In this document: positions 1 to 64,000 of the stretch, piece after piece
Layout: the number at the start of each line of letters is the position of its first letter
Numbering within the stretch: the first letter of the stretch is position 1
Source of the DNA: Actinomycetota bacterium
GTDB taxonomy: Bacteria > Actinomycetota > Actinomycetes > Propionibacteriales > Propionibacteriaceae
Reading direction: 5' to 3'
NCBI GenBank assembly: GCA_020161755.1
Contig: JAIUOS010000010.1
Span: 1 to 64,000 of the forward strand
DNA: 64,000 nt
Translations under genes and position numbers: made by a program
The notes under the pieces: generated by a model
The model's database searches: none
What the model was told of the DNA's origin: nothing
Seen by the model: the letters and a program-made list of their open reading frames with translations, nothing else

Positions 1-334
1 AGACCTCGACCCTCACCCCGACACCGACGCGCCGCCGTCGATCACACCCCCGCTACACCGTCGATTGTGATGAGCCGCATTACCCGATTTGCCCTCGATC
101 ATGTCGGCCGGGGCCTTCCAGGGCGTGCTGCGGCAATCGCGAGTGCAATTCGCGCACCGTGGTCGGCCGCCAAGCGTTACCCCGCGATACCAGTCGTGCC
201 AGTGCTCCCTCCAGGACCCGAGGCGCGAGCGATTCAGGATGAAGGGTGTCGTGGCGGGTCCACTGTCGACGTCAAAGGGGGTTGGTCCGACCCCAGCGAT
301 GCCCGACCGGCGCAACGATCTGCGCCAAGGCGAG
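1..334. other. No gene recognised
   Basis: Short open frames on both strands overlap one another and none encodes a recognisable domain. The stretch ends at the terminator-like hairpin beginning at 335. It may be the end of a neighbouring element or decayed coding sequence. Confidence 0.4.
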
Positions 335-371
335 AAACGCCCCTCCCGAGAGCCTCCCGGGAGGGGCGTTT
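335..371 (-). terminator. Terminator copy 1 next to the tRNA-Ser fragment
   Basis: A strong inverted repeat with GCCCCTCCCG and CGGGAGGGGC arms is flanked by AAAC and GTTT. It is near-identical to the hairpins at 1726-1762 and 25027-25064. The last of these follows the intact tRNA-Ser, so this copy belongs to the duplicated att-like block. Confidence 0.7.
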
Positions 372-381
372 CACCACGTCA

Positions 382-447
382 TGGCGGAGGTGCGGGGATT
401 TGAACCCCGGAGAGGGTTGAAGCCCTCAACCCGCTTAGCAGTAGGGC
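382..447 (-). repeat. tRNA-Ser(GCU) 3'-half fragment, att-like copy 1
   Basis: Read on the minus strand, the segment runs from the anticodon loop (CTGCTAA) through the variable arm and the T-loop motif GGTTCAAATCC to CACCTCCGCCA. It matches the 3' part of the intact tRNA at 25075-25168. The D-arm and 5' acceptor strand are missing, so it cannot fold as a tRNA. The similarity stops just past the anticodon, the usual edge of an att core for tRNA-targeting tyrosine integrases. Confidence 0.75.
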
Positions 448-536
448 AACCGACCGTCGGCCGGTGGCCGCATGTGGCCGTGGCTAGGCGTTTCACTCGA
501 TCGGCATCCGGGCCCGAACGGTCGTGGACGGGCACG

Positions 537-560
537 AATGAGACCAGAACTGAGACCACG
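537..560. repeat. TGAGACCA direct repeats beside att copy 1
   Basis: Two copies of TGAGACCA lie 12 bp apart, and the same motif recurs next to the other two tRNA-Ser copies (1671-1692, 1929, 24998). The arrangement resembles integrase arm-type sites, but that role is an inference. Confidence 0.35.
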
Positions 561-581
561 CCTCCGTCGCCAGCCGTTCGA

Positions 582-917
582 TTACGAGCGCTCATCGAGC
601 ATGTCGGTGAAGCGATGCTTCCAGTAGCCGGGACGCTGCTTCTCGTGGGCGTAGGCCAGGATGACCGGCTCGCCTTCCCGGACGAAGTAGACCACCCGGT
701 AATGGAACCTCTTGGTCGCCTTGCTCCGCACCACCGGCTCCCGGTCCCAGCCGACCAGCGGCGGCCAACCGTCCGGGTACTCCTCGATCGAGGCGATCGC
801 CTCAGCGACGACGTCGAACAGTGCATGACCCAGACCGGGCTCTATCCGCTCCAGGTGCTCAGCGGCCGCGAACAACTCCGCACCCGCCTCCGGATGCTCG
901 GGGTGGATCGCCGTCAC
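582..917 (-). CDS. Type II toxin-antitoxin system RelE/ParE-family toxin
   Basis: A 111-residue protein with the RelE/ParE fold signature: an N-terminal helix, then a beta core containing KRFHYRVVYFVREGEPVILAY and the C-terminal block HEKQRPGYWKHR. RelE relatives cleave mRNA in the ribosome and ParE relatives inhibit gyrase; the sequence alone does not say which. The start codon overlaps the antitoxin stop by 4 nt (ATGA), so the pair is co-translated with the antitoxin first, as is usual. It sits alone between two tRNA-Ser fragments, consistent with stabilising an element that has otherwise been lost. Confidence 0.85.
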   Translation of the reverse strand: MTAIHPEHPEAGAELFAAAEHLERIEPGLGHALFDVVAEAIASIEEYPDGWPPLVGWDREPVVRSKATKRFHYRVVYFVREGEPVILAYAHEKQRPGYWKHRFTDMLDERS

Positions 918-1168
918 CGGGGCGTGGTCGGGTACTTCGCGGTGAACCGTGCCCGGGTCGCCTCGAAGGATCCCAGTTCGACCTTGCCCTCGAGCACCTC
1001 GTCAAGACGGTCGCCGACCTCTTCGCGCCAAGCGGTATCGAGGTCGTCCTGCGAGTCGTCCGCAGCACCACCGTCCAGACTGATCAGCGCTGCGTGCACC
1101 ACCGCGGCGCGGTCATGCGGAGGCAGCGCCAGCAGCGCCCGCTCAATCTCCACGACCTCCTGTGCCAT
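914..1168 (-). CDS. Addiction-module antitoxin
   Basis: An 84-residue acidic protein matching the addiction-module family (PF09720-like). It has an N-terminal helix pair (EIERALLALPPHDRAAVVHAA) followed by a short C-terminal tail containing DTAWREEVGDRLDEVLEGK, the part that normally wraps the toxin. It precedes the toxin gene and overlaps it by 4 nt. The antitoxin is expected to neutralise the toxin and repress the operon from the region just above 1168. Confidence 0.85.
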   Translation of the reverse strand: MAQEVVEIERALLALPPHDRAAVVHAALISLDGGAADDSQDDLDTAWREEVGDRLDEVLEGKVELGSFEATRARFTAKYPTTPR

Positions 1169-1725
1169 GAAACGAGTCTACGACGCGCCACCGACAACGA
1201 TCAGGGCCGCTCCTGAGACCGACGATCCGACGGTGCAGCTGAGGGGACACATCCGCCACCAATGAAGTCCGATCGAGCTGCGGCATGCCTGTGCCTCGGC
1301 AGGATGCACCGTTCTTGACCGTGTTCGGTTCAAATCGGTGCACGGTGTGATTGTTCACCCCCATCCTGAACTCTGAACCGATTAGCGCGCGCGTCTGAAC
1401 TGGCTCGATTTGCCGAGACTCGGGACGGTGATATGTCGACCGGAGGGGCCGCGGCACGGCTTCCCCGCGATAGGGCAGGGTCGACAAGTCGGGAGGCGCC
1501 GATCGAGGGCATGCTCCCTTGTCAAGGCGATTTCTGCCACCGCCTGCGTGGCACCCGCTTTCGTGGCGGGCTCCACGCCTGAAACGGTCCTCTGGGCAGT
1601 TCGCAACGGTTCACCGACGTTCAGAGACGTCCGACGACTGACCGCTGAGAGGCCGTGTTCGATTGCCAAATTGAGACCACTATTGAGACCACGGGCCGGT
1701 TGGGTGCGGGCCCGGTTGGGGCTGG
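1169..1725. other. Non-coding stretch between TA module and second att copy
   Basis: No credible gene was seen. The stretch contains a small inverted repeat with TGCACCG and CGGTGCA arms around 1304-1341, and two TTGAGACCAC repeats near its right end. It looks like residue of a deleted element. Confidence 0.4.
1671..1692. repeat. Two TTGAGACCAC direct repeats beside att copy 2
   Basis: Two identical 10-bp copies start at 1671 and 1683, 12 bp apart, immediately left of the terminator/tRNA fragment. Similar motifs follow at 1929 and 24998. Candidate integrase arm-type sites; inferred only from position and repetition. Confidence 0.35.
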
Positions 1726-1762
1726 AAACGCCCCTCCCGAGAGACCCTCGGGAGGGGCGTTT
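1726..1762 (-). terminator. Terminator copy 2 next to the tRNA-Ser fragment
   Basis: A hairpin with AAACGCCCCTCCCGAG and CTCGGGAGGGGCGTTT arms, matching the hairpins at 335 and 25027. It is part of the duplicated att-like block. Confidence 0.7.
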
Positions 1763-1772
1763 GCCCTTGTCA

Positions 1773-1840
1773 TGGCGGAGGTGCGGGGATTTGAACCCGG
1801 ATCGGATTGAAGCCCGAGACCCGCTTAGCAGTCGGGCTTT
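1773..1840 (-). repeat. tRNA-Ser(GCU) 3'-half fragment, att-like copy 2
   Basis: The minus strand reads from the anticodon loop CTGCTAA through the variable arm to CACCTCCGCCA, as in the intact tRNA at 25075. The T-arm has lost one base pair, and the D-arm and 5' acceptor strand are absent. It marks the left edge of the approximately 23-kb segment and the right edge of the small toxin-antitoxin segment. Confidence 0.75.
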
Positions 1841-2040
1841 CGGGTGTTCAGGATTGTCCGTACATGACCGTGGCTAGGCGTCTTGACTTCGGCTGGACCC
1901 CCATGAACAGCTCTGGACGGAGATGAACTGAGACAACTTCTGGCCAAGTCCGAGCCACCGAATCCGACGGACGCCAGGGCTGGCGGGGCGCGCACGACCG
2001 ATCCCAGCTTCGGGCAGCGACTTGCTGCCCGAATCGGTCC

Positions 2041-2939
2041 TCAGTCGTCGAGTGCGCGATCGAGCACGGCCTCGGACGGCAGTGCCGCCTTCTCCGCGAC
2101 CGGGAGCAGGTCGTAGCTGGCAACGGCGATCGGCTGGGAGTTGGTGGCCAGGACGTACCGCACGAAGCGGTCGTTCTTGTCGGTGCACAGCAGCAGACCG
2201 ACGGTTGCCTGGTGCCGCGGGCGGCGGAGCTGGTCTTCGACTAGGCGAACGTAGAGTTCGAGCTGGGCGGCGTACTCGGCCTTGAACTTGCCGACCTTGA
2301 GTTCGATGACGACGTAGCGCAGTTGTTCGATGTGGAAGAACAGCAGGTCGATCGCGAACTCCTCGCCTTCGACGGTGAGGATCACTTGACGTCCGACGAA
2401 GCTGAAACCGGCGCCGAGTTCGCTCAGCGTGCGCTGGATCTTGTCGACCAGCGACTGCTCGAGTTCCCGCTCGGCGTGTCCGGGTTCGATGTCAAGGAAG
2501 TCGAAGACGTAGGGGTCTTTCGTGAGCTGCTGGGCCTGGTCTGACGCATCCGGGGCGAGCAGATGCTCGAAGTTGATGGGCGCGGTTCCGAACCGGGTGT
2601 GCGCGGCCGTCTTGATGTGATGTTGCAGGACCGCGCGGGACCAGCCGTGGGTGACGGCTTGGGAGGCATACCAGTCTCTGAGTTCAGCGTCGTCCAGCTT
2701 GTCGAGAAGGACCATGATGTGGCCCCACGGGATTTGGGCAGCAGGTTGCTGCCCAAACTGGTCCAGCGTTGGCCAGGCACGGGCGAAGGAACGCATGTAC
2801 TTCAGATTCCGGACCGAGAACCCGCCGGCACCGTCGAACTCGGCACGCAGATCGGCGGCAACCGGTCGATGATCTTCTCGCCCCAACTGGCCTGATCGGT
2901 CTGCTCCACGAGCGCGCGTCCAGGCTGCTCGCTGATCGA
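2041..2939 (-). pseudogene. PDDEXK nuclease of the DUF1016/YhcG family, truncated and frameshifted
   Basis: The readable frame (2041-2886) contains the end of the N-terminal DUF1016 domain (FSVRNLKYMRSFARAWP) and the complete C-terminal PDDEXK nuclease domain, with the EGEEFAIDLLFFH and VVIELKVGKF motifs that carry the D and ExK catalytic residues. The sequence upstream (WGEKIIDRL) lies in another frame; restoring one base near 2860 joins WGEKIIDRL to AADLRAEF. The first part of the gene is then cut off by the IS256-type element at 2940. Members are proposed nucleases linked to defence or phage recombination. This copy is unlikely to yield a normal protein. Confidence 0.8.
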
Positions 2940-4335
2940 GGGACTGTCAGAGAAACGGTGGGTGGGTCTGGCCCGACACGCCGGGTTGAAGGCCTGGTGA
3001 GGAAGGCAGGTTCTCGTGACCGACACGATGACCGATGTGGCGAATCCAAGGAAGGCGGCGCCGGGTTCGGTGGCCGATCAGTTGATCGCTCAGGCCCGGG
3101 CTGAGGGGGTGTCGCTGGTCGGGCCGGGAAGCCCGCTGGCGGCGCTGACCAAGCAGGTCTTGGAAACAGCGCTGGAGGCCGAGCTGGACGAGCATCTGGG
3201 CTACGAGCACGGCGACCGGGACGGCAAGACCGGGGCGGACACCGGTAACGAGCGGAACGGGACCAGGGCCAAGACGGTTCATACCGAGCTGGGCCCGGTC
3301 ACGATCGAGGTGCCCCGGGACGGGGACGGTACGTTCGACCCGGTGGTGGTCCGCAAACGGCAACGTCGGCTGTCCGGGGTCGATGCGATGGTGTTGTCCC
3401 TGTCGGCCAAGGGCCTGACGAGCGGGGAGATCTGTTCGTTCTTCGCCGACACCTATGGCCAGGCGATGAGCAAGGACACGATCAGCCGGATCACCGACAA
3501 GGTGATCGAGGAGATGGTCGAGTGGCAAAACCGGCCTCTCGATCCGGTGTACCCGGTGGTGTTCATCGACGCGATTCACGTCAAGGTCCGCGACGGACAA
3601 GTGACCAACAAGGCGTTCTACGTAGCCATCGGGGTCACCGTTGACGGCCAACGCGACATCCTGGGGATCTGGGCCAGCACCGGTGGTGAGGGTGCCAAAC
3701 ACTGGATGGGCGTGCTCACCGAGATCAAGAACCGCGGCGTGTCCGACATCCTGATGCTGGTCTGTGACGGGCTCAAGGGCCTGCCGGAGGCGGTCAACAC
3801 CGTGTGGGAACACACCACCGCTCGGACGTGTGTGATCCACCTGCTGCGGAACACGTTCAAGTACGCCGCCCGTCAGAACTGGGACGCCATCGCCCGCGAC
3901 ATCAAGCCCGTCTACACCGCCCCTACCGCCGCGGCGGCCGCCGCCCGGTTCGACGAGTTCGCCGAGCGTTGGGGCACCAGATACCCGGCCGCGATCGGGC
4001 TGTGGCGGGCCGCCTGGACCGAGTTCATCCCGTTCCTCGACTACGACGTGGAGATCCGCCGGGTCATCTGCACCACGAACGCGATCGAGAGTCTGAACGC
4101 CCGCTTCCGCCGGGCAGTCCGGGCCCGAGGTCACTTCCCGACCGACCAGGCCGCACTCAAGTGCCTGTACCTGGTCGCCCGTTCCCTTGACCCACCGGGA
4201 CCGCCAAGACACGATGGATGAACCGGTGGAAGCTGGCACTCAACGCGTTCGCCATCACCTTCCCGGGCCGCCTCGACCCGGCAGGGACAAACCAGTAAAC
4301 GCCAGATGCCACCCACCGTTAATCAGACAGTCCCC
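2940..4335 (+). mobile_element. IS256-family insertion sequence
   Basis: Terminal inverted repeats are visible: the left end begins GGGACTGTCAGAGAAACGG and the complement of the right end begins GGGGACTGTCTGATTAACGG, both continuing into TGGGTGG. They enclose one mutator-type transposase gene. The flanking bases (CTGATCGA on the left, CATCACGG on the right) do not form a target duplication, so the DNA next to one end has probably been rearranged or deleted since insertion. The element disrupts the DUF1016 gene on its left. Confidence 0.85.
3016..4298 (+). pseudogene. IS256-family (mutator) transposase, C-terminal frameshift
   Basis: The read frame gives 401 residues ending at 4221. The DDE triad is visible: D in VVFIDAIHVK, D in LMLVCDGLKG and E in CTTNAIESLN, together with the family block LSAKGLTSGEI. 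The usual C-terminus (TRWMNRWKLALNAFAITFPG) is encoded in another frame running to the stop at 4296-4298. Adding one C in the CCC run near 4191 would restore it. All catalytic residues precede the shift, so some activity is conceivable. The error could also be a sequencing artefact. Confidence 0.85.
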
Positions 4336-4551
4336 ATCACGGCCGACCGCTGGCATTGCTGCAGAAAATGGGGGCACCGGCTTTCGCCACCACGGGTCTC
4401 CAGCAAGCCAGTCGTAGCGGACCTGTCCTAGGCGGTATGTGGTGACCTCTTGCTGAAGAGGGGTTGTGGGCCGGGGCCTCGCTCATGCATCTTCCGTGGG
4501 TTGCCGGGCAGGCGGGCTGCCCGGCCTATCCGACATACATGGGAGGCCCCG

Positions 4552-5623
4552 GTGTTCTGTGAGCCTACGAGTGTTGGGCTGGACGTGCACGCCCGGTCGG
4601 TGGTGGTGCACGGGATTGATCAGGTGACCGGTGAGGTGTTCGCTGGCCGGCTGGTCCCGGACGCGGCCGTGGTGGCCGGCTGGCTGGGCGGGCTGCCGGG
4701 TCCGGTGGCGGCGTTGTACGAGGCGGGACCGACCGGGTTCGGCCTGGCCCGCCAGCTGCGGGCGGCCGGGTATCGGTGCGAGGTCGCGGCGCTGTCGAAG
4801 TTGCAGCGGCCCTCGGGTGACAGGGTGAAGACTGATGCCCGCGATGCTGAGCATCTGTGCCGGCTGCTGAGGTTGGACGAGTTCACTGCGGTGACGATGC
4901 CGGACGAGGCGACCGAGGCGGTCAGGGATCTGGTGCGTGCCCGGGAGGATTGCCGTTCGGATCTGATGCGGTCCCGGCACCGGGTCTCCAAGTTGTTGCT
5001 GCGGCACGGGATCGTGTGGTCCGGTGGTGCGGCGTGGACGAACCTGCACCTGGCGTGGCTGGGCACCCAGCAGCTGGCCGGTCCGGCGCAGTGGGCGTTC
5101 GAGGAGGCCCTGGACAGGTGTTGACCATGCTGGCCCGCCGGGAACGGCTGGATGCCCGGATCGAGCAGTTGGCCGCCGACTCGGCCTGGACGCCGGTGGT
5201 GCGCCGGCTGGGCTGCCTGCGCGGGATCTCGACGTTGACCGGGTTCGCGTTGGCGGTCGAGATCGGCGACTGGACGAGGTTCGACGGCAACAGCATCGGC
5301 GCCTACCTGGGGCTGGTGCCCAGCGAGTACTCCTCGGGCCGCTCGCGTGCGTTGGGGCCGATCACCAAGACCGGGAACGGTCACGTTCGCCGGCTGCTGG
5401 TCGAGGCCGCCTGGCACCACAAGCCGTCCTACACACCGGCAACACGATGCTGGCCCGATGGAACAAGGCCCCCGGCCCCGTCGTCGCCAAAGCCCACCAG
5501 GCGAACAAGCGGCTCCACCAGCGCTGGCTAGACTTCGACGCCCGCCACGAGCGGCCAGTGATCGCCAACGTCGCGATCGCCCGTGAACTCGCCGGCTGGT
5601 GCTGGACCCTGGCCACCATGTAG
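4552..5623 (+). pseudogene. IS110-family transposase, two frameshifts
   Basis: The gene starts at a GTG after a GGGAGG ribosome site. Frame one carries the DEDD RuvC-like domain: D in SVGLDVHARS, E in LYEAGPTGFG and DxxD in KTDARDAEHL. A single-base loss near 5117 moves the Transposase_20 domain (LRGISTLTGFALAVEIGDW to TKTGNGHVRRLLVEAAW) into a second frame. Another loss near 5438 moves the tail (QANKRLHQRWLDF to ARELAGWCWTLATM) into a third. IS110 elements lack terminal inverted repeats, so the element ends cannot be set; it probably begins near 4440. It is inactive unless the shifts are assembly errors. Confidence 0.85.
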
Positions 5624-5927
5624 CCGCCAACCCGAAGACGTTCACCCTTGCCCTGGCGCGCGTACCCGGGGGTGACCCGCGTTACGACTGTGAACCCCAC
5701 AACCGGGATTCGACTTCAGACCAGCGGCTCCGCCCCTTGCCCAGGCCGCCAGCGACCCGCAAGCCGCCAGCAAGGCGGGCGAACGCCGACCACGGGCCCC
5801 GCGGCCCGTGATGCCGCTCACGTCAGACTCTCGTAAGCACCGGGTAAGGCCGCTGTCATGGAGGTGCGGCGGACGCACGCGTTGACTGGCAGGTGCCCAA
5901 CAACCTCTTCCGACAAGGAGTGGCACC
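5624..5927. other. IS110 right flank and promoter region of the secreted propeller gene
   Basis: No gene was recognised. The first part is probably the right non-coding end of the IS110 element. The last 100 bases hold the GTAAG repeat described at 5833-5848 and an AAGGAG ribosome site before 5928. Confidence 0.4.
5833..5848. promoter_or_regulatory. Direct repeat GTAAG-N6-GTAAG, candidate response-regulator site
   Basis: Two GTAAG half-sites are spaced by exactly 11 bp, the spacing usual for OmpR-type dimers. They lie about 80 bp upstream of the secreted propeller gene. A matching GAAAG-N6-GTAAG pair lies upstream of the response-regulator gene at 9009-9024. Control by that regulator is an inference. 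Confidence 0.35.
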
Positions 5928-7079
5928 GTGAACCTTCCACGTCTCACCACGGTCATTGCGACCGCCGCTGCGGCCGCCGCCTTCGCCTTCGTACCGGCGG
6001 CCACCGCTTCGGCGACCAGCCATCCTTCCGACCACCACACGGTCGGGGCGGTCTTCGTCCAGACCGATGACCCCGTCCACAACGCCGTGATCGCCTACGA
6101 CCGGTCGACGGACGGACGCCTGACCCGCGCCGGCACCTACCGCACGGGTGGCGCCGGCGCCCAGGAGGCCGGTGCGGTCGTCGACCCGCTCGCGTCCCAG
6201 GGCTCGCTCACCCTCGACCGTGCCCGGGACCTGCTCTTCGCCGTCAACGGCGGCAGTGACACCGTCACCGTCTTCGGCGTGCACGGCAGCCGGCTCGACG
6301 TCCGCCAGATCCTCCCCACCCACGGCGACCTTCCGGTCTCGGTGAGCGTGGTCGGCAACCTGGTGTTCGTCCTGAACGCCCGCGACGGCGGCTCGATCAC
6401 CGGCTACCGCCTCGCCGGACGGACGGTCGTGCCGCTGTCCGGCAGCACTCGCGCGCTCCACCTCGCCGACAACGGCAACCCGGAGTTCCTGCAGACCCCG
6501 TCCCAGGTCGCGATCACCCCTGACCGCCACGCCGTCGTCGTCGCCACCAAGACCCACGGCACCCTGCTCACCTTCCCGCTGGACCGCTTCGGACGTCCGG
6601 CCGCGGCGCCCACGGTCACCACGTCCGGCGCAGTGCCGTTCGCGCTCTCGTTCGATCGCAGCAGCCACCTCGTGGTCATCGACGCGTCCGGCCTGGTGAC
6701 CAGCTACCGCGTACACCGCAGCGGCAGCCTAGCGAAGGTCTCGTCCGTCGGCCCGACCGGCCAGGCAGCCGCCTGCTGGTCGGTCGTCGTTCGCGGGACG
6801 GTCTACGTGGCCAACGCCGGCTCGAACAGCATCTCCACGGTCGCCGACCGCTCCGGCCACCTGAGGCTGCTGGACGCGACCGCAGCCCACACCGACGGCG
6901 GCCCGGTCGACCTGGCGGCGTCCGGCAACGGCCGGTTCATCTACCAGCTCAGCGGCGCGACCGGGAAGATCGACGAGTACCGGCGCTCAGCCAACGGCTC
7001 ACTGACCAGCATCGGCAGCGTCGACACCGGGCTCGGGTCGGCCAACGGACACCCGCTGGAGGGCATCGCAGCCAGCTGA
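5928..7079 (+). CDS. Secreted lactonase-like seven-bladed beta-propeller protein
   Basis: A 383-residue protein with a GTG start after AAGGAG. An N-terminal signal peptide (TTVIATAAAAAAFAFVPA, cleavage near ATASA) is followed by repeated beta-propeller blades of the type LLFAVNGGSDTVTVF, LVFVLNARDGGSITGY and VYVANAGSNSISTV. This matches the lactonase/6-phosphogluconolactonase-like family (PF10282). An exported member is not part of the cytosolic pentose phosphate pathway and its substrate is unknown. It faces a two-component system across a shared terminator, and both promoters carry the same kind of direct repeat, so it may be the output or sensor partner of that system. Confidence 0.8.
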   Translation: MNLPRLTTVIATAAAAAAFAFVPAATASATSHPSDHHTVGAVFVQTDDPVHNAVIAYDRSTDGRLTRAGTYRTGGAGAQEAGAVVDPLASQGSLTLDRARDLLFAVNGGSDTVTVFGVHGSRLDVRQILPTHGDLPVSVSVVGNLVFVLNARDGGSITGYRLAGRTVVPLSGSTRALHLADNGNPEFLQTPSQVAITPDRHAVVVATKTHGTLLTFPLDRFGRPAAAPTVTTSGAVPFALSFDRSSHLVVIDASGLVTSYRVHRSGSLAKVSSVGPTGQAAACWSVVVRGTVYVANAGSNSISTVADRSGHLRLLDATAAHTDGGPVDLAASGNGRFIYQLSGATGKIDEYRRSANGSLTSIGSVDTGLGSANGHPLEGIAAS

Positions 7080-7102
7080 TCGACAGCCGGAGTCACGCAG
7101 AA

Positions 7103-7134
7103 AGCTGCCGGCGTCCTCCGGGACGCCGGCAGCT
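7103..7134. terminator. Bidirectional terminator
   Basis: An almost perfect hairpin with AGCTGCCGGCGTCC and GGACGCCGGCAGCT arms lies between the convergent propeller and sensor kinase genes. Confidence 0.75.
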
Positions 7135-7204
7135 CCGTGTTTGGGAATGCTGCGCAATCCGAGAGGTGGCCTGCGGCGAGGGACGGGTCAATGATCAGCG
7201 CCCC

Positions 7205-8233
7205 TCAGGAGCCGGCCCCTGCCAGCGGCGCGATCGGCAGCCGGACGGTGAAGCAGCAGCCCTGGCCGACGTTCCGCACCGACACCTGCCCGGACTGGGC
7301 GTTGACCAGGCCTTTCACGATGGCCAGACCGAGGCCGGCGCCGGCACCCAGGGACGAGCCTTCCGGCGACCGGGCCGCGGTGCCCCGGTAGCCGACGTCG
7401 AAGACCCGGGCGAGGTCCTCGGCGGGGATGCCGCCACAGCCGTCGGTGATGGCCAGCCAGGTGCTCGCGCCGTCACGGCCGCCGCGCACCTCGACCCGGC
7501 GTCCGCTCCGGGTGTGCCGGACGGCGTTGACCATCAGGTTCTGCACCACCCGTTCCATCTCGCGTCCGGAGCCGAGCCCGAGGACGGGCGGCAGGTCGAC
7601 GTCGAGCCGGACGCCGCGGCTGCTGGCCACCGGGCCGAGGCCGAGGACGGCCTGGTTCACCAGTTCGTTCAGCGCGATCGGTTCGGGACGCAGGTCGAGG
7701 GCGCCGCTGCTGATCCGCGACAGCTCGAACAGGTCGTCCACCATCCCGCCCAGCCGGTTCGCCTCCCGTCCGATCCTCGCGCCGTAGTCACGCACCTCGA
7801 CGGGGTCGTCCACGACGCCGTCCTCGAGCGCCTCGGCCATCGCCTTGATGCCCGCCAGCGGCGTCCGCAGGTCGTGGCTCAGCCAGGAGATCAACTCACG
7901 GTGGCTGACCTCACGGGCGTGCTCCTCGGCGCGACGCGTCTCGGCCGCCAGCGTGCGTCGGGCGAACTGCTGCCCGATCAGGACCGAGCCCGGCACGAGC
8001 ATGACGCCGACCAGGGCACAGGTGACCAGCGTCCAGCCCAGCTGCTCGGTGAACATGAAGCCGCTGATCGCCACCACGAAGCCGAGCGCGGCCAGCAGGG
8101 GGACGGCGACCACGACCCCCAGCGAGACCGCCGGGTGCTGCCTCAGGGCCCGCAGGAGGGCCCACAGCAGCAGGATCGTCGCGACGCAGGTCAGCGCAGC
8201 CCACGGTGCGATGTGCAGAAAGGACTCATCCAC
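7205..8233 (-). CDS. Two-component sensor histidine kinase
   Basis: A 342-residue membrane kinase. Hydrophobic segments at about residues 10-27, 38-60 and 66-88 form the membrane part, with almost no extracellular sensor domain. The HisKA box SHDLRTPL has its phospho-acceptor at H120. The HATPase_c N box (NLMVNAVRHT), DGCGGIP and GLGLAIVKG motifs follow. It overlaps the end of the response regulator gene by 8 nt and is translated second. The lack of a periplasmic domain suggests sensing within the membrane or through a partner. Confidence 0.9.
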   Translation of the reverse strand: MDESFLHIAPWAALTCVATILLLWALLRALRQHPAVSLGVVVAVPLLAALGFVVAISGFMFTEQLGWTLVTCALVGVMLVPGSVLIGQQFARRTLAAETRRAEEHAREVSHRELISWLSHDLRTPLAGIKAMAEALEDGVVDDPVEVRDYGARIGREANRLGGMVDDLFELSRISSGALDLRPEPIALNELVNQAVLGLGPVASSRGVRLDVDLPPVLGLGSGREMERVVQNLMVNAVRHTRSGRRVEVRGGRDGASTWLAITDGCGGIPAEDLARVFDVGYRGTAARSPEGSSLGAGAGLGLAIVKGLVNAQSGQVSVRNVGQGCCFTVRLPIAPLAGAGS

Positions 8234-8924
8234 CCGGACCTCCCATCCTTCGATAGCGGTAGCCGATGCCCCAGACCGTCTCCAGCCGGACCGGACGGGA
8301 CGGGTCGGGCTCGACCTTCTCCCGGAGCCTGCGGACGTGGACGGTCACCGTCGAGTCGTCGCCGAACTCCCAGCCCCAGACCTGCCTGAGGAGCTCCGGC
8401 CGGCGGAACGCCTGGTCCGGGTGCGCGACGAGGAAGGCGAGCAGGTCGAACTCACGGGAGGTCATCGCCAGCTCCCGCCCGTCCAGACTCGCCCGACGCG
8501 CTGCGACATCGATCAGCAGGTCGCCGTCGGCCAGCACCGTGGCGGCCTCCTCCCGCGGCACCGAACGCTGCAGCAGCCGCTGCGCCCGCAGGGTCACCTC
8601 GCGTGGCGAGAACGGTTTGACGACGTAGTCGTCCGCCCCCTGCTCGAGGCCCACCACCCGGTCGGACTCGCTGCCCAGCGCGGTGAGGATCATCACCGGC
8701 ACGTCGCTGGTCCGCCGGATCCGCTCGCAGACGTCGAGGCCGTCCAGACCGGGGAGCATCAGGTCGAGGATCACCAGGCCCGGCGCCGACCGGGCGAAGG
8801 CGTCCAGGCCCTGGAGACCGTCCTCGGCCTCGACCACGTCCAGTCCGGCACGGGTGAAGTAGCGGCGGAGTACCTCACGCGTGGTGGGGTCGTCCTCGAT
8901 CACCAGGACACTGCTGGCCGGCAC
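8226..8924 (-). CDS. OmpR/PhoB-family response regulator
   Basis: A 232-residue protein from the GTG at 8924, chosen because GAGGGGA lies just upstream and the receiver domain begins at once (SSVLVIEDD). The receiver carries the acidic pair ED at residues 10-11, the phospho-acceptor D54 in VILDLMLPG and K103 in VVKPFSP. The winged-helix DNA-binding domain has ELAMTSREFDLLAFL and TVTVHVRRLREKVE. An in-frame longer start at 8981 exists but adds unconserved residues. It forms an operon with the kinase. The candidate site at 9009-9024 suggests autoregulation. Confidence 0.9.
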   Translation of the reverse strand: MPASSVLVIEDDPTTREVLRRYFTRAGLDVVEAEDGLQGLDAFARSAPGLVILDLMLPGLDGLDVCERIRRTSDVPVMILTALGSESDRVVGLEQGADDYVVKPFSPREVTLRAQRLLQRSVPREEAATVLADGDLLIDVAARRASLDGRELAMTSREFDLLAFLVAHPDQAFRRPELLRQVWGWEFGDDSTVTVHVRRLREKVEPDPSRPVRLETVWGIGYRYRRMGGPGG

Positions 8925-9008
8925 GCCGTCCCCTCGTTTCCTCGACAGTCCATTGACCCAGCCATCGTGGCCGGTCCGCAATGCGTTCAGCTGCCCCCGG
9001 GGCGAGCC

Positions 9009-9024
9009 GAAAGACTTCCGTAAG
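9009..9024. promoter_or_regulatory. Direct repeat GAAAG-N6-GTAAG upstream of the response regulator
   Basis: Half-sites lie 11 bp apart, about 90 bp upstream of the GTG at 8924. The layout is the same as the repeat upstream of the propeller gene at 5833-5848. Candidate binding site of the encoded regulator. Confidence 0.35.
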
Positions 9025-9045
9025 AATCACCGGAGCCGTCCGACC

Positions 9046-9909
9046 TCAGGTGGTCTCGGCCAGGAAGGGTGCGCAGGCCGCGCGGAACCGCTCGGGCTCC
9101 TCGGAGAACGGGAAGTGGCCGGCCGCCTCGATCACGGCGAGGCGGGACGACGGGATTTGCTCGGCGAGCACGCGGCTGTAGGCGGGGGGACATACCCAGT
9201 CAAGCTGGCCGACGAGCACGAGCGTGGGGATGTCGATCGATCGCAGTCGATCGCGGACGTCGTAGTGGGGAGCGAGCTCGGCGAAGAAGTGGGCCACAAC
9301 GTCGGCGGTGATCAGGCTGAGCGGCATGATTCGGCCGGGCACGTCCTCGTGGCCGGGAGCGGCGTAGTAGGGCATCACGAGCTCGCGGAACGCGTCGATC
9401 CGTTGGGCGGAGAAGTCCCCGGAGAACAGCGCGTGTGCGACGTCGACGACGTCGGCGGGCGCGCGCTGCTCCAGCCCGGGCGGCGGGGCGTCGTCGGGCA
9501 CCGGCGCCAGGGTCGGTGCGGTGTCGCACAGGATCAGGCCCGACGCGAGGCCCGGATGCCTCAGCGCGAGGTGGAGCGCCACGAAGCCACCGGCGGAGTG
9601 GCCGAAGACGATCGGCCTGTCGAGCCCGAGCTGACTGCACAGCGCCGCGACGTCGTCCGCCATCTGCTCGAGGGTGCAGGTGGCGAGCGCGACCCTGCTG
9701 GAGTTGCCCTGTCCGCGCAGGTCGACGAACACCAGCTGGGCGTCCTCGCTCAGCGGGTCGAGTCCGGGTCGCAGGTAGCCCTGGTCGAACCCGGGACCGC
9801 CGTGCAGCACCACGATCGTCGGCCGGGTGTCGAGTCGCGTCCCGGCGACGCGGCGTTGCGACCCCTGGATGTCGAGATAGAGCTCTGCGTCGTTGACATG
9901 GATCTTCAT
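9046..9909 (-). CDS. Alpha/beta hydrolase, proline iminopeptidase-like
   Basis: A 287-residue alpha/beta-hydrolase starting at ATG 9909 after GAGGAGGA. The HGGPGFDQGY oxyanion motif is typical of the prolyl aminopeptidase branch. The nucleophile S105 sits in FGHSAGGF, the acid is probably the D of GQLDWVCPP and the histidine is in AAGHFPFSEEPE. A cap-like insertion separates the halves. There is no signal peptide, so it is cytosolic. The substrate (N-terminal proline peptides, amides or small esters) cannot be fixed. It is divergent from the ECF sigma factor gene at 10018. Confidence 0.85.
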   Translation of the reverse strand: MKIHVNDAELYLDIQGSQRRVAGTRLDTRPTIVVLHGGPGFDQGYLRPGLDPLSEDAQLVFVDLRGQGNSSRVALATCTLEQMADDVAALCSQLGLDRPIVFGHSAGGFVALHLALRHPGLASGLILCDTAPTLAPVPDDAPPPGLEQRAPADVVDVAHALFSGDFSAQRIDAFRELVMPYYAAPGHEDVPGRIMPLSLITADVVAHFFAELAPHYDVRDRLRSIDIPTLVLVGQLDWVCPPAYSRVLAEQIPSSRLAVIEAAGHFPFSEEPERFRAACAPFLAETT

Positions 9910-10017
9910 GCTGTCCTCCTCGGCTGGCGGCCCGCCGGTCGGCCGGCCACTCACTGAAGAGATGCGCGCAGGGCTGGGAAGTTCGGCCACTTGCGGCGGT
10001 ACTTCCCGACGCACACG

Positions 10018-10965
10018 ATGGGCCGCGTGGTCGAGGCGCCCACGGATGCGGACCTCATCGAGGCGGCGCGGGCCGGTGACGGCACCGGTCTCGCTGTCGT
10101 GCTCGAGCGCCACCGAGCGGCGATGCGAGCGGCGGCCATCACGATCCTCGGCTGGACGCCGGACGTGGACGACGTCGTCCAGGACGCGATGCTGGGCGCG
10201 ATCCGGGGATTCGGCACCCTGCGTGAGCCGGACGCGGTCGGCTCCTGGCTGCGGGCCATCACCCGCAACGCCGCCAGGATGAAGCTACGCGCGCAGGCAA
10301 GCAGGAGAGCGGCCACGCTCACGGAGCGAATCGCCGATCCCCGTCCGTCCCCCGACCAGATCCTGGAGAGCCACGCACTCCGCGACTGGGTGTGGTCGGC
10401 GCTGGACGAACTGAGTGAACCCCTGCAGCAGGTCGTGGTCCTGCGGTACTTCAGCAGTGCCCACAGCTACAGCCAGATCGCCGAGGCCTGCGGGATTCCC
10501 ATCGGCACAGTGCGCAGCCGGCTGAACCAGGCCCGGGCCAAGCTCGCCACGACCCTCACCGACACCGCCGAGGGACGCCACGGGGGCACTGCTGCCCTCA
10601 CCGCCCGGCGCCGGCTCGCCGCGGTCGAGGTACTGACTGCCGCGGAGCGGGGCAGTTTCGCCGCCGTCCTCGCGGAGCTGGCCGCCCCTGACGTCCAGAT
10701 CGTCAGCCCGCAGCGAGTGCGTCAGCAGGGACGCGAGGCGCTGGAGGTGATCATGGAGTCCGACCTCCGGGCCGGAGTCCACCAGGAGCTGACGAGCGTC
10801 GTGGCCGGAAGCCACGTCACGATCTGGGAATGCGACCTGCACAGCCCTGCGTGGGATCCAGCCCACTGCCCACCCGCCGTCCTCTGGATGCTCACCCACC
10901 GCGGCGAGCAGGTGGCCGAGATCAGGCTCCTCCACCCGGTTGCAACAACGTCGGATGCGGCCTGA
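10018..10965 (+). CDS. ECF-type RNA polymerase sigma factor with C-terminal NTF2-like domain
   Basis: About 315 residues from ATG 10018; a TTG at 9991 is possible. Region sigma2 is at roughly residues 10-80 (VDDVVQDAMLGAIRGF) and sigma4 at about 125-180, with the helix-turn-helix YSQIAEACGIPIGTVRSRLNQARAKL. The remaining 110 residues form a SnoaL/NTF2-like extension (ERGSFAAVLAELAAPDVQI to WMLTHRGEQVAEI), as in ECF sigma factors that regulate themselves without an anti-sigma factor. No anti-sigma gene is adjacent, which fits. It converges on the FAD monooxygenase gene with 16 nt between stops. Confidence 0.85.
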   Translation: MGRVVEAPTDADLIEAARAGDGTGLAVVLERHRAAMRAAAITILGWTPDVDDVVQDAMLGAIRGFGTLREPDAVGSWLRAITRNAARMKLRAQASRRAATLTERIADPRPSPDQILESHALRDWVWSALDELSEPLQQVVVLRYFSSAHSYSQIAEACGIPIGTVRSRLNQARAKLATTLTDTAEGRHGGTAALTARRRLAAVEVLTAAERGSFAAVLAELAAPDVQIVSPQRVRQQGREALEVIMESDLRAGVHQELTSVVAGSHVTIWECDLHSPAWDPAHCPPAVLWMLTHRGEQVAEIRLLHPVATTSDAA

Positions 10966-10981
10966 ACCTCGGGGTCGTGGC

Positions 10982-12169
10982 TCAGTCCGGCGGACGGCGG
11001 CCCGGTGTGAACGGCGGCAGTTCGACGGCGTCGTGGAAGCTCCGGCCCATGACGAGGTTCGCCACGCCGGGCAGGCCCATCAGCTTCATGGCAGCGTTGC
11101 GGACGAACAGTTGCAGACCGTTGGCGGGCGCGAAGGCAGCGCCCAGCCCCAGTGCGCCGTCCTGCTTGGACAGCACCAGTCGCGACAGTCGCTGCTCGTA
11201 GGCGCCGAACGCCTGCCGATGGTCTGGGCAGCGCGCGATCTCGGCGGCCAGCGTGTACGCCTCCACCATCGCCAGCGCGGAGCCCTGGCCGGCGAGGAAG
11301 GACGGGCAGGCACCCGCGTCGCCCACCAGCGCCACCCGTCCCCGCGTCCAGGAGGGCATCCGGATCTGGCTCACCGTGTCGAAGTAGAAGGACGCCGCCG
11401 CGGGCATCAGGTCCAGGATCGCCCGCGTCTCCCAGCCGCCACCGGCAAGCTTCGCACGGAGCAACTGCTGCTGGCTGTCACGATCGTGCGGGACGTCACC
11501 ACTGTGCCGGACCGAGAACAGGACCAGCGTCCGATCGTCTCGGAGCGACACCCGGAGCACCTGGAAGCCCACCTCGGCATGCATCAGGGCCACGAGCTCG
11601 TCCCGGGGACGATAGCCATCGATCTCGAAGGCAGCGATGACAATGCCCAGGTACCTCTCGTAGTCAGCGTCCGGCCCGAAGGCGAGCCTGCGCACCCGGG
11701 AGTGCAGCCCGTCGGCTCCCACGACCAGGTCGACGTCGTCGGAGCGTCCGCTCTCGAGGACCACGTGGACCCGGTCGCCCTGGTCAGCCAGTGAAGCCAC
11801 GGTGTCGCCCAGGACCAACTCTGCCGCGCCGCCCAGCGCGGCATAGATCGCTGAGGCGAGATCGGACCGGGTGATGCTCACGTACTTCTCGCCCGACTGC
11901 ATGATCTTGGCCGGCTTCAGCGAGGCGATCCTGCGACCGGCCCGGTCGACGACCCTGCCCTCGGTGAACACGTAGCCGCGGTGGCGCAGCTCGGGCACGA
12001 TGCCCATCCGCTCGGCGACGTCGAAGCCGGCGCCCCAGAAGTCGACGAGGTACCCGCCCTCGCGAAGCTTCGGCGCCCGCTCGACCAGGGTCACCTCGTG
12101 GCCCGCGCGGTGCAGCCAGTAGGCGAGGGTCGCTCCTGCGATGCCCGCACCGACAATCAGGATTCTCAT
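10982..12169 (-). CDS. FAD-dependent aromatic-type monooxygenase
   Basis: A 395-residue single-component flavoprotein monooxygenase of the PHBH/TetX-like group. The Rossmann dinucleotide motif VGAGIAGATLAYWL is at the N-terminus, the DG motif is in VGADGLHSRVR and the GD motif in VALVGDAGACPS. Such enzymes hydroxylate aromatic or polyketide-like substrates with NAD(P)H; some TetX relatives inactivate tetracyclines. It is the last gene (79 nt gap) of the MerR-ABC transporter operon, so a role in modifying a toxic compound also exported by the transporter is a reasonable inference. Confidence 0.85.
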   Translation of the reverse strand: MRILIVGAGIAGATLAYWLHRAGHEVTLVERAPKLREGGYLVDFWGAGFDVAERMGIVPELRHRGYVFTEGRVVDRAGRRIASLKPAKIMQSGEKYVSITRSDLASAIYAALGGAAELVLGDTVASLADQGDRVHVVLESGRSDDVDLVVGADGLHSRVRRLAFGPDADYERYLGIVIAAFEIDGYRPRDELVALMHAEVGFQVLRVSLRDDRTLVLFSVRHSGDVPHDRDSQQQLLRAKLAGGGWETRAILDLMPAAASFYFDTVSQIRMPSWTRGRVALVGDAGACPSFLAGQGSALAMVEAYTLAAEIARCPDHRQAFGAYEQRLSRLVLSKQDGALGLGAAFAPANGLQLFVRNAAMKLMGLPGVANLVMGRSFHDAVELPPFTPGRRPPD

Positions 12170-12248
12170 GGTCAGATCCCTTCGTGTGGTGGCCGATCGT
12201 GATCGAGCGGCCCTGGAATGGCGAGGACGAGCCTCGCTGCGGTGCGCC

Positions 12249-14612
12249 TCAGCTGGCGCGCTCCCGGGTCATCCGACCCAGGTCGATGCGTCCGACACTG
12301 CGCAGCGCTGGGCCTTGGCTGATGAGCCCGACGGCCAGGATCACCGCCGCAGTGACGATGAACGTGGTCGGACGGACCTGCAGGTCGAACTGGAACAGGT
12401 CGGACGAGAACGACCCCATCGCCGCGGCGGCGGCGAGGTAGCCGAGCACCAGGCCGGGGACAAGCCCAATCACGATCAGCAGCACGTTCTCGCTGGTCAC
12501 CAGCCGCGAGACCGTGGCTCGCGCCATCCCCAGGGTGCGCAGGGACGCCAGTTCGACCGACCGCTCGGCGACGTTGGTGGTCATGGTGACGAAGATCAAA
12601 GCGAAGGCGAGCACCGCGCCCAGCACCAGCATGACGCCGATGAACGCGTAGAACAGCGCCATGAAGTTCTGGGCGAGCAGGTAGAACTCCCGGCTGTCCA
12701 GGGCCACCGCGACCCCGTCGACAGCAGTCAGGCGATCGATCACGGCGCCGCGATCCGCCCCCGGGACGAACCGGACGAGGGCGACGTCGAAGGCCGGCCG
12801 GCTCCCACTCTGCCCGGAGAGCCCGGCCACTGTGGCCAGTGATGCGTAGCCGAACGCCCCCAGCGGCTCGTCCGCGAAACCGGCCACGGTCAGCTGGGCG
12901 GTGTGCCCGCCGCCGGCGTCCGCCTGGACGGTGTCCCCGACCGCCACGTCGAGCGTGGTGCGCAGCGGGGTCGCCAGCAGCACGCCGCCGCTCTCGGGCA
13001 GGGTGAGGCGGGCACCGTCCGGGCTGAGGAACGTGTGCATGCTGGTGTCGGTCCGCAGCCCGGTCAGCGTGGTGGCGTAGCGGTGGCCGCCGTGCACGAA
13101 GGTCACCGGGAGGTCCGCCTCGGGCTCGACGGTGGCCACCCCGGCCACTTTCAGCCGGTCCAGGTCACCGGCCGGCAGCGGCTGCGCAAGCTGGACGGTG
13201 GCGTCCTGGTGCTGGACGGTGACGAACTGCCGGTCGAGCAGGATCTGGACGGTGTCGATCATCCCCCACGAGACCAGCACCAGCGTTGCCGCCAGCGCGA
13301 CGCCGACGATGGTGGAGACCGACCGGCGCGGGTTGCGGCCAAGGCCGCGCATCGCGGCTCGCCAGCGCACCGGCAACCGCCGCAGCGGCGGCACCAGCCG
13401 CTCCGCCCAGCTCAATCGGCCTCGGCCGATCGGGACGTCGCCACGCATCGCCTGGGCGGGATCGGTCCCGGCCGCGCGCCGGGCGGGGAACCAGGCGGCG
13501 ATGCCCCCAGCGACCGGACCCATCAGCACGCCGACCACCACCGTGAGCGGACGCACCTCGACGACCGTCACCGGCACCGAGATGGCCGCCGTGTAGAGCC
13601 GGGTGATGCCGGCTGCGGCCAGCGCTCCCACGACGGCACCCAGCACCGACCCGGCGGTCCCGATCACCAGCCCGAACCCGAGGTAGTGCCGGCGGATCGA
13701 CGCCCGGGAGAAGCCGCTGGCCCGCAGCAGGCCGATCCGACCGCGTTGCTGGGCGACCAGGCGTCCCAGCAGGACGGCGACCCCCAGCCCGGCGGCCAGC
13801 AGGAACATCAGGGGGAAGGCTACCGACATCTCGCCGAACCCGCTGAGGTCCTCGCTCAGGATGGCCTCGGACGGCTGCTCGGCCAGCGTCTGGGTCGAGG
13901 TCGCGCCCAGGCTGAGCGCCAGCGCCCGCAGTCGGCTGTCGATTTCGGCTGGCGCGCCGGTGCGGTGGACGAACAGGGCCTGCTGCTGGACCTGGCCGGG
14001 ATCGAGCTCGTCGACGACGGCCTGGTTGGCGAACAGCACGCCCCACTGGTCGAACGGGACGAGGACCTCCTGTCGGCTTCGAGCCGGCCACAGGTACTCC
14101 GGCGAGGCGACGATCCCCGCCACGTGCAGCGTCGTCCAGCCGCGGGTGCTGGCCACCTCCACGCTGTCTCCGGGCTCAAGGCCGACGGCTCCGGCGAGGT
14201 GCTGCTCGACGAGTACCTGGTCGGTCCGGGACGGGTCGAGGTTGGCGCCGGCGAGGACCAGCACCTTGTCGACGGCAGGGTTCCCGTCCGCCGGCAGGCC
14301 CACGATCCGCGCGGCCTGGCGGTGGTCGCCGATGCGCATGGCGGTCTCACCGACCACGCGGGTGCCGGACGCCGCCACTCCGGGCAGTTGGGCGCCCTGG
14401 GCGGCGATCTGGTCGACCTTCCCGCCGGTGGCGACCAGATCGGCCATGGCAAGCCGGTCGTACAGGCCGCGGTAGGACGCGGTGAGGTTCGCGAACGCGT
14501 CGTAGGACGCGCCGAACAGGGCCACGCCGAGCAGGACGGTCACGATCAGGGCGACGAACTGGCCGGCGTGCGCCCGGGCGTCCCGCCACCGGGTGCGGCG
14601 CAGGGTTCTCAC
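12249..14612 (-). CDS. ABC transporter permease, FtsX-like (MacB-type)
   Basis: A 787-residue protein starting at a GTG that overlaps the ATPase stop by 4 nt (GTGA). An N-terminal membrane anchor (FVALIVTVLLGVALFG) leads into a long extracytoplasmic domain. Two FtsX transmembrane modules follow, at roughly residues 255-385 and in the C-terminal 130 residues (FMALFYAFIGVMLVLGAVLAF, ENVLLIVIGLVPGLVLGYL). An intermediate membrane helix lies near WGMIDTVQILL. Permeases of this type move lipids, peptides or drugs by mechanotransmission or signal to cell-wall enzymes. It works with the adjacent ATPase and is probably controlled by the MerR gene. Confidence 0.9.
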   Translation of the reverse strand: MRTLRRTRWRDARAHAGQFVALIVTVLLGVALFGASYDAFANLTASYRGLYDRLAMADLVATGGKVDQIAAQGAQLPGVAASGTRVVGETAMRIGDHRQAARIVGLPADGNPAVDKVLVLAGANLDPSRTDQVLVEQHLAGAVGLEPGDSVEVASTRGWTTLHVAGIVASPEYLWPARSRQEVLVPFDQWGVLFANQAVVDELDPGQVQQQALFVHRTGAPAEIDSRLRALALSLGATSTQTLAEQPSEAILSEDLSGFGEMSVAFPLMFLLAAGLGVAVLLGRLVAQQRGRIGLLRASGFSRASIRRHYLGFGLVIGTAGSVLGAVVGALAAAGITRLYTAAISVPVTVVEVRPLTVVVGVLMGPVAGGIAAWFPARRAAGTDPAQAMRGDVPIGRGRLSWAERLVPPLRRLPVRWRAAMRGLGRNPRRSVSTIVGVALAATLVLVSWGMIDTVQILLDRQFVTVQHQDATVQLAQPLPAGDLDRLKVAGVATVEPEADLPVTFVHGGHRYATTLTGLRTDTSMHTFLSPDGARLTLPESGGVLLATPLRTTLDVAVGDTVQADAGGGHTAQLTVAGFADEPLGAFGYASLATVAGLSGQSGSRPAFDVALVRFVPGADRGAVIDRLTAVDGVAVALDSREFYLLAQNFMALFYAFIGVMLVLGAVLAFALIFVTMTTNVAERSVELASLRTLGMARATVSRLVTSENVLLIVIGLVPGLVLGYLAAAAAMGSFSSDLFQFDLQVRPTTFIVTAAVILAVGLISQGPALRSVGRIDLGRMTRERAS

Positions 14613-15358
14613 CAGTGCACCTCCTCCGGCGGGACCGGGTGGGCGACCACCTCGTCGCCCACCAGGCTGCCCGAGCCCAGTCGCAGGACCCGGTCGGCCA
14701 TGGCGGCGATCGCGGAGTTGTGCGTAACCAGCAGGACGGTTCGGCCGCCGTCGCGGGCCCGGTGCAGGGCGGCGAGCACTTGGCGTCCGGTGTCGAGGTC
14801 GAGCGAGCCGGTGGGTTCGTCGGCCAGCAGCACCGGCGGGTCCTTCACCAGCGCCCGGGCGATCGCGACCCGCTGCTGTTCGCCGCCGGACAGCGCGGAC
14901 GGGAAGTGGTCGGCCCGTTCGCCCAGCCCGACTTCGGTCAGGGCCTCCCGGGCCAAGGCCTCGGAGGCGCCGACCAGCTCGGCGACCAGGGCGACGTTCT
15001 CCAGGGCGGTAAGCGTGGGGACCAGGTTGAAGAACTGGAACACGAAGCCGAGCTGGGTGCGGCGGTACTCGGTCAGCGCCTTGTCGTCGGCCGAGGTCAG
15101 GTCGTGGCCGGCCACGACGACCGAACCCGAGGTGGGCGGCTCGATGCCGCCGATCAGGTTCATCAACGTGGTCTTGCCGGAACCGGACGGGCCGAGCACG
15201 ACGACGAACTGGCCAGCGGCGACCGTCAGGTCGATGCCGCGCAACGCGTCCACCTCGAGATCGCCGGTGCCGTAGGACTTGGCAACACCATCGAGGCGGA
15301 CCAGCTCGATGTCCTCGGCGAGGGTTACGGCGGCATCGTGACGGGGCTGGTACTTCAT
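14609..15358 (-). CDS. ABC transporter ATP-binding protein (MacB/LolD-like)
   Basis: A 249-residue ATPase; ATG 15358 follows GGGGAG and is followed directly by the domain. Walker A GPSGSGKTT, Q-loop FVFQFFNLVP, signature LSGGEQQRVAIARAL, Walker B VLLADEPTGSLD and H-loop VTHNSA are all intact. FVFQFFNLVPTLTALENV is typical of the MacB/LolD branch that pairs with FtsX-like permeases. It is translationally coupled to the permease gene downstream and lies 47 nt after the MerR gene. Confidence 0.92.
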   Translation of the reverse strand: MKYQPRHDAAVTLAEDIELVRLDGVAKSYGTGDLEVDALRGIDLTVAAGQFVVVLGPSGSGKTTLMNLIGGIEPPTSGSVVVAGHDLTSADDKALTEYRRTQLGFVFQFFNLVPTLTALENVALVAELVGASEALAREALTEVGLGERADHFPSALSGGEQQRVAIARALVKDPPVLLADEPTGSLDLDTGRQVLAALHRARDGGRTVLLVTHNSAIAAMADRVLRLGSGSLVGDEVVAHPVPPEEVHW

Positions 15359-15405
15359 CGGGTCTCCCCTCAGGGACAGGAACGAGTGGACGCGGGGCGA
15401 AGCGG

Positions 15406-16233
15406 TCATCTCCGAGCCTCTTCGACGGCCGCGGTGATCCGCGGATCGGCGAGGAACTGGTCGCTGAGCAGGTCCAGGAAGCGCTGCTGGGCCGCGTTGG
15501 GGAAGCCGACGCGCGCCAGCCGCCGCACCGTCGACCACAGGGTGATCCCGGCCAGTCCGTGCGGCAGGTCGGCGAAACGGGCGACGGCGTCCGCATGCCG
15601 GTCGATCATCGAGCGGCAGATGACCAGCAGCCGCTGCAACCTCTCCTCGGCCTCCGACCCGGACGCGCCCGCGAGCGCCGCGAAGCCGTCGAACAGGCCG
15701 ATGGTGTCCGCATCGTCGTCAGCGCCGAGGTCGGCGACCAGCTCATCGAGGCTCGCCGGCAACAGACCGTGCACGGCGAGGAAGACCATGACCGACCGCT
15801 CAACCTCCACCGCATGCCGGGCGCCGTCGCTGGGCATCATGGCCGCCACCCGGTCGTACAGTCCGGACAACCGCTCGGACAGAGGGGTCAGCCGCCGTCC
15901 CGACTGGGCGGAGGCGAGCAGACCGACCAGCTGCTGCCGCTGCAACTCGAGCTCGGCGATCCGGGCATCGACGGACGTCAGGGCGTGTCCCAGTTCGGCT
16001 GCGGCATTCTCCGGTGCTGGGACGCCCGGCTCGGTCAGCACGTCGGCGATCGCGGCCAGCGGCAGTCCGGACTCGGCCAGCCAGCGGATCCTCAGCAGCC
16101 GAGCCAGGTGGAACAGGTCGTACTCCCGGACGCCGGCGCGGGCCGGTGGCACCGGAAGCAGGCCGACATGGTGGTAGTAGCGGACCGTCCGGACCGTCGT
16201 GTCGGCCAGATCGGCCAATTCCTTGACGCGCAC
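15406..16233 (-). CDS. MerR-family transcriptional regulator
   Basis: A 275-residue protein with a GTG start. The N-terminal MerR winged helix (VKELADLADTTVRTVRYYHHVGLL, then REYDLFHLARLLRIRWL) is followed by a coiled-coil dimer helix (ARIAELELQRQQLVGLLAS) and about 140 residues of C-terminal effector domain with no metal-binding cysteines. A ligand rather than a metal is therefore expected. A perfect dyad just upstream (16247-16270) and a second identical one at 17173-17196 are probable operators, so it should control its own operon with the ABC transporter and monooxygenase and also the upstream NAD(P)-binding gene. Confidence 0.9.
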   Translation of the reverse strand: MRVKELADLADTTVRTVRYYHHVGLLPVPPARAGVREYDLFHLARLLRIRWLAESGLPLAAIADVLTEPGVPAPENAAAELGHALTSVDARIAELELQRQQLVGLLASAQSGRRLTPLSERLSGLYDRVAAMMPSDGARHAVEVERSVMVFLAVHGLLPASLDELVADLGADDDADTIGLFDGFAALAGASGSEAEERLQRLLVICRSMIDRHADAVARFADLPHGLAGITLWSTVRRLARVGFPNAAQQRFLDLLSDQFLADPRITAAVEEARR

Positions 16234-16246
16234 GACCTCACGCCAT

Positions 16247-16270
16247 CATGTGACGTTACGTCACTGTCAA
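16247..16270 (-). promoter_or_regulatory. MerR operator/promoter 1
   Basis: The minus strand reads TTGACA followed directly by the perfect palindrome GTGACGTAACGTCAC. This is the MerR arrangement, with a dyad in an overlong spacer after the -35 box. The site is 14 nt upstream of the MerR start. Its -35 TTGACA overlaps the TGA stop of the preceding gene (16267-16269). Confidence 0.75.
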
Positions 16271-17133
16271 GACCTGTGTGCGAGCTCGGCGAAGTGGTCG
16301 GCGAGGCGGTGGGTGCCGTAGCGCTCGCCCACCGCGTCCCTGGTTAGACCCTCGGCGAAGAAGGTGGCCAGGTCTCGTGGCCGCTCCCCGAGCCTGGACG
16401 CGACCCAGACCGCGCCGTCCAGCAGCCCGGCCGGCATCGTGATGGTGCGCGGCCTCCTGCTGAGCGCGGCGAACGCCAACTCCGCGATCTTCCGGTAGCT
16501 GAGGACGTCGGGGCCACCTACGTCCCACGAGCCGCTGGTGTCCCGGAGCTTCTCGACGCAGAACCGGGCGAGGTCCTCGCCGTGGATGGGCGCCACGCTG
16601 ATGTCCGGGTCCGGTGGCAACACGACGACCCCTCGCCTCGCCATGTCGAGGAACTCGCCGACGTCGGAGAAGTAGCCGGACGGGTTCACGACCTGATGGA
16701 CGACGCTCGAGCGCTCGAGCACCGCGGCGAAGGCGGCCTTCGACCGCAGGATCAGCGAGGTTCCCGACGACGCGTGCATCACGTTCACGTACAGGAAGGA
16801 CCGGACGTCCTCGCGCTCGGCGTCCCCCAGGATGCTCAGGTTCGCGAGGAAGTCGACGTCCCACGGACTCGCCTTCTGCCGGGTCACCCCCAGTGCGGAG
16901 ACCACGCGGGACACTCCGCGGCACAGGCCTGTGACGAACGCAGGATCGGTGATCGCGCCTTCCCTCCACTCGGCCACCGATCCGCGCAGGCTGGGCGATC
17001 CGAACGGACCGGGCTGCTCCGCACGCGTCCGCGACCTCACCGCAGCCCGGACGCGGTAGCCGCGACGTGCCAGTTCCAGCACGAGACGGCGGCCCAGATA
17101 CCCCGTCGCTCCGGCCACCAGGACGCTATCCAT
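16267..17133 (-). CDS. NAD(P)H-binding (atypical short-chain dehydrogenase) protein
   Basis: A 288-residue NmrA/atypical-SDR-type protein. The N-terminal VLVAGATGYLGRRLVLELARRGYRVRAAVR is a Rossmann nucleotide-binding motif. The central YVNVMHASSG and VVNPSGYFSDVGEFL regions and a C-terminal substrate domain follow. No YxxxK catalytic pair is evident, so it may be a sensor or a reductase with another mechanism. It has its own copy of the MerR operator upstream (17173-17196), and the next gene is the MerR regulator, so all probably respond to one signal. Confidence 0.8.
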   Translation of the reverse strand: MDSVLVAGATGYLGRRLVLELARRGYRVRAAVRSRTRAEQPGPFGSPSLRGSVAEWREGAITDPAFVTGLCRGVSRVVSALGVTRQKASPWDVDFLANLSILGDAEREDVRSFLYVNVMHASSGTSLILRSKAAFAAVLERSSVVHQVVNPSGYFSDVGEFLDMARRGVVVLPPDPDISVAPIHGEDLARFCVEKLRDTSGSWDVGGPDVLSYRKIAELAFAALSRRPRTITMPAGLLDGAVWVASRLGERPRDLATFFAEGLTRDAVGERYGTHRLADHFAELAHRS

Positions 17134-17172
17134 GAATCAGACCTCCTCGACGCGAGAACGAACCCAGACCAG

Positions 17173-17196
17173 CATGTGACGTTACGTCACTGTCAA
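17173..17196 (-). promoter_or_regulatory. MerR operator/promoter 2
   Basis: Identical over 24 bp to the site at 16247-16270: TTGACA then GTGACGTAACGTCAC on the minus strand. It lies 40 nt upstream of the NAD(P)-binding gene. Exact duplication within 1 kb indicates selection as a shared operator. Confidence 0.75.
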
Positions 17197-17209
17197 TGGC
17201 TCCGCGGGT

Positions 17210-18011
17210 TCAGCGGACCGCGATCGCCAGCACAGCAGCTCCGGGTAGGTGCAGCAGGCCGTCCGCGCCGAGATAGCGACGGGAGATCCGGTCGTAGACC
17301 ACCCGCATCGCCGCCAGCACCTCGGGGGTCTGGGCGGCGAACAGCTGGCCGACGGACGCGACGCCGCGGGCCGGGCCGCTCCACCACACCTCCGGGTCGA
17401 CGACATGGACGAACTCGTGCACTCACGCCCGCTCGACGACCAGACCGGACGCCGAGAACAGCCCCGCCAGACCGTCCGGCGTCCGCGGGAACTCCTGCTC
17501 GGGCGGCAGCTTCGCCGCCGGCGGACGGACGGCGCCGGCCGCGTCGACCACCTCCGTCCACAGCGACTGCAGCGGCCACGGTTCGGTCGGCCAGATCGCG
17601 GCAGCCACCCGTCCGCCCGGACGCAGCAGCCCGGCCAGGCAGCGGACGGACGCGAGCGGCTCGGCCACCTGGTTCAGCACGAAAGTTGGCAGCGATCGCA
17701 TCGAACTGGTCGTCCAACTGCAGCTCGGGAAGCGCACCGGGCAGCACCGTGGCACCGGGCGCCCGGGCGGCGGCGAGGGCGAGCATGTCCGGCTCGGGAT
17801 CCACCGCCACCACGTCGCAGCCACGTGCCAGGGCGGCGACGGCGATCGCGCCGGCCCCCGTCCCTACATCGAGGAGGAGCGTGCCCGAACCGGCAGCGAG
17901 CGCGTCCAGCATCGGCTCCACGGTGTGTGCGCACTGGCCGGCGAAGGTGTCGGCGTACGCCTGCGCCCGACCGGCCCACTTGCCGCGGATCGCCTCATTG
18001 AAGTCCGTCAC
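17210..18011 (-). pseudogene. Class I SAM-dependent methyltransferase, disrupted
   Basis: From a GTG at 18011, frame one gives the N-terminus and SAM-binding motif LLLDVGTGAGAIAVAAL, then AVDPEPDML. A one-base insertion in a T run near 17687 moves the rest (FVLNQVAEPLASVRCLAGLL, RPGGRVAAAIWP) into another frame. An in-frame TGA at 17423-17425 then interrupts ERA/VHEFVHVVDPEVWWSG before the end at 17210. Intact, it would be a UbiE/ArsM-like small-molecule methyltransferase of about 265 residues. Two separate lesions argue for a true pseudogene. Confidence 0.8.
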
Positions 18012-18059
18012 GCCCGGCACGCTACTCTGCGGCGCACTCTGGTATGGCAAGCTCGGACG

Positions 18060-18674
18060 ATGGCCGAGACGCTTCCCGAACTGGTGGTCGCCGATGTCGC
18101 CGCGTGGCGCGATTGGCTCGCTGGTCACGTCGACGAGTCGTCCGGCGTGTGGCTGGTGCTCGCGAAGAAGGGCACCACCGAGCCGACCACGCTGTCCTAC
18201 GACCAGGCCCTGGAGGAAGCCCTGTGCCACGGGTGGATCGACGGCCAGGTCCAGCGCCGCGATGAGAGCACCTACCGGCAGCGGTTCACTCCCCGGCGGG
18301 CGACGAGCGCGTGGTCGAAGCGAAACGTTGGCCTGATCGAACGTCTCCTCGAAGAGGGTCGGCTGCGTCCGGGTGGGCTGGCGGCGGTGGCTCGCGCGAA
18401 GGCGGACGGCAGCTGGGACGCCGCCTACGCCGGTCCGGCCGCGATCGAGGTACCCGACGACCTGGCCGCTGCGCTGGCGTCCCACCCGGCGGCGCAGGTC
18501 ATGTTCGACGTCCTCACCAGCCAGAATCGCTTCGCGATCCTGTACCGCATCAGCGCGGCGAAGCGCGCCGAGACCCGGGCACGCCGCATCGAGCAGTTCA
18601 CCGAGATGCTCGCCCGCGGCGAAACCATCTACCCGCAGAAGCGGACGCCGGAGGCACCGCCCGGCGTCGGGTGA
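18060..18674 (+). CDS. YdeI/OmpD-associated family protein
   Basis: A 204-residue protein of the YdeI family. The N-terminal WLVLAKKGTTEPTTLSYDQALEEALCHGWIDGQ and the adjacent RRDESTYRQRFTPRRATSAWSKRNV are its conserved core. The C-terminal RFAILYRISAAKRAETRARRIEQFTEMLARGE helix block is also typical. Biochemical function is not established; related proteins are linked to resistance to polymyxin-like stress. It starts at an ATG only 48 nt from the divergent methyltransferase start, so the two share a promoter region. Confidence 0.85.
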   Translation: MAETLPELVVADVAAWRDWLAGHVDESSGVWLVLAKKGTTEPTTLSYDQALEEALCHGWIDGQVQRRDESTYRQRFTPRRATSAWSKRNVGLIERLLEEGRLRPGGLAAVARAKADGSWDAAYAGPAAIEVPDDLAAALASHPAAQVMFDVLTSQNRFAILYRISAAKRAETRARRIEQFTEMLARGETIYPQKRTPEAPPGVG

Positions 18675-18741
18675 ACCGACCGGTCGCGGGTCTCGACGAC
18701 CGTCCGGCGTGACGTCCGGCGAAGTACAAGGGGATCGCTGG

Positions 18742-20586
18742 TCACTCCAGGGTCCACGTCCAGCCCAGTCCCGGCTCGGGTTCGTAGACGCACTTGTGGC
18801 CGGTGTGGACGTGGGCGCGCAGATGGGCAGCGACGCCCGGCTCGACGGCATCGAGGCGCTCCAGTGCCGCCGCGATCGCCTTGCGGACGGCCACCCGGGA
18901 GCGCTCGGTTGAGGAGTGCTGGTCGCGGGGACGCCCGGCGAGCCCGAACGCGGAATGCAACTCGGCCAGCAGCGCGTCCTTCTCGGCAACCACCCGCTCG
19001 ATCCGTCCAGCGTCAGCCCAGTCCCGGGCCTCGGCCAGCTCGTCGTCCAGCTCATGCAACCGCGCCCGATAGGCGCGCGCGGCCGTCGCATCCAGCGCCG
19101 GACCCAGGCCGGGCTCGATCACCACGGCGCCGCCGGACGGGGCTCCGACAAGGTCGAGCGCCGCGATCGGACGTCCCGCGCTCCCGACGAGCCGGTGCAG
19201 GTGCGCCAGCCCACGCAGCTCCGGCAGCAGCGCGGGACGCTGCGGGTCGCCGACCTCCCAGCCTCCGGGAACGGGCCGGAGCACTGCGCTGAACCATGGG
19301 GACAGCTCCCTCGGTTCGGGTGCGTCCGACCCCTTCGCCAGGCGCGCGTACCACCAGTGGGCGCCGGTGCGCTCGTAGCGGACGAGGGCGGACGCGCGCA
19401 GCTCACCGGCCACGACGTCGTCGCCGAGCAGGGTGTACGCGCGGGCCAGCGGGTCGTCGGTGACCCCGTGGAACATGAAGCCGCCGGCGTTCACCACTGC
19501 CCGGCCAGTGAACGGCGCCAGCAACCGGACGATCGCCGCCACGGCGTCCCGCTCTCCGGTGGCCACGGCAACCTCGAGCAGGCACTGCATGACCAGCAGC
19601 CAGTCCTGGTCGCGCGGTACCGCAGCCAGCGCGGGGCCGTCGAACCGGTGGAGCAGTGCCAGCGCGCGGTCGGGACGGCCCGCCGCCACCCAGAACGGAG
19701 CCGCCTCCGCCACGACCGTGGTCAGGCCCTCGGCGTCGGCCACTGCCTCCGCAGCGGCAGCCGCCTCCGCGCACGCGGATGCGTCCCGCGTGTACAGGGC
19801 GACGTAGGAGCGCAGCGCGAGCACGACGACCGGGGCGTCGGGGAGCCGGGCCTCCTCGGCGGCCTGCGTCGCGATCCCCAGAAGCGTCGATGCCGTGTCG
19901 AGGCGTCCCCGCATCAGGTCCAGCGCGAGCCGGCGGGACGCGGCGAAGAACCGGGCCTTCGGGCAGTCCTCGCCGAGGAGTTCGAGGGCCCGCACCTGGC
20001 GGTTGAGGGCCAGCACGTCGAGCTGTTCGAAGGCGACGGTGAAGCCCCACAGGTGGGCCTGCAGTCGCGCGTCGGCGCCGAGGAGGTGTGCGGCCACCTC
20101 GTCCAGTTGGGCGGCCAGGTCGCGCCTCCGGCCGAGTTCGTCGGGACCCCAGTGGCTGGTCAGCGCGGCATCGAGGGCATCCGCGAGCGCGCCGGGTTCG
20201 CCCTCCGTCCGTGCCAGGGCCAGGGCTTCGTCGGCGAACCGGACGGCCCGTCCTGCCGTCCCGGCGTACACCCAGCTGCGGGCCAGCGCCGCCAGGAGGC
20301 GGACGCGGTCAGCGGCGCCTGGCTGGGCGGCGAGCGCCTCGGCCAGCAGCGCGGGCAGCCGGCCCGGGTCCGGCCCGAACCGCTGGGTGGCCGCCAGGCC
20401 GAGGACGGCTCGCGTCCATCCGTGCACGTCGGCTCGGGCACGCGCATCGGCGATCGCGTCGCCGAACAGCGCGGACGCCTCCGCCGCCCGTCCCTCGGCC
20501 CAGGCGGTCTCGGCCTGTTCGATGGCACCTTGCGGAAGTGCCGGATCGGCCACCACGGCCTCATGGTAGGCAGCCGACGTCGGCAT
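18742..20586 (-). CDS. TPR-rich protein with a BTAD/SARP-type C-terminal domain, no DNA-binding domain
   Basis: A 614-residue alanine-rich all-helical protein. Residues 20-420 are TPR-like helical pairs (AETAWAEGRAAEASALFGDAI, AGRAVRFADEALALARTEG). The C-terminal third resembles the tail found in large actinobacterial ATPase/SARP regulators: RGLAHLHRLVGS, RAYRARLHELDDELAEARDW, STERSRVAVRKAIAAALERL, GHKCVYEPEPGLGWTW. No helix-turn-helix or P-loop is present. It is the third gene after a cupin and an NTF2-like protein, with an 8-nt gap, so it may act as a protein-interaction component. Function unknown. Confidence 0.7.
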   Translation of the reverse strand: MPTSAAYHEAVVADPALPQGAIEQAETAWAEGRAAEASALFGDAIADARARADVHGWTRAVLGLAATQRFGPDPGRLPALLAEALAAQPGAADRVRLLAALARSWVYAGTAGRAVRFADEALALARTEGEPGALADALDAALTSHWGPDELGRRRDLAAQLDEVAAHLLGADARLQAHLWGFTVAFEQLDVLALNRQVRALELLGEDCPKARFFAASRRLALDLMRGRLDTASTLLGIATQAAEEARLPDAPVVVLALRSYVALYTRDASACAEAAAAAEAVADAEGLTTVVAEAAPFWVAAGRPDRALALLHRFDGPALAAVPRDQDWLLVMQCLLEVAVATGERDAVAAIVRLLAPFTGRAVVNAGGFMFHGVTDDPLARAYTLLGDDVVAGELRASALVRYERTGAHWWYARLAKGSDAPEPRELSPWFSAVLRPVPGGWEVGDPQRPALLPELRGLAHLHRLVGSAGRPIAALDLVGAPSGGAVVIEPGLGPALDATAARAYRARLHELDDELAEARDWADAGRIERVVAEKDALLAELHSAFGLAGRPRDQHSSTERSRVAVRKAIAAALERLDAVEPGVAAHLRAHVHTGHKCVYEPEPGLGWTWTLE

Positions 20587-20594
20587 CGGCAGGG

Positions 20595-21029
20595 TCACGG
20601 ACGGGTCAGTGTTACCGCCTCGGCGTGGGCACGCTGCAGCGCCTCGTCCCAGTCCCCGGTGCACATCACCCGTAGTCCGGTGATCATTCCGTCCTGGACA
20701 TCGGCCCAGAACCCCTCGCGGCAGTACCAGTCCTGGCCCTCGGCGTGCCAGCGCTCCTCGAGCGCGACCACGAAGCCGGACGGGGTTGGGGCGGCACGCT
20801 CGACCCGCACGCGTCCCGGCCAGGGATGCCGCTCGCCGCGGATCGCCACGAGTTCGGCGGCCGATGTCGCCTGCAGCCGCCAGTGCGGGAAGCTGAGGTC
20901 GGCGAAGAGGTCGTCCGCGAACACGCCTTCGCGGGCAACACCGGTTTCGAGGAACTCCACGAACCCGGCCAGGCCGGGGATGCCGGTGTCCGGTACCTGC
21001 GCGGCGTCCCGGGTGGCTGTTGCCGTCAT
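20595..21029 (-). CDS. NTF2/SnoaL-like family protein
   Basis: A 144-residue protein from ATG 21029, which overlaps the cupin stop by 4 nt. The compact alpha+beta fold has FVEFLETGVAREGVFADDLFADLSFPHWRLQ at the N-terminus and FVVALEERWHAEGQDWYCREGFWADVQDGMITGLRVMCTGDW at the C-terminus, typical of NTF2-like cone-shaped pockets. The ligand is unknown. It lies between a cupin and a TPR protein in one operon, which suggests joint handling of a small molecule. Confidence 0.75.
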   Translation of the reverse strand: MTATATRDAAQVPDTGIPGLAGFVEFLETGVAREGVFADDLFADLSFPHWRLQATSAAELVAIRGERHPWPGRVRVERAAPTPSGFVVALEERWHAEGQDWYCREGFWADVQDGMITGLRVMCTGDWDEALQRAHAEAVTLTRP

Positions 21030-21409
21030 GACGTTGCCCCGCTCATGCTGGCCAGGTTCGCCTGGACGACGTCCATCGTGCGGTTGTGCTCCTCGGTGGG
21101 GCTGAACTCCACGACGCTCGTCCCCGCACTCACCAGCGGCAGGTGTCCGGGTGGCGCGTAGTAGGCCTCGCCGGCGACGTAGGTCTCGGCGTGGTCGGCC
21201 CAGCGGAAGGTGACCTGCCCGTTGGTGACGACACCCCAGTGTGGGCACTGGCAGCGGTCGTCGGGCAGGCCGACGAAGTACGGGGCTGGATCGGCGTCGG
21301 AGCGGAAGGTCTCGAACGCGATCGTGTACGGGCCGAGTTCGGCGTAGCGGCCCTCGAGTTGGGGCTCGTCGACGCTGATCGGCGTGGTGGTGCGGCTTGC
21401 GCTTGGCAT
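21026..21409 (-). CDS. Cupin-domain protein
   Basis: A 127-residue cupin-like protein. The strand-rich centre CQCPHWGVVTNGQVTFRWADHAETYVAGEAYYAPPGHLPLVSAGTSVVEFSP gives the two cupin motifs, with PHWG supplying a candidate metal histidine and PPGHLP another. The family is described in actinobacteria next to TPR/adenylate-cyclase-like proteins. It is first in an operon with the NTF2-like and TPR genes (4-nt overlap). Confidence 0.75.
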   Translation of the reverse strand: MPSASRTTTPISVDEPQLEGRYAELGPYTIAFETFRSDADPAPYFVGLPDDRCQCPHWGVVTNGQVTFRWADHAETYVAGEAYYAPPGHLPLVSAGTSVVEFSPTEEHNRTMDVVQANLASMSGATS

Positions 21410-21499
21410 GGTGCCTCCTCATCTGGTGTTGCTGACACACCGAAGGCGTGAGTTCTGATGTCACGATGTGACGCGCGCATCACACCATCGGCTCCGCCG

Positions 21500-21814
21500 T
21501 CAGTCGATCGCCTTCAGCCCGATCACCCCGCCGATGATCATGGCGAGGAACAACACCCGCCAGACCGAGGCGGACTCCGTCCCCGTCACCATGCCGTACG
21601 TGACGGTGAGGGCCGCGCCGATGCCGACCCAGACGGCGTAGGCCGTCCCGGTCGGCAGCGTGCGCATCGCCCACGCGAGCCCGGTCATGCTCGCGCCGAG
21701 CGCGACCAGGAACACGACGGTCGGAACCCACTGCGAGAAGCCTTGGGACTTCCCCAGGGCGATCGCCCACACCGCTTCCGCGACGCCGGCGAGCACCAGC
21801 ACCACCCAGGACAT
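21500..21814 (-). CDS. sugE: SMR-family guanidinium/quaternary ammonium exporter
   Basis: A 104-residue protein with four membrane helices. It begins MSWVVLVLAGVAEAVWAIALGKSQGF, where the invariant Glu of helix 1 in AGVAEAVWAIAL is the proton/cation site, and includes GTAYAVWVGIGAALTV (helix 3) and ends FLAMIIGGVIGLKAID. The sequence type is SugE/Gdx, an antiporter exporting guanidinium rather than broad drugs. A guanidine-III riboswitch lies immediately upstream, which supports guanidinium as substrate. It functions as an antiparallel dimer. Confidence 0.92.
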   Translation of the reverse strand: MSWVVLVLAGVAEAVWAIALGKSQGFSQWVPTVVFLVALGASMTGLAWAMRTLPTGTAYAVWVGIGAALTVTYGMVTGTESASVWRVLFLAMIIGGVIGLKAID

Positions 21815-21825
21815 GGCAACCCTTC

Positions 21826-21869
21826 CAGGCCGTCTTGTCGCTGTCCGGGTACGGCTCCCTCGTCCGGGG
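21826..21869 (-). promoter_or_regulatory. Guanidine-III (ykkC-III) riboswitch
   Basis: The minus strand contains CCGGACGAGG, then GCCGTACCCGG, then GACAAGACGGC in order and spacing matching the guanidine-III consensus. GGCCGTC/GACGGC-type pairing and the CCGG pseudoknot strands are recognisable. It ends a few bases before the AAGGG ribosome site of sugE, so guanidinium binding should free translation initiation. The match is recalled from the class consensus and was not computed. Confidence 0.88.
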
Positions 21870-22020
21870 TCCTCCTGGGGACCTGCCGTCCACTGTGACA
21901 CCGACACGTCGGAAGCCCAAGTCGGGCGGCAACCATGCGTTGATCCTCCCCGGCGGCGAACCTACGCTGCAGGTCTAGGTCCGGGGTGGGCGCAACCCGT
22001 CCCGGGGAACGGAGTGCGTC

Positions 22021-22830
22021 ATGGTCACCAGCCACGAACGGGTGGCGGAGTTCCGGCGACTGCACGAGTCCGGCTGCTTCGTGATGCCGAACCCGTGGGA
22101 CGAGGGCAGCGGGAGGGCGCTCGCCGGGATGGGCTTCCCGGCACTGGCCACCACGAGCTCGGGCTTCGCGTGGACGACGGCGCACGCGGACAACACGATC
22201 GGTCTCGACCTGACCCTGAAACACCTCCGGCTGATCGCCGCTGCGGTGGACGTCCCGGTGAACGCCGACTTCCAGAACGGGTTCGCCAGCAGCCCCGACG
22301 GCGTGGCCGCGAACGTGGCCCTCGCGGTGCAGACCGGCGTCGCCGGGCTCTCGATCGAGGACTTCTCCGGCGACCCGGCTCATCCCCTGCTCGAGTTCGG
22401 ACTGGCCGCGGACCGTATCCGAGCCGCACGGGCGGCGATCGACGAGAGTGGCACGCCTGTGGTGCTGACCGCTCGGTCGGAGGGTTTCGTCTGGGACCGG
22501 CCCGACCTCGATGAGACGATCCGCAGGCTGCAGGCCTATGCCGAAGCCGGCGCAGACTGTCTCTACGCTCCACGCATCACCTCGCCGGACCAGGTCGCGG
22601 CGATCGTGGCCGCGGTCGCGCCCAAACCGGTGAACCTGCTGATCAACGCGCCGTTCACGACCGTCGCCGAAGCCGCGAGCCTCGGCGTCCGCCGGATCAG
22701 TGTCGGCGGCACGCTCGCCAGAGTGGCGTGGGGTGCCTTTCTGGACGCGGCCAAGGAGATCGCCGAGCAGGGCACGTTCTCGCAGTTCGCTGATCTGCCC
22801 GACGTGGACGGTCTGCTCGGCCCGTCCTGA
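22021..22830 (+). CDS. Isocitrate lyase/phosphoenolpyruvate mutase-family protein
   Basis: A 269-residue TIM-barrel protein. Landmarks are FVMPNPWDEGSGRALAGMGFPALATTSSG near the start, VNADFQNGFA carrying Mg-binding acids, GLSIEDF and VLTARSEGF in the middle, and INAPFTTVAEAASLGVRRISVGGTLAR near the end. The KKCGH-type catalytic loop of true isocitrate or methylisocitrate lyases is absent. A C-C bond lyase, oxaloacetate decarboxylase-like or PEP-mutase-like activity is therefore possible; the substrate is not determined. It is transcribed away from sugE. Confidence 0.8.
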   Translation: MVTSHERVAEFRRLHESGCFVMPNPWDEGSGRALAGMGFPALATTSSGFAWTTAHADNTIGLDLTLKHLRLIAAAVDVPVNADFQNGFASSPDGVAANVALAVQTGVAGLSIEDFSGDPAHPLLEFGLAADRIRAARAAIDESGTPVVLTARSEGFVWDRPDLDETIRRLQAYAEAGADCLYAPRITSPDQVAAIVAAVAPKPVNLLINAPFTTVAEAASLGVRRISVGGTLARVAWGAFLDAAKEIAEQGTFSQFADLPDVDGLLGPS

Positions 22831-23210
22831 CCAGCGATCAACTCAGGGCGCACCTGGCCGCCGGCCGCGGCTGGCTTCGTCCAGCGGGTTTCGGTCGGGC
22901 CGGACGACCGTCAGGTCAAGGAATGGGCGAGCATTCCCCCGAGATCTGGGTTATGGCCGCTCAATCGGTTCCCGCCACCGAGCGCTGCCCCGAAATCGTC
23001 GTTCTCAGGCTTAATCGGCCCGCCACAACGACGATTTCTGGGTAACGCTTGACCGCCGACTGCTGACGAGCCCTGACAACGACGGCTTCGGGGTAACGCA
23101 TCGGGTCGACTGGCTTGGCGCTGCCTCGACATCGGCGACTCTGGACGAGTTTGCAGCGGAGCAGTGTGGGTGGGCTGTCAAGAACTGGATCGACCGCCGC
23201 GCTCGCCACC
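22831..23210. repeat. Intergenic region with REP-like short repeats
   Basis: No gene was found. Two 24-bp direct copies, both starting ACAACGACG and ending GGGTAACGC with three mismatches, lie at 23025-23048 and 23076-23099. A partial inverted copy (GAAATCGTCGTT) lies near 22992. A degenerate fourth may lie near 22938. They resemble a minor dispersed repeat family unrelated to the GGGGACGGTTC arrays. Confidence 0.45.
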
Positions 23211-23426
23211 CTACGCAAGCGTGTCCAGCGTGACACCGGCCAGGAAGTGCCAGCCCAGCCACCACCAGAACACGATCAGCATCACCCGGGCAGCACGGTT
23301 TCGGAGAACCCGGCCGAACATCGCACCCAGCGGCGCGATCAAGTCCGGACGCAAGCGCCCGATGATGACGAGGCAGAGCGCTGTCACGATGGCCAGGAGG
23401 TAGATCACGATCGGGACGAAGCTCAT
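23211..23426 (-). CDS. Small membrane protein, DUF6186-like
   Basis: A 71-residue protein with an N-terminal helix (FVPIVIYLLAIVTALCLVII), a short loop RLRPDLIAPLGAMFGRVLRNRAAR and a C-terminal helix (MLIVFWWWLGWHFLAG). Both termini are probably on the same side of the membrane. It starts 2 nt after the stop of the upstream membrane protein gene. Function unknown. Confidence 0.7.
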   Translation of the reverse strand: MSFVPIVIYLLAIVTALCLVIIGRLRPDLIAPLGAMFGRVLRNRAARVMLIVFWWWLGWHFLAGVTLDTLA

Positions 23427-23428
23427 CG

Positions 23429-23935
23429 TCAGCCTGCCTGCTGCGCTCGATGGACGTCGCCGCCGACCCGCCCGTGCGCTGCCGTCTGCCCCGCCGACCG
23501 ACGGGCGGCGGGACGGACGGGCAGAAGGCCCAGGGCCAGCCACCCCAGGATGAACGCTGCCCGCGGCCAGGGCTGGTGGAGGAGCGGATCCACCACCATG
23601 GAGATCGAGGGGAACTCCGCGGATCGCTCGGGCACGATCCGTCCGAAGGTGAACGCGGCCAACTCGCACACGCACGCGACCACGACGGTCAGCGCCCAGG
23701 CGAGGGCTGATCGCCGCGTGGCACGCTCGCTCGTCCCCGTCGGGTTGGCGTCGGGACCGGCCCAGGCGAACGGCAGGGCGAGCAGCCCGACAGCGGCGAG
23801 CCCGACTCCCATCAGCGTCGAGTACCGCGGAGCGAGCGAGAGCACGACGCTGGCCGCCAGCACGACGATGACCGTCGTCAGGCGTCCGGGTCGCCACCGG
23901 ACGGGACGCCGGGGCGAACCCTGGATCGCATCCAC
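23429..23935 (-). CDS. Hypothetical membrane protein
   Basis: A 168-residue protein with hydrophobic segments near residues 20-35, 43-60, 78-95 and 128-140 and a basic N-terminus. It has no recognised domain. It forms a two-gene operon with the DUF6186-like gene. Its 5' end abuts the truncation point of the divergent AEC transporter gene, so this is a recombination junction and the annotated start could be affected. Confidence 0.55.
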   Translation of the reverse strand: MDAIQGSPRRPVRWRPGRLTTVIVVLAASVVLSLAPRYSTLMGVGLAAVGLLALPFAWAGPDANPTGTSERATRRSALAWALTVVVACVCELAAFTFGRIVPERSAEFPSISMVVDPLLHQPWPRAAFILGWLALGLLPVRPAARRSAGQTAAHGRVGGDVHRAQQAG

Positions 23936-23937
23936 GC

Positions 23938-24687
23938 CACCTGGAGTACGCCCTGCTGGGGCTGACGCTGCTGGCGTTCGCGCTCAACATCGCGCAGCAG
24001 GTGCTCGGCTACGTCCTCAATATGCGCGGCGGACGGAAGGCGCAGGCGTTCGCGGTCCTCAACTCCGACAGCTACAACATCGGGGCGTTCGCCACGCCGT
24101 ACCTGGGCGGCTTCATGGGCCCGCACGCGACGATCTACTCGACCCTGTTCGACTTCGGGACGGCCTTCTCCTCGGCCGGCGTGGCCTACGGCTGGGGCAT
24201 GCGCCTGGCCAGCGAGCCGGGCAAGCGCGGATGGCGCGAACTCGTCAGGACGCTGGCCGGATCGCCGGTGTTCGTCACCTACGTTGTGCTGCTGGCGATG
24301 CGGCTGCTGGACCTGCGGCTGCCCGACCCGGTAATCACGTTCACGTCGATCGTGGGCGCTGCGAACCCGTTCCTGGCCATGTTGATGATCGGCATCGGGA
24401 TGGAGTTGAAGCTGCATCCCCAGAAGTACCGGGCGGCGGCCCGGATCCTCGGCGTCCGTTACGCCTTCGCCGTTGTCGCGGCTGTGTTGTGCTGGTACCT
24501 GCTGCCGCTGCCGTCCGACGCCCGGCTGGTAGTGGTGATGATCCTGTTCGCCCCGATCGCGTCCATGATGCCGGTGTTCACCGCTCGCGCAGGGCTGGAC
24601 GTGGAGTTGTCGGCGTTCCTGAACTCGGTGAGCATCGTCGTCGGCATCGTCGCCATGCCGTCGATCTACCTGGCGCTGCACTCATGA
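23938..24687 (+). pseudogene. AEC-family (auxin efflux carrier-like) transporter, 5'-truncated
   Basis: The reading frame encodes the C-terminal roughly 245 residues of an AEC transporter: LEYALLGLTLLAFALNIAQQ, AVLNSDSYNIGAFATPYLGG with the family NxGxFxxP core, GIGMELKLHP and FNSVSIV-like end. About 70-80 N-terminal residues and a start codon are missing; the first GTG is at 24001. Upstream in-frame sequence is unrelated. The break coincides with the head of the divergent gene at 23935, indicating a deletion or insertion junction. Confidence 0.7.
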
Positions 24688-24900
24688 AGCTCTTCCTGCT
24701 CGGCGCGCCCTGCGCAGGCAAGACCACCCCAGTGTCGCTGCACCGGGGCCGGCTGGGTGTTCGGGCTCCTGGACCTTCCCGAGGCCGTCATGCGCTCCCG
24801 GGCCGATGAGCGGCTGGCCCGGGACGGCTGGACGAACGTCGAGTGGCTGCCGTTCCATACTCGGCGCGCCCGTGCCGACCGCCACCACGTCCCATCGTGA
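24684..24900 (+). pseudogene. P-loop NTPase/kinase fragment with internal deletion
   Basis: It begins ATGAAGCTCTTCCTGCTCGG, overlapping the AEC stop by 4 nt, and encodes MKLFLLGAPCAGKTT with an intact Walker A (GAPCAGKT). The frame then changes to FGLLDLPEAVMRSRADERLARDGWTNVEWLPFHTRR before a stop at 24898-24900. It appears to be a nucleotide kinase or AAA-type gene with its middle lost. Non-functional remnant. Confidence 0.55.
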
Positions 24901-25026
24901 CGGTCGACGGGCAAATCCGAACGTAACCGGACACCCCTGAGCAGCCCGGGACACAAGGCCTCTCAAGGGCCTCGCTGGAGAGCAACTGAGGACAAGAATT
25001 GAGACAAATCGCCCTCCAGGACCCCC

Positions 25027-25064
25027 AAACGCCCCTCCCGAGGATCACCCAGGGAGGGGCGTTT
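25027..25064 (-). terminator. Terminator of the tRNA-Ser(GCU) gene
   Basis: A hairpin with AAACGCCCCTCCC and GGGAGGGGCGTTT arms begins 11 nt after the tRNA 3' end on the minus strand. Copies at 335 and 1726 belong to the att-like fragments. Confidence 0.8.
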
Positions 25065-25074
25065 GCCCTTGTCA

Positions 25075-25168
25075 TGGCGGAGGTGGTGGGATTTGAACCC
25101 ACGATCGGGTTGAAGCCCGAAACCCGCTTAGCAGGCGGGCGCCATAGACCGGACTAGGCGACACCTCC
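25075..25168 (-). tRNA. tRNA-Ser(GCU)
   Basis: A complete 94-nt serine tRNA with encoded CCA. The acceptor stem pairs GGAGGTG with CACCTCC, the anticodon loop is CTGCTAA (GCU, reading AGC/AGU), there is a long class II variable arm (GGGCTTCAACCC region), and the T-loop is GGTTCAAATCC. It is the integration target implied by the two 3'-half fragments at 382 and 1773. Confidence 0.95.
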
Positions 25169-25290
25169 AAGACCGCACGTCAGCCTACAAGGCTGCGCTC
25201 GGCGGCGGCAAAGTGAGCCCGAATCGGGCATTTTGGCGCAGGCGGGTACGCTTGATCCGGCTCTGCTTCTGTAGTAAGGACCCCACCCGA

Positions 25291-26883
25291 ATGACGAATG
25301 ACTTCTCCGCGCCCGAAGGCGCGCCCGCGCGTCGAGTCGCAGACACGGACGGCGTCAGCGACTCCGCCGGACCCGCGAGACGGGCAGCAGAGCCTCGTCG
25401 GGGCTTCTCCAGCGCTCTCGGCTGGACCGCGCTCGGCACCCTGATCCCCGGCCTCGGCCTGATCCGCGCCGGACGCCGGGTGGCCGGAGGGATCGTCCTC
25501 GGCCTCTTCGTCGTCCTCATCGGCGGTGTCATCGGCCTTGTCCTGGTGAACCGAAAGATGGTCGAGAACTTCGTCCTCGGCACCCAGGGGGCGCCACAGG
25601 CCCTGGCCGTCGCCCTGCTCGTGCTGGCCCTGATCTGGGTCGTCGTCATCGGCGTCACCCACCTGGCGCTGCGTCCGTCCAACCCGTCGGTCGGGCAGCG
25701 CGCGGCGGGCGCCGCCGTCGTCGGCCTGCTGTCCTTCGTGGTGGCCGCGCCGATGGCCGTCGGCGCCAACATCGCCTGGACCACCGGCGACACCCTCGAC
25801 AAGATCATCGGCGCGGACGACACCCCGAACTCCACGCAGCCGACCATCGACGTCGCGGACCCGTGGGCGAACAAGGACCGCCTCAACTTCCTGATCATCG
25901 GGGGCGACTCCGGCACCGGGCGGTCCTCGTCCGAGGGGGACCGCACCGACACCGTGATCGTCGCGTCCATCGACACCCACACCGGCGCCACCACGCTGTT
26001 CACGCTCCCGCGGAACACCGAGAAGATGCCGTTCCCGCCCGACTCGCCGCTGCACAAGTACTACCCGAACGGCTTCACCTCGGGCAGCACCGACCTGTAC
26101 ACCCGGTCCCAGTTCCTGCTCAACGCGATGTACCGCGTGGTGCCCACCAAGGTCCCGCACGACATCCTCGGCAAGACCAAGGACTTCGGCGCCAGCGTCA
26201 TGAAGGTGTCGGTCGGCTACGCGCTCGGCCTGAAGATCGACTACTTCGTCAAGGTCAACATGGACGGGTTCAAGGACTTCATCAACGCCATCGGCGGCAT
26301 CCGGCTGAACGTGAACTACCCCATCCCGGTGGGTGGCCAGACCGACGCCGGGATCAAGCCCGACTACTACCTCAAGGTCGGCCCGAACCAGCTGATGAAG
26401 GGCCACGACGCGCTCTGGTACGCCCGCGGACGCTACGGCCTCGACGACTACAAGCGCATGGAGCGCCAGCGCTGCGTGATCAACGCGGTCGTGCAGCAGA
26501 CGACGCCGGACAAGGTGCTCGCGAACTTCCAGGACATCGCCAAGGCGGGCGAGAACACGATCACCACGGACGTGCCCCGCAACCTCCTCTCGGCGCTGGT
26601 CGACCTCGGCGTGAAGGTGAAGAACACCAAGCTCCGCAGCGTCGTGTTCACCCCCGGCGACGCCGGCTTCCAGTCCTACGACCCGAACTGGACGGCCGTC
26701 CGGGCCCGCGTCCAGAAGGCGCTGAAGGAGACCGAGAAGGGCGTGGACGCGACCCCGTCCGCCACCGCGACGGCCAACTCCTCCACCTCGCCGAGCGCGA
26801 CCGCCTCACCCACCAAATCGTCGACCTCCAAGGCCAAGAGCGACGACCTCGAGGACACCTGCGCCTACCACCCCGAGAAGTGA
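25291..26883 (+). CDS. LytR-CpsA-Psr (LCP) family cell-wall glycopolymer ligase
   Basis: A 530-residue membrane protein. The cytosolic N-terminus (ATG 25291) is followed by several membrane helices (ALGTLIPGLGLIRAG, VLGLFVVLIGGVIGLVLV, ALAVALLVLALIWVVVIGV, AVVGLLSFVVAAPMAV). The extracellular LCP domain has NFLIIGGDSGTG, DTVIVASID, LPRNT, GGIRLNVNYPIP and ALWYARGRYGLDDYKRMERQRCV, with the conserved Arg and Asp residues that bind pyrophosphate lipids. A Ser/Thr-rich tail follows. LCP enzymes attach teichoic acid or arabinogalactan-type polymers to peptidoglycan. The extra N-terminal helices are common in actinobacterial members. Confidence 0.93.
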   Translation: MTNDFSAPEGAPARRVADTDGVSDSAGPARRAAEPRRGFSSALGWTALGTLIPGLGLIRAGRRVAGGIVLGLFVVLIGGVIGLVLVNRKMVENFVLGTQGAPQALAVALLVLALIWVVVIGVTHLALRPSNPSVGQRAAGAAVVGLLSFVVAAPMAVGANIAWTTGDTLDKIIGADDTPNSTQPTIDVADPWANKDRLNFLIIGGDSGTGRSSSEGDRTDTVIVASIDTHTGATTLFTLPRNTEKMPFPPDSPLHKYYPNGFTSGSTDLYTRSQFLLNAMYRVVPTKVPHDILGKTKDFGASVMKVSVGYALGLKIDYFVKVNMDGFKDFINAIGGIRLNVNYPIPVGGQTDAGIKPDYYLKVGPNQLMKGHDALWYARGRYGLDDYKRMERQRCVINAVVQQTTPDKVLANFQDIAKAGENTITTDVPRNLLSALVDLGVKVKNTKLRSVVFTPGDAGFQSYDPNWTAVRARVQKALKETEKGVDATPSATATANSSTSPSATASPTKSSTSKAKSDDLEDTCAYHPEK

Positions 26884-26888
26884 CCTGA

Positions 26889-26929
26889 CGCCGAACGGCC
26901 GGACGGGGTTCCCGTCCGGCCGTTCGGCG
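26889..26929. terminator. Terminator after the LCP gene
   Basis: A perfect hairpin with CGCCGAACGGCCGGACGGG and its complement around GTTC. It serves the LCP gene and the convergent gene at 26969. Confidence 0.85.
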
Positions 26930-26968
26930 CCTGTGGCTGAGGATCCCCCCCCCGGAGGCCCGGGAGGC

Positions 26969-27409
26969 TCAGGAGCGGTAGCCGCGATCGGCGTCCAGAC
27001 GGCGGGTGATGTCGGCGCCCAGGTCGTCCAGCTCGGACGGGTGCCCGCCCGGCACGACCAGCTGCACCCGGTGGCCGTCGCCCCGGTACAGCGTGATCCG
27101 GTCCGAGCCGCGGGTGAGGCGCTTCACGTCCGCCCACCGGCCCGACAGGGCCGACTCGCGTCCCTGGATCACGTAGCCGTCCTCGTCGAGCACCACCTGG
27201 ACGCGGGCCACCCGCGATGCCACCCAGGCGGTGCCGAACAGCACCAGGCCCGCGCCCACCACCAGCAGCCCGGTGACGGTCAGCCACAGGTTGCCGTCGA
27301 GGAGCTCGGCCATCAGCACCAGCACCAGCCCCACCAGCATCAGCACCGCGGCGAGGGCGAGCGCGCGCAGGGGTGGGCGCTGTCGTATCTGGTGAGTCGT
27401 CGACGCCAC
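26969..27409 (-). CDS. Membrane protein with a PH-like domain
   Basis: A 146-residue protein. Two N-terminal membrane helices (ALALAAVLMLVGLVLVLMAELL and LTVTGLLVVGAGLVLFGTAWV) are followed by about 80 cytosolic residues rich in beta strands (VQVVLDEDGYVIQG, DRITLYRGDGHRVQLVVPGG), a layout common in actinobacterial PH-domain membrane proteins. No catalytic residues. It is adjacent to tRNA-Ser(UGA). Function unknown. Confidence 0.7.
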   Translation of the reverse strand: MASTTHQIRQRPPLRALALAAVLMLVGLVLVLMAELLDGNLWLTVTGLLVVGAGLVLFGTAWVASRVARVQVVLDEDGYVIQGRESALSGRWADVKRLTRGSDRITLYRGDGHRVQLVVPGGHPSELDDLGADITRRLDADRGYRS

Positions 27410-27431
27410 AGGACCCCCTCTTCCGGCGTAG

Positions 27432-27516
27432 CGGCGAGGGTGGGATTCGAACCCACGGAGCCTTTCAGCTCGGCCGCTTTCAAGGCGGCTGCACTAGTCC
27501 ACTATGCGACCTCGCC
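27432..27516 (-). tRNA. tRNA-Ser(UGA)
   Basis: An 85-nt class II tRNA. The acceptor stem pairs GGCGAGG with CCTCGCC, the anticodon loop is CTTGAAA (UGA), the variable arm is GAGCTGAAAGGCTC and the T-arm GTGGGTTCGAATCCCAC. CCA is not encoded, unlike the tRNA-Ser(GCU) at 25075. The discriminator base is G, as required for serine tRNAs. Confidence 0.95.
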
Positions 27517-27582
27517 GGGTCGGCTCATCCTACTGGCCGCCCCCGGACGCACCGCCACCCGCCGGGGTGGAAAGCTGGGGCC

Positions 27583-28554
27583 ATGCGCATCGTCACCGTC
27601 ACCGAGCCCGGAGGGCCCGAGAACCTGGCCATCGCGGACACCCCGCGTCCGGAGCCTCGTCCCGGGGAGGTCCTGATCCGCGTCCGCGCGGCCGGGGTGA
27701 ACCGCGCCGACCTGCTCCAGCGGCAGGGCTTCTACCCGCCGCCGCCGGGCACCAGCGAGGTGATCGGCATGGAGGTGTCAGGGATGATCGAGGAGCTCGG
27801 CGAGGGCGTCACCGGCTGGCACGTCGGGGACGAGTGCGTCGCGCTCCTTGCCGGCGGCGGCTACGCCGAGTTCGTGGCCGTGCCCGCCGGACAGGTCGTG
27901 CCGGTGCCGGACGGGGTCGACCTCGTCAGCGCCGCCGGCCTGATCGAGGTGGCGGCGACGGTGGTGTCGAACTTCGCGCACGTGCACCTCGCGTCCGGCG
28001 AGACCGTGCTCATCCACGGCGGCGCGGGCGGCATCGGGACGTTCGCCATCCAGTACGCCAAGGCGCTCGGCGCCCGCGTCCTAGTCACCGCCGGGACGCC
28101 GGAGAAGCGCGAGTTGTGCCGCAGCCTCGGCGCGGACGTGGCCATCGACTACCACGAGGACTGGACGGCCGCGGTGGCTGAGGCCACCGGCGGGCGCGGC
28201 GTCGACGTGATCCTGGACGTGATGGGCGCCAAGTACCTGGAGGCGAACGTGGCCGCCCTCGCGATGGACGGACGGCTGGTCGTCATCGGCCTGCAGGGCG
28301 GCCGCAAGGGCACCCTCGACCTGAACCGGCTGCTGACCCGCCGCGCCACCGTGACCGCGACCAGCCTGCGGTTCCGTCCGCTCGAGCAGAAGGCGGCCAT
28401 CTGCGCCGAGGTGGTGGCCCGGGTGTGGCCGCTGGTCGAATCGGGGCGGATCCGGCTCGCCCCCGAGACCCGGTTCCCGCTCGAGCAGGTCGCCGACGCC
28501 CACCGCCGGCTCGAGTCGGGCGACAACACCGGCAAGGTGCTCCTGACCCTCTGA
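27583..28554 (+). CDS. NAD(P)H-quinone oxidoreductase (zinc-independent MDR family)
   Basis: A 323-residue protein of the quinone oxidoreductase/PIG3-like branch. The N-terminal GroES-like half holds VRAAGVNRADLLQRQGFYPPPPG, characteristic of PIG3-type members, and no zinc ligands. The Rossmann half has the dinucleotide motif VLIHGGAGGIGTFAIQYAKALGA. ATG 27583 is chosen because the family motif starts at once. It should reduce quinones by one electron with NADPH in the cytosol. Confidence 0.9.
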   Translation: MRIVTVTEPGGPENLAIADTPRPEPRPGEVLIRVRAAGVNRADLLQRQGFYPPPPGTSEVIGMEVSGMIEELGEGVTGWHVGDECVALLAGGGYAEFVAVPAGQVVPVPDGVDLVSAAGLIEVAATVVSNFAHVHLASGETVLIHGGAGGIGTFAIQYAKALGARVLVTAGTPEKRELCRSLGADVAIDYHEDWTAAVAEATGGRGVDVILDVMGAKYLEANVAALAMDGRLVVIGLQGGRKGTLDLNRLLTRRATVTATSLRFRPLEQKAAICAEVVARVWPLVESGRIRLAPETRFPLEQVADAHRRLESGDNTGKVLLTL

Positions 28555-28621
28555 GGCTCCCGCCCGGGCCTTCCGTCCGCCCCCTCCGCCCCTCCGTCCG
28601 CCCGTCCGGACTCCCGTCCCG

Positions 28622-28695
28622 CAAACGCCCCCGATGTTCACAAACGCCCCCGAAACTTCGGGGGCGTTTGTGAGTTTCGGGGGCGTCTGTGCGGG
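28622..28695. repeat. Nested palindrome, hairpin family copy 1
   Basis: An inner perfect hairpin (CACAAACGCCCCCGAAAC paired with its complement) is enclosed by an outer pair GCAAACGCCCCCG and CGGGGGCGTCTGTGC. The same nested design, with the same words, occurs at 54273-54344, and the same tips at 49961-50052. Here it lies between convergent genes and could act as a bidirectional terminator. Confidence 0.75.
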
Positions 28696-28704
28696 GACGG
28701 ACGG

Positions 28705-30675
28705 TCAGCTGCGCCAGGTGCGCCAGAGACGGGCGTACTCGCCGTCACGGGCGATCAGCTCGGCGTGGGAGCCGAGCTCGGCGATCCGGCCGTCGATGAC
28801 GACGGCGATCCGGTCCGCGTCGTGCGCGGTGTGGAGGCGGTGGGCGATCGCGATCACGGTCCGGTCCTCCAGCAGGGCGGCCATCGAACCCTCCAGGTGC
28901 CGGGCCGTGCGCGGGTCGATCAGCGACGTCGCCTCGTCCAGCACCAGCGTGTGCGGGTCGGCCACCATCAGCCGGGCGAGCGCCACCTGCTGGGCCTGGG
29001 CCGGGGTCAGGTGCACCCGGCCGTGGCCGAGCATCGTGTCCAGGCCCTGCGGCAGCCGCTCCACCCAGTCGAGGGCGTCCACCGCGCGCAGCGCGTCCAG
29101 CACCGCCGCGTCGACCGCGTCCCCTTCGAGCTCACGGTCGCGGGCCAGCACGATGTTGTCGCGCACGGACCCGACGAACACGTGGTGCTCCTGGGTGACC
29201 AGCGCCACCTCGGTGCGCAGCACGTCCAGCGGCAGCTCCATCACGTCGACGCCACCGATGTCGACCTCGCCGGTCCGCGGACCGTTGATGCCGGCCAGCA
29301 GCCGTCCGAGTGTCGACTTGCCCGACCCGGACGGGCCGACGATCGCCAGCCGCTCCCCCGGACGCAGGTCGAGGTCGATGCCGTGCAGCACGTCGGTTCC
29401 CGGACGGTAGGCGAAGCGCAGGTCGGAGCCGACCACCTCCGTCCCCTCGGGCACCGCGTCGCCGGGCGTCCGGTCCTCGGGCACCTCGGCGACGCCGAGC
29501 AGGCGCGTGGTCGCCGCCAGCCCCACCTGGAGGGTGTCGAACACCTGGATCAGCCGGTCCATCGGCTCGACGAGTCCCTGCACGTAGATCGCCGCGGTGG
29601 TGATCTGGCCGAGCGTCACCCAGCCCTGCGCGTAGCCCCAGGTGCCGAGCAGCACCACCCCGACCAGCGGCAGCTGGTAGGACACGTCGAGGAAGATGAA
29701 GAACAGGTTCCGCAGCGTCATCGTGTAGCGCTCGGCCTGGTTCGACTCCGCGATGTCGGCGTCGCCGATCGCGATCCGGCCCGCACCAAGCCCCAGCGCC
29801 TCCACCGTCCGCGCACCCTCCACGGTCTCGGTGGTGGTGGAGTTGATGCGCGAATACGTACCCGACTCGGTGATGTAGCCGGCGCCGGCGTTCTTCAGGT
29901 ACGCCTTCGTGGCCAGCACCAGCACCACCAGCGACCCCAGGATCGAGATCGCCAGGAACGGCGAGTTCAGCACCAGCGCCACCAGGCTCGCCACCACCAG
30001 CACCGCCGACATCACCAACTGCGGGAATGCCCAGCGCACCGACTGGCTCATCTTGGAGACGTCGGACGTGATCCGCGTCAGCAGGTCACCGCTGGACGCC
30101 GCCTCGACCCGCCCCAGGGGCAGGCGCAGCACGGTGTCGACGATCTCCTCGCGGGCCGCCGCCAGCAGGTCGTAGCCGAGCACGGCGGACGCCCTCCGGG
30201 CCGCGAACACCAGCGCGGCCTGGATCAGGACGACCACGATCACGCCGATCACGATCGAGTCCACCTGGGCGGCGGCCGCCGAGCCGCCGGTCACCTCGTC
30301 GACCAGGTTGCCCAGGAGGCGCGGCACGATCAGGCCGGCCATCGCCGCGGCCAGGTTCGTCACCACGGTCAGGGCGAACATCGGCTTGCGGGTGCGCAGC
30401 AGCCGCTTCACGAACGCCCAGGCGGCCGCGTTGCCGGCCACCGGCAGGCCCCGCTCGGGGTTGCGGGACGCCGCGTAGAACGCGCGCGCCCGTTCGCCGC
30501 GCACTCGGTGGCGGCGCCACAGGGCGGCCCAACGCTCGGACCACGGCAGGCCGGGGGTCACGCGGAGCTCGGCCGGGATCCCGTCGTCGGGCGCGCTCCA
30601 GAGGGGCTCGGGGGCGGGGACGGGGCGCGACGACGTGGTGCGGGTCTCGTCGCTCATGCGGGTCTCGTTGCTCAT
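28705..30675 (-). CDS. ABC exporter half-transporter with intact Walker motifs and degenerate signature
   Basis: About 656 residues from ATG 30675; a longer start at 30789 would overlap the upstream gene by 53 nt. Six transmembrane helices of the ABC exporter fold come first (MFALTVVTNLAAAMAGLIVPRLLG onward), then the nucleotide-binding domain: Walker A IVGPSGSGKST, Walker B TLVLDEATSLIDP and H-loop AIAHRLHTAH are canonical, but the signature is LTPAQAQQVALARL instead of LSGGQ. It complements its partner at 30737-32590, which has LSGGQ but no Walker A, so the heterodimer has one usable ATP site. The substrate is unknown. Confidence 0.88.
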   Translation of the reverse strand: MSNETRMSDETRTTSSRPVPAPEPLWSAPDDGIPAELRVTPGLPWSERWAALWRRHRVRGERARAFYAASRNPERGLPVAGNAAAWAFVKRLLRTRKPMFALTVVTNLAAAMAGLIVPRLLGNLVDEVTGGSAAAAQVDSIVIGVIVVVLIQAALVFAARRASAVLGYDLLAAAREEIVDTVLRLPLGRVEAASSGDLLTRITSDVSKMSQSVRWAFPQLVMSAVLVVASLVALVLNSPFLAISILGSLVVLVLATKAYLKNAGAGYITESGTYSRINSTTTETVEGARTVEALGLGAGRIAIGDADIAESNQAERYTMTLRNLFFIFLDVSYQLPLVGVVLLGTWGYAQGWVTLGQITTAAIYVQGLVEPMDRLIQVFDTLQVGLAATTRLLGVAEVPEDRTPGDAVPEGTEVVGSDLRFAYRPGTDVLHGIDLDLRPGERLAIVGPSGSGKSTLGRLLAGINGPRTGEVDIGGVDVMELPLDVLRTEVALVTQEHHVFVGSVRDNIVLARDRELEGDAVDAAVLDALRAVDALDWVERLPQGLDTMLGHGRVHLTPAQAQQVALARLMVADPHTLVLDEATSLIDPRTARHLEGSMAALLEDRTVIAIAHRLHTAHDADRIAVVIDGRIAELGSHAELIARDGEYARLWRTWRS

Positions 30676-30736
30676 TCGGGGCCCCCACGGGGTCGTTCGG
30701 GGGAGCGCAGCGGAGGTGAGGAACTCCGCGGGGTGA

Positions 30737-32590
30737 TCATTCGTCCTCCTCCATTCCTCGTCCCACGACCGCGCGGTAGCGGTCATCACCCAACAGGTCG
30801 GCGTGCCGTCCGCGGGCGACCTCGCGTCCGTCCACCAGCAGGCTCACCTCGTCGGCGTGGTGCAGCAGCAGCGGTGAGGCGGTCATCACCACCGTGGTGC
30901 GTCCGCGGCGCTGGACCACGAGCCGCTCGGCGATCGACGCCTCGGTGTGGGCGTCGACGGCGGACGTCGGCTCGACCAGCACCAGCACTTCCGGGTCGAG
31001 CAGCAGCGCCCGAGCCAGCACCACGCGCTGCCGCTGGCCGCCGGACAGTCCGCGTCCCAGCTCGTCGATGGTGCCGTCCCACCCGCCGGGCAGGCCCGCG
31101 TAGACATCCTCGGCGGCGGCGGCGTGCAGCACCGCCTCGGCCTGCTCGCGGGAGTGCGTCCCCCACGGGTCGACCGCCTGCTGCAGCGTGCCGGCGAACA
31201 GCTGGCTGGCGGTGTCGCTGACCACCACGGTGCGTCGCAGGGACGCCAGCGGCAGCCGCCCGTAGTCGACGCCGTCCGCGGTCACGCCCCAGGGCCGGGC
31301 GCCCTCCTCGGCGTCCCTGGCCGCGGCCTCGGCGCGGCGCGCGTCCTTCTCGACCCGGGCCCGGCGCGCGGCGCGTCCGCTCAACTCGGACTCGTCCTCG
31401 TCGGCCTCGAACCCCTGCTCGGTGGGCAGGTAGCGTCCGAGCCGGTCGGCCAGCGCGGCCGAGTCCTCGGGGACGCCGCTGACCACGGCCAGGAACCGTC
31501 CCGGCTCGACCGCCACCCCGGACGCGGCGTCGACCAGCCGCGGCCGCGGCGACAGCGGCTCGTCGCCCTGGCTGAACGGCAGCTCGGGGTTGAGCAGCGC
31601 GATGGTCTTGCGGGCCGACACCAGCCCCTGCACCCACTTCTGGGCGAACTCGAAGAACGTCTGGAGCGGCCACACCATGAACAGCGCGTAGCCGACGAAG
31701 CTGATCAGCTGGCCGACGGTGAGGCGTCCGGCGAGCATCTCGTGGGAGCCCAACCAGACCAGCGTCACCAGGAGCATCCCCGACACCAGGACGCTGATCG
31801 TTTCGGTGACCGCCTGCCAGGTGCCGGTGGCCACACCGAGCCGGCGCACCTTCTGCGACTGCACCGCGTAGTTGTTGCCGAACGTCCGCTCGCCGCCGAT
31901 GCCGCGCAGGATGCGCAGGCCGGAGACGATGTCGGTGGCCATCGAGGTGAGTTCGCCGGTCTGGGTGCGCTCGGCGGTCTGCGCGTGGTTGAGCGGACGC
32001 AGCACCGGCGACGCCGCCCCGACCAGCAGCGGCGCGGCGATCAGCACCACCCAGCCCAGCGGCGGGGACGTGGTGAACATCAGCCCGCACACCAGCGCGA
32101 ACGCGGCCAGCGAGCCGAGCCCGCGCGAGACCACCTCGACGGTCTGGCCGAACGTGTTCGAATCGGACGACGAGATGCTCAGCACCTCGCCGGTCGGCAG
32201 CCGGCGGCTGAGCACGTGGCCCAGCTGGACGGCCTTGCGGGTCACCAGCTTCTGGGTGCCGTACAGGGCGATCAGCCAGCCGCGGACGGCGAGGGTGTGC
32301 TGCGTGATGCCCGCCGCGGCGCCGCACACGATCACGAACGCCAGCAGCCCGGCCCAGCCCAGCGTGGCCCACATGTCGCCCCGCAGGACGCCCGAATCGA
32401 TCGCCTTGCCCAGCAGCAGCGGGCTCAGCGCGCCGGGCAGGAACCAGATCAGACCCGCCACCGCCATGGCTGCGACCACGTCCCATTGCGCCCGCAGCAG
32501 CCAGACCAGGAACCTGGCCGGGCTACGGGTGTCGGGGCGTGACGTCTCGGCCGGTGTGTAGGCGTCGACGTCCGGTGGGAAGTCATGCAT
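30737..32590 (-). CDS. ABC exporter half-transporter with degenerate nucleotide-binding site
   Basis: 617 residues from ATG 32590. Six transmembrane helices (residues about 35-320) precede an ATPase-like domain. Its signature LSGGQRQRVVLARALLLDP is perfect, but Walker A is replaced by VVSGVPEDSAAL, Walker B reads VLVLVEPTSAVD with Val for Asp, and the H-loop histidine is lost (VVMTASPLLL). A charged insertion (SELSGRAARRARVEKDARRAEAAARDAEEG) sits in the domain. It cannot hydrolyse ATP alone and must pair with the product of the next gene. It is first in the two-gene operon. Confidence 0.88.
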   Translation of the reverse strand: MHDFPPDVDAYTPAETSRPDTRSPARFLVWLLRAQWDVVAAMAVAGLIWFLPGALSPLLLGKAIDSGVLRGDMWATLGWAGLLAFVIVCGAAAGITQHTLAVRGWLIALYGTQKLVTRKAVQLGHVLSRRLPTGEVLSISSSDSNTFGQTVEVVSRGLGSLAAFALVCGLMFTTSPPLGWVVLIAAPLLVGAASPVLRPLNHAQTAERTQTGELTSMATDIVSGLRILRGIGGERTFGNNYAVQSQKVRRLGVATGTWQAVTETISVLVSGMLLVTLVWLGSHEMLAGRLTVGQLISFVGYALFMVWPLQTFFEFAQKWVQGLVSARKTIALLNPELPFSQGDEPLSPRPRLVDAASGVAVEPGRFLAVVSGVPEDSAALADRLGRYLPTEQGFEADEDESELSGRAARRARVEKDARRAEAAARDAEEGARPWGVTADGVDYGRLPLASLRRTVVVSDTASQLFAGTLQQAVDPWGTHSREQAEAVLHAAAAEDVYAGLPGGWDGTIDELGRGLSGGQRQRVVLARALLLDPEVLVLVEPTSAVDAHTEASIAERLVVQRRGRTTVVMTASPLLLHHADEVSLLVDGREVARGRHADLLGDDRYRAVVGRGMEEDE

Positions 32591-32728
32591 AGCCGACAAA
32601 CATTACGCTCACAGAGTCCGGCTGTCAGGCCGCAATCCTGCGAACGCCGGACGAATTCCGGCGCCCGCGCCACTGTCGGCCCTGTGTTCGGCCCCTAGAA
32701 TCGGGGCCTCTCGATGGAGGAGCGCGAC

Positions 32729-33892
32729 ATGCCGGTGGAGTTCGCCCCGTCCGCCCGGTCGAGCGTGGGCATCGAGTGGGAGCTCGGGCTGGTCGACCTC
32801 GGGAGCGGCGAGCTGGCGCCGGCGGCGTCCCGGGTGCTCGAGGCGTGCGGCGGCGGCGAGGACGCGCCGGTGCGCAAGGAGTACCTCCAGAGCATGATCG
32901 AGCTGGTCTCCGGCGTGCACCGCACCGTCGGCGAGGCGGTGGCGGACGTGGCCGGACGGCTCGCCGAGGTGCGGTCCGCGGCCGCGTCCCTGGGGGTGGG
33001 GCTGATCGGCGCCGGCACGCACCCGTCCAGCCGGGCGTCCGACCAACCGCGGTTCGCGGGGCCGCGCTACGACGTGGTGGCCGAGCGCAACGGCTACTGG
33101 GGACGCCAGATGGCGATCTGCGGCACCCACGTGCACGTCGGCGTCGCGCACCGGGACCTGGCCCTGCCGATCACCACCGGGCTGGCGCGCTTCTACCCGT
33201 ACCTGCTGGCGGTGACGTGCTCGTCCCCGTACTGGGAGGGCGAGGACACCGGGTACGCGTCCCAGCGCACGATGCTGTTCCAGCAGCTGGCCACCAACGG
33301 GCTGCCGTACCCGATGACCCGGTGGAGCGAGTTCGAGGCCTACGCCGACGACCTCATCGCGTGCGGCATGATCAGCGTCCCCGGGGAGATCCGGTGGGAC
33401 GTCCGGCCGTCGCCCCGGTTCGGGACGGTGGAGAACCGCGTCGGTGACTCGGTGCCCACCCTGGCCGAGCTGGGGTGCCTGGCGGCGCTGACGCAGTGCT
33501 TCGCCGAGTACCTCGCCCGTGCCTGGGAGCATGACCGGACGGCCGAGTCGCTGCCGCCGTGGCTGGTGCGGGAGAACAAGTGGCGTGCGGCCCGCTACGG
33601 CCTGGACGCGGACGTGATCACGCCCCACCACTCGCGCCGGGAGGTGCCGCTGCGGGAGGACCTCGCCGCGTGGCTCGACCGGCTGGCGCCGGTGGCCCGC
33701 GATCTCGGCTGCGCGGCGGAGCTGGCCTTCGCCGGGGAGCTGGCCGAGCATGGCGCGAGCTACGCGCGGCAGCGGGCGTCCGGCGGGCCGGAGGCCGCGC
33801 TGCGGCTGCTGCTGGACGAGACCGGTCGCCGGACTCCGTTCGACGGTTACCCTTCGTTCCGTGAAGCCGTTCCTGCTCCTGGCCACCCGTGA
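32729..33892 (+). CDS. YbdK-type glutamate-cysteine ligase-like carboxylate-amine ligase
   Basis: A 387-residue GCS2-family protein. ATG 32729 follows GGAGGAGCG. Motifs are VGIEWELGLVD (metal/ATP acids), CGTHVHVGV, RTMLFQQLATNGLPYPM and ENKWRAARYGLDADVI. Family members ligate glutamate to cysteine weakly or join other carboxylate and amine pairs; actinobacterial relatives include EgtA-like enzymes. The following amidotransferase gene overlaps it by 32 nt, so a common pathway is likely but not identified. Confidence 0.85.
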   Translation: MPVEFAPSARSSVGIEWELGLVDLGSGELAPAASRVLEACGGGEDAPVRKEYLQSMIELVSGVHRTVGEAVADVAGRLAEVRSAAASLGVGLIGAGTHPSSRASDQPRFAGPRYDVVAERNGYWGRQMAICGTHVHVGVAHRDLALPITTGLARFYPYLLAVTCSSPYWEGEDTGYASQRTMLFQQLATNGLPYPMTRWSEFEAYADDLIACGMISVPGEIRWDVRPSPRFGTVENRVGDSVPTLAELGCLAALTQCFAEYLARAWEHDRTAESLPPWLVRENKWRAARYGLDADVITPHHSRREVPLREDLAAWLDRLAPVARDLGCAAELAFAGELAEHGASYARQRASGGPEAALRLLLDETGRRTPFDGYPSFREAVPAPGHP

Positions 33893-34589
33893 CCACAACG
33901 AGGCCGCCGCGGCCGAGTACCGCTCCGTCCTGCGCCACGCCGGGCTCCAGCCCGACGAGCTGGTGCACGTCCGGGTCGAGTCCGAGCCGCTACCTGCCCT
34001 CGACCTCGCCGACTACTCGGGTGTGATCCTGGGCGGGAGCTCGTTCAACATCTCCGACTCGCAGAAGACCGCGATCCAGCAGCGCGTGGAGGCCGACCTG
34101 CTCGCGCTGATCGACGAGATCGTCGACACCGACTACCCGTTCCTGGGCATGTGCTACGGCGTCGGGGCGGTCACCACCCACCTGGGCGGGGTGGTCGACC
34201 GCAGCTACGGGGAGCCGGTCGGGCCGATCGTGGTGACGCTGACCGAGGCCGGGCGCCAGGACCCGCTGCTGGACGGCGTCCGTCCGTCCTTCCACGCGTT
34301 CGTCGGGCACAAGGAGGCGGCCAACGGCGCGCCGTCCGGGGTGGAGATGCTGGCCACCGGCGAGGACTGCCCGGTGCAGATGTACCGGGTGGGCGAGAAC
34401 GTCTACGTCACCCAGTTCCACCCCGAGCTGGACGCGGACGACCTGACCGCGCGGATGCGGATCTACCAGCACGCCGGCTACTTCGACCCCTCCGAGCTCG
34501 ACGACCTGATCGTGATGGCTCATTCCAGCAAGGTGAACGGCCAGCAGCACCTCGTCCTGCGCAACTTCGTCACCCGCTACGCCCGCTGA
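33861..34589 (+). CDS. Class I glutamine amidotransferase-like protein
   Basis: A 242-residue protein with a GTG start, translated from within the end of the preceding gene. The nucleophile cysteine is in FLGMCYGVGA and the catalytic His-Glu in VTQFHPELDADD. HAFVGHKEAANGAPSG is the GuaA/GMP-synthase-like middle motif. No synthase domain is attached, so it is a standalone GATase that may hydrolyse gamma-glutamyl compounds or feed ammonia to a partner, possibly the overlapping YbdK-type ligase. The REP array begins 3 nt after its stop. Confidence 0.88.
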   Translation: MKPFLLLATRDHNEAAAAEYRSVLRHAGLQPDELVHVRVESEPLPALDLADYSGVILGGSSFNISDSQKTAIQQRVEADLLALIDEIVDTDYPFLGMCYGVGAVTTHLGGVVDRSYGEPVGPIVVTLTEAGRQDPLLDGVRPSFHAFVGHKEAANGAPSGVEMLATGEDCPVQMYRVGENVYVTQFHPELDADDLTARMRIYQHAGYFDPSELDDLIVMAHSSKVNGQQHLVLRNFVTRYAR

Positions 34590-34591
34590 CC

Positions 34592-34730
34592 GGGGACGGT
34601 TCTCCGATCCGCCAAATCCCGGCGGGTATCGGGGACGGTTCCTCGATCCGCCAGATTTCGGCGGGTATCGGGGACGGTTCCTCGATCCGCCACAATCCGG
34701 CGGAAAACGGGGGACAGTTCTCTTCGCCCC
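34592..34730 (+). repeat. REP-like array A (39-bp unit)
   Basis: Three complete tandem 39-bp units start at 34592, 34631 and 34670. Each has the leader GGGGACGGTTC, then an imperfect palindrome CCGCC-N7-GGCGG. A terminal part-unit beginning GGGGACAG follows. The first unit starts 3 nt after a stop codon. It is the same family as the arrays at 35551, 42252 and 43291. Confidence 0.9.
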
Positions 34731-34741
34731 GCCCGCAGCGC

Positions 34742-35470
34742 TCAGCGCAGCTTGAAGGCGCGGAACAGGACGGCGTTCGCCACGCCCAGAGCCTGTCCGG
34801 CCTGGGCCGTGAACCCGCCGATCATGTCGCGCGGCGCGGGGTGGCCGGGGATCGCGGCAAGGTAGCCGGCGTGCGCCTCCAGCGAGGCGATCCCCAGTTC
34901 CAGCGGCTCCCCGGAGATGTCGACGCCATGTGTCGGACGGCTGTGCCCGGCCACCAGCAGCCACGTGGGACCCCACTTCGGCAGGCCCTCCTCGGCGGCC
35001 AGTTCGGGGAAGACCCAGGTGTTGTCGGCGTCGCGGACGGCGTCCGCGCAGGCCAGACCGGCGGCCCGGTGGTCGGCCTGGTTGAGCCCTGCGATGAACT
35101 CGTCCTCCCACGACCCGGTGACCACGACGTCGGGACGGAACCGGCGGATCTCCCGCGCGATCGCGCGCCGCAGGTCGAGGGAGTAGACCAGCATCCCGTC
35201 CGGCCCGTCGAGCATCGTGAGGCTGCTCACGCCCACCGCGTCGCAGGCCGCCCGCTGCTCGCCCGCGCGCAGCGTCCGTGTCTCCTCCGGCGGGATCTGC
35301 ATGCCGGCCTCGCCCTGGGTGAGCAGCAGGTAGGCCACCTCGACGCCGCGTGAGGTCCAGGCTGCGACCGCGGACGAGGTCCCGTACTCGACGTCGTCGG
35401 GGTGGGCCACGACACACAGCACCTTGGCGAAGTCAGCGTCGGGAAGGAGTTCGAGCTTCGGAGCGTCCAT
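34742..35470 (-). CDS. PIG-L family deacetylase (MshB/BshB-like)
   Basis: A 242-residue zinc deacetylase. The metal motif AHPDDVEYG is near residue 22, with the third ligand H in NQADHRAAGLA; TGSWEDEFIAG is the second conserved block. Relatives remove acetyl groups from N-acetylglucosamine conjugates, including MshB in mycothiol synthesis. This gene is not in a mycothiol operon, so the substrate is open. It is framed by oppositely oriented REP arrays (34592 and 35551), as is the RAYT gene. Confidence 0.88.
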   Translation of the reverse strand: MDAPKLELLPDADFAKVLCVVAHPDDVEYGTSSAVAAWTSRGVEVAYLLLTQGEAGMQIPPEETRTLRAGEQRAACDAVGVSSLTMLDGPDGMLVYSLDLRRAIAREIRRFRPDVVVTGSWEDEFIAGLNQADHRAAGLACADAVRDADNTWVFPELAAEEGLPKWGPTWLLVAGHSRPTHGVDISGEPLELGIASLEAHAGYLAAIPGHPAPRDMIGGFTAQAGQALGVANAVLFRAFKLR

Positions 35471-35539
35471 GGGACCACGCTAGGACGCCGCCGCGCTCGC
35501 GGGCAGTGGCAGCACTGCCCGCGGGAACTGGGCGGACGG

Positions 35540-35706
35540 GATCCGTCCCCCTTCTCCGCCGAAATCTGGCGGATCGAAGAACCGTCCCCGATACCCGCCG
35601 AAATCTGGCGGATCGAAGAACCGTCCCCGATTTCCGCCGAAATCTGGCGGATCGAAGAACCGTCCCCGATATCCGCCAGAATCTGGCGGATCGAAGAACC
35701 GTCCCC
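35540..35706 (-). repeat. REP-like array B (39-bp unit)
   Basis: Four head-to-tail 39-bp units start at 35551, 35590, 35629 and 35668. On the minus strand each reads GGGGACGGTTCTTCGATC then CCGCC-N7-GGCGG. A part-unit GGGGACGGATC ends the array on its left. On the minus strand the array begins shortly after the stop of the serine hydrolase gene. Confidence 0.9.
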
Positions 35707-35722
35707 GGGGGCGGGTGACGCG

Positions 35723-37087
35723 TCAGTGGGCGCGCATGTTGGCCAGGATCGGGCCGTGCAGCGGCGGGACGTGCCACGTCGTGCCGGACGTCCCGTCGGT
35801 ACCGATCCGCAGGCGCAGCGTGTGCGGGGTCTCGGTGAACACCAGCTTCACCTGGAGGTCGCCGGCCTCGTCGGCGCCCGCGGCCAGCGCCACCGGCACC
35901 TCGGCCTCCCCCAGCACCAGCGGTTGGCGCAGCCAGGTGCCGGGCTCGGTCACCAGCTGGACCGCGTGGCCCTCGGCCACCATCGAAAGGTGAAGCTGGC
36001 CACCGTCGCGCCACGCCCGGACGTCCGCCAGGTCGGGCGCGGGAGAGACTTCCTCGCCGGGCTGCGCCATCGCCACGTCCAGCGGGATGGGGCCGGCGGC
36101 GGCCCATTCGGCACCCAGTCCGGTGTCGGACGGGGTGGGCAGCGCGGCGACACTGTGTGACGCAGCCGGTTCGTCCCCCACCGGCTGCTCCCCAGGGGCC
36201 GTCCCGGCGAAGTCGTCGAGGTGCGCGAACACGACGTCGATCAGGTCCTGGGTGGTCGACTGCGCGGACTGCACCGCCACCACCAGGCCGCGCTCGGGCA
36301 GGACGAACGCGAACTGCCCGTGCGCCCCGTCCAACCGGAAGCCCTCACGGTTCATCCAGACCTGGTACCCGTAGCCCAGCGCCCACTCGGGGCTGTCCTC
36401 GCCGGCCGTCTCGACCTGCTTGCGGGTGGCCTGCGCCACCCAGCCCTCGGGCAGCAGCCGCCGTCCCTGCCACACGCCGTCGCAGCGCAACAGCTCGCCC
36501 ATCGCGGCCAGGCCGCGAACGTCGATGTGCAGCCCGCTCCAGCCCAGGCAGCGGTCGATCCAGTCCCGGTCCCAGGTGGCGTCGATGCCGAGCGGCTCCA
36601 GCACCCGCGGACGCAGGTACTCCAGCAGGTCCAGTCCGGTGGAGCGCCGCACCAGCTCGCCGAGCAGGAACGACGCCCCGTTGTTGTAGGTGTGCAGCTC
36701 CCCGACCGCACCCTCCGGCGCCAACGCCAGGAACCCGGACACCCACTGCTCGGGCGGCAGGTTCTCGATCAGCTCCGGCAGCGTGTCCTCGGTGTGACCG
36801 GTCGACATCGACAGCAGGTGGTGGACCGTCCAGTCGGCCACGCCCGGCGCCGGGTCGGACGGGAAGTCGGCCCCCAGCAGGTCCGACAGCCGGTCGTGCA
36901 GGCCGAACCGGCCCTCGCCGATCGCCAGCCCGACCGCGGTCGCGGCGAACGTCTTGCTGGCCGAGTACACCAGCGGACGGTCGCCGGCGACGTACGGCTC
37001 CCAGTACTGCTCGAGCACGCGTTCGCCGTCCCGCAGCACGGTCAGCGCATGGAGTTCCAGCCCGGGACGGCTGTCGAGCGCCTCCAC
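35723..37087 (-). CDS. Serine hydrolase, class C beta-lactamase/esterase-like
   Basis: About 454 residues. SxxK nucleophile motif SASKT near residue 43, YxN-type motif in HTYNNGASFLLG, and the third motif near HGQFAFVLPERG. The C-terminal about 140 residues form an additional beta-rich domain (VRAWRDGGQLHLSMVAEGHAVQLV). No signal peptide is visible, so it is probably a cytosolic esterase or peptidase and not a secreted lactamase. The start is uncertain: GTG 37087 has a weak ribosome site, 8 nt after the aldo/keto reductase stop in the same operon. Confidence 0.8.
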   Translation of the reverse strand: MEALDSRPGLELHALTVLRDGERVLEQYWEPYVAGDRPLVYSASKTFAATAVGLAIGEGRFGLHDRLSDLLGADFPSDPAPGVADWTVHHLLSMSTGHTEDTLPELIENLPPEQWVSGFLALAPEGAVGELHTYNNGASFLLGELVRRSTGLDLLEYLRPRVLEPLGIDATWDRDWIDRCLGWSGLHIDVRGLAAMGELLRCDGVWQGRRLLPEGWVAQATRKQVETAGEDSPEWALGYGYQVWMNREGFRLDGAHGQFAFVLPERGLVVAVQSAQSTTQDLIDVVFAHLDDFAGTAPGEQPVGDEPAASHSVAALPTPSDTGLGAEWAAAGPIPLDVAMAQPGEEVSPAPDLADVRAWRDGGQLHLSMVAEGHAVQLVTEPGTWLRQPLVLGEAEVPVALAAGADEAGDLQVKLVFTETPHTLRLRIGTDGTSGTTWHVPPLHGPILANMRAH

Positions 37088-37095
37088 CAGGTCGC

Positions 37096-38106
37096 TCAGC
37101 TGGGTCGTCCCTTCGGAGTGTTCTCGGCGGTCAGCATCGGGTTGCGGATCACCACGTCACCCAGCGCGTCGTCGATCCGCGACATGATCGCCGGGGTCAG
37201 CACCACGCCGGACGCGGCCACGTTCTCGTTGATCTGGCGCGGCTTCGAGGCGCCGATGATCGCGCAGGCGACGTTCGGGTTCTGCAGCACCCACGCGACC
37301 GCGAGCTGGGCCATGGTGAGCTCCACCTCGTCCGCGATCGGTCGCAGCCGCTGGACGGCGGTCAGCACGTGCTCGCCCATCAGCCGCTTGATCATGTTCG
37401 CGCCACCGTGCTCGTCGGTCGCGCGCGAGTTCTTCGGCGCGGCCTCCCCCGGCAGGTACTTGCCGGTGAGGACGCCCTGCGCGACCGGCGACCAGCAGAT
37501 CTGGGAGACCCCCAGCTCGGCCGAGGTCGGCACGACCCACTCCTCGATCACGCGGTACAGCATCGAGTACTGCGGCTGGTTCGAGATCAGCTGGAAGCCC
37601 ATCTCGGCGGCCAGTTCGTGCCCCGCGCGGATCTGGTTGGCGTCCCACTCGCTGACCCCGATGTAGAGCGCCTTGCCCGAGCGCACCACGTCGGCGAACG
37701 CCCGCATGGTCTCCTCCAGCGGCGTCTCGTGGTCGTAGCGGTGCGCCTGGTACAGGTCGACGTAGTCGGTCTTCAGCCGCTTCAGCGAGCCGTTGATCGA
37801 CTCCATGATGTGCTTGCGCGACAGCCCCGAGTCGTTGGGACCGCCCGGCCCGGTGGGCCAGTACACCTTGGTGAAGATCTCCAGGGATTCGCGCCGCTCG
37901 CCCTTCAGGGCGTCCCCCAGCACCTTCTCGGCCACCGTGTTGGCGTACACGTCGGCGGTGTCGAAGCTGGTGATGCCCGCGTCGAGCGCCGCCCGGACGC
38001 ACTTCTCCGCGGTCTCGTTCTCGACCTGCGAACCGTGGGTCAGCCAGTTGCCGTAGCAGATCTCGGAGACCTTCAGCCCCGAGTTGCCGAGGTAGCGGAA
38101 CTTCAC
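37096..38106 (-). CDS. Aldo/keto reductase
   Basis: A 336-residue TIM-barrel NADPH oxidoreductase. Start MKFRYLGNSGLKVSEICYGNW, catalytic D/Y in FDTADVYANTVAEKVLG, K in FTKVYWPTG, H in LYQAHRYDHETP, and the nucleotide-binding end VACAIIGASKPRQINEN. The sequence style is that of the Kv-beta-like/YghZ branch, which reduces methylglyoxal and other aldehydes. Its ATG overlaps the stop of the DivIVA-like gene by 4 nt. Confidence 0.9.
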   Translation of the reverse strand: MKFRYLGNSGLKVSEICYGNWLTHGSQVENETAEKCVRAALDAGITSFDTADVYANTVAEKVLGDALKGERRESLEIFTKVYWPTGPGGPNDSGLSRKHIMESINGSLKRLKTDYVDLYQAHRYDHETPLEETMRAFADVVRSGKALYIGVSEWDANQIRAGHELAAEMGFQLISNQPQYSMLYRVIEEWVVPTSAELGVSQICWSPVAQGVLTGKYLPGEAAPKNSRATDEHGGANMIKRLMGEHVLTAVQRLRPIADEVELTMAQLAVAWVLQNPNVACAIIGASKPRQINENVAASGVVLTPAIMSRIDDALGDVVIRNPMLTAENTPKGRPS

Positions 38107-39197
38107 GCCAGCGTCTCCTGCACGACGGTCTCGTCGTCCTGGTCCTCTTCCAGCTCGGCCTCGTCGAGGTCGCCCTCGACCTCGGCCTGCGCGTCGTCGT
38201 CCAGCTCGTCAGCCTCGACCTCGTCCTCGACCTCGTCGGCCATCTCAGGCTCGGCGACGGCCGGCTCGGGATCGGCCAGCGGGTTGACGATCGCCGCGCC
38301 ACCCAGCGTGGCCAGCATCTGGCGGACGTTGGTGAGCTGGGCGGTGATCGCGTCGCGCCGGGCCGTGGCGGCCTGCAGCTCGCGGTCGGACTCCCGGCGC
38401 ACCTTCTCGGCGGCCAGGCGGGCGGCGTCCACGTGGGCGCCGGCCTCGTCGCGTGCGGCCTTGAGGTGGCTGTCGGCCTGCGCCTTCGCCTCGGCCAGCG
38501 TCCGGTCGGCCTCGGCCTCGATCGCGGCCTGGCGCTCCTGCGCCAGCGCGATCGCCTTGTCGTTGGCCTCCATCTGGACGGCGAACTCGCCGGCGGCCTT
38601 GTCGCGGCGCTCGGCGAGGGTCTTCTCGAAGTCGGCGGCGGCCGCGGCGGCGCGGGCGCGCTGGTGCTCGTAGACGGCCTCGGCCTCCTCGCGGCGGGCG
38701 GTGGCCTCACGGTCGGCGTAGTCGAGGATCTCGTCGGACTGCCGCTTCGCGGCCTCCAGCGCGTGGGTGGCCTCGGCGTCGGTCTTGCTGGTGACGTCGG
38801 CGGAGTAGCGGTCGGCGGCAGCGCGGGTCTGCTCGGCGGCGGCCTCGGCCTCGGCCACCAGCCGGTCGGCCTCCGCCTTCGCCTTCGAGCGCAGCTCGGC
38901 GGCCTCGTCCTCGGCGAGCTTCAGCATCTTGCCGATGCGGGCGCCCAGGTCGGTGTAGGTGGGGGGCGCGGCGTCCTTCTCCTGCTGCTCGGACGCGGCG
39001 ATGCGCGCGCGGTAGGCGTTGGCCTGCTCCTCGAGCTGCGCGATCTGGGAGGTCAGCTTGGTGACCGCGACCGAGTTGTTGCCGGCTTCCGCCCGCGCCT
39101 GCTCGAGCGCCTTGTGCAGGTCTGCGAAGGCGCGATCGACCTCGCCCGGCTCGTAGCCTCGCATTACCGTCCGGAAGGCCGCGTTCTGCTGGGTCAT
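38103..39197 (-). CDS. DivIVA-domain-like coiled-coil protein
   Basis: A 364-residue, Ala/Glu-rich protein. The N-terminal FRTVMRGYEPGEVDRAFADL matches the DivIVA membrane-curvature motif. Residues about 40-290 are nearly continuous coiled coil with heptads, and the last 60 residues are extremely acidic (DEVEDEVEADELDDDAQAEV). Proteins of this kind organise polar growth or septum scaffolds in actinobacteria. It overlaps by 4 nt both the aldo/keto reductase gene and the second coiled-coil gene upstream, so it is co-translated with both. Confidence 0.85.
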   Translation of the reverse strand: MTQQNAAFRTVMRGYEPGEVDRAFADLHKALEQARAEAGNNSVAVTKLTSQIAQLEEQANAYRARIAASEQQEKDAAPPTYTDLGARIGKMLKLAEDEAAELRSKAKAEADRLVAEAEAAAEQTRAAADRYSADVTSKTDAEATHALEAAKRQSDEILDYADREATARREEAEAVYEHQRARAAAAAADFEKTLAERRDKAAGEFAVQMEANDKAIALAQERQAAIEAEADRTLAEAKAQADSHLKAARDEAGAHVDAARLAAEKVRRESDRELQAATARRDAITAQLTNVRQMLATLGGAAIVNPLADPEPAVAEPEMADEVEDEVEADELDDDAQAEVEGDLDEAELEEDQDDETVVQETLA

Positions 39198-40627
39198 GAT
39201 CCTTCTTCCATTTCTTGCTGGGTCTGTGAGTGGGGACGTTCGGAGACCGCGAGGGCCTCGATGACGCCGGAGAGGTGCCCGAGCTGGGCGTTGATGTCGT
39301 CGCGGCGGCGGGCGAGCTGCGCGACCTCGGTGCGGGCTCGGTCCATCAGCGCGCGGGCCTCGGTGCGGATGCCGTCCGCCTCGACCCGGGCCTGGTTGAG
39401 CAGGCTGACCGCCTCGTCGCGCGAGGTGCGGGCGGCTTCGAAGGTCTCCCGCTGGAGCTTCTCCAGGTCGGTGGCGGTGCGCTCGCGGATCAGCTTGGCG
39501 CCGGCCTCGGCCTCGGCCAGCCGGCGCTCGGCCCGCTCCATCTGGGCCTTGGCCTCGGCGCGGGTGCTGGCGAGCAGCCGCTCGGCCTCCTCCTGCGCCT
39601 GCTGCCGGGTGTTCGCGGCGTCCCGTTCGGCGGCCTCGAGGACGGCGCGGGCGCGTCCCTGGAGGTCCTCGGCGATCGCGTTCGCCTCCGAGACCAGGGC
39701 CTGGTTGCGGTGCGCGGTAGTGGTCTGGGCCAGCTGCACCTGCTCGCGCACCTGGCGGGCGTGCTCGGTGAGCTCGTTGTGGTGCTGGCGCTTGGCGGCC
39801 TCGGCCTCGGCGGCCACGGTGGCCCGCAGCTCGGCCATCGCCTGCTCGGTCCAGGCCACGTGGGCGGCGGCCGCGGCCAGTTGCTCGTCCGCCTTCGACT
39901 GGGCGTCCGCGGCGAGCGACTCCCGCTCGGCCTGCGCGTTCGCGTGGGCCTGCGCCGACTCGGCCTCGAACCGCTCGCGGTCGGCGGCCAGCTCGGCGCG
40001 CAGGGTCGTGACCTGCTCCTCCAGCTCGGTGCGCTGTGCCTCCAGCTCGTCGGTGACGTGGCCGCGCATCGCGGACAGTTCGGCCTCGAGCAGGTCGCGA
40101 CGCTGGGCCTCCTCGGTCTCCTGCGCGCGGCGCCGGTCGGTCAGCTCGGCGTCGACGGACGCGACCCGCGCGTCCAACCGCTGGCGCACCTCCTCGTCGG
40201 TGCGCTTGGTGGTGTTGGCGATCGTGGCGGCCTTGATCTGCGCGTCCTCCATGACCCGGGACGCCTCGGCGCGGGCCGCGGCGACGACCTCGGCCGCAGT
40301 GCGCTCGGCGGTCTGGGTGATCAGCGCGGCCTGCTCGGTGGCGTCCTCGAACAGCATGACCGCGTCCTGGCGGGCCTCCTCCAGACGCGCGGCGGCGCTG
40401 GTCATGGCCTCCTCGGCGGCTGCGCGGTGCTCGGCGACCTCACGGGCCAGCTGGTCGTTCAGCTCGCGGTTGCGGACGGTCTCGGCGCGCACCGCATCGG
40501 CCTCGGCCTGGGCCTCGGCGCGCAACTGATCAGCCAGGTTCTGCGCATGCGTCAGGATCTCCGTCGCCTGCCTGGTCAGCTCACTACCGGCCGGCTGAGG
40601 ATGCGGGCGCGCGGCAGGATCGAACAC
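39194..40627 (-). CDS. Large coiled-coil protein, DivIVA-like partner
   Basis: About 477 residues from a GTG at 40627; the exact start is uncertain because no clear ribosome site was found. Almost the entire chain is Ala/Glu/Arg-rich coiled coil (ELNDQLAREVAEHRAAAEEA, RAQETEEAQRRDLLEAELSA, EAERLLASTRAEAKAQMERA), ending LSGVIEALAVSERPHSQTQQ. It lacks a recognisable N-terminal DivIVA motif. It is translationally coupled (ATGA) to the DivIVA-like gene, which suggests an obligate heteromeric filament or scaffold. Confidence 0.75.
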   Translation of the reverse strand: MFDPAARPHPQPAGSELTRQATEILTHAQNLADQLRAEAQAEADAVRAETVRNRELNDQLAREVAEHRAAAEEAMTSAAARLEEARQDAVMLFEDATEQAALITQTAERTAAEVVAAARAEASRVMEDAQIKAATIANTTKRTDEEVRQRLDARVASVDAELTDRRRAQETEEAQRRDLLEAELSAMRGHVTDELEAQRTELEEQVTTLRAELAADRERFEAESAQAHANAQAERESLAADAQSKADEQLAAAAAHVAWTEQAMAELRATVAAEAEAAKRQHHNELTEHARQVREQVQLAQTTTAHRNQALVSEANAIAEDLQGRARAVLEAAERDAANTRQQAQEEAERLLASTRAEAKAQMERAERRLAEAEAGAKLIRERTATDLEKLQRETFEAARTSRDEAVSLLNQARVEADGIRTEARALMDRARTEVAQLARRRDDINAQLGHLSGVIEALAVSERPHSQTQQEMEEGS

Positions 40628-40813
40628 CAAGCCATGATCAAGGCCCGGCTTGGCAAAAGGCAACCTGAGCCGGAGTGTCGCGGGCAGTTTCTGAGGTGGA
40701 GGTCCAGCCTTGCCGGAATTCGCGGGCGCCGCGTCCCGCCAGCGGGTGCCGCGCGGGTGCCCGCGGCCTCGCCGGCGGGCCGGCCGGTGAACAGTTCTCG
40801 ATAGAGTCTGGGG

Positions 40814-42247
40814 GTGCGTTACACCTCGACCCGGGGGCTCCCGGACGCCCCGCGGCCCGGCTTCAGCGACATCCTGCTCGAGGGCCTGGCGCCCGACGGC
40901 GGCCTGTACCTGCCCGAGGCCTACCCGCAGGTCGACGCCGCGACCCTGGGGGAGTGGCGGACGCTGCTCGCCGGGCAGGGCTACGCCGCGCTGGCGCACG
41001 CCGTCCTGACGCTGTTCGTCGACGACATCGACCCCGACGACCTGCGCGGCATCTGCGAACGGGCCTACAACGACACCGTTTTCTCCAGCCCCGAGATCGT
41101 GCCGGTGAGCCGACTCGAGGGCGGGCTGTGGCTCGCGCACCTGTCCGGCGGGCCGACCGCGGCGTTCAAGGACCTCGCCATGCAGCTCCTCGGGCAGTTG
41201 TTCGAGTACGAGCTCGAACGGCGGGACGCGCAGTTGAACGTCCTGGGCGCGACCAGCGGCGACACCGGGTCGGCGGCGGAGTACGCGATGCGCGGACTAC
41301 CGCGCGTCCGGGTCTTCATGCTCACCCCGGCCGGCCGGATGACGCCGTTCCAGCAGGCGCAGATGTTCAGCCTCGACGAGCCGTCGATCGTGAACGTGGC
41401 CGTGGACGGCGTGTTCGACGACTGCCAGGACCTGGTGAAGGCGGTCGCCGGCGACCTGGCGTTCAAGCAGCGCTACTCCCTGGGCGCGGTCAACTCGATC
41501 AACTGGGCGCGGCTGGTCGCGCAGGTCGTGTACTACGTGGCGTCCTGGCTGCGGGTGAGCAGCACCGACGACGAGCGGGTGTCGTTCTGCGTACCGACCG
41601 GCAACTTCGGCAACATCATGGCCGGGCACGTGGCCCGCAGCATGGGGGTGCCGATCGACACCCTGGTGCTGGCCACGAACGAGAACAACGTCCTCGACGA
41701 GTTCTTCCGCACCGGGGTGTACCGCGTCCGCTCGGCCGCGGAGACGCACGCCACCTCCTCGCCGTCGATGGACATCTCGAAGGCCAGCAACTTCGAGCGG
41801 TTCGTCTTCGACCTGCTTGGACGCGACGCCGCGCGGGTGCGGGAACTGTTCGCCGTCGAACTGCCCCGGGACGGGTTCTTCGACCTCTCCGGCACACCGG
41901 AGTTCGCCTCGCTGGCGGCCACGTTCGGGTTCGTGTCGTCGTCCTCGACCCACGCCGACCGGCTCGCGACCATCGCCGACGTCCTCACCCGCGACGGGGT
42001 GCTGATCGACCCGCACACCGCGGACGGGGTGAAGGTGGCGCGCGAGTTCGCGCGTCCGGGCGTGCCGATGGTGGTCACCGAGACCGCGCTGCCGGTGAAG
42101 TTCTCCGAGACGATCGTGGAGGCGATCGGACGCGAGCCCGAGCGCCCCGAGAGGTTCGCCGGCATCGAGGAGCTCCCCCGCCACGTGGTCGACCTGCCCA
42201 ACGACGTGGACGCCCTCAAGTCCCTGATCGCCACCCGCGTCCCCTGA
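40814..42247 (+). CDS. thrC: Threonine synthase
   Basis: A 477-residue PLP enzyme of the long (E. coli/yeast-like) type. It starts at GTG 40814 with MRYTSTRG, and LAPDGGLYLPE is the family N-terminal motif. The PLP lysine is in PTAAFKDLAMQ, phosphate-binding residues are in GATSGDTGSAAEYAM and PTGNFGNIMAGHVARSMG. It converts O-phosphohomoserine to threonine. No homoserine genes are adjacent. A REP array starts 5 nt after the stop. Confidence 0.95.
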   Translation: MRYTSTRGLPDAPRPGFSDILLEGLAPDGGLYLPEAYPQVDAATLGEWRTLLAGQGYAALAHAVLTLFVDDIDPDDLRGICERAYNDTVFSSPEIVPVSRLEGGLWLAHLSGGPTAAFKDLAMQLLGQLFEYELERRDAQLNVLGATSGDTGSAAEYAMRGLPRVRVFMLTPAGRMTPFQQAQMFSLDEPSIVNVAVDGVFDDCQDLVKAVAGDLAFKQRYSLGAVNSINWARLVAQVVYYVASWLRVSSTDDERVSFCVPTGNFGNIMAGHVARSMGVPIDTLVLATNENNVLDEFFRTGVYRVRSAAETHATSSPSMDISKASNFERFVFDLLGRDAARVRELFAVELPRDGFFDLSGTPEFASLAATFGFVSSSSTHADRLATIADVLTRDGVLIDPHTADGVKVAREFARPGVPMVVTETALPVKFSETIVEAIGREPERPERFAGIEELPRHVVDLPNDVDALKSLIATRVP

Positions 42248-42251
42248 CCCC

Positions 42252-42343
42252 GGGGACGGTTCTCCGATCCGCCAGATTCCGGCGGAAATCGGGGACGGTT
42301 CTCCGATCCGCCAGATTCCGGCGGGCAAAGGGGACAGATCACC
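42252..42343 (+). repeat. REP-like array C (39-bp unit)
   Basis: Two 39-bp units start at 42252 and 42291, both GGGGACGGTTCTCCGATC followed by the CCGCC/GGCGG imperfect palindrome, then the terminal part-unit GGGGACAGATCACC. It begins 5 nt after the thrC stop codon. Confidence 0.9.
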
Positions 42344-42460
42344 CGCTCATCCACAGCCTTGGCGCTGGCGGAAAGAGTTATCCACAGTTCCTCCCAGCCC
42401 CCTCGCAATGCCGGCTGAGGTCGCCTTACGCTCCGTCCTTTGAGGAGAAAGGACGACCCC

Positions 42461-43243
42461 ATGCCTCGCCAAGCCCGCCGACGCGCCGCGTCCGGCATCT
42501 ACCACGTGATGATGCGCGGAGTGAACCGGGACGCCATCTTCCTCGAGGATCGCGACTGCGTCCGGTTCCTCGAATGCCTGGCGCTGGCCAAAGCCCCGTC
42601 CGGCTGCCAGGTCCTGGGCTACTGCCTGATGCCGAATCACGTTCACCTGATGCTGCGGGAGGTCGGCGAGCCGATCAGCGAGGTCGTGAAGCGTCTGGGC
42701 ATCCGCTATGCCGGGTGGTTCAACAAGAAGTACGGACGCGTGGGGCACCTCTTCCAGGACCGGTTCCGCAGCGTGCCGGTGGAGGACGATGCCCAGGTGA
42801 TCACCCTCCTGCGCTACATCTGGAACAACCCGGTCGAGGCGAAGCTTGTCGACGCGGCCGAGGACTACCCGTGGAGCAGCCGGCGGCTGCTCGGCCGGAA
42901 CTCACCGGTGCTGGACGGTGCATCGCTCACCCACTTGCTGACCGATGAGGTCCTCGCCGAGATCGCTCGACCCGCCGCCCCGCGTCCGGTGTTTCGGCCC
43001 GCCGGCCGGACGGCGCGCTTCACCGACGCTGAGGCTGAAGAGCTGCTGCGGCACGCGTCCGGCGCCGAGTCCCTCACCGAGTTCGCGCATCTCGATCCCT
43101 GGATGCAGGCGGCCGCGATCCGGGCGCTGCGGACGCGCTCCGTCCCGTACGACCAGATCGCGCGGCTCACCGGACTCAGCGCCACCCGGGTCAGGCGGAT
43201 CCATGTGGCCGGATCGAACGAGGCAGACAGCGGCGCCGCCTGA
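42461..43243 (+). CDS. REP-associated tyrosine transposase (RAYT, Y1 HUH family)
   Basis: A 260-residue Y1_Tnp/IS200-like protein; ATG 42461 follows GGAGAAAGGA. The HUH metal motif is H60-V-H62 in YCLMPNHVHLMLRE, and the catalytic tyrosine candidates are Y83 and Y91 in GIRYAGWFNKKYGRVGHLFQ. The RAYT block RYIWNNPVEAKLV and YPWSS follow at about residues 118-140. The C-terminal extension (RTRSVPYDQIARLTGLSATRV) is a helix-turn-helix. RAYTs nick and move single-stranded REP hairpins. Its neighbours are arrays of the presumed substrate in opposite orientation, so this is probably the enzyme that spread the GGGGACGGTTC units through the window. Confidence 0.9.
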   Translation: MPRQARRRAASGIYHVMMRGVNRDAIFLEDRDCVRFLECLALAKAPSGCQVLGYCLMPNHVHLMLREVGEPISEVVKRLGIRYAGWFNKKYGRVGHLFQDRFRSVPVEDDAQVITLLRYIWNNPVEAKLVDAAEDYPWSSRRLLGRNSPVLDGASLTHLLTDEVLAEIARPAAPRPVFRPAGRTARFTDAEAEELLRHASGAESLTEFAHLDPWMQAAAIRALRTRSVPYDQIARLTGLSATRVRRIHVAGSNEADSGAA

Positions 43244-43276
43244 GCCTCTCCTGCGCACGGACGCAGGGCGCGCCGC

Positions 43277-43446
43277 GGTGATGTGTCCCCATTACCCGCC
43301 AGAATCCGGCGGATCGAAGAACCGTCCCCGATACCCGCCACAATTTGGCGGATCGAAGAACCGTCCCCGATACCCGCCGGAATTTGGCGGATCGAAGAAC
43401 CGTCCCCGAAACCCGCCAGAATCTGGCAGATCGAAGAACCGTCCCC
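43277..43446 (-). repeat. REP-like array D (39-bp unit)
   Basis: Four 39-bp units start at 43291, 43330, 43369 and 43408, reading GGGGACGGTTCTTCGATC on the minus strand, then CCGCC-N7-GGCGG; the unit nearest the peptidase gene has one stem mismatch. The terminal part-unit GGGGACACATCACC is at 43277-43290. On the minus strand the array starts 4 nt after the M3 peptidase stop. Confidence 0.9.
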
Positions 43447-43450
43447 GGGG

Positions 43451-45523
43451 TCAGACCTTCAGGCCGCGGCGCTCCAGCAGGTGGGTGAGGTCGGGCTCGG
43501 CGCCGCGGTAGTCGCGGAAGGAGTCCATGACGTCGACCGAGCCGCCCTTCGCCAGCAGGTGGCGGCGGAACCGTTCCCCGTTCTCCCTGGTCAGGCCGCC
43601 GTTGGCGGTGATGAAGGCCGCGGTGTCGGCGTCCAGCACCTCCGACCAGATGTAGGAGTAGTAACCGGCGTCGTAGCCGCCCTCGAAGGTGTGCCGGAAG
43701 TACGTCGAGCGGTACCGCGGCGGCACCAGGTCGAAGTCGATCCCGACCCGGGCCAGCCCGGCGCGCTCGAACTCCTCCACCTGCTCGGGGTCGGTCGGCA
43801 GCTCCTCCAGCGGCGTGGTGTGCCACAGCTGGTCGAGCAGGGCCGCGCCCAGGTACTCGGTGGTCTTGAAGCCCTGCTGGAACAGGGTCGAGCCGCGCAG
43901 GGTCTCGATCCACTCCGCCGGCATCGGCTCGCCGGTCTCGTGGTGGACGGCGTACCGCGGCAGCACCTGCGGGTCGAGCGCCCACATCTCGTTGACCTGC
44001 GAGGGGTACTCGACGAAGTCCCGCGGGGTCTGCGCACCCGACAGCGACACGTACGCGGTGTCGGCGAGCAGCCCGTGCAGCGCGTGACCGAACTCGTGGA
44101 ACAGGGTGATCACGTCGTCCCACGTCATCAGCGTCGGCTGCCCGGCCGGCGGCTTGACCAGGTTCGAGTTGTTGGTGACCACCGGACGTTGGCCGAGCAG
44201 GTGGCTCTGGTCGACCATGTTGTTCATCCAGGCGCCGCCCTGCTTGCCCGGGCGGGTGTAGAAGTCGGCGACGAACAGCCCGATCGGGGTGCCGTCCGCC
44301 TCGTTCACGTCGAACACCCGCACCTCGGGGTTGTAGCCGGTCAGGTCGTCGCGCTCGGTGAACGTGATGCCGTACAGGCCGTTGGCGGCCGCGAACACCC
44401 CGTCGGTGAGCACCCGTTCCAGCTCGAGGTAGGGACGCAGCAGCCCGGCGTCCAGGCTGTACCGCTCGGTGCGCAGCAGCTCGGAGACGTACTGCCAGTC
44501 CCATGCCTGCAACGGCGCGGACGGCTCGATCGTGCGCCAGACCGGCTCCATGTCGGCCGCCTCCGCGCGGGCGTTGGCGACCGCGGCGGGCGCCAGCCGG
44601 GTCAGCAGGTCCCACACCGCCTGGCCGGTACGCGCACAGGCGTCCGCGGCGACGTAGGCGGCGTGGTTGCCGAAGCCCAGCAGGGCGGCCCGCTCGGCCC
44701 GCAGCCGCGCGAGCTCGATCACCAGCGGACGGGTGTCGTGCGCGCCGCCGAACCCGCGCGTGACCGCCGCCTTGTGGATGCGTTCGCGCAGGCCCCGGTT
44801 GCGCAGCACGTCGAGCGGGCGCTGCCCCGAGGTGTGGTCGAGCTCGATCAGCCAGCCGGTTTCGTGGCCCTGCTCGGACGCGCGCTCGCGCGCCCCGGCG
44901 ATCTCGGCCTCGCTCAGCCCGTCGAGTTCGGCCACGTCGGTGACCAGGACGGCGGCGGCGTTCAGGCCGGCGAGCGCCTCGCGTCCGAACGTCGACTGGA
45001 GCTCGGCGAGGCGGTGGTTGAGGGCGCGCAGCCGCTCCTGGTCGGCCTCGGGCAGGTTCACGCCGGCCCGCTCGAAGGCGAGCAGCTTGCGTTCGAGCCA
45101 GTAGGACGCCTGCGCGTCGAGCTCGAGCTCGCCGGCCTCGACCCGACGGGCCAGCGAGGCCACCCGGTCGTAGAGCGCGCGGTCGAGGTAGATCGCGTCG
45201 GAGTGCGCGGCCAGTTCGGGCGCGATCGCGGCCTCGACGGCGTCCAGCTGGTCGTTCGTGTCGGCCGGCTGCTTGGTGTAGAACGCGTTCAGCGCCCGCG
45301 TCAGCAGCAGCCCGGACGACTCCCACGCCTCGATCACGTTGGCGACCGTGGCCGGCTCGGGGTCGGCCGCGATCGCGGCCAGTTCGGCGAGGTGCGCGGC
45401 CATGCCGGCCTCGATCGCGGGCTGGTAGTGCTCGTCGGTGATCGCGGCGAAGTCGGGCAGCCCGAACGGCAGCGCGGAGGGCGAAGAGAGCGGGTTGGCG
45501 GAATCCAGGGACATGTCGTCCAT
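43451..45523 (-). CDS. M3 family metallopeptidase (peptidyl-dipeptidase Dcp-like)
   Basis: A 690-residue cytosolic zinc peptidase. The active site HEFGHALHGL gives the HExxH zinc ligands, with the downstream Glu in YPSQVNEMWALDP. YRSTYFRHTFEGGYDAGYYSYIWSEVLDADTAAF is the conserved C-terminal substrate-binding block. Length and start (LPFGLPDFAAITDEHYQPAIEAG) fit the Dcp/oligopeptidase A branch, which degrades oligopeptides. Array D begins directly after the stop codon. Confidence 0.92.
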   Translation of the reverse strand: MDDMSLDSANPLSSPSALPFGLPDFAAITDEHYQPAIEAGMAAHLAELAAIAADPEPATVANVIEAWESSGLLLTRALNAFYTKQPADTNDQLDAVEAAIAPELAAHSDAIYLDRALYDRVASLARRVEAGELELDAQASYWLERKLLAFERAGVNLPEADQERLRALNHRLAELQSTFGREALAGLNAAAVLVTDVAELDGLSEAEIAGARERASEQGHETGWLIELDHTSGQRPLDVLRNRGLRERIHKAAVTRGFGGAHDTRPLVIELARLRAERAALLGFGNHAAYVAADACARTGQAVWDLLTRLAPAAVANARAEAADMEPVWRTIEPSAPLQAWDWQYVSELLRTERYSLDAGLLRPYLELERVLTDGVFAAANGLYGITFTERDDLTGYNPEVRVFDVNEADGTPIGLFVADFYTRPGKQGGAWMNNMVDQSHLLGQRPVVTNNSNLVKPPAGQPTLMTWDDVITLFHEFGHALHGLLADTAYVSLSGAQTPRDFVEYPSQVNEMWALDPQVLPRYAVHHETGEPMPAEWIETLRGSTLFQQGFKTTEYLGAALLDQLWHTTPLEELPTDPEQVEEFERAGLARVGIDFDLVPPRYRSTYFRHTFEGGYDAGYYSYIWSEVLDADTAAFITANGGLTRENGERFRRHLLAKGGSVDVMDSFRDYRGAEPDLTHLLERRGLKV

Positions 45524-45605
45524 CCTTACACGCCGCCGCCGACAGCCCCCTCCTCCAGACCGACCCGCAGCGCGTCCGTTCGCGCGGACGGCTTGCGCGT
45601 TCGGT

Positions 45606-46001
45606 TCAGGCGGACGCCTTGCGCGGCACGCAGCCGAGCAGCATCGCGAAGGCGGCGACGTTGACCCCCAGCGTCGCCCAGTCGGTCCAGGCCATCGCGG
45701 CCGAGATCGACAGCACCGCGGCGATCGCGCACACCATGGCCGCCGTGACGTGGCCGGCCCGCGACTGCTTCACCACCCCGCGTGCCAGCAGCCCGTAGGT
45801 CAGCGCCGCGGCGGCGAGCACGAGCCCGACCAGGCCGCTGCCGACCGCCGTCCCCTGCGGCGCGAGGTACAGCAGCACCGCGAGCCCCAGGTAGAGCAGA
45901 CCCAGCAGACCCAGCAGGACGACCGCGCCGAGCCGCAGCCGGGCGCGGGTGGAACCGGGCCCGCCGGTCGGCGCAGCCGGGGTCACAGGTTTCGAGGGCA
46001 C
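45606..46001 (-). CDS. Small four-helix membrane protein
   Basis: A 131-residue protein from GTG 46001. Four hydrophobic helices: GAVVLLGLLGLLYLGLAVLLYL, GSGLVGLVLAAAALTYGLLA, AAMVCAIAAVLSISAAMAWT and LGVNVAAFAMLLGCV. No recognised domain. Divergent from the GNAT-like gene at 46054 with about 50 nt between starts. Confidence 0.65.
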   Translation of the reverse strand: MPSKPVTPAAPTGGPGSTRARLRLGAVVLLGLLGLLYLGLAVLLYLAPQGTAVGSGLVGLVLAAAALTYGLLARGVVKQSRAGHVTAAMVCAIAAVLSISAAMAWTDWATLGVNVAAFAMLLGCVPRKASA

Positions 46002-46053
46002 GGCGCAACCGTAGCGTCCGCGGAGCGCGCGTCCGGACCCCTACGCTGTGCCG

Positions 46054-46671
46054 ATGGGATTCTCGACGGTCGAACTGATCGGCTACCTCGCGTCCGCTCT
46101 CGTGGTGACCTCGCTGGCGATGACCTCGGTGGTGCGGCTGCGCATCGTGTCGCTGATCGGGTCAGTGGTCTTCGTCGTCTACGGCGCGCTGCTGCCGTCG
46201 GTGCCGATCATCCTCACCAACGCCGCCGTCGCGATCCTGAACATCTGGTTCCTGCGCAAGGAGTTCGCGCCCAACCGCGACCTGGGCGCCGTCCCGATCG
46301 ACCCGCACTCGCCGTTCCTGCTCGACTTCCTGCGCTCGCACGCCAGCGACATCCACACGTTCCACCCCGACTTCGACACCCCGGACGCGGGCGATTTCGC
46401 GCTCGTCCTGACCAGGGACGGCCTGCCAGCCGGCGCGCTGGTCGGGACGCCGGAGGGCAGCACGCTGCGCCTTCGCCTCGACTACGTGATGCACGCCTAC
46501 CGCGACTCCCGCATCGGCACCTGGATGTACGGCAAGGGCTCCCGCGTGTTCACCGAGGCCGGCTTCGACCGCGTGGTGGCCGAACCGGGACGGCCCGCGC
46601 TGGACAGCTACCTGCTCGGTGTGGGCTTCACCCAGACCCCGGACGGACTGGTGCTGCAACTACGCTCTTGA
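46054..46671 (+). CDS. Membrane protein fused to an acetyltransferase (GNAT)-like domain
   Basis: A 205-residue protein from ATG 46054. The N-terminal 75 residues form three membrane helices resembling the YgjV-like family (VELIGYLASALVVTSLAMTSVVRLRIVSLIGSVVFVVYG, LTNAAVAILNIWFLRK). The rest has GNAT-like features (LRLDYVMHAYRDSRIGTWMYGKGSRVFTEAGFDRVVAEPG, then SYLLGVGFTQTPDGLVLQL), although the acetyl-CoA RxxGxG/A loop is weak. Function unknown; possibly a membrane-tethered modifying domain. Confidence 0.7.
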   Translation: MGFSTVELIGYLASALVVTSLAMTSVVRLRIVSLIGSVVFVVYGALLPSVPIILTNAAVAILNIWFLRKEFAPNRDLGAVPIDPHSPFLLDFLRSHASDIHTFHPDFDTPDAGDFALVLTRDGLPAGALVGTPEGSTLRLRLDYVMHAYRDSRIGTWMYGKGSRVFTEAGFDRVVAEPGRPALDSYLLGVGFTQTPDGLVLQLRS

Positions 46672-46702
46672 AGCCCCACCCCGATGGGTTGAAGAATCAA
46701 CC

Positions 46703-47140
46703 ATGACGGTCTTCGGTCTGCCCCTCCATCCCCTCGTCGTGCACGGGGCGGTGGTCCTGCTCCCCCTCGTCGCCCTCGCGACCCTCCTGATCGCGGCCTC
46801 CGCCCGTGCCCGCAAGCGCTACGGCTCGCTCGTCGTACTGGGTTCGGTGGTGGCCCTCGGCGCGGTCATCGGCGCCCGGGTCACCGGCGAGGCCCTGAAC
46901 GGCGGCACCATGGCCGGGACGCCGACCATGGCCACGCACATCACCTGGGGGCTGCTGGCGCCGTGGCCGGCGGGTGCGCTGGTTGTGACCTCGCTGCTCC
47001 TGGTGCTGGCCGGACGCGGCACCAACCGTCCGTTCCTGGTCACGAGCGCGCTGCTCGCGGTCGTGTCGGCGCTGGCCAGCATCTCGATCGTCGTCGTGGT
47101 CGGCCACGCCGGCGCCACGGCCGTGTGGGGACCCGCCTGA
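46703..47140 (+). CDS. DUF2231 membrane protein
   Basis: A 145-residue four-helix protein from ATG 46703. MTVFGLPLHPLVVHGAVVLLPLVALATLL is the DUF2231 N-terminus with its conserved HPxxVHxxV histidines; a third histidine lies in helix 3 (MATHITWGLLAPWPAGALVV). The histidines may coordinate heme or metal, as proposed for related membrane proteins. It follows the GNAT-like gene by 31 nt. Confidence 0.85.
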   Translation: MTVFGLPLHPLVVHGAVVLLPLVALATLLIAASARARKRYGSLVVLGSVVALGAVIGARVTGEALNGGTMAGTPTMATHITWGLLAPWPAGALVVTSLLLVLAGRGTNRPFLVTSALLAVVSALASISIVVVVGHAGATAVWGPA

Positions 47141-47158
47141 GCCACTCCCCCGAGGGAG

Positions 47159-47821
47159 TCACTCACACAGGCTGAAGGCGCCCGCCTGCGCGCGCACCGG
47201 CTTGTTGCCCGAGCCCACGAAGAAGATCTTGTTCGGCAGGATGAACCGCTTGCTGCCGTCGCCCAGGCCGAAGTCCTCGGTCTTGCCCTTGGGGTACTTG
47301 GCCTTGAGCTGGGAGAACGTCAGGGTGAGCGGGACGGCGTCCTGCATCACCATCGGCGCCGGGAGCGGCGTCCCGGCGGCGACGCCCCACGCGGCCAGCG
47401 TCCGCGGCGACTTCTTCGACTGGTCCTTGGCCTGGTACTCCACCCAGAACGAGCCCCAGCTGACGGTCTGCGTCCACGGGCTGGAGTCGTCGAGTTCGCA
47501 GGCGATGCCCTGCGAGCTCTCGTCGGCGTCTCCGAGCTGGTCCTCCAGGAGCTGGGTGACGTCGGCCTGTTTGGCGCCGAAGGAGTAGGCGCCCAGCCCG
47601 TCGCCGCGCAGTTCCAGGTCGGCGCCCGGGTCCTCGGACGGGGTCACCGTCGGCGTCGGTGTGGCGGACGCGCTCGTGCTCGGCGTCACCATGGGCTTGC
47701 TCGCGCTCACCGTCGGCGCGGGACTGGTCGCCGGCGTCACCGGCGAGGTCGTCGCGCACGCGGTCAGGCCGAGGGCGAGAACCGGCGCGAACAGGAGCGA
47801 CAGGGATCGGCGGCCGGGCAT
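47159..47821 (-). CDS. Lipoprotein of unknown function
   Basis: A 220-residue protein from ATG 47821. The signal peptide ends in a lipobox (LALGLTACA) at about residue 20, followed by a Thr/Ser/Pro-rich linker and a 150-residue globular domain (LRGDGLGAYSFGAKQADVTQLLEDQLG, VLLxLTFSQLKAKYPKG-like centre, AGAFSLCE end) with two cysteines that could form a disulfide. It is membrane-anchored on the outer face. It converges on the DUF2231 gene and diverges from the phosphofructokinase gene. Confidence 0.8.
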   Translation of the reverse strand: MPGRRSLSLLFAPVLALGLTACATTSPVTPATSPAPTVSASKPMVTPSTSASATPTPTVTPSEDPGADLELRGDGLGAYSFGAKQADVTQLLEDQLGDADESSQGIACELDDSSPWTQTVSWGSFWVEYQAKDQSKKSPRTLAAWGVAAGTPLPAPMVMQDAVPLTLTFSQLKAKYPKGKTEDFGLGDGSKRFILPNKIFFVGSGNKPVRAQAGAFSLCE

Positions 47822-47938
47822 CGGTGACTCCTTCGATTGGTGGTCGGCACTAGTCAAACACTCCGGAGGCAGACAGGGCATCGCCGCCGCGCCCACCACC
47901 GGTTAGCCTGAAGCCCCCACCCAGCGAAGGGACCGGAC

Positions 47939-49066
47939 ATGGCACAGGCGGCGAAGCGCATCGGCATCCTGACCGCGGGCGGCGACAGCCCCGGACTGAA
48001 CGCGGCGATCCGGGGGTTCGGCAAGGCCGCCATCGGCAACGGCTGGGAGCTGCTCGGCTACCGCGACGGCGTCCGTGGCCTCGTCGAGAACCGCCACTTC
48101 CCGCTCGACTCGCACGCCCTGTCGGGCATCCTCACCGTGGGCGGCACGATCCTGGGCACGAGCCGGGACAAGGTGCACCGGATGAGCATGGACGGGGAGA
48201 CCCGCGACATGCGCTCGCAGGTGGTCGAGAACTACGAGAAGGAGGGCTTGTCGGCCCTGGTGCTGCTCGGCGGCGGCGGGACGGCCAAGAACGCGATGCG
48301 GCTGGCCGAGGCCGGGCTGAACGTGATCACGCTGCCGAAGACCATCGACAACGACATCGCCCGCACCGACACCACGTTCGGGTTCGCCACCGCCATGGAG
48401 ATCGCCACCGAGGCGGTCGACCGGCTGCACAGCACCGCGCACAGCCACCACCGGATCATCCTCACCGAGATCATGGGCCACCGGGCGGGCTGGCTGACCC
48501 TGGGCGCGGGCATCGCCGGCGGTGCCGACATCATCCTGCTGCCGGAGATCCCGTACTCGGTCGACAGCGTCGCCCAGACCATCAAGGACCGCCTCGACCG
48601 GGGCAGCACGTTCAGCGTGGTCGCGGTCGCCGAGGGCGCCCGTGACACCCAGGACTTCGCCGACTACGAGGCCGCCCAGCTGCTGGTGCGGGCGGCCAAG
48701 ACGCCGGAGGCGGTCCGCGCGGCCAAGGCGCACCTCGCCAACGTCGAGGACAGCCAGCGCGAGCACACCTTCAAGCTCGCCCGCGAGCTCGAGGCCGCCA
48801 CCGGGCTGGAGTCGCGGGTGACGATCCTGGGGTACGTGCAGCGCGGCGGCATCCCCTGCGCGGCCGACCGGCTGCTGGCGTCCCGGTTGGGGACCGCGGC
48901 CGCGCACGCCGTCGAGAAGGGGCAGTTCGGGGTGATGGTGGCCGCGCGCGGCGAGGACACCGAGCTGGTGCCGCTGGAGGAGGTGGCCGGGCAGCTCAAG
49001 CTCGTCCCGACCGACCACGAGTGGATCCTGACCGCGCGCAAGCTCGGCACGGGCCTGGGCGACTGA
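47939..49066 (+). CDS. 6-phosphofructokinase
   Basis: A 375-residue PFK. N-terminal [18 protein letters not shown], catalytic [18 protein letters not shown] with PK before it, [25 protein letters not shown] (substrate site) and [22 protein letters not shown] near the end. The phosphoryl-donor loop reads [11 protein letters not shown]. The Gly at the ATP/PPi discriminator position argues for ATP, whereas Lys in PKTIDNDI is a feature shared with PPi-dependent relatives. The donor therefore cannot be fixed from sequence. It is the committed step of glycolysis in the cytosol. Confidence 0.92.
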
Positions 49067-49077
49067 GCCGTCCGACG

Positions 49078-49899
49078 ATGCCCCGGCGCTTCTGCCAGGT
49101 CGACGTCTTCGGGGACGGGGGCGTCACCGGCAACCCGCTCGCCGTCGTGCTGGACGCGGACGGGCTCGACGACGCGGCCATGCAGGCCTTCGCCAGCTGG
49201 ACGAACCTGTCGGAGACCACGTTCCTGCTGCCCCCGTCCGATCCTGCGGCCGACTACCGGGTGCGGATCTTCACCACCGGCGGGGAGTTGCCGTTCGCCG
49301 GCCATCCGACGCTGGGGAGCGCGCACGCATGGTTGGGCGCGGGCGGACATCCACGGGCTGCGGACGAGCTCGTGCAGGAGTGCGGCGTCGGACTGGTCCG
49401 CGTGCGGCGGGACGGCGACCGGCTCGCGTTCGCCGCGCCCCCGCGGCGCCGCACCGGACCGCTGGACGAGGCCCACCTGGCCATCGCCGAGGCCGCGCTC
49501 GGCACGCCGCGCACCGACTGGGTCGCGCACGAGTGGGGCGACAACGGGGTGCCCTGGATGATGGTCGAACTGGCGGACGCGGACGCCGTCCGCCGGGCGT
49601 GGGTGGATCGCAGCCAGCTCGGCCGGCACGACGCACTCGGGCTGGTCGGGCGTGATGGTGGCCGGTACGCCTACGAGGTGCGGGGCCTGCTCGACGACAC
49701 CGAGGACCCGGTCACCGGCAGCCTGAACGCCGCTGCCGCGCAGTGGCTGCGCGGACGCGGGGCGGTGCCGTCGTCCTACGTCGCGGCCCAGGGCTCGCAG
49801 GTCGGACGCCACGGCGAAGTCTTCGTCGAGGACGACGGCACCGACCTCTGGATCGGCGGCCGCACCCGCACCGTGATCAGCGGCGACCTCACCCTCTAG
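49078..49899 (+). CDS. PhzF-family isomerase/epimerase-like protein
   Basis: A 273-residue PhzF/DapF-fold protein, 12 nt after the pfk stop. It begins CQVDVFGDGGVTGNPLAVVLDADGL, with NLSETTFLL (Glu of the proposed acid/base catalyst), RIFTTGGELPFAGHPTLGSAHAWL, and EDPVTGSLNAAAAQWL near the C-terminus. Family enzymes isomerise amino acid-derived substrates without cofactor; only PhzF itself makes phenazines, and no phenazine genes are nearby. Confidence 0.88.
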   Translation: MPRRFCQVDVFGDGGVTGNPLAVVLDADGLDDAAMQAFASWTNLSETTFLLPPSDPAADYRVRIFTTGGELPFAGHPTLGSAHAWLGAGGHPRAADELVQECGVGLVRVRRDGDRLAFAAPPRRRTGPLDEAHLAIAEAALGTPRTDWVAHEWGDNGVPWMMVELADADAVRRAWVDRSQLGRHDALGLVGRDGGRYAYEVRGLLDDTEDPVTGSLNAAAAQWLRGRGAVPSSYVAAQGSQVGRHGEVFVEDDGTDLWIGGRTRTVISGDLTL

Positions 49900-49960
49900 C
49901 GGCCACCGGTCCTCAGGAAACTCCGTCCGCAACCTCAGGCCCTCCGTCCGCACCCCCGTC

Positions 49961-50052
49961 CGCAGACGCCCCCACCCGCCGAGTTGTCAGAATCTCAGAC
50001 CGCTGGAGCGGTCTGAGATTCTGACAACTCGGCGGGTGGGGGCGTTTGTGCG
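49961..50052. repeat. Long hairpin, hairpin family copy 2
   Basis: A 92-bp, almost perfect palindrome with arms of about 43 bp (tip CGCAGACGCCCCCACCCG and its near-complement; core GAGTTGTCAGAATCTCAGAC and its complement). Only the tips are shared with the hairpins at 28622 and 54273. It lies between convergent genes. A 13-bp direct repeat CCTCAGGAAACTC occurs on both sides (49911 and 50084). Confidence 0.8.
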
Positions 50053-50094
50053 GGAGCGGACGGGGACGGGGACGGCGCTCGCTCCTCAGGAAAC

Positions 50095-51417
50095 TCAGCG
50101 CGGGGCGTTGGCCGAGACGATGCCGGGACCCGGGAGGCGGAGCGTGCGGGAGACGCCCTCCGGGTACTCGGGGCTGCCGGGCGCGCGCACCCGGATCCGG
50201 CCGGAGCCGCGGATCTCGGGGACGACGAAGGTGTAGCTGCCGTCGCCGGCGGTGGTGGCCATGCCGCGTCCCTGCCAGAGGCGACCGTCGGCGGAGGTCT
50301 CGAGCACCAGGTCCGCGCTCACCACCGGGACGCCGTGCACGTCGTAGATGAATCCGCTCACCGCGGCGAGCCCGCCGTCGGGATCGGAGGCCAGCGAGAT
50401 GCTGAGCTGCGGCGGGGTGAGCACCCTCTGGTACAGGTTGTGGCCGCGACCGGTGACGTCCTCGTAGACGATCCGCCCGCCGGAGATCGCCGGGTCGCCG
50501 CTCCAGCCCTCGGCGGTGGTCACCCGGGTCTCGATGTCGCTGGCCAGGTCGTAGGCGTAGATCTCGGTGTTCCCGTGGCCGAGTCGCTCGTCCATCCAGA
50601 CCACGCGGCCGTCGCTGACGTCGGGCATGAACTGCGAGCTCGCCTCGTCGGCCACCGCCGTACGGGTCCCGGTACGCAGGTCGAGGGCGGCGATGTCGAG
50701 GTCGTTCGGTCCGTTCGAGGCGTCCTGCCAGACCACGACGTCATCGTCCACGGCGGACATCGACTGGTCGGCCGGGTCGTCGGTGACGACCGTCTCGACG
50801 CCGGTGGCGAGGTTGCGCGCGTAGATGTCGAGGTCGCCGCCACGGTCGTCCTGCCAGACCACCAGGTTGCCGGAGACGTCGCAGCTGGACGCGGTCGCGG
50901 TCGCCGGCGACACGGCGGTGTCGCGACCCGTGCGCAGGTCCGCGGCCCACACGCGTCCGTCGTACTCGTAGCACAGGCGGGTCCCGGACAGCGTCACGTT
51001 GTCGCCGGGATGAACGTCCAGCCGGCGGCTGGTGCCGGCGTCCAGGTCGGCGAGCCAGATCCCGGGGTCGCCGGCGCCCCGGTCGGGCCAGACCACCCGG
51101 TCGCCGGAGATCGAGGCGGGGCCGGTCGCGGTGGGCTCGGGCGTCAGCAGCCGGTCACGTCCGGTGGCGAGGTCGAGCACCCGGATGTCGAAGGAGGTGA
51201 GGCCGGCGAGCATGCGGTCGTCGGCGTGGTCGACGTAGGCCACCCGGTGCCCGGAGACCGACGGCCACTGCCGGATGCCGTCGCCGGTGGTGAGTGCGCG
51301 CTGGGCGCCCAGCCAGTCGGCGGACGCGGGGACGGGGGGCACCGCGGCGAGCGCAGCGGTGCACAGGCCGGCTGCCAGAACAGCGCGGACCACACCCCTG
51401 AAGAACTCGCGTGCCAC
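50095..51417 (-). CDS. Secreted TolB-like beta-propeller protein
   Basis: A 440-residue exported protein from GTG 51417. A signal peptide (FRGVVRAVLAAGLCTAALAA, ending near VPASA) is followed by six or more repeated blades of the form ISGDRVVWPDRGAGDPGIWLADL, VSGNLVVWQDDRGGDLDIYARNLATG and VDDDVVVWQDASNGPNDLDIAALDL. A C-terminal Ig-like/carboxypeptidase-regulatory-like domain (VSGFIYDVHGVPVVSADLVLETSADG, GDGSYTFVVPEIRGSGRIRV) follows. It is probably a cell-surface or secreted binding protein. No enzyme motif. Confidence 0.82.
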   Translation of the reverse strand: MAREFFRGVVRAVLAAGLCTAALAAVPPVPASADWLGAQRALTTGDGIRQWPSVSGHRVAYVDHADDRMLAGLTSFDIRVLDLATGRDRLLTPEPTATGPASISGDRVVWPDRGAGDPGIWLADLDAGTSRRLDVHPGDNVTLSGTRLCYEYDGRVWAADLRTGRDTAVSPATATASSCDVSGNLVVWQDDRGGDLDIYARNLATGVETVVTDDPADQSMSAVDDDVVVWQDASNGPNDLDIAALDLRTGTRTAVADEASSQFMPDVSDGRVVWMDERLGHGNTEIYAYDLASDIETRVTTAEGWSGDPAISGGRIVYEDVTGRGHNLYQRVLTPPQLSISLASDPDGGLAAVSGFIYDVHGVPVVSADLVLETSADGRLWQGRGMATTAGDGSYTFVVPEIRGSGRIRVRAPGSPEYPEGVSRTLRLPGPGIVSANAPR

Positions 51418-51663
51418 GGACGACCCCTCACCGCAACGGCGGACCAATCGGATGAGCCTAACCCCGGCACCGGTCCGCCTTGTAGACCCCCTCAGGGTGA
51501 CCCCCGCGCAGAGGACCGCCGATCGTCTCACTCCGTGGACGCCACCACGTCCGCCGCCCGCCCCACGGAGCCGACCGGGGGCGGTCCGGCCGGGCGAGAC
51601 CGCTACCACGGGAACAAGGCGCCGATTAGGCTGGTTGGGTTCGTTTGAATCGAGGTTGAGCAC
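51418..51663. other. Divergent promoter region of the propeller gene and ilvD
   Basis: Contains no coding feature. It should hold both promoters; no operator, T-box or attenuator could be identified by eye. Confidence 0.4.
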
Positions 51664-53565
51664 ATGCCCGCACTGCGTTCCCGCACCGTCACCCACGGCC
51701 GCAACATGGCCGGCGCCCGCGCCCTGTGGCGCGCGACCGGCCTGGTCGAGTCCGACTTCGGCAAGCCGATCGTGGCGATCGCCAACTCCTACACCCAGTT
51801 CGTGCCCGGGCACGTCCACCTCAAGGACTTGGGCGACCTGGTCGCGAGCGCGGTCGCCGAGGCCGGCGGCGTCGGCCGCGAGTTCAACACGATCGCCGTC
51901 GACGACGGCATCGCGATGGGCCACGGCGGCATGCTCTACTCGCTGCCCAGCCGCGAACTCATCGCCGACTCCGTCGAGTTCATGGTGAACGCGCACTGCG
52001 CGGACGCCCTGGTCTGCATCTCCAACTGCGACAAGATCACCCCGGGCATGCTGCTGGCCGCGCTGCGGCTGAACATCCCGACCGTGTTCGTCAGCGGCGG
52101 GCCGATGGAGGCCGGACGGATCCTCGGCTCGCGCGTGGTGACCGGCGCGCCCGACGAGGGCGGCTCGCAACGGCTCGACCTGATCGACGCGATGGTGAAG
52201 GCCGTCGACGAGGCGGTCAGCGACGACCAGATCGCCGCGATCGAGGAGAACGCCTGCCCCACCTGCGGCTCCTGCTCGGGCATGTTCACCGCCAACTCGA
52301 TGAACTGCCTCACCGAGGCGCTCGGGCTCTCACTGCCCGGCAACGGCTCGACCCTGGCCACCGCCTCCGCCCGCAAGGGCCTGTTCCTGGAGGCCGGACG
52401 GCTGGCCGTCGAGCTGGCCAACCGCTACTACGGCGAGGACGACGAGTCGGTGCTGCCGCGTGCGATCGCCACCCGGGAGGCCTTCGCCAACGCGATGCGG
52501 CTCGACATCGCGATGGGCGGCTCCACGAACACCGTGCTGCACATCCTGGCCGCGGCCCGCGAGGCCGGCGTCGACTTCACGATGACCGACATCGACGCGC
52601 TGTCGCGCGTGACGCCGTGCCTGAGCAAGGTGGCACCGAATACGACGAAGTACTACATGGAGGACGTCCACCGCGCGGGCGGCATGCCTGCCATCCTCGG
52701 CGAACTGCGCCGCGGCGGGCTGCTGGACGAGGACGTGCACGCCGTCCACTCCCGCTCGCTGGCCGAGTGGCTCGACACCTGGGACCTGCGCGGTGGCAAG
52801 GCGAGCCCCGAGGCGATCGACCTGTGGTACGCCGCGCCGGGCGGCGTCCGCACCACCCAGGCGTTCAGCTCCACCAACCGCTGGGCCGACCTCGACACCG
52901 ACAGCGCCGAGGGCTGCATCCGCTCGGTCGAGAACGCCTACACCGTCGAGGGCGGCCTGGCCGTGCTGAAGGGCAACCTCGCCGAGGACGGCTGCATCGT
53001 CAAGACCGCCGGCGTGCCGGCCGACCAGTGGGTCTTCCGCGGCCCGGCCGTGGTGACCGAGAGCCAGGAGGAGGCCGTCGAGGCCATCCTCGGCAAGCGG
53101 GTGCGGGCCGGGGACGTCGTCGTCGTGCGCTACGAGGGCCCCAAGGGCGGCCCCGGCATGCAGGAGATGCTCTACCCGACCTCCTACCTGAAGGGGCTGG
53201 GCCTCGGCCCCCAGTGCGCGCTGATCACCGACGGACGGTTCTCCGGCGGCTCGTCCGGGCTGTCGGTGGGCCACGTCTCGCCCGAGGCCGCCGCCGGTGG
53301 CGTGATCGGCCTGGTCGAGGACGGTGACCTGATCGAGTTCTCGATCCCCGACCGCTCCGTGACGCTGCTGGTGGACGACACCACGCTGGCCGAGCGGCGC
53401 GCGCGCCGCGACGAGCAGGGCTGGCGTCCGGCGAACCGGGAGCGCCAGGTGTCGGCAGCGCTGCGCGTGTACGCGTCCATGGCGCTGAGCGCCGACAAGG
53501 GCGCAGCCCGCGACGTGGAGCAGATCGAGAACCCCGCTCCGCGTCCCGCTCCGGCCACGGCCTGA
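51664..53565 (+). CDS. ilvD: Dihydroxy-acid dehydratase
   Basis: A 633-residue iron-sulfur dehydratase. Cluster cysteines are visible in [12 protein letters not shown] and [40 protein letters not shown] and [24 protein letters not shown] are the other family signatures, the latter carrying the base and sugar-like substrate contacts. It catalyses the penultimate step of valine, leucine and isoleucine synthesis. The other ilv genes are not in this window. Confidence 0.96.
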
Positions 53566-53619
53566 ACCGGATGGCGACCCCCGCGACCGGCGTCCGTGGA
53601 CGCGTGTGAGGATGGAGTC

Positions 53620-54231
53620 GTGACCTCCAGACCACCGATCCGTGCCCTGCTGATGGACGCCGACGGCGTCACGCAGTACCCGCAGTCCGGCTGGCTGAAG
53701 GAGATGACGCGGCTCGGCGGGCCGCACTTCGTGATGGAGGCGTTCCGGCACGAGAAGACCACGCTCACCGGCGAGGTCGACCTGCACGAGATCCTCACCA
53801 GGCTGCTGCGCAGCGGCGAACGGACGGCGACCGCCAACGACATCCTCGAGGTCTGGTACCGGGTGGAGCTGGACCGGTTCATGCTCGACCTGGTCGACCG
53901 GGTTCGGGCGGCCGGCGTGATCACCGCGCTGGCCACCAACCAGCAGAGCTACCGGGGCGGGTTCATGCTCGCGAACCTGCCCTACGACGACCACTTCGAC
54001 CACCAGTTCCACTCCTTCCAGGTGGGGCTGGCGAAGCCCGACCCGGCGTTCTTCACCCACATCGTCGACACCCTCGGGGTGGCGCCGGAGGAGGCGGTGT
54101 TCGTCGACGACATGGCGGTGAACGTGCGGGGTGCCCGCAAGGCCGGTCTGAACGCCGTCCACTTCGCCGGCACCGACACCTACGGGCACCTGCGCTGCGC
54201 GCTGCGCGAGTTCGGCGTCCCCGGCATCTGA
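53620..54231 (+). CDS. HAD-family hydrolase (subfamily IA)
   Basis: A 203-residue protein from GTG 53620, preceded by GGATGGAG. Motif I LLMDADGVTQ (nucleophile Asp), motif II ALATNQQS, motif III K in GLAKPDPAFFTHIV and motif IV FVDDMAVNVRGARKAG. A small cap domain lies between motifs I and II. It is likely a phosphatase acting on a small phosphorylated metabolite, 54 nt after ilvD in the same direction. Confidence 0.88.
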   Translation: MTSRPPIRALLMDADGVTQYPQSGWLKEMTRLGGPHFVMEAFRHEKTTLTGEVDLHEILTRLLRSGERTATANDILEVWYRVELDRFMLDLVDRVRAAGVITALATNQQSYRGGFMLANLPYDDHFDHQFHSFQVGLAKPDPAFFTHIVDTLGVAPEEAVFVDDMAVNVRGARKAGLNAVHFAGTDTYGHLRCALREFGVPGI

Positions 54232-54272
54232 GCCCTGCCGCGCCGCGGCGGCGTCCCGACTGGGGCACCGGC

Positions 54273-54344
54273 CACAAACGCCCCCGATGTTGACAGACGC
54301 CCCCGAAATCTCGGGGGCGTCTGTCAACATCGGGGGCGTTTGTG
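54273..54344. repeat. Nested palindrome, hairpin family copy 3
   Basis: A 72-bp near-perfect hairpin with nested words CACAAACGCCCCCGATGTT and ACAGACGCCCCCGAAATC and their complements. It has the same architecture and words as copy 1 at 28622-28695. It lies between two genes on the same strand, ending 19 nt before the next start codon, and could trap transcripts or block read-through. Confidence 0.8.
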
Positions 54345-54362
54345 AGGGAGTAGCCTCGCCGG

Positions 54363-54914
54363 GTGATCGAGTACAGCCTGACCCCCGACGACCTGGTCGC
54401 CTACGCGTCCTGGCGGGCGCAGGCCGCGGGCGAGGAGGACGCGCAGGTCCGCCGGTACCGCCTGACCGGCGCCTGGCTCGCGGGCGCCGTCGCGTACCTG
54501 GTGGTCTTCGCGATCTCGACCCTGCCGCTGCTGCTGGCCGGGCAGCTGCCGCTGGCGGGTTTCACCGAGCTGCTGGACATCGCGGTGGGCCTGGCCGTGG
54601 GCTGGTGGGAGTGGCGGCACGGACGCCTCGGCGCGTGGCTGCTGCTGCGTCGCTACCGCACCAAGGCCCGCGTGTCCCTGGAGAAGTCGGGGGCCGCTCG
54701 CCGGATCACGCTCGACGCGGACGGCCTCACGGTCGCCGCCGGCGAGCGTGCCGCGCACGTCCCGTGGGCGCAGGTGACCGGGCTCGCCGAGACCGCCGAC
54801 CACCTGTTCATCCTGACCGGCGACACCGCCGCGCACGTGGTGCCCAAGCGGGTCGCCCCGGACGCCGTCGCGGCACTGGCGGCCGAGATCCGGTCACACC
54901 TCGTCAGCGGGTGA
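54363..54914 (+). CDS. YcxB-like membrane protein
   Basis: A 183-residue protein with a GTG start. Two membrane helices (GAWLAGAVAYLVVFAISTLPLLLA, LAGFTELLDIAVGLAVGWW) precede a YcxB-type C-terminal domain (ITLDADGLTVAAGERAAHVPWAQVTGLAETADHLFILTG). Function unknown. It converges on the F420-reductase-like gene with an 11-nt overlap of the 3' ends. A related, broken gene lies at 55638. Confidence 0.75.
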   Translation: MIEYSLTPDDLVAYASWRAQAAGEEDAQVRRYRLTGAWLAGAVAYLVVFAISTLPLLLAGQLPLAGFTELLDIAVGLAVGWWEWRHGRLGAWLLLRRYRTKARVSLEKSGAARRITLDADGLTVAAGERAAHVPWAQVTGLAETADHLFILTGDTAAHVVPKRVAPDAVAALAAEIRSHLVSG

Positions 54915-55479
54915 CGGCGAAGCCGCCCGTCCAGCCCACCTTCTCGCCGATCGCCAGCCCCACCTGGAGGAAGCCCATCGCCTCCAGCTCGCGGGCGCGG
55001 GCCAGCGAACCGGCGTCGATCGCCCGCAGGCCGCCGGCCACCACGGCGTCCGCCAGCACCTGCTTGGCGTCCGCGTCGTCGCCGGCGATCAGGACGGTGG
55101 TCGGGAGCCCGCCGACCTGCTTGCTGGCGAGGGTCGCGGCGAAGGTGGTGTTGAAGGCCTTCAGGACGCTCGCGTCGGGCAGCTTCACCTGGAGCTCGGC
55201 CGCGGCCGAGCTGCCGGCGGGCACCGTGAGCGAGTCGAACGTCTCGAAGTTGATGGGGTTGGTGAGGTCGACCACGACCTTGCCGGCGAGCTGGTCGCCG
55301 TAGGCGTCCACGACGCTGGCGAGCGCGGGGTACGGAACCGCCAGGACGACCACGTCGCCCAGCGGCGCGGAGCCGGTCTCCTCGTGGCTGACGAGGGTGA
55401 CCTCGCTGCCGCCGTCGGTGAGGACGCCGCCGATCGCCGTGCCCATGTTGCCGGTGCCGATGATGGTGAAGCTCGCCAT
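54904..55479 (-). CDS. NADPH-dependent F420 reductase-like dinucleotide-binding protein
   Basis: A 191-residue protein from ATG 55479. FTIIGTGNMGTAIGGVL is a Rossmann motif, VVLAVPYPAL and VVDLTNPINF are the Fno/NmrA-like F420 reductase signatures, and VLKAFNTTFAATLAS is the conserved loop. It would transfer hydride between NADPH and F420 or a similar substrate. No F420 synthesis gene lies nearby, and some relatives act on other substrates. Confidence 0.82.
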   Translation of the reverse strand: MASFTIIGTGNMGTAIGGVLTDGGSEVTLVSHEETGSAPLGDVVVLAVPYPALASVVDAYGDQLAGKVVVDLTNPINFETFDSLTVPAGSSAAAELQVKLPDASVLKAFNTTFAATLASKQVGGLPTTVLIAGDDADAKQVLADAVVAGGLRAIDAGSLARARELEAMGFLQVGLAIGEKVGWTGGFAVTR

Positions 55480-55637
55480 GGATCCGCTCCTCACGCTGTA
55501 GTTGCAGTTTCAACCACAAGGCTAGGCGTGGGTGAAGAGGCAACGACAGGAGGAATTGTGGGTAGTTGGCGCGGGTCGGGTGTACGGGTTCCCGCGTTCG
55601 GCGTCCGGGCGGCGGCGCCACGCGATAGCCTCCGCCC

Positions 55638-56854
55638 GTGGAACACCGGGTCGCCGCCAGGGCCGCGGACTACGTCCTCACCGAGGCCGATCATTTCGCT
55701 TTCAGGCACTGGACGGCCAGGGCGAGCGGCAACTGGGCGCACACGGTGAAGAGTGCCCGCGCAACGGGTGCCCTGGCGGTGTCCGCGGGGGTGGGCCTCG
55801 GCACGCTCGTGGTCGCGTCCACCGACCCCTCCGGGCCGAGGTTCGCCACTTGGCGCCTGGTCGCACTGGTGACCGCACTGAGCTTCCTCCTGGCCTGGAC
55901 GGTGGGCCGCCGACCGGCCGAGGCCGCCGTGGACGCGCACAGCCGGTGGCTGATGCGTCGCTACCGGAGGACCCAGGACGACGACGGCGTCCGACGCGCC
56001 GGGGTGGACCACACCGGCCTGACCATCGTTCTCTCCGAAGGGGCCGCGCACTGGGACTGGGCGGCGCTCTCGTCCGTCGGCGAGACACCGTCGCACTGGG
56101 TGGTCGCGACGCGGAATGCCCTGTGGCACACCGGTTTCGCCATCCCACGGCGGACGCCGGCGCGGACGCGCTCGGCGCCGAGCTCCGGGAACTGCTGGAT
56201 GCACACGCCGGGACGCTGGCGCCCCCGCTCGACGCGCACCCGGAAGCCGTCAACTTCGTTCTCACCCTCCCCGAACTGCAACAGCGCACGGCGTGGGACG
56301 GGGACCGCGGCGCGTACGACCACCTCGTGGCGGCTCGCCGGCTCCGTGAGATGGCATCGGTCCTCGCGTTCGTTCCGGTGCTTGGCTTCCTCTGGTGGCC
56401 GGCGTGGGGCGGCTACGAGGCGTCCGCCCTGGTGCCCGCGGCGGTGGTGACCGTGGGTGTGGTCGTGGGGACGGCGTGGGCGTGGCACACCGCCCTTCGA
56501 CGAGAGGTCGTCCGTCTGCTCGGGTGCACCGAGCTCGCGTGGACACGGGACGCGCAGGACGAACGCGGGCCGACCAGCGTCTGGCTGGGCGTCGACGGGG
56601 TGAACCTGCGGTACGTCAACCGCTGGTACCACTTCGCGTGGAGCCGGATCAGCCAGGTGACCGACACCGGCGAGCTCGTTCTGTTCGATGCCGACGGGCT
56701 CGGCGTGGCGATGCCCTACCGTGCCGACCCACCGCGCGTCGCTGCGATGTCGGCAGGGCTGCGGGCACGGGCCGCCGGCCGTCCCACGACGCACCACCCC
56801 GGCCGGAAGGGGGACAGCCCCCTTTCCGTTCAACCGGCCGCCCCCCGACGCTAG
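55638..56854 (+). pseudogene. Tandem YcxB-like membrane protein, frameshifted
   Basis: Frame one (from GTG 55638) gives two membrane helices and a first YcxB-like domain (VDHTGLTIVLSEGAAHWDWAALSSVGETPSHWVVATRNALW). Near 56142, adding one C to a CCC run would continue into frame two, which gives helices (MASVLAFVPVLGFLWWPAW, ALVPAAVVTVGVVVGTAWAWH) and a second domain (VWLGVDGVNLRYVNRWYHFAWSRISQVTDTGELVLFDADG). Intact, it would be an internal duplication of the YcxB unit of about 405 residues. The last codons contain a GGGGACAGCCCC hairpin like the array at 63909. The shift may be a sequencing error. Confidence 0.65.
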
Positions 56855-57483
56855 GGAGCCAGTCGCTCCTTGACCCACTTCCCGCCGTCGAGGCGGAAGC
56901 GGACGCGGTCGTGCAGGCGACTCCGGCGTCCCTGCCAGAACTCCCAGGTGTCGGGGACGACGCGGAAGCCGCCCCAGTGGTCCGGGCGCGGCGGGTTGAG
57001 CCCGAACTGCGCGGACGCCTTCGCGGCGTTGGCCACCAGCACGCCACGGTTGGGGATCACCTCGCTCTGCGGGGACGCCCAGGCGCCCAGGCGGGAGTCG
57101 AGCGGGCGGGTGACGAAGTAGGCGTCCGACTCCTCGGCGGAGGTGCGCTCCACGCGTCCCTCGATGCGGATCACGCGCTCGAGCTCGGGCCAGTGGAACT
57201 GGAGCGCCGCCACCGGGTGCGCGGTGAGCTCGCGTCCCTTGCGGCTGTCGTAGTTGGTGAACAGCACCAGCCCGCGCTCGTCGGCGGACTTCAGCAGCAC
57301 CACCCGGGTGGACGGACGCCCGTCCGCGCCCACGGTGGCCAGGGTCATCGCGGTCGGCTCGGGCACCTTCGCGGCGGTCGCGTCGGCGAGCCAACGCTGG
57401 AACAGGGCCAGCGGCGCGCCCCCGGCGTCCGCCTCGTCGAGGCTGCCGCGTTCGTAGCTCTTGCGCACGTCCGAGAGGTCCAC
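56851..57483 (-). CDS. pdxH: Pyridoxamine 5'-phosphate oxidase
   Basis: A 210-residue FMN enzyme. It starts [20 protein letters not shown]. Conserved regions are [42 protein letters not shown], the substrate region [11 protein letters not shown], the PNPOx C-terminal dimer motif [20 protein letters not shown], and the end WVKERLAP. It oxidises pyridoxine or pyridoxamine phosphate to PLP. Its 3' end overlaps the convergent YcxB-like gene by 4 nt. Confidence 0.95.
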
Positions 57484-57519
57484 GGACGCAGCTTAGGCGC
57501 GCCCGCCCCGGCCGGCGGA

Positions 57520-57663
57520 GATCCGTCCCCATCTCGGTCCGGGACCGAATCAGGAACCGTCCCCGATTCCGTCCGGGACCGGATTGGGGACGGTTCCGAA
57601 CTCGGTCCGGGACCGGATTGGGGACGGTTCCGAACTCGGTCCGGGACCGGATTGGGGACGGAC
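57520..57663. repeat. REP-like array E (34-bp unit, different palindrome)
   Basis: Units start with GGGGACGG at 57586, 57620 and 57654, a 34-bp period, and carry the palindrome CGGTCCGGGACCG instead of CCGCC/GGCGG. To the left of about 57566 the units are inverted (GAACCGTCCCC). The left end is a part-unit GATCCGTCCCC, as in array B. Same leader, different stem: a second REP class. Confidence 0.85.
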
Positions 57664-57676
57664 CTTCAGAGCCAAC

Positions 57677-58489
57677 TCAGCGCTGGAGCAGGCCCGCCAT
57701 CTGGTCGGCGATCATCGTCATCGCGCGCTCGGGGAGCAGGCGGGTGAACAGATCCATCATCCGCGCGTCACGGCCGACGAGCACCCGGTAGGCGCCCTTC
57801 TCCATGCCCGCGATGATGATGTCCGCGGCCTCCTTCGGCGGCAGCACCTTCTGGTTGGCCGCGTTCTCGTTCGCCCCGGCCACGGCGGGCGCGTGGACGC
57901 CGCTGTTCTCGGTGATGCTCGTCGCCACCGCCCCCGGGAACACCACCGTCACCCGCACCGGGGTGCCGCGCAGCTCGGCGTGCAGCCCCTCGGTGAGCAG
58001 CTTCACCGCCGCCTTGGACGCGCCGTAGACCGTCTGGCCGGGCACCGGGATGAACTCCCCCATGCTCGACACGTTCACCAGCGCGGCCTGCGGACGCTTC
58101 ATCAGCTCGGGCAGGAACGCCCGCACCATGTGCACCACGCCCCAGAAGTTCACCATCAGCACCCGCTCGATGTCGGCCGACTCAAGCTCGGAGAAGTGCA
58201 CGAACTTCTGGATGATCCCGGCCACGTTCAGCAGCCCGTCCACCGACCCGTGCGCAGCCACGACCGCCGCCGGGAGCGCCGCCACCGCCTCGGCGTCCGT
58301 CACGTTCACCACGTGGGTGCTGAGCCGGTCGGCGTTGCGTCCGGCGAGCTCGGCCGTGCCGGTCAGCCGCTCGGCGCTCAGGTCGACCGCGGCCACCCGG
58401 CCGCCGCGCTCCAGCAGCCCCAGGACCACCTCACGCCCGATGCCGCTGCCACCCCCGGTGACCACGAACACCTTTCCCGCAACCTGCAT
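57677..58489 (-). CDS. Short-chain dehydrogenase/reductase
   Basis: A 270-residue classical SDR. Cofactor motif VTGGGSGIGREVVLGLLERGG, NAG-type motif LLNVAGI, catalytic Ser in LVNVSSM and YxxxK in VYGASKAAVKLL. It lies 39 nt after the start-side of a KstD-like flavoprotein gene in the same direction, so both may act on one steroid-like or lipid substrate. Substrate unproven. Confidence 0.88.
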   Translation of the reverse strand: MQVAGKVFVVTGGGSGIGREVVLGLLERGGRVAAVDLSAERLTGTAELAGRNADRLSTHVVNVTDAEAVAALPAAVVAAHGSVDGLLNVAGIIQKFVHFSELESADIERVLMVNFWGVVHMVRAFLPELMKRPQAALVNVSSMGEFIPVPGQTVYGASKAAVKLLTEGLHAELRGTPVRVTVVFPGAVATSITENSGVHAPAVAGANENAANQKVLPPKEAADIIIAGMEKGAYRVLVGRDARMMDLFTRLLPERAMTMIADQMAGLLQR

Positions 58490-58528
58490 TGTCGTTCCTC
58501 TCGTTCTGTTCTGGTCGTGAAGGGACGG

Positions 58529-60187
58529 TCAGTGGGTGGCCGCGTGCCGGGCCGCGAGGTGCCCGAACACGGCCGCCGGCCCGAGCGTCGAGCCCGGTCC
58601 GGGGTAGGTGCGCCCCATCACCGAGGCCGAGTTGTTGCCGGCCGCGTACAGGCCGTCGATCACCGTCCCGTCGTCGCGCAGGACGCGTGCGCAGGCGTCG
58701 GTGACCAGCCCGCCTTTGGTGCCGAGGTCGCCGGGCACCACCTGGACCGCGGTGAACGGCCCCTTCTCCAACGGTCCGAGGTTCGGGTTCGGCCGCACCA
58801 GCGGATCGCCGTAGTAGCGGTCGTAGGCGGAGTTGCCGCGTCCGAAGTCGGCGTCCACCCCCGAACGGCAGAAGCCGTTGAAGCGCTCGACCGTCCGTGC
58901 GAGCCGGCGCGCGTCGACGCCGATGCGCACCGCCAAGTCGGCCAGCGTCGGCGCCTTCACCAGCACGCCGGCCTCGGTCATCGCCTTCACGGCCCGGGGG
59001 TCCAGCGCGTAGGAGCGCAGGTAACGGCGCGCGTGCCGGGCGTCGGTGATCATCCAGCAGGTGCCGGGGACGGTCTCGGCGCGCGCCAGCATGTGGTGGC
59101 CCAGGTCGACGTAGGACTCCGACTCGTTCGCGAACCGTTCGCCGCCCGCGTCGACGATGAGCGAGAACGGCATCGACCGCTCGCTCACCATGAACGCGGC
59201 CGAACCGCCCGGCGACACCGCCGGCACCGACCCGCCCCACCAGGCGTCGTCCATCAGGTCGACCGCCGCGCCGATGCCCTGCGCGACCTCGATCGCGGTA
59301 CCCAGGTTGCCCCGCGAGCCGGACGACGCCGTGCCGTCCACGCCCTGGTAGCGCTCGCGCCACTCGGCGTTGTGGTCGAAACCGCCGCCGCCGAGCACCA
59401 CGCCGCGGGTCGCCCGGATGCGTCGGGTCAGGCCTCCCGTGGTGGTGCGGACGCCGGCCACGCGGCCGTCCTCGACGATCAGCTCCTCGACCGGGGACGA
59501 GAGCCGCACCTGCACCCCCAGCCGCAGCGCGACGTCCAGCAGGGACGCGGTCACCGCGGCCCCCATGCCCACGCACTGCTGGCGACGGGCGAGGGTGCCG
59601 AGCACCCGGAACACCACCTGCGCGCCGCGGACCAGCCCGGACGGTGTCGACCACGCGCGGGACAGCAGCCAGAAGTCGTCGGTCTTCACCGGCGCCGGCA
59701 CCCCGTCCTGCCCGCGCGAGGTCTGCCACCACTCGCCGATCCGGTGCACGTCGAACGGCTCGACCTCTACCGCGCGGCCGATCTTGCCGCCGGGGAGCTC
59801 GGGGTAGTAGTCGGGGTAGTCGGTCGCCCGCGCGAACCGGACGCCGTGGCGCTCGGCCAGGTCGACGAACCCGGCGACGCCGTCGACGAACGCCTCCTTG
59901 CGTTCGCGTGACGCCGCCGGGCCGGCCTCCCCCACGGTCGCTTCCAGGTAGTCCAGCGCCTCTTCGCGGGAGTCGCCCACCCCGTCGCGCTGCATCAGGG
60001 CGTTGTTCGGCAGCCACAGGCCGCCGCCGGACATCGCGCTACTGCCGCCCCAACGGTCGGTGCTCTCCAGCACCAGGACCGACAGCCCCGCGTCCGCCGC
60101 GGTGATGGCCGCCGAGAGCGCCGCCACGCCCGTGCCGGCGACCACCAGGTCGCGCTCCTCGTCCCAGTTCGCATTGGTGTCGTTCAT
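58529..60187 (-). CDS. FAD-dependent oxidoreductase, 3-ketosteroid dehydrogenase-like
   Basis: A 552-residue flavoprotein from ATG 60187. FAD motif DLVVAGTGVAALSAAITAADAGLSVLVLE, GGSSAMSGGGLWLPNN, VVLGGGGFDHN, DAGGERFANESESY, and C-terminal GLYAAGNNSASVMGRTYPGPGSTLGPAAVFG are the KstD/fumarate reductase-type blocks. The NNSASVMGRTYPGPG end is typical of 3-ketosteroid-delta1-dehydrogenases and delta4-dehydrogenases. It is divergent from a TetR gene with a palindromic operator between them. A lone steroid-like oxidation step is plausible; no wider steroid cluster is present here. Confidence 0.85.
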   Translation of the reverse strand: MNDTNANWDEERDLVVAGTGVAALSAAITAADAGLSVLVLESTDRWGGSSAMSGGGLWLPNNALMQRDGVGDSREEALDYLEATVGEAGPAASRERKEAFVDGVAGFVDLAERHGVRFARATDYPDYYPELPGGKIGRAVEVEPFDVHRIGEWWQTSRGQDGVPAPVKTDDFWLLSRAWSTPSGLVRGAQVVFRVLGTLARRQQCVGMGAAVTASLLDVALRLGVQVRLSSPVEELIVEDGRVAGVRTTTGGLTRRIRATRGVVLGGGGFDHNAEWRERYQGVDGTASSGSRGNLGTAIEVAQGIGAAVDLMDDAWWGGSVPAVSPGGSAAFMVSERSMPFSLIVDAGGERFANESESYVDLGHHMLARAETVPGTCWMITDARHARRYLRSYALDPRAVKAMTEAGVLVKAPTLADLAVRIGVDARRLARTVERFNGFCRSGVDADFGRGNSAYDRYYGDPLVRPNPNLGPLEKGPFTAVQVVPGDLGTKGGLVTDACARVLRDDGTVIDGLYAAGNNSASVMGRTYPGPGSTLGPAAVFGHLAARHAATH

Positions 60188-60209
60188 GGTCGTCTCCGGT
60201 CCGTGAGCA

Positions 60210-60231
60210 ACCGGACAACCCTGTCCGGTTC
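60210..60231. promoter_or_regulatory. TetR-type operator
   Basis: Palindrome AACCGGACA-N4-TGTCCGGTT lies between the divergent flavoprotein and TetR genes, 14 nt before the TetR start chosen here. Probable binding site for the TetR regulator controlling both directions. Confidence 0.75.
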
Positions 60232-60244
60232 TAGACTTCCCAGC

Positions 60245-60808
60245 ATGCCGGGCACTGCCACACCACGCAATAGGGGGCCGGCCGCTGCCGCCGAGAACCG
60301 GGCGGCGATCCTCGTCGCGGCCCACGAGCTGTTCGCCAGGCAGGGCTACCAGGTACCGCTGAGCGCGATCGCGCGGGCGGCCGGAGTGGGCCAGGGCGTG
60401 CTGTACCGGCACTTCCCCGACCGGCTCGCGCTGGCCTGGGCGGTGTTCGCCGACAACTTCGCCGAGCTCGACCGCCTCGCCGCCACCACGCCCGGCCCGG
60501 AGTGCTTCGGGGTGCTGTGGCGCCGGCTGGTCGCGTACGTGGCCGCGTCCAACGCCTTCATCGAGGTCGTGGTCGAAACCCGCAGCCGTCCGCCGGCCGA
60601 CGTGGGCGAGGAGCGGCTCGAGCTCCTGATCGCCGAGCCGCTGGCCCGCGCGCAGGAGTCCGGGTTGGCGGACCCGGCGTGGACGCCGCGGGACGTGCTG
60701 CTGCTGCTCAACATGGTCTACGGGCTGGTGCTCGCCCACCCCGAGCCGGAGGAGGCGGCGGACGCGGTGCGCCGCGGCCTGGAGCTCATCGACCCCCGGC
60801 TGGTCTGA
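60245..60808 (+). CDS. TetR-family transcriptional regulator
   Basis: A 187-residue regulator from ATG 60245. An upstream in-frame start at 60203 would place the operator inside the gene, so it was rejected. The N-terminal HTH is NRAAILVAAHELFARQGYQVPLSAIARAAGVGQGVLYRHFPDRLAL; the C-terminal ligand domain has DVLLLLNMVYGLVLAHP. It probably represses the divergent KstD-like gene and itself. The 3' end overlaps the FolP2-type gene by 23 nt. Confidence 0.9.
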   Translation: MPGTATPRNRGPAAAAENRAAILVAAHELFARQGYQVPLSAIARAAGVGQGVLYRHFPDRLALAWAVFADNFAELDRLAATTPGPECFGVLWRRLVAYVAASNAFIEVVVETRSRPPADVGEERLELLIAEPLARAQESGLADPAWTPRDVLLLLNMVYGLVLAHPEPEEAADAVRRGLELIDPRLV

Positions 60809-61739
60809 ACCGAGCGCGAGCACGCCCCGGCTCGCCACGGACGGACAGCACCGGCGGACGGTCCCCGCGGATGGACGCCACCATGTCGGCGACCTGGCGG
60901 GTGGCGGCGACGTCGTGGGCGCGGAACACCGTCGTGCCCAGCCAGCCGGCGATCGCGGTCGCGGCGAGGGTGCCGAACAGCCGGTCGTCGACGGCCAGGT
61001 CGAGGGTCTCGCCCACGAAGTCCTTGCGGCTGAGCGCCTGGAGCACCGGGTACCCCAGCCCGGCCACCGCGCCGGTCGCGCGCAGCACTCGCAAGGAGTG
61101 CCGGGTGGTCTTGCCGAAGTCCAGGGTCGGGTCGACCAGGACGCGCTCGGCGGGCACCCCGGCCGCCACCGCCCGGGCGGCGCCGGCGGCCAGCGTCGCC
61201 AGCACGTCGCGGACCACGTCGTCGGCGTCGGTGCCGTAGCTGATGTCGACCGGATCGGTGCGCGGCGGCAGCCCACCGGTGTGGGAGACCACGTAGCCAG
61301 CCCCCAGTTCGGCAGCCACGAACACCAGTTCGGGGTCGGCGCCCGCCCAGGTGTCGTTGATCAGGTCGACCCGGGCGTCCGCGCAGGCCGAGGCCACCTC
61401 GGCCCGCCAGGTGTCGAGGCTGAGCAGCACGTCCGGGTGCCGCTCGCGGACGGCCAGCAGGAAGGGTCGGACGCGCTCGATCTCAGCGGCCGCGTCCACC
61501 ACCTCGCCCTGCTGCCCGGCGCGCACGCCGCCCACGTCGATCAGGTCGGCGCCCTCGGCGAGCAGCCGGTCGACCGCCTCCAGCCCCGGCCCCAGGTCGG
61601 TGTAGCGGGCGGCGGCGTAGAACGAGTCGGGCGTGCGGTTCACGATGCCCATCACCGCCGGGCGGGACGCGTCGAAGCGGCGTCCGCGCAGGACGAGTGC
61701 GGCGGCGGAGATCGGCGGGCTCGGCCAGGTGTCGGTCAT
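60786..61739 (-). CDS. folP2: FolP2-type dihydropteroate synthase-like protein
   Basis: A 317-residue TIM-barrel protein from ATG 61739. VMGIVNRTPDSFYAAARYTDLGPG and ADLIDVGGVRAGQQGEVVDAAAEI match mycobacterial FolP2 and not the functional DHPS GGESTRPG loop. DLINDTWAGADPELV, SHTGGLPPRTDPV and VDPTLDFGKTTRHSLRVL follow. FolP2 proteins are reported not to make dihydropteroate and their true role is unclear. No folate genes are adjacent. Confidence 0.88.
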   Translation of the reverse strand: MTDTWPSPPISAAALVLRGRRFDASRPAVMGIVNRTPDSFYAAARYTDLGPGLEAVDRLLAEGADLIDVGGVRAGQQGEVVDAAAEIERVRPFLLAVRERHPDVLLSLDTWRAEVASACADARVDLINDTWAGADPELVFVAAELGAGYVVSHTGGLPPRTDPVDISYGTDADDVVRDVLATLAAGAARAVAAGVPAERVLVDPTLDFGKTTRHSLRVLRATGAVAGLGYPVLQALSRKDFVGETLDLAVDDRLFGTLAATAIAGWLGTTVFRAHDVAATRQVADMVASIRGDRPPVLSVRGEPGRARARFRPAGGR

Positions 61740-61921
61740 GGCCCCCACTGTGCCTCACGGTGCGTCCCGACCGACGCATCTGCAGCCGCAACGCCGCGCG
61801 GTGCGCGATTCCGGGCTGTCGGCGGCCGCTGGGTGCAGAATCGTCGGCCCGCCCTCGCAGCGCCCCTACCGCGACACGGCTCCGGCGGCCAGAATCGGGG
61901 TGGACGAGCGGAGGAGGACCG

Positions 61922-63349
61922 ATGAACCACGCGGTGGTGCCCACCGGCGGTGCCGGGTTCGGTTCGGTGCGTGACACACCGCCGAGCCGTGCCGAACGGT
62001 TCGCGCTCGGCACGGCGCTCCGGGCGCAGGTCCCCTACGAGGAACTCGGCGAGTGGGCGGCGTCCCCGGCGCGCTTCGACCCGATCGCGCTGATCGCGAT
62101 GAGCCACGTCGGCCGGGTGCCCGACCTGGTCGCGATCCGCGTCGCCCGGATGGCGACCACCCCGTACGGCTTCCTGCGCGGGTCGGCGGTGGTGATGGCC
62201 GCCGACGTGGCGTCCCTGCCGTCCACCGGCATCCACCCGGTGATCTGCGGGGACGCGCACCTGGGCAACTTCGGCTTCTACCGCTCGCCCGAGGGCGCCC
62301 AGGTGATCGACCTGAACGACTTCGACGAGGCCCATCCCGGCGCCTGGGAGTGGGACCTGCGGCGGCTGGTGGCCAGCGTCTGGGTGGCCGGACGCGAGAA
62401 CGGCTACAGCGAGGACGCCTGCGCGGCGTCCGTCCACTCGTGCGTGGTGGAGTACGCGGCCGAGGTCGGCCAGTTGGCGTCCGAGCCGCTGATGGCGCGC
62501 TCGTACAACCGGCTGGAGGTGTCCCGGCTCAAGAAGTCGGTGGCCGACAAGACCCTGCGCCACGAGATCAAGCGGGCCGCCGATAGCGCCCGTAAACGCA
62601 CCAGCGACCGGGTGCTGCCCAAGCTGACCGCGGAGGTCGACGGCCACCGCCACATCCTCGCCGAGCCGCCGATCACCACGTCCGTGGACGCGGGGGAGGC
62701 CGCGGCCATCGGCGCCGGGCTGGACGACTACCTGGGCACGCTCGCGCCGCACTGGCGCCGGGTGGTGGCCGGCTACACCCTCGAGGACGTCGCACACCGG
62801 GTGGTCGGCGTCGGCTCGGTGGGGCTGCGGGCCTACGTGGTGCTGCTGGTCGGCTCCACCCCGGACGACGTGCTGTTCCTCCAGCTGAAGGAGGCCCGGC
62901 GTTCGGTGCTGGCCCGGTTCGTGCACGGCGAGGACGCCTGGCACGCCCACCAGGGCCAGCGGGTCGTGGAGTACCAGCAGGCGTTGCAGACGGTCAGCGA
63001 CCCGCTGCTGGGCTGGACGACGATCGAGGGCCGCGAGTACTACGTGCGGCAGTTCCGGAACATGAAGGGGACGGTGCCGCTCAACGCCATCCGGGAGGAG
63101 GCACTGAGCGACTACGCGGGCATCGTCGGCCGGCTGCTGGCCAAAGGGCACGCACGGACGTCGGGGGCGTCCATGATCGCCGGCTACCTCGGCGACGGCG
63201 ACGCGGCCGGGGACGCCTTCGCCCGGTTCGCGCGACTCTACGCCGACCAGACCGAGGCCGACTGGGCGGCCCTCGTCGCCGCGGCGAAGGCCGGACGGCT
63301 GCCGCTGGCGTCCGACCCGTACATGGCCTCGGCGTTCCGCCCGGGGTAG
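61922..63349 (+). CDS. DUF2252 family protein
   Basis: A 475-residue protein from ATG 61922, preceded by GGAGGA. Conserved DUF2252 blocks are FLRGSAVVMAADVA, VICGDAHLGNFGFYRSPEG, VIDLNDFDEAHPGAWEWDLRRLVAS, VGVGSVGLRAYVVLL and LFLQLKEARRSVL. The DAHLGN and DxNDFD words resemble the catalytic and metal-binding loops of aminoglycoside-phosphotransferase/kinase folds, so a small-molecule kinase is suspected. Function not established. Confidence 0.88.
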   Translation: MNHAVVPTGGAGFGSVRDTPPSRAERFALGTALRAQVPYEELGEWAASPARFDPIALIAMSHVGRVPDLVAIRVARMATTPYGFLRGSAVVMAADVASLPSTGIHPVICGDAHLGNFGFYRSPEGAQVIDLNDFDEAHPGAWEWDLRRLVASVWVAGRENGYSEDACAASVHSCVVEYAAEVGQLASEPLMARSYNRLEVSRLKKSVADKTLRHEIKRAADSARKRTSDRVLPKLTAEVDGHRHILAEPPITTSVDAGEAAAIGAGLDDYLGTLAPHWRRVVAGYTLEDVAHRVVGVGSVGLRAYVVLLVGSTPDDVLFLQLKEARRSVLARFVHGEDAWHAHQGQRVVEYQQALQTVSDPLLGWTTIEGREYYVRQFRNMKGTVPLNAIREEALSDYAGIVGRLLAKGHARTSGASMIAGYLGDGDAAGDAFARFARLYADQTEADWAALVAAAKAGRLPLASDPYMASAFRPG

Positions 63350-63473
63350 ACGGCCGCGCCCCGCGTCCGGGATTCTCAGCGAACCTTCAGCCCGTAACCG
63401 CCCCCGGGGGCCGTTGCGGGCGGGTCGGCGTCGGTACCTTGTGTGCCGCTCAACCTGACTATTCCGAGGGGAA

Positions 63474-63854
63474 ATGATGAATACGGACAACTCTGCTGCG
63501 GCCGCTGCCGCATCGGTGCCGGGAACGATCTTCGGCCTGGTGATCGCGGTCCTGGCGATCGTGGCGCTGTGGAAGATCTTCCAGAAGGCCGGCGAGCCCG
63601 GCTGGGCGGCGGTCATCCCGCTCTACAACACCTACACCGCCTTCAAGATCGCCGGCCTCAACCCGTGGCTGTTCCTGCTGCTGCTGATCCCGGTGGTGAA
63701 CATCGTGATGCTGATCATCTGGGCGCTCAAGCTCGGCGCCACGTTCGGCAAGAGCGGCGTCTGGTCGTTCTTCCTGCTGGTGGTCTTCTCGGTCATCGGC
63801 TACCTGATCCTCGGCTTCGGCAGCGCGACCTACCGCAAGCCCGCCGTGGCCTGA
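63474..63854 (+). CDS. DUF5684-like membrane protein
   Basis: A 126-residue protein, ATG after GAGGGGA. Four hydrophobic segments: IFGLVIAVLAIVALWKIF, WAAVIPLYNTYTAFKIAG (the PLYN motif of this family), NPWLFLLLLIPVVNIVMLIIWALKL and VWSFFLLVVFSVIGYLILGFG. Found widely in actinobacteria, often near signal peptidase genes. Function unknown. Confidence 0.8.
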   Translation: MMNTDNSAAAAAASVPGTIFGLVIAVLAIVALWKIFQKAGEPGWAAVIPLYNTYTAFKIAGLNPWLFLLLLIPVVNIVMLIIWALKLGATFGKSGVWSFFLLVVFSVIGYLILGFGSATYRKPAVA

Positions 63855-63865
63855 TCCCCCCGACG

Positions 63866-63901
63866 CAGAAGCCGCCGTCCCGGAAGGGACGGCGGCTTCT
63901 G
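63866..63901. terminator. Terminator after the DUF5684 gene
   Basis: A perfect hairpin with CAGAAGCCGCCGTCCC and GGGACGGCGGCTTCTG arms around GGAA, 12 nt after the stop. Confidence 0.85.
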
Positions 63902-63908
63902 TGCACCT

Positions 63909-64000
63909 GGACCAAAAGGGGACTGTCCCCTTTTGGTCCGGTCAGGTGGACCGAAAGGGGACTGTCCCCTTTTGGTCCGGTCAGGTGGACCGAAAGGGGA
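63909..64000 (+). repeat. REP-like array F (39-bp period, running off the window)
   Basis: Units begin at 63909, 63948 and 63987, exactly 39 bp apart. Each holds the palindrome GGACCGAAAGGGGAC and GTCCCCTTTTGGTCC, then GGTCAGGT. The period equals that of arrays A-D, but the palindrome differs. It continues beyond the right end. Confidence 0.85.

What the first reader, a model, noticed from the sequence alone, without database searches (positions are those of the whole stretch)
42252..43446. RAYT gene framed by head-to-head REP arrays in an actinomycete
Seen directly: a Y1 HUH transposase (HVH motif, RYIWNNPVEA block) lies between two arrays of the same 39-bp unit in opposite orientation, and the innermost ends GGGGACAGATCACC and GGGGACACATCACC are inverted repeats of each other. 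Established: RAYTs act on REP palindromes that carry a conserved short 5' leader. Inferred: the GGGGAC leader is the cleavage-guide element here and this RAYT spread the arrays. Well-described REP/RAYT systems are mostly from gamma-proteobacteria; a tandem 39-bp version with a helix-turn-helix-tailed RAYT in a high-GC Gram-positive appears little described.
Basis: partly seen in the sequence, partly recalled or inferred. Interest (0 to 1): 0.87.

Follow-up and report, generated by a model that had tools for sequence, protein, structure and literature searches.

The report
GGGGAC-tagged repeats with their own transposase
An actinomycete genome carries hundreds of short hairpin repeats tagged GGGGAC that match the repeats framing a single-strand-cutting transposase gene, and that gene has in front of it the binding site of the protein that starts chromosome replication, which hints at how and when such repeats spread.

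Summary
Observation confirmed: a Y1 HUH transposase (42461-43243) lies between head-to-head arrays of a 39-bp GGGGAC unit. The same arrangement frames a PIG-L gene at 34592-35706.

The genome holds 286 exact GGGGACGGTTC, against 2 for the backwards pattern. Across 198 family genomes, 20 or more sites occur in 18 of 18 with a full-length RAYT and 7 of 180 without. All 21 genus RAYTs are framed head-to-head by GGGGAC. Unit arms are species-private: this genome's unit counts 123 here and 2 in 29 congeners; that of G002 counts 120 there and 5 elsewhere.

By motifs the protein is a subclass 2.1 RAYT (TIRYT), reported to lack REPs and to be absent from Actinobacteridae (PMC6006769). A GGGAC tag also frames 40 of 69 distant relatives, control 3.

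New: a DnaA box precedes 20 of 21 genus RAYT genes, 45-47 nt before a -10-like hexamer in 15; distant relatives lack it.

Reading: a REP/RAYT system with its own tag, perhaps tied to replication; a new variant of a known kind. Cleavage, mobility and DnaA binding are inferred.

The parts
42461..43243 (+). RAYT-1, Y1 HUH transposase, 260 aa, likely catalytic Tyr119, helical C-terminal domain
   Evidence: Pfam Y1_Tnp E 1.4e-13; NCBIfam REP_Tyr_transpos 66.6 bits, under its cut-off of 80; model pLDDT 89, best PDB match 4er8. Tyr119 is inferred from conservation
42252..42335 (+). left type A array: two 39-bp units plus terminal GGGGAC; starts 4 nt after the threonine synthase stop
43285..43446 (-). 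right type A array: four 39-bp units plus terminal GGGGAC; starts 4 nt after the M3 peptidase stop
42330..42343 (+). left inner end GGGGACAGATCACC, TIR-like, fits GGGGWSAS
   Evidence: consensus from PMC3733652 section 16
43277..43290 (-). right inner end GGGGACACATCACC, TIR-like, fits GGGGWSAS
42378..42386 (+). DnaA box TTATCCACA, the only exact copy in the window
   Evidence: DnaA binding inferred
42347..42355 (+). second, imperfect DnaA box TCATCCACA, 31 nt further upstream
42427..42432 (+). -10-like hexamer TACGCT, 46 nt downstream of the TCC of the box
   Evidence: promoter activity inferred
34592..34715 (+). type A array on one side of the PIG-L gene
35545..35706 (-). type A array on the other side of the PIG-L gene
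57525..57659 (.). type B array, 34-bp period, same GGGGACGGTTC core, GGACC-type arms
63909..64000 (.). type C array, GGGGACTGTCCCC core, cut by the window end

Best explanation
This is a REP/RAYT system with its own tag. A low-copy Y1 HUH enzyme of the subclass 2.1 (TIRYT) kind recognises single-stranded hairpins that carry GGGGAC and arms private to its own genome. It cuts at or next to GGGGAC and re-inserts the unit at another GGGGAC-like site, often just after a stop codon; repeated insertion (or slippage) at GGGGAC gives tandem arrays. Shown here: abundance, association with RAYT presence, head-to-head framing of every RAYT found in the genus, species-private arms shared by RAYT flanks and dispersed copies, a predicted HUH fold, and a DnaA box at a fixed place before the gene. 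Inferred: cleavage at GGGGAC, movement through single-stranded DNA (by analogy with IS200/IS605 and TnpAREP), and control of RAYT expression by host DnaA.
For: 286 GGGGACGGTTC sites against 2 for the backwards pattern. In the genus, 31-344 sites in 14 RAYT-bearing and 0-82 in 16 RAYT-less genomes. In the family, 18 of 18 against 7 of 180 genomes with 20 or more sites. 21 of 21 genus RAYTs framed head-to-head, 248 of 5000 random placements. Arms private to species: 123 sites here, 1 each in G008 and G016, 0 in 27; 120 in G002, 5 in G001, 0 in 28. RAYT-less G014 has an empty junction of 30 bp where this genome has 1203 bp. GGGAC up and GTCCC down in 40 of 69 distant RAYT loci, backwards motif 3, opposite orientation 7. 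Fold match to the RAYT-REP complex 4er8, E 2.9e-7.
Against: Seven RAYT-less family genomes keep 20-330 sites; G018 has 82 at 100% completeness, while G142 (281) and G143 (330) are 84-89% complete. The type C core occurs 31-48 times in G012, G016 and G020, whose RAYTs found are of other kinds, and only 3 times in G013, which has an adh-side RAYT framed by it. In G001 many sites have no recognisable arms. The empty site is a single case. Genomes are related and the counts were not corrected for kinship. No movement or cleavage was observed.
Confidence: 0.72

Rival explanations
1. The units are host-maintained 3'-end elements (for example two-way terminators or mRNA stabilisers) that multiplied by recombination and slippage; the RAYT merely sits among them.
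For: 19 of 38 array starts lie 1-16 nt after the stop of a long coding-like frame, random positions 1.9%, isolated GGGGAC 14 of 203. 25 of 28 type A runs face an opposite GGGGACGGTTC within 1.1 kb. A PIG-L gene is framed the same way. Units persist in some RAYT-less genomes.
Against: Arms are private to each genome and equal to those at its RAYT; 21 of 21 RAYTs are framed; 9 of the 16 RAYT-less genus genomes have 10 or fewer sites without adjustment for size.
Confidence: 0.12
2. The units were spread by another or an earlier enzyme, and present RAYTs are latecomers that were captured between units.
For: Type C units in genomes without a RAYT of that kind; RAYT-less G140, G142 and G143 with 75-330 sites; several unit types in one genome with two RAYTs.
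Against: Every RAYT of the genus is framed in the same polarity, and a GGGAC tag frames the distant relatives too.
Confidence: 0.1
3. RAYT-1 with its inner ends is an ordinary insertion sequence, and the arrays are debris of its transposition.
For: The inner ends are inverted repeats and G014 has an empty junction.
Against: At most three RAYTs per genus genome, diverged from one another (46-69% identity to the first of the 16 aligned); 10 of 21 lie beside the threonine synthase and/or M3 peptidase genes (my reading); far more units than genes.
Confidence: 0.05

Closest known systems
TIRYT / TIRtron (Di Nocera 2013, PMC3733652) = mostly TnpAY1 subclass 2.1 (Quentin 2018, PMC6006769; Bertels group 1)
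   Same: NHVH, Y-x-x-NP type motif, SS after the core, C-terminal HTH-like domain, flanking inverted repeats that fit GGGGWSAS, some of them repeated in the genome
   Different: Published survey found no REP-like sequences with subclass 2.1 and none of these genes in Actinobacteridae; here hundreds of species-private units, long tandem arrays, and a DnaA box before the gene
Canonical GTAG REP/RAYT (REPtron), for example E. coli rayT
   Same: Y1 HUH RAYT between repeats in opposite orientation, hairpin units, high copy number, places at gene ends, best fold match 4er8
   Different: Tag GGGGAC instead of GT[AG]G, tag often inside the hairpin, tandem arrays, longer protein; positions that contact the guide in E. 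coli (E100, H101, R104) fall on S104, V105, E108
IS200/IS605 insertion sequences
   Same: Y1 HUH fold
   Different: Low copy number, conserved places, NP after the tyrosine motif, many more units than genes

Membership tests
RAYT / TnpAREP (class 2) | Y1_Tnp domain with HUH and Y---NP motifs | tested here: met
   5 of 21 genus copies read HAH instead of HVH/HIH
RAYT / TnpAREP (class 2) | Low intragenomic copy number with diverged copies | tested here: met
   1-3 per RAYT-bearing genus genome; 46-69% identity to the first of 16
RAYT / TnpAREP (class 2) | Gene flanked by repeats dispersed through the same genome | tested here: met
Canonical GTAG REP | GT[AG]G at the 5' foot of the hairpin | tested here: not met
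   column make-up of 56 type A units shows no such tetranucleotide before the stem; tag is GGGGAC
TnpAY1 subclass 2.1 / TIRYT | NHVH, F-Q and SS motifs, HTH-like C-terminal domain | tested here: met
   motifs by eye against the table in PMC6006769; HTH_23 is under its cut-off and reaches E 0.01 in 4 of 30 members
TnpAY1 subclass 2.1 / TIRYT | Flanking inverted repeats that fit GGGGWSAS | tested here: met
   inner ends GGGGACAG and GGGGACAC
TnpAY1 subclass 2.1 / TIRYT | Place in the subclass 2.1 clade of a tree with published members | not tested
   no published member could be named among the fetched loci; the tree has only E. coli rayT as a reference, on a very long branch
IS200/IS605 insertion sequence | Several near-identical copies at different sites | tested here: not met
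   one genome per species only
DnaA-like C-terminal domain (Bac_DnaA_C) reported for part of subclass 2.1 | C-terminal domain related to DnaA domain IV | tested here: not met
   no Bac_DnaA_C match among 30 members; hhalign with the C-terminal 100 residues of E. coli DnaA, probability 0.2%

The most novel reading that the evidence does not exclude
Host DnaA controls these RAYT genes through boxes phased to the promoter, so that GGGGAC repeats move when replication starts and lagging-strand single-stranded DNA appears. GGGGAC units with subclass 2.1 RAYTs would then be a third, pan-phylum tag class of REPs beside GTAG and CGTC, wired in this family to the replication cycle.
Probability: 0.4. 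Interest if true: 0.82.

Novelty: new variant of a known kind. Interest (0 to 1): 0.66.

Why it matters
[quoted passage not shown] Here one genus offers 21 natural enzymes in 14 genomes, private abundant repeats for those examined, and genomes with and without the enzyme. Enzyme-unit specificity, the cleavage site, and a possible link between repeat movement and replication initiation all become directly testable.

Tried and rejected
GGGGAC alone as the signal: rejected, not enriched in the window. The RAYT as the only thing framed head-to-head: rejected, a PIG-L gene and short spacers are framed too. One core per RAYT locus: only partly held; the adh-side RAYTs L031, L040 and L046 carry the GGGGACWGTCCCC core and form a clade (SH-aLRT 97, quick tree), L051 at the same place does not, and G012, G016 and G020 have the core without such a RAYT. 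The C-terminal domain as a DnaA-like binder of the box: rejected as a homology claim. DnaA boxes as a feature of the whole subclass: rejected, 1 of 70 distant loci on the gene strand and 2 on the other, control windows 1.5% (there the pattern was exact TTWTNCACA, stricter than the one-mismatch scan). Compensatory changes within type A stems: uninformative, the stem bases hardly vary. PHROGs gave no match. A first script missed five RAYTs because they read HAH, so A1 and A2 lack those five. Column conservation inside the box is partly by construction, since rows were found with that pattern; searches do not share that flaw. One search counted one cluster twice; the recount of 49 distinct runs is. 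One search's output was cut in the middle.

Full report
What is there. The window lies on contig C10 of a 4.08-Mb genome. The nearest named relatives of its RAYT are actinobacterial MAGs labelled Propionicimonas, Micropruina and HGW-Actinobacteria-5. The RAYT gene starts at ATG 42461, just after GAGGAGAAAGGA, and encodes 260 residues. It stands between convergent threonine synthase and M3 peptidase genes in a 1203-bp junction. Each array starts 4 nt after a stop codon.

Genome-wide units. GGGGACGGTTC occurs 286 times, the pattern read backwards twice. The parts read (about 204 kb plus loci of the first 30 listed sites, not the whole genome) show three main types: A (39-bp period, this finding), B (34-bp period, GGACC-type arms) and C (GGGGACWGTCCCC core, 147 sites in the genome), with rarer ones. 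In 49 distinct tandem runs the spacings are 39 (57 times), 34 (33), 40 (6) and a few others. GGGGAC is followed by GGTTC at 91 of 103 inner positions but at 13 of 49 last positions, where GGATC (12) is nearly as common. Of 28 type A runs, 25 face an opposite GGGGACGGTTC within 1.1 kb. Of 38 run starts, 19 lie 1-16 nt after the stop of a long coding-like frame; random positions do so in 1.9%, isolated GGGGAC in 14 of 203.

Association with the enzyme. Pfam Y1_Tnp finds 21 RAYTs in 14 of 30 genus genomes; a profile of the RAYT finds the same 14 genomes. Site counts are 31-344 with and 0-82 without a RAYT. In the family, 18 of 198 genomes have full-length RAYTs and all have 20 or more sites; 7 of the other 180 do. 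Three of those 180 (G104, G105, G141) have weak C-terminal matches only and were counted as without. Kinship was not corrected for. All 21 genus RAYTs have GGGGAC upstream and GTCCCC downstream; random placements in the window give both in 248 of 5000.

Specificity. A type A pattern gives 123 sites in this genome, one each in G008 and G016, none in 27 others. The unit that frames one RAYT of G002 gives 120 sites there, 5 in G001, none in 28 others. Dispersed copies thus share private arms with that genome's RAYT flanks. This was counted for these two units only. In 20 stretches of G001 the match is weak. Type C is less tidy: G012, G016 and G020 have 31-48 cores without a RAYT of that kind, and G013, which has one, has 3. 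Relics or missing contigs would explain this; that is inference.

Empty site. RAYT-less G014 has the same two flanking genes 30 bp apart, with no unit between them. RAYT-less G018 has what looks like a decayed unit at the 3' end of the peptidase gene.

The protein. The model (pLDDT 89) matches the E. coli RAYT-REP complex 4er8 best (E 2.9e-7) and has a helical C-terminal domain. In the profile alignment with 4er8 the guide-contact positions E100, H101 and R104 (named in PMC6006769) fall on S104, V105 and E108; the serine is invariant in 30 aligned sequences. That fits a different tag, but is inference.

Shape of the unit. Of 15 units that I picked and folded with DNA parameters, 12 have z under -2 against letter shuffles. 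GGGGAC lies in the upper stem or loop in 9, at the 5' base of the stem in 4, outside in the two type A examples. The 49 distinct type A units keep a TCCGCC/GGCGGR stem and GTTC after GGGGAC (GGGGAC and CCGCC were required by the search).

Beyond the family. Of 74 distant RAYT loci fetched (mostly Clostridia and Prevotella by title) 69 had enough flank: GGGAC upstream with GTCCC downstream in 40, opposite orientation 7, backwards motif 3. The longest flanking inverted repeat holds GGGGAC or GGGGWSAS in 24 of 69, the longest direct repeat in 6. Of 396 genomes drawn from the phylum 98 match the RAYT profile; in this genome's class those are this genome and two very weak matches.

A DnaA box. TTATCCACA or a one-mismatch form lies upstream of 20 of 21 genus RAYTs (13 exact), on the gene's strand; none lies in the 200 nt downstream, and random 200-nt windows have it in 9 of 1500. 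It is the commonest 9-mer of these upstream regions, 13 of 21. A second TCCACA-like site lies 29-32 nt further up in 13 of 21, and a -10-like hexamer 45-47 nt downstream in 15 of 21. In 204,129 bases of this genome TTNTCCACA occurs three times, twice before its two RAYTs. Of six other family RAYTs two have it at the same place and strand, one on the other strand, three not. Distant relatives lack it. High-affinity boxes are TTATCCACA in E. coli and TT(G/C)TCCACA in actinomycetes (PMC4285127, passages). That DnaA binds here is inferred.

Known and new. PMC3733652 (section 16 and passages) describes TIRYTs with GGGGWSAS inverted repeats, some in repeated families, in dimers or clusters. PMC6006769 (Results section) files most of them in subclass 2.1, found no REP-like sequences there and only IS-type genes in Actinobacteridae. 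PMC8266576 was seen in passages. Bertels 2017 is not held; I know its groups only through PMC6006769. Searches for RAYT with Actinobacteria, TIRYT, REPIN with RAYT, IS200 with GGGGAC, Y1 transposase terms, and RAYT with DnaA listed no paper that, by title and abstract start, describes this system; the library holds open-licence papers only. I call it a new variant of a known kind; the DnaA box is the most novel part.

Noticed in passing
window 34592-35706: A PIG-L deacetylase gene is framed by head-to-head type A arrays just like the RAYT. Whether the gene was captured or the arrays merely mark its two borders is open.
   Followed up: partly
window 42347-42386; L174 13865: DnaA boxes before both RAYT genes of this genome; the third TTNTCCACA in the parts read is at L174 2957, context not looked at.
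   Followed up: yes
L031 (G000:C10:95022-95744, minus): A second RAYT of this genome, outside the window, framed by type C units (GGACCAAAAGGGGACWGTCCCCTTTTGGTCC), whose core has 147 sites in the genome.
   Followed up: partly
L039, L041, L042, L045, L049: Five of 21 genus RAYTs have HAH in place of HVH/HIH at the HUH motif.
   Followed up: no
L218 (G013, M3 peptidase 3' end): The stop codon TAG overlaps the tag (TAGGGGACGGTTCC), so a unit starts inside the stop codon.
   Followed up: no
G140, G142, G143 (same family, genus g19): 75, 281 and 330 GGGGACGGTTC sites without a detected RAYT; the last two genomes are 84-89% complete.
   Followed up: no
G179 and G187 (genus g28): Five and four RAYT profile matches each, the most in the family, with 25 and 177 GGGGACGGTTC sites; their own unit types were not looked at.
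   Followed up: no
L016 end and L175 end: Two contig ends of the genome (C1 and C10) share a type C plus type B stretch, which suggests that such repeats broke the assembly there.
   Followed up: no
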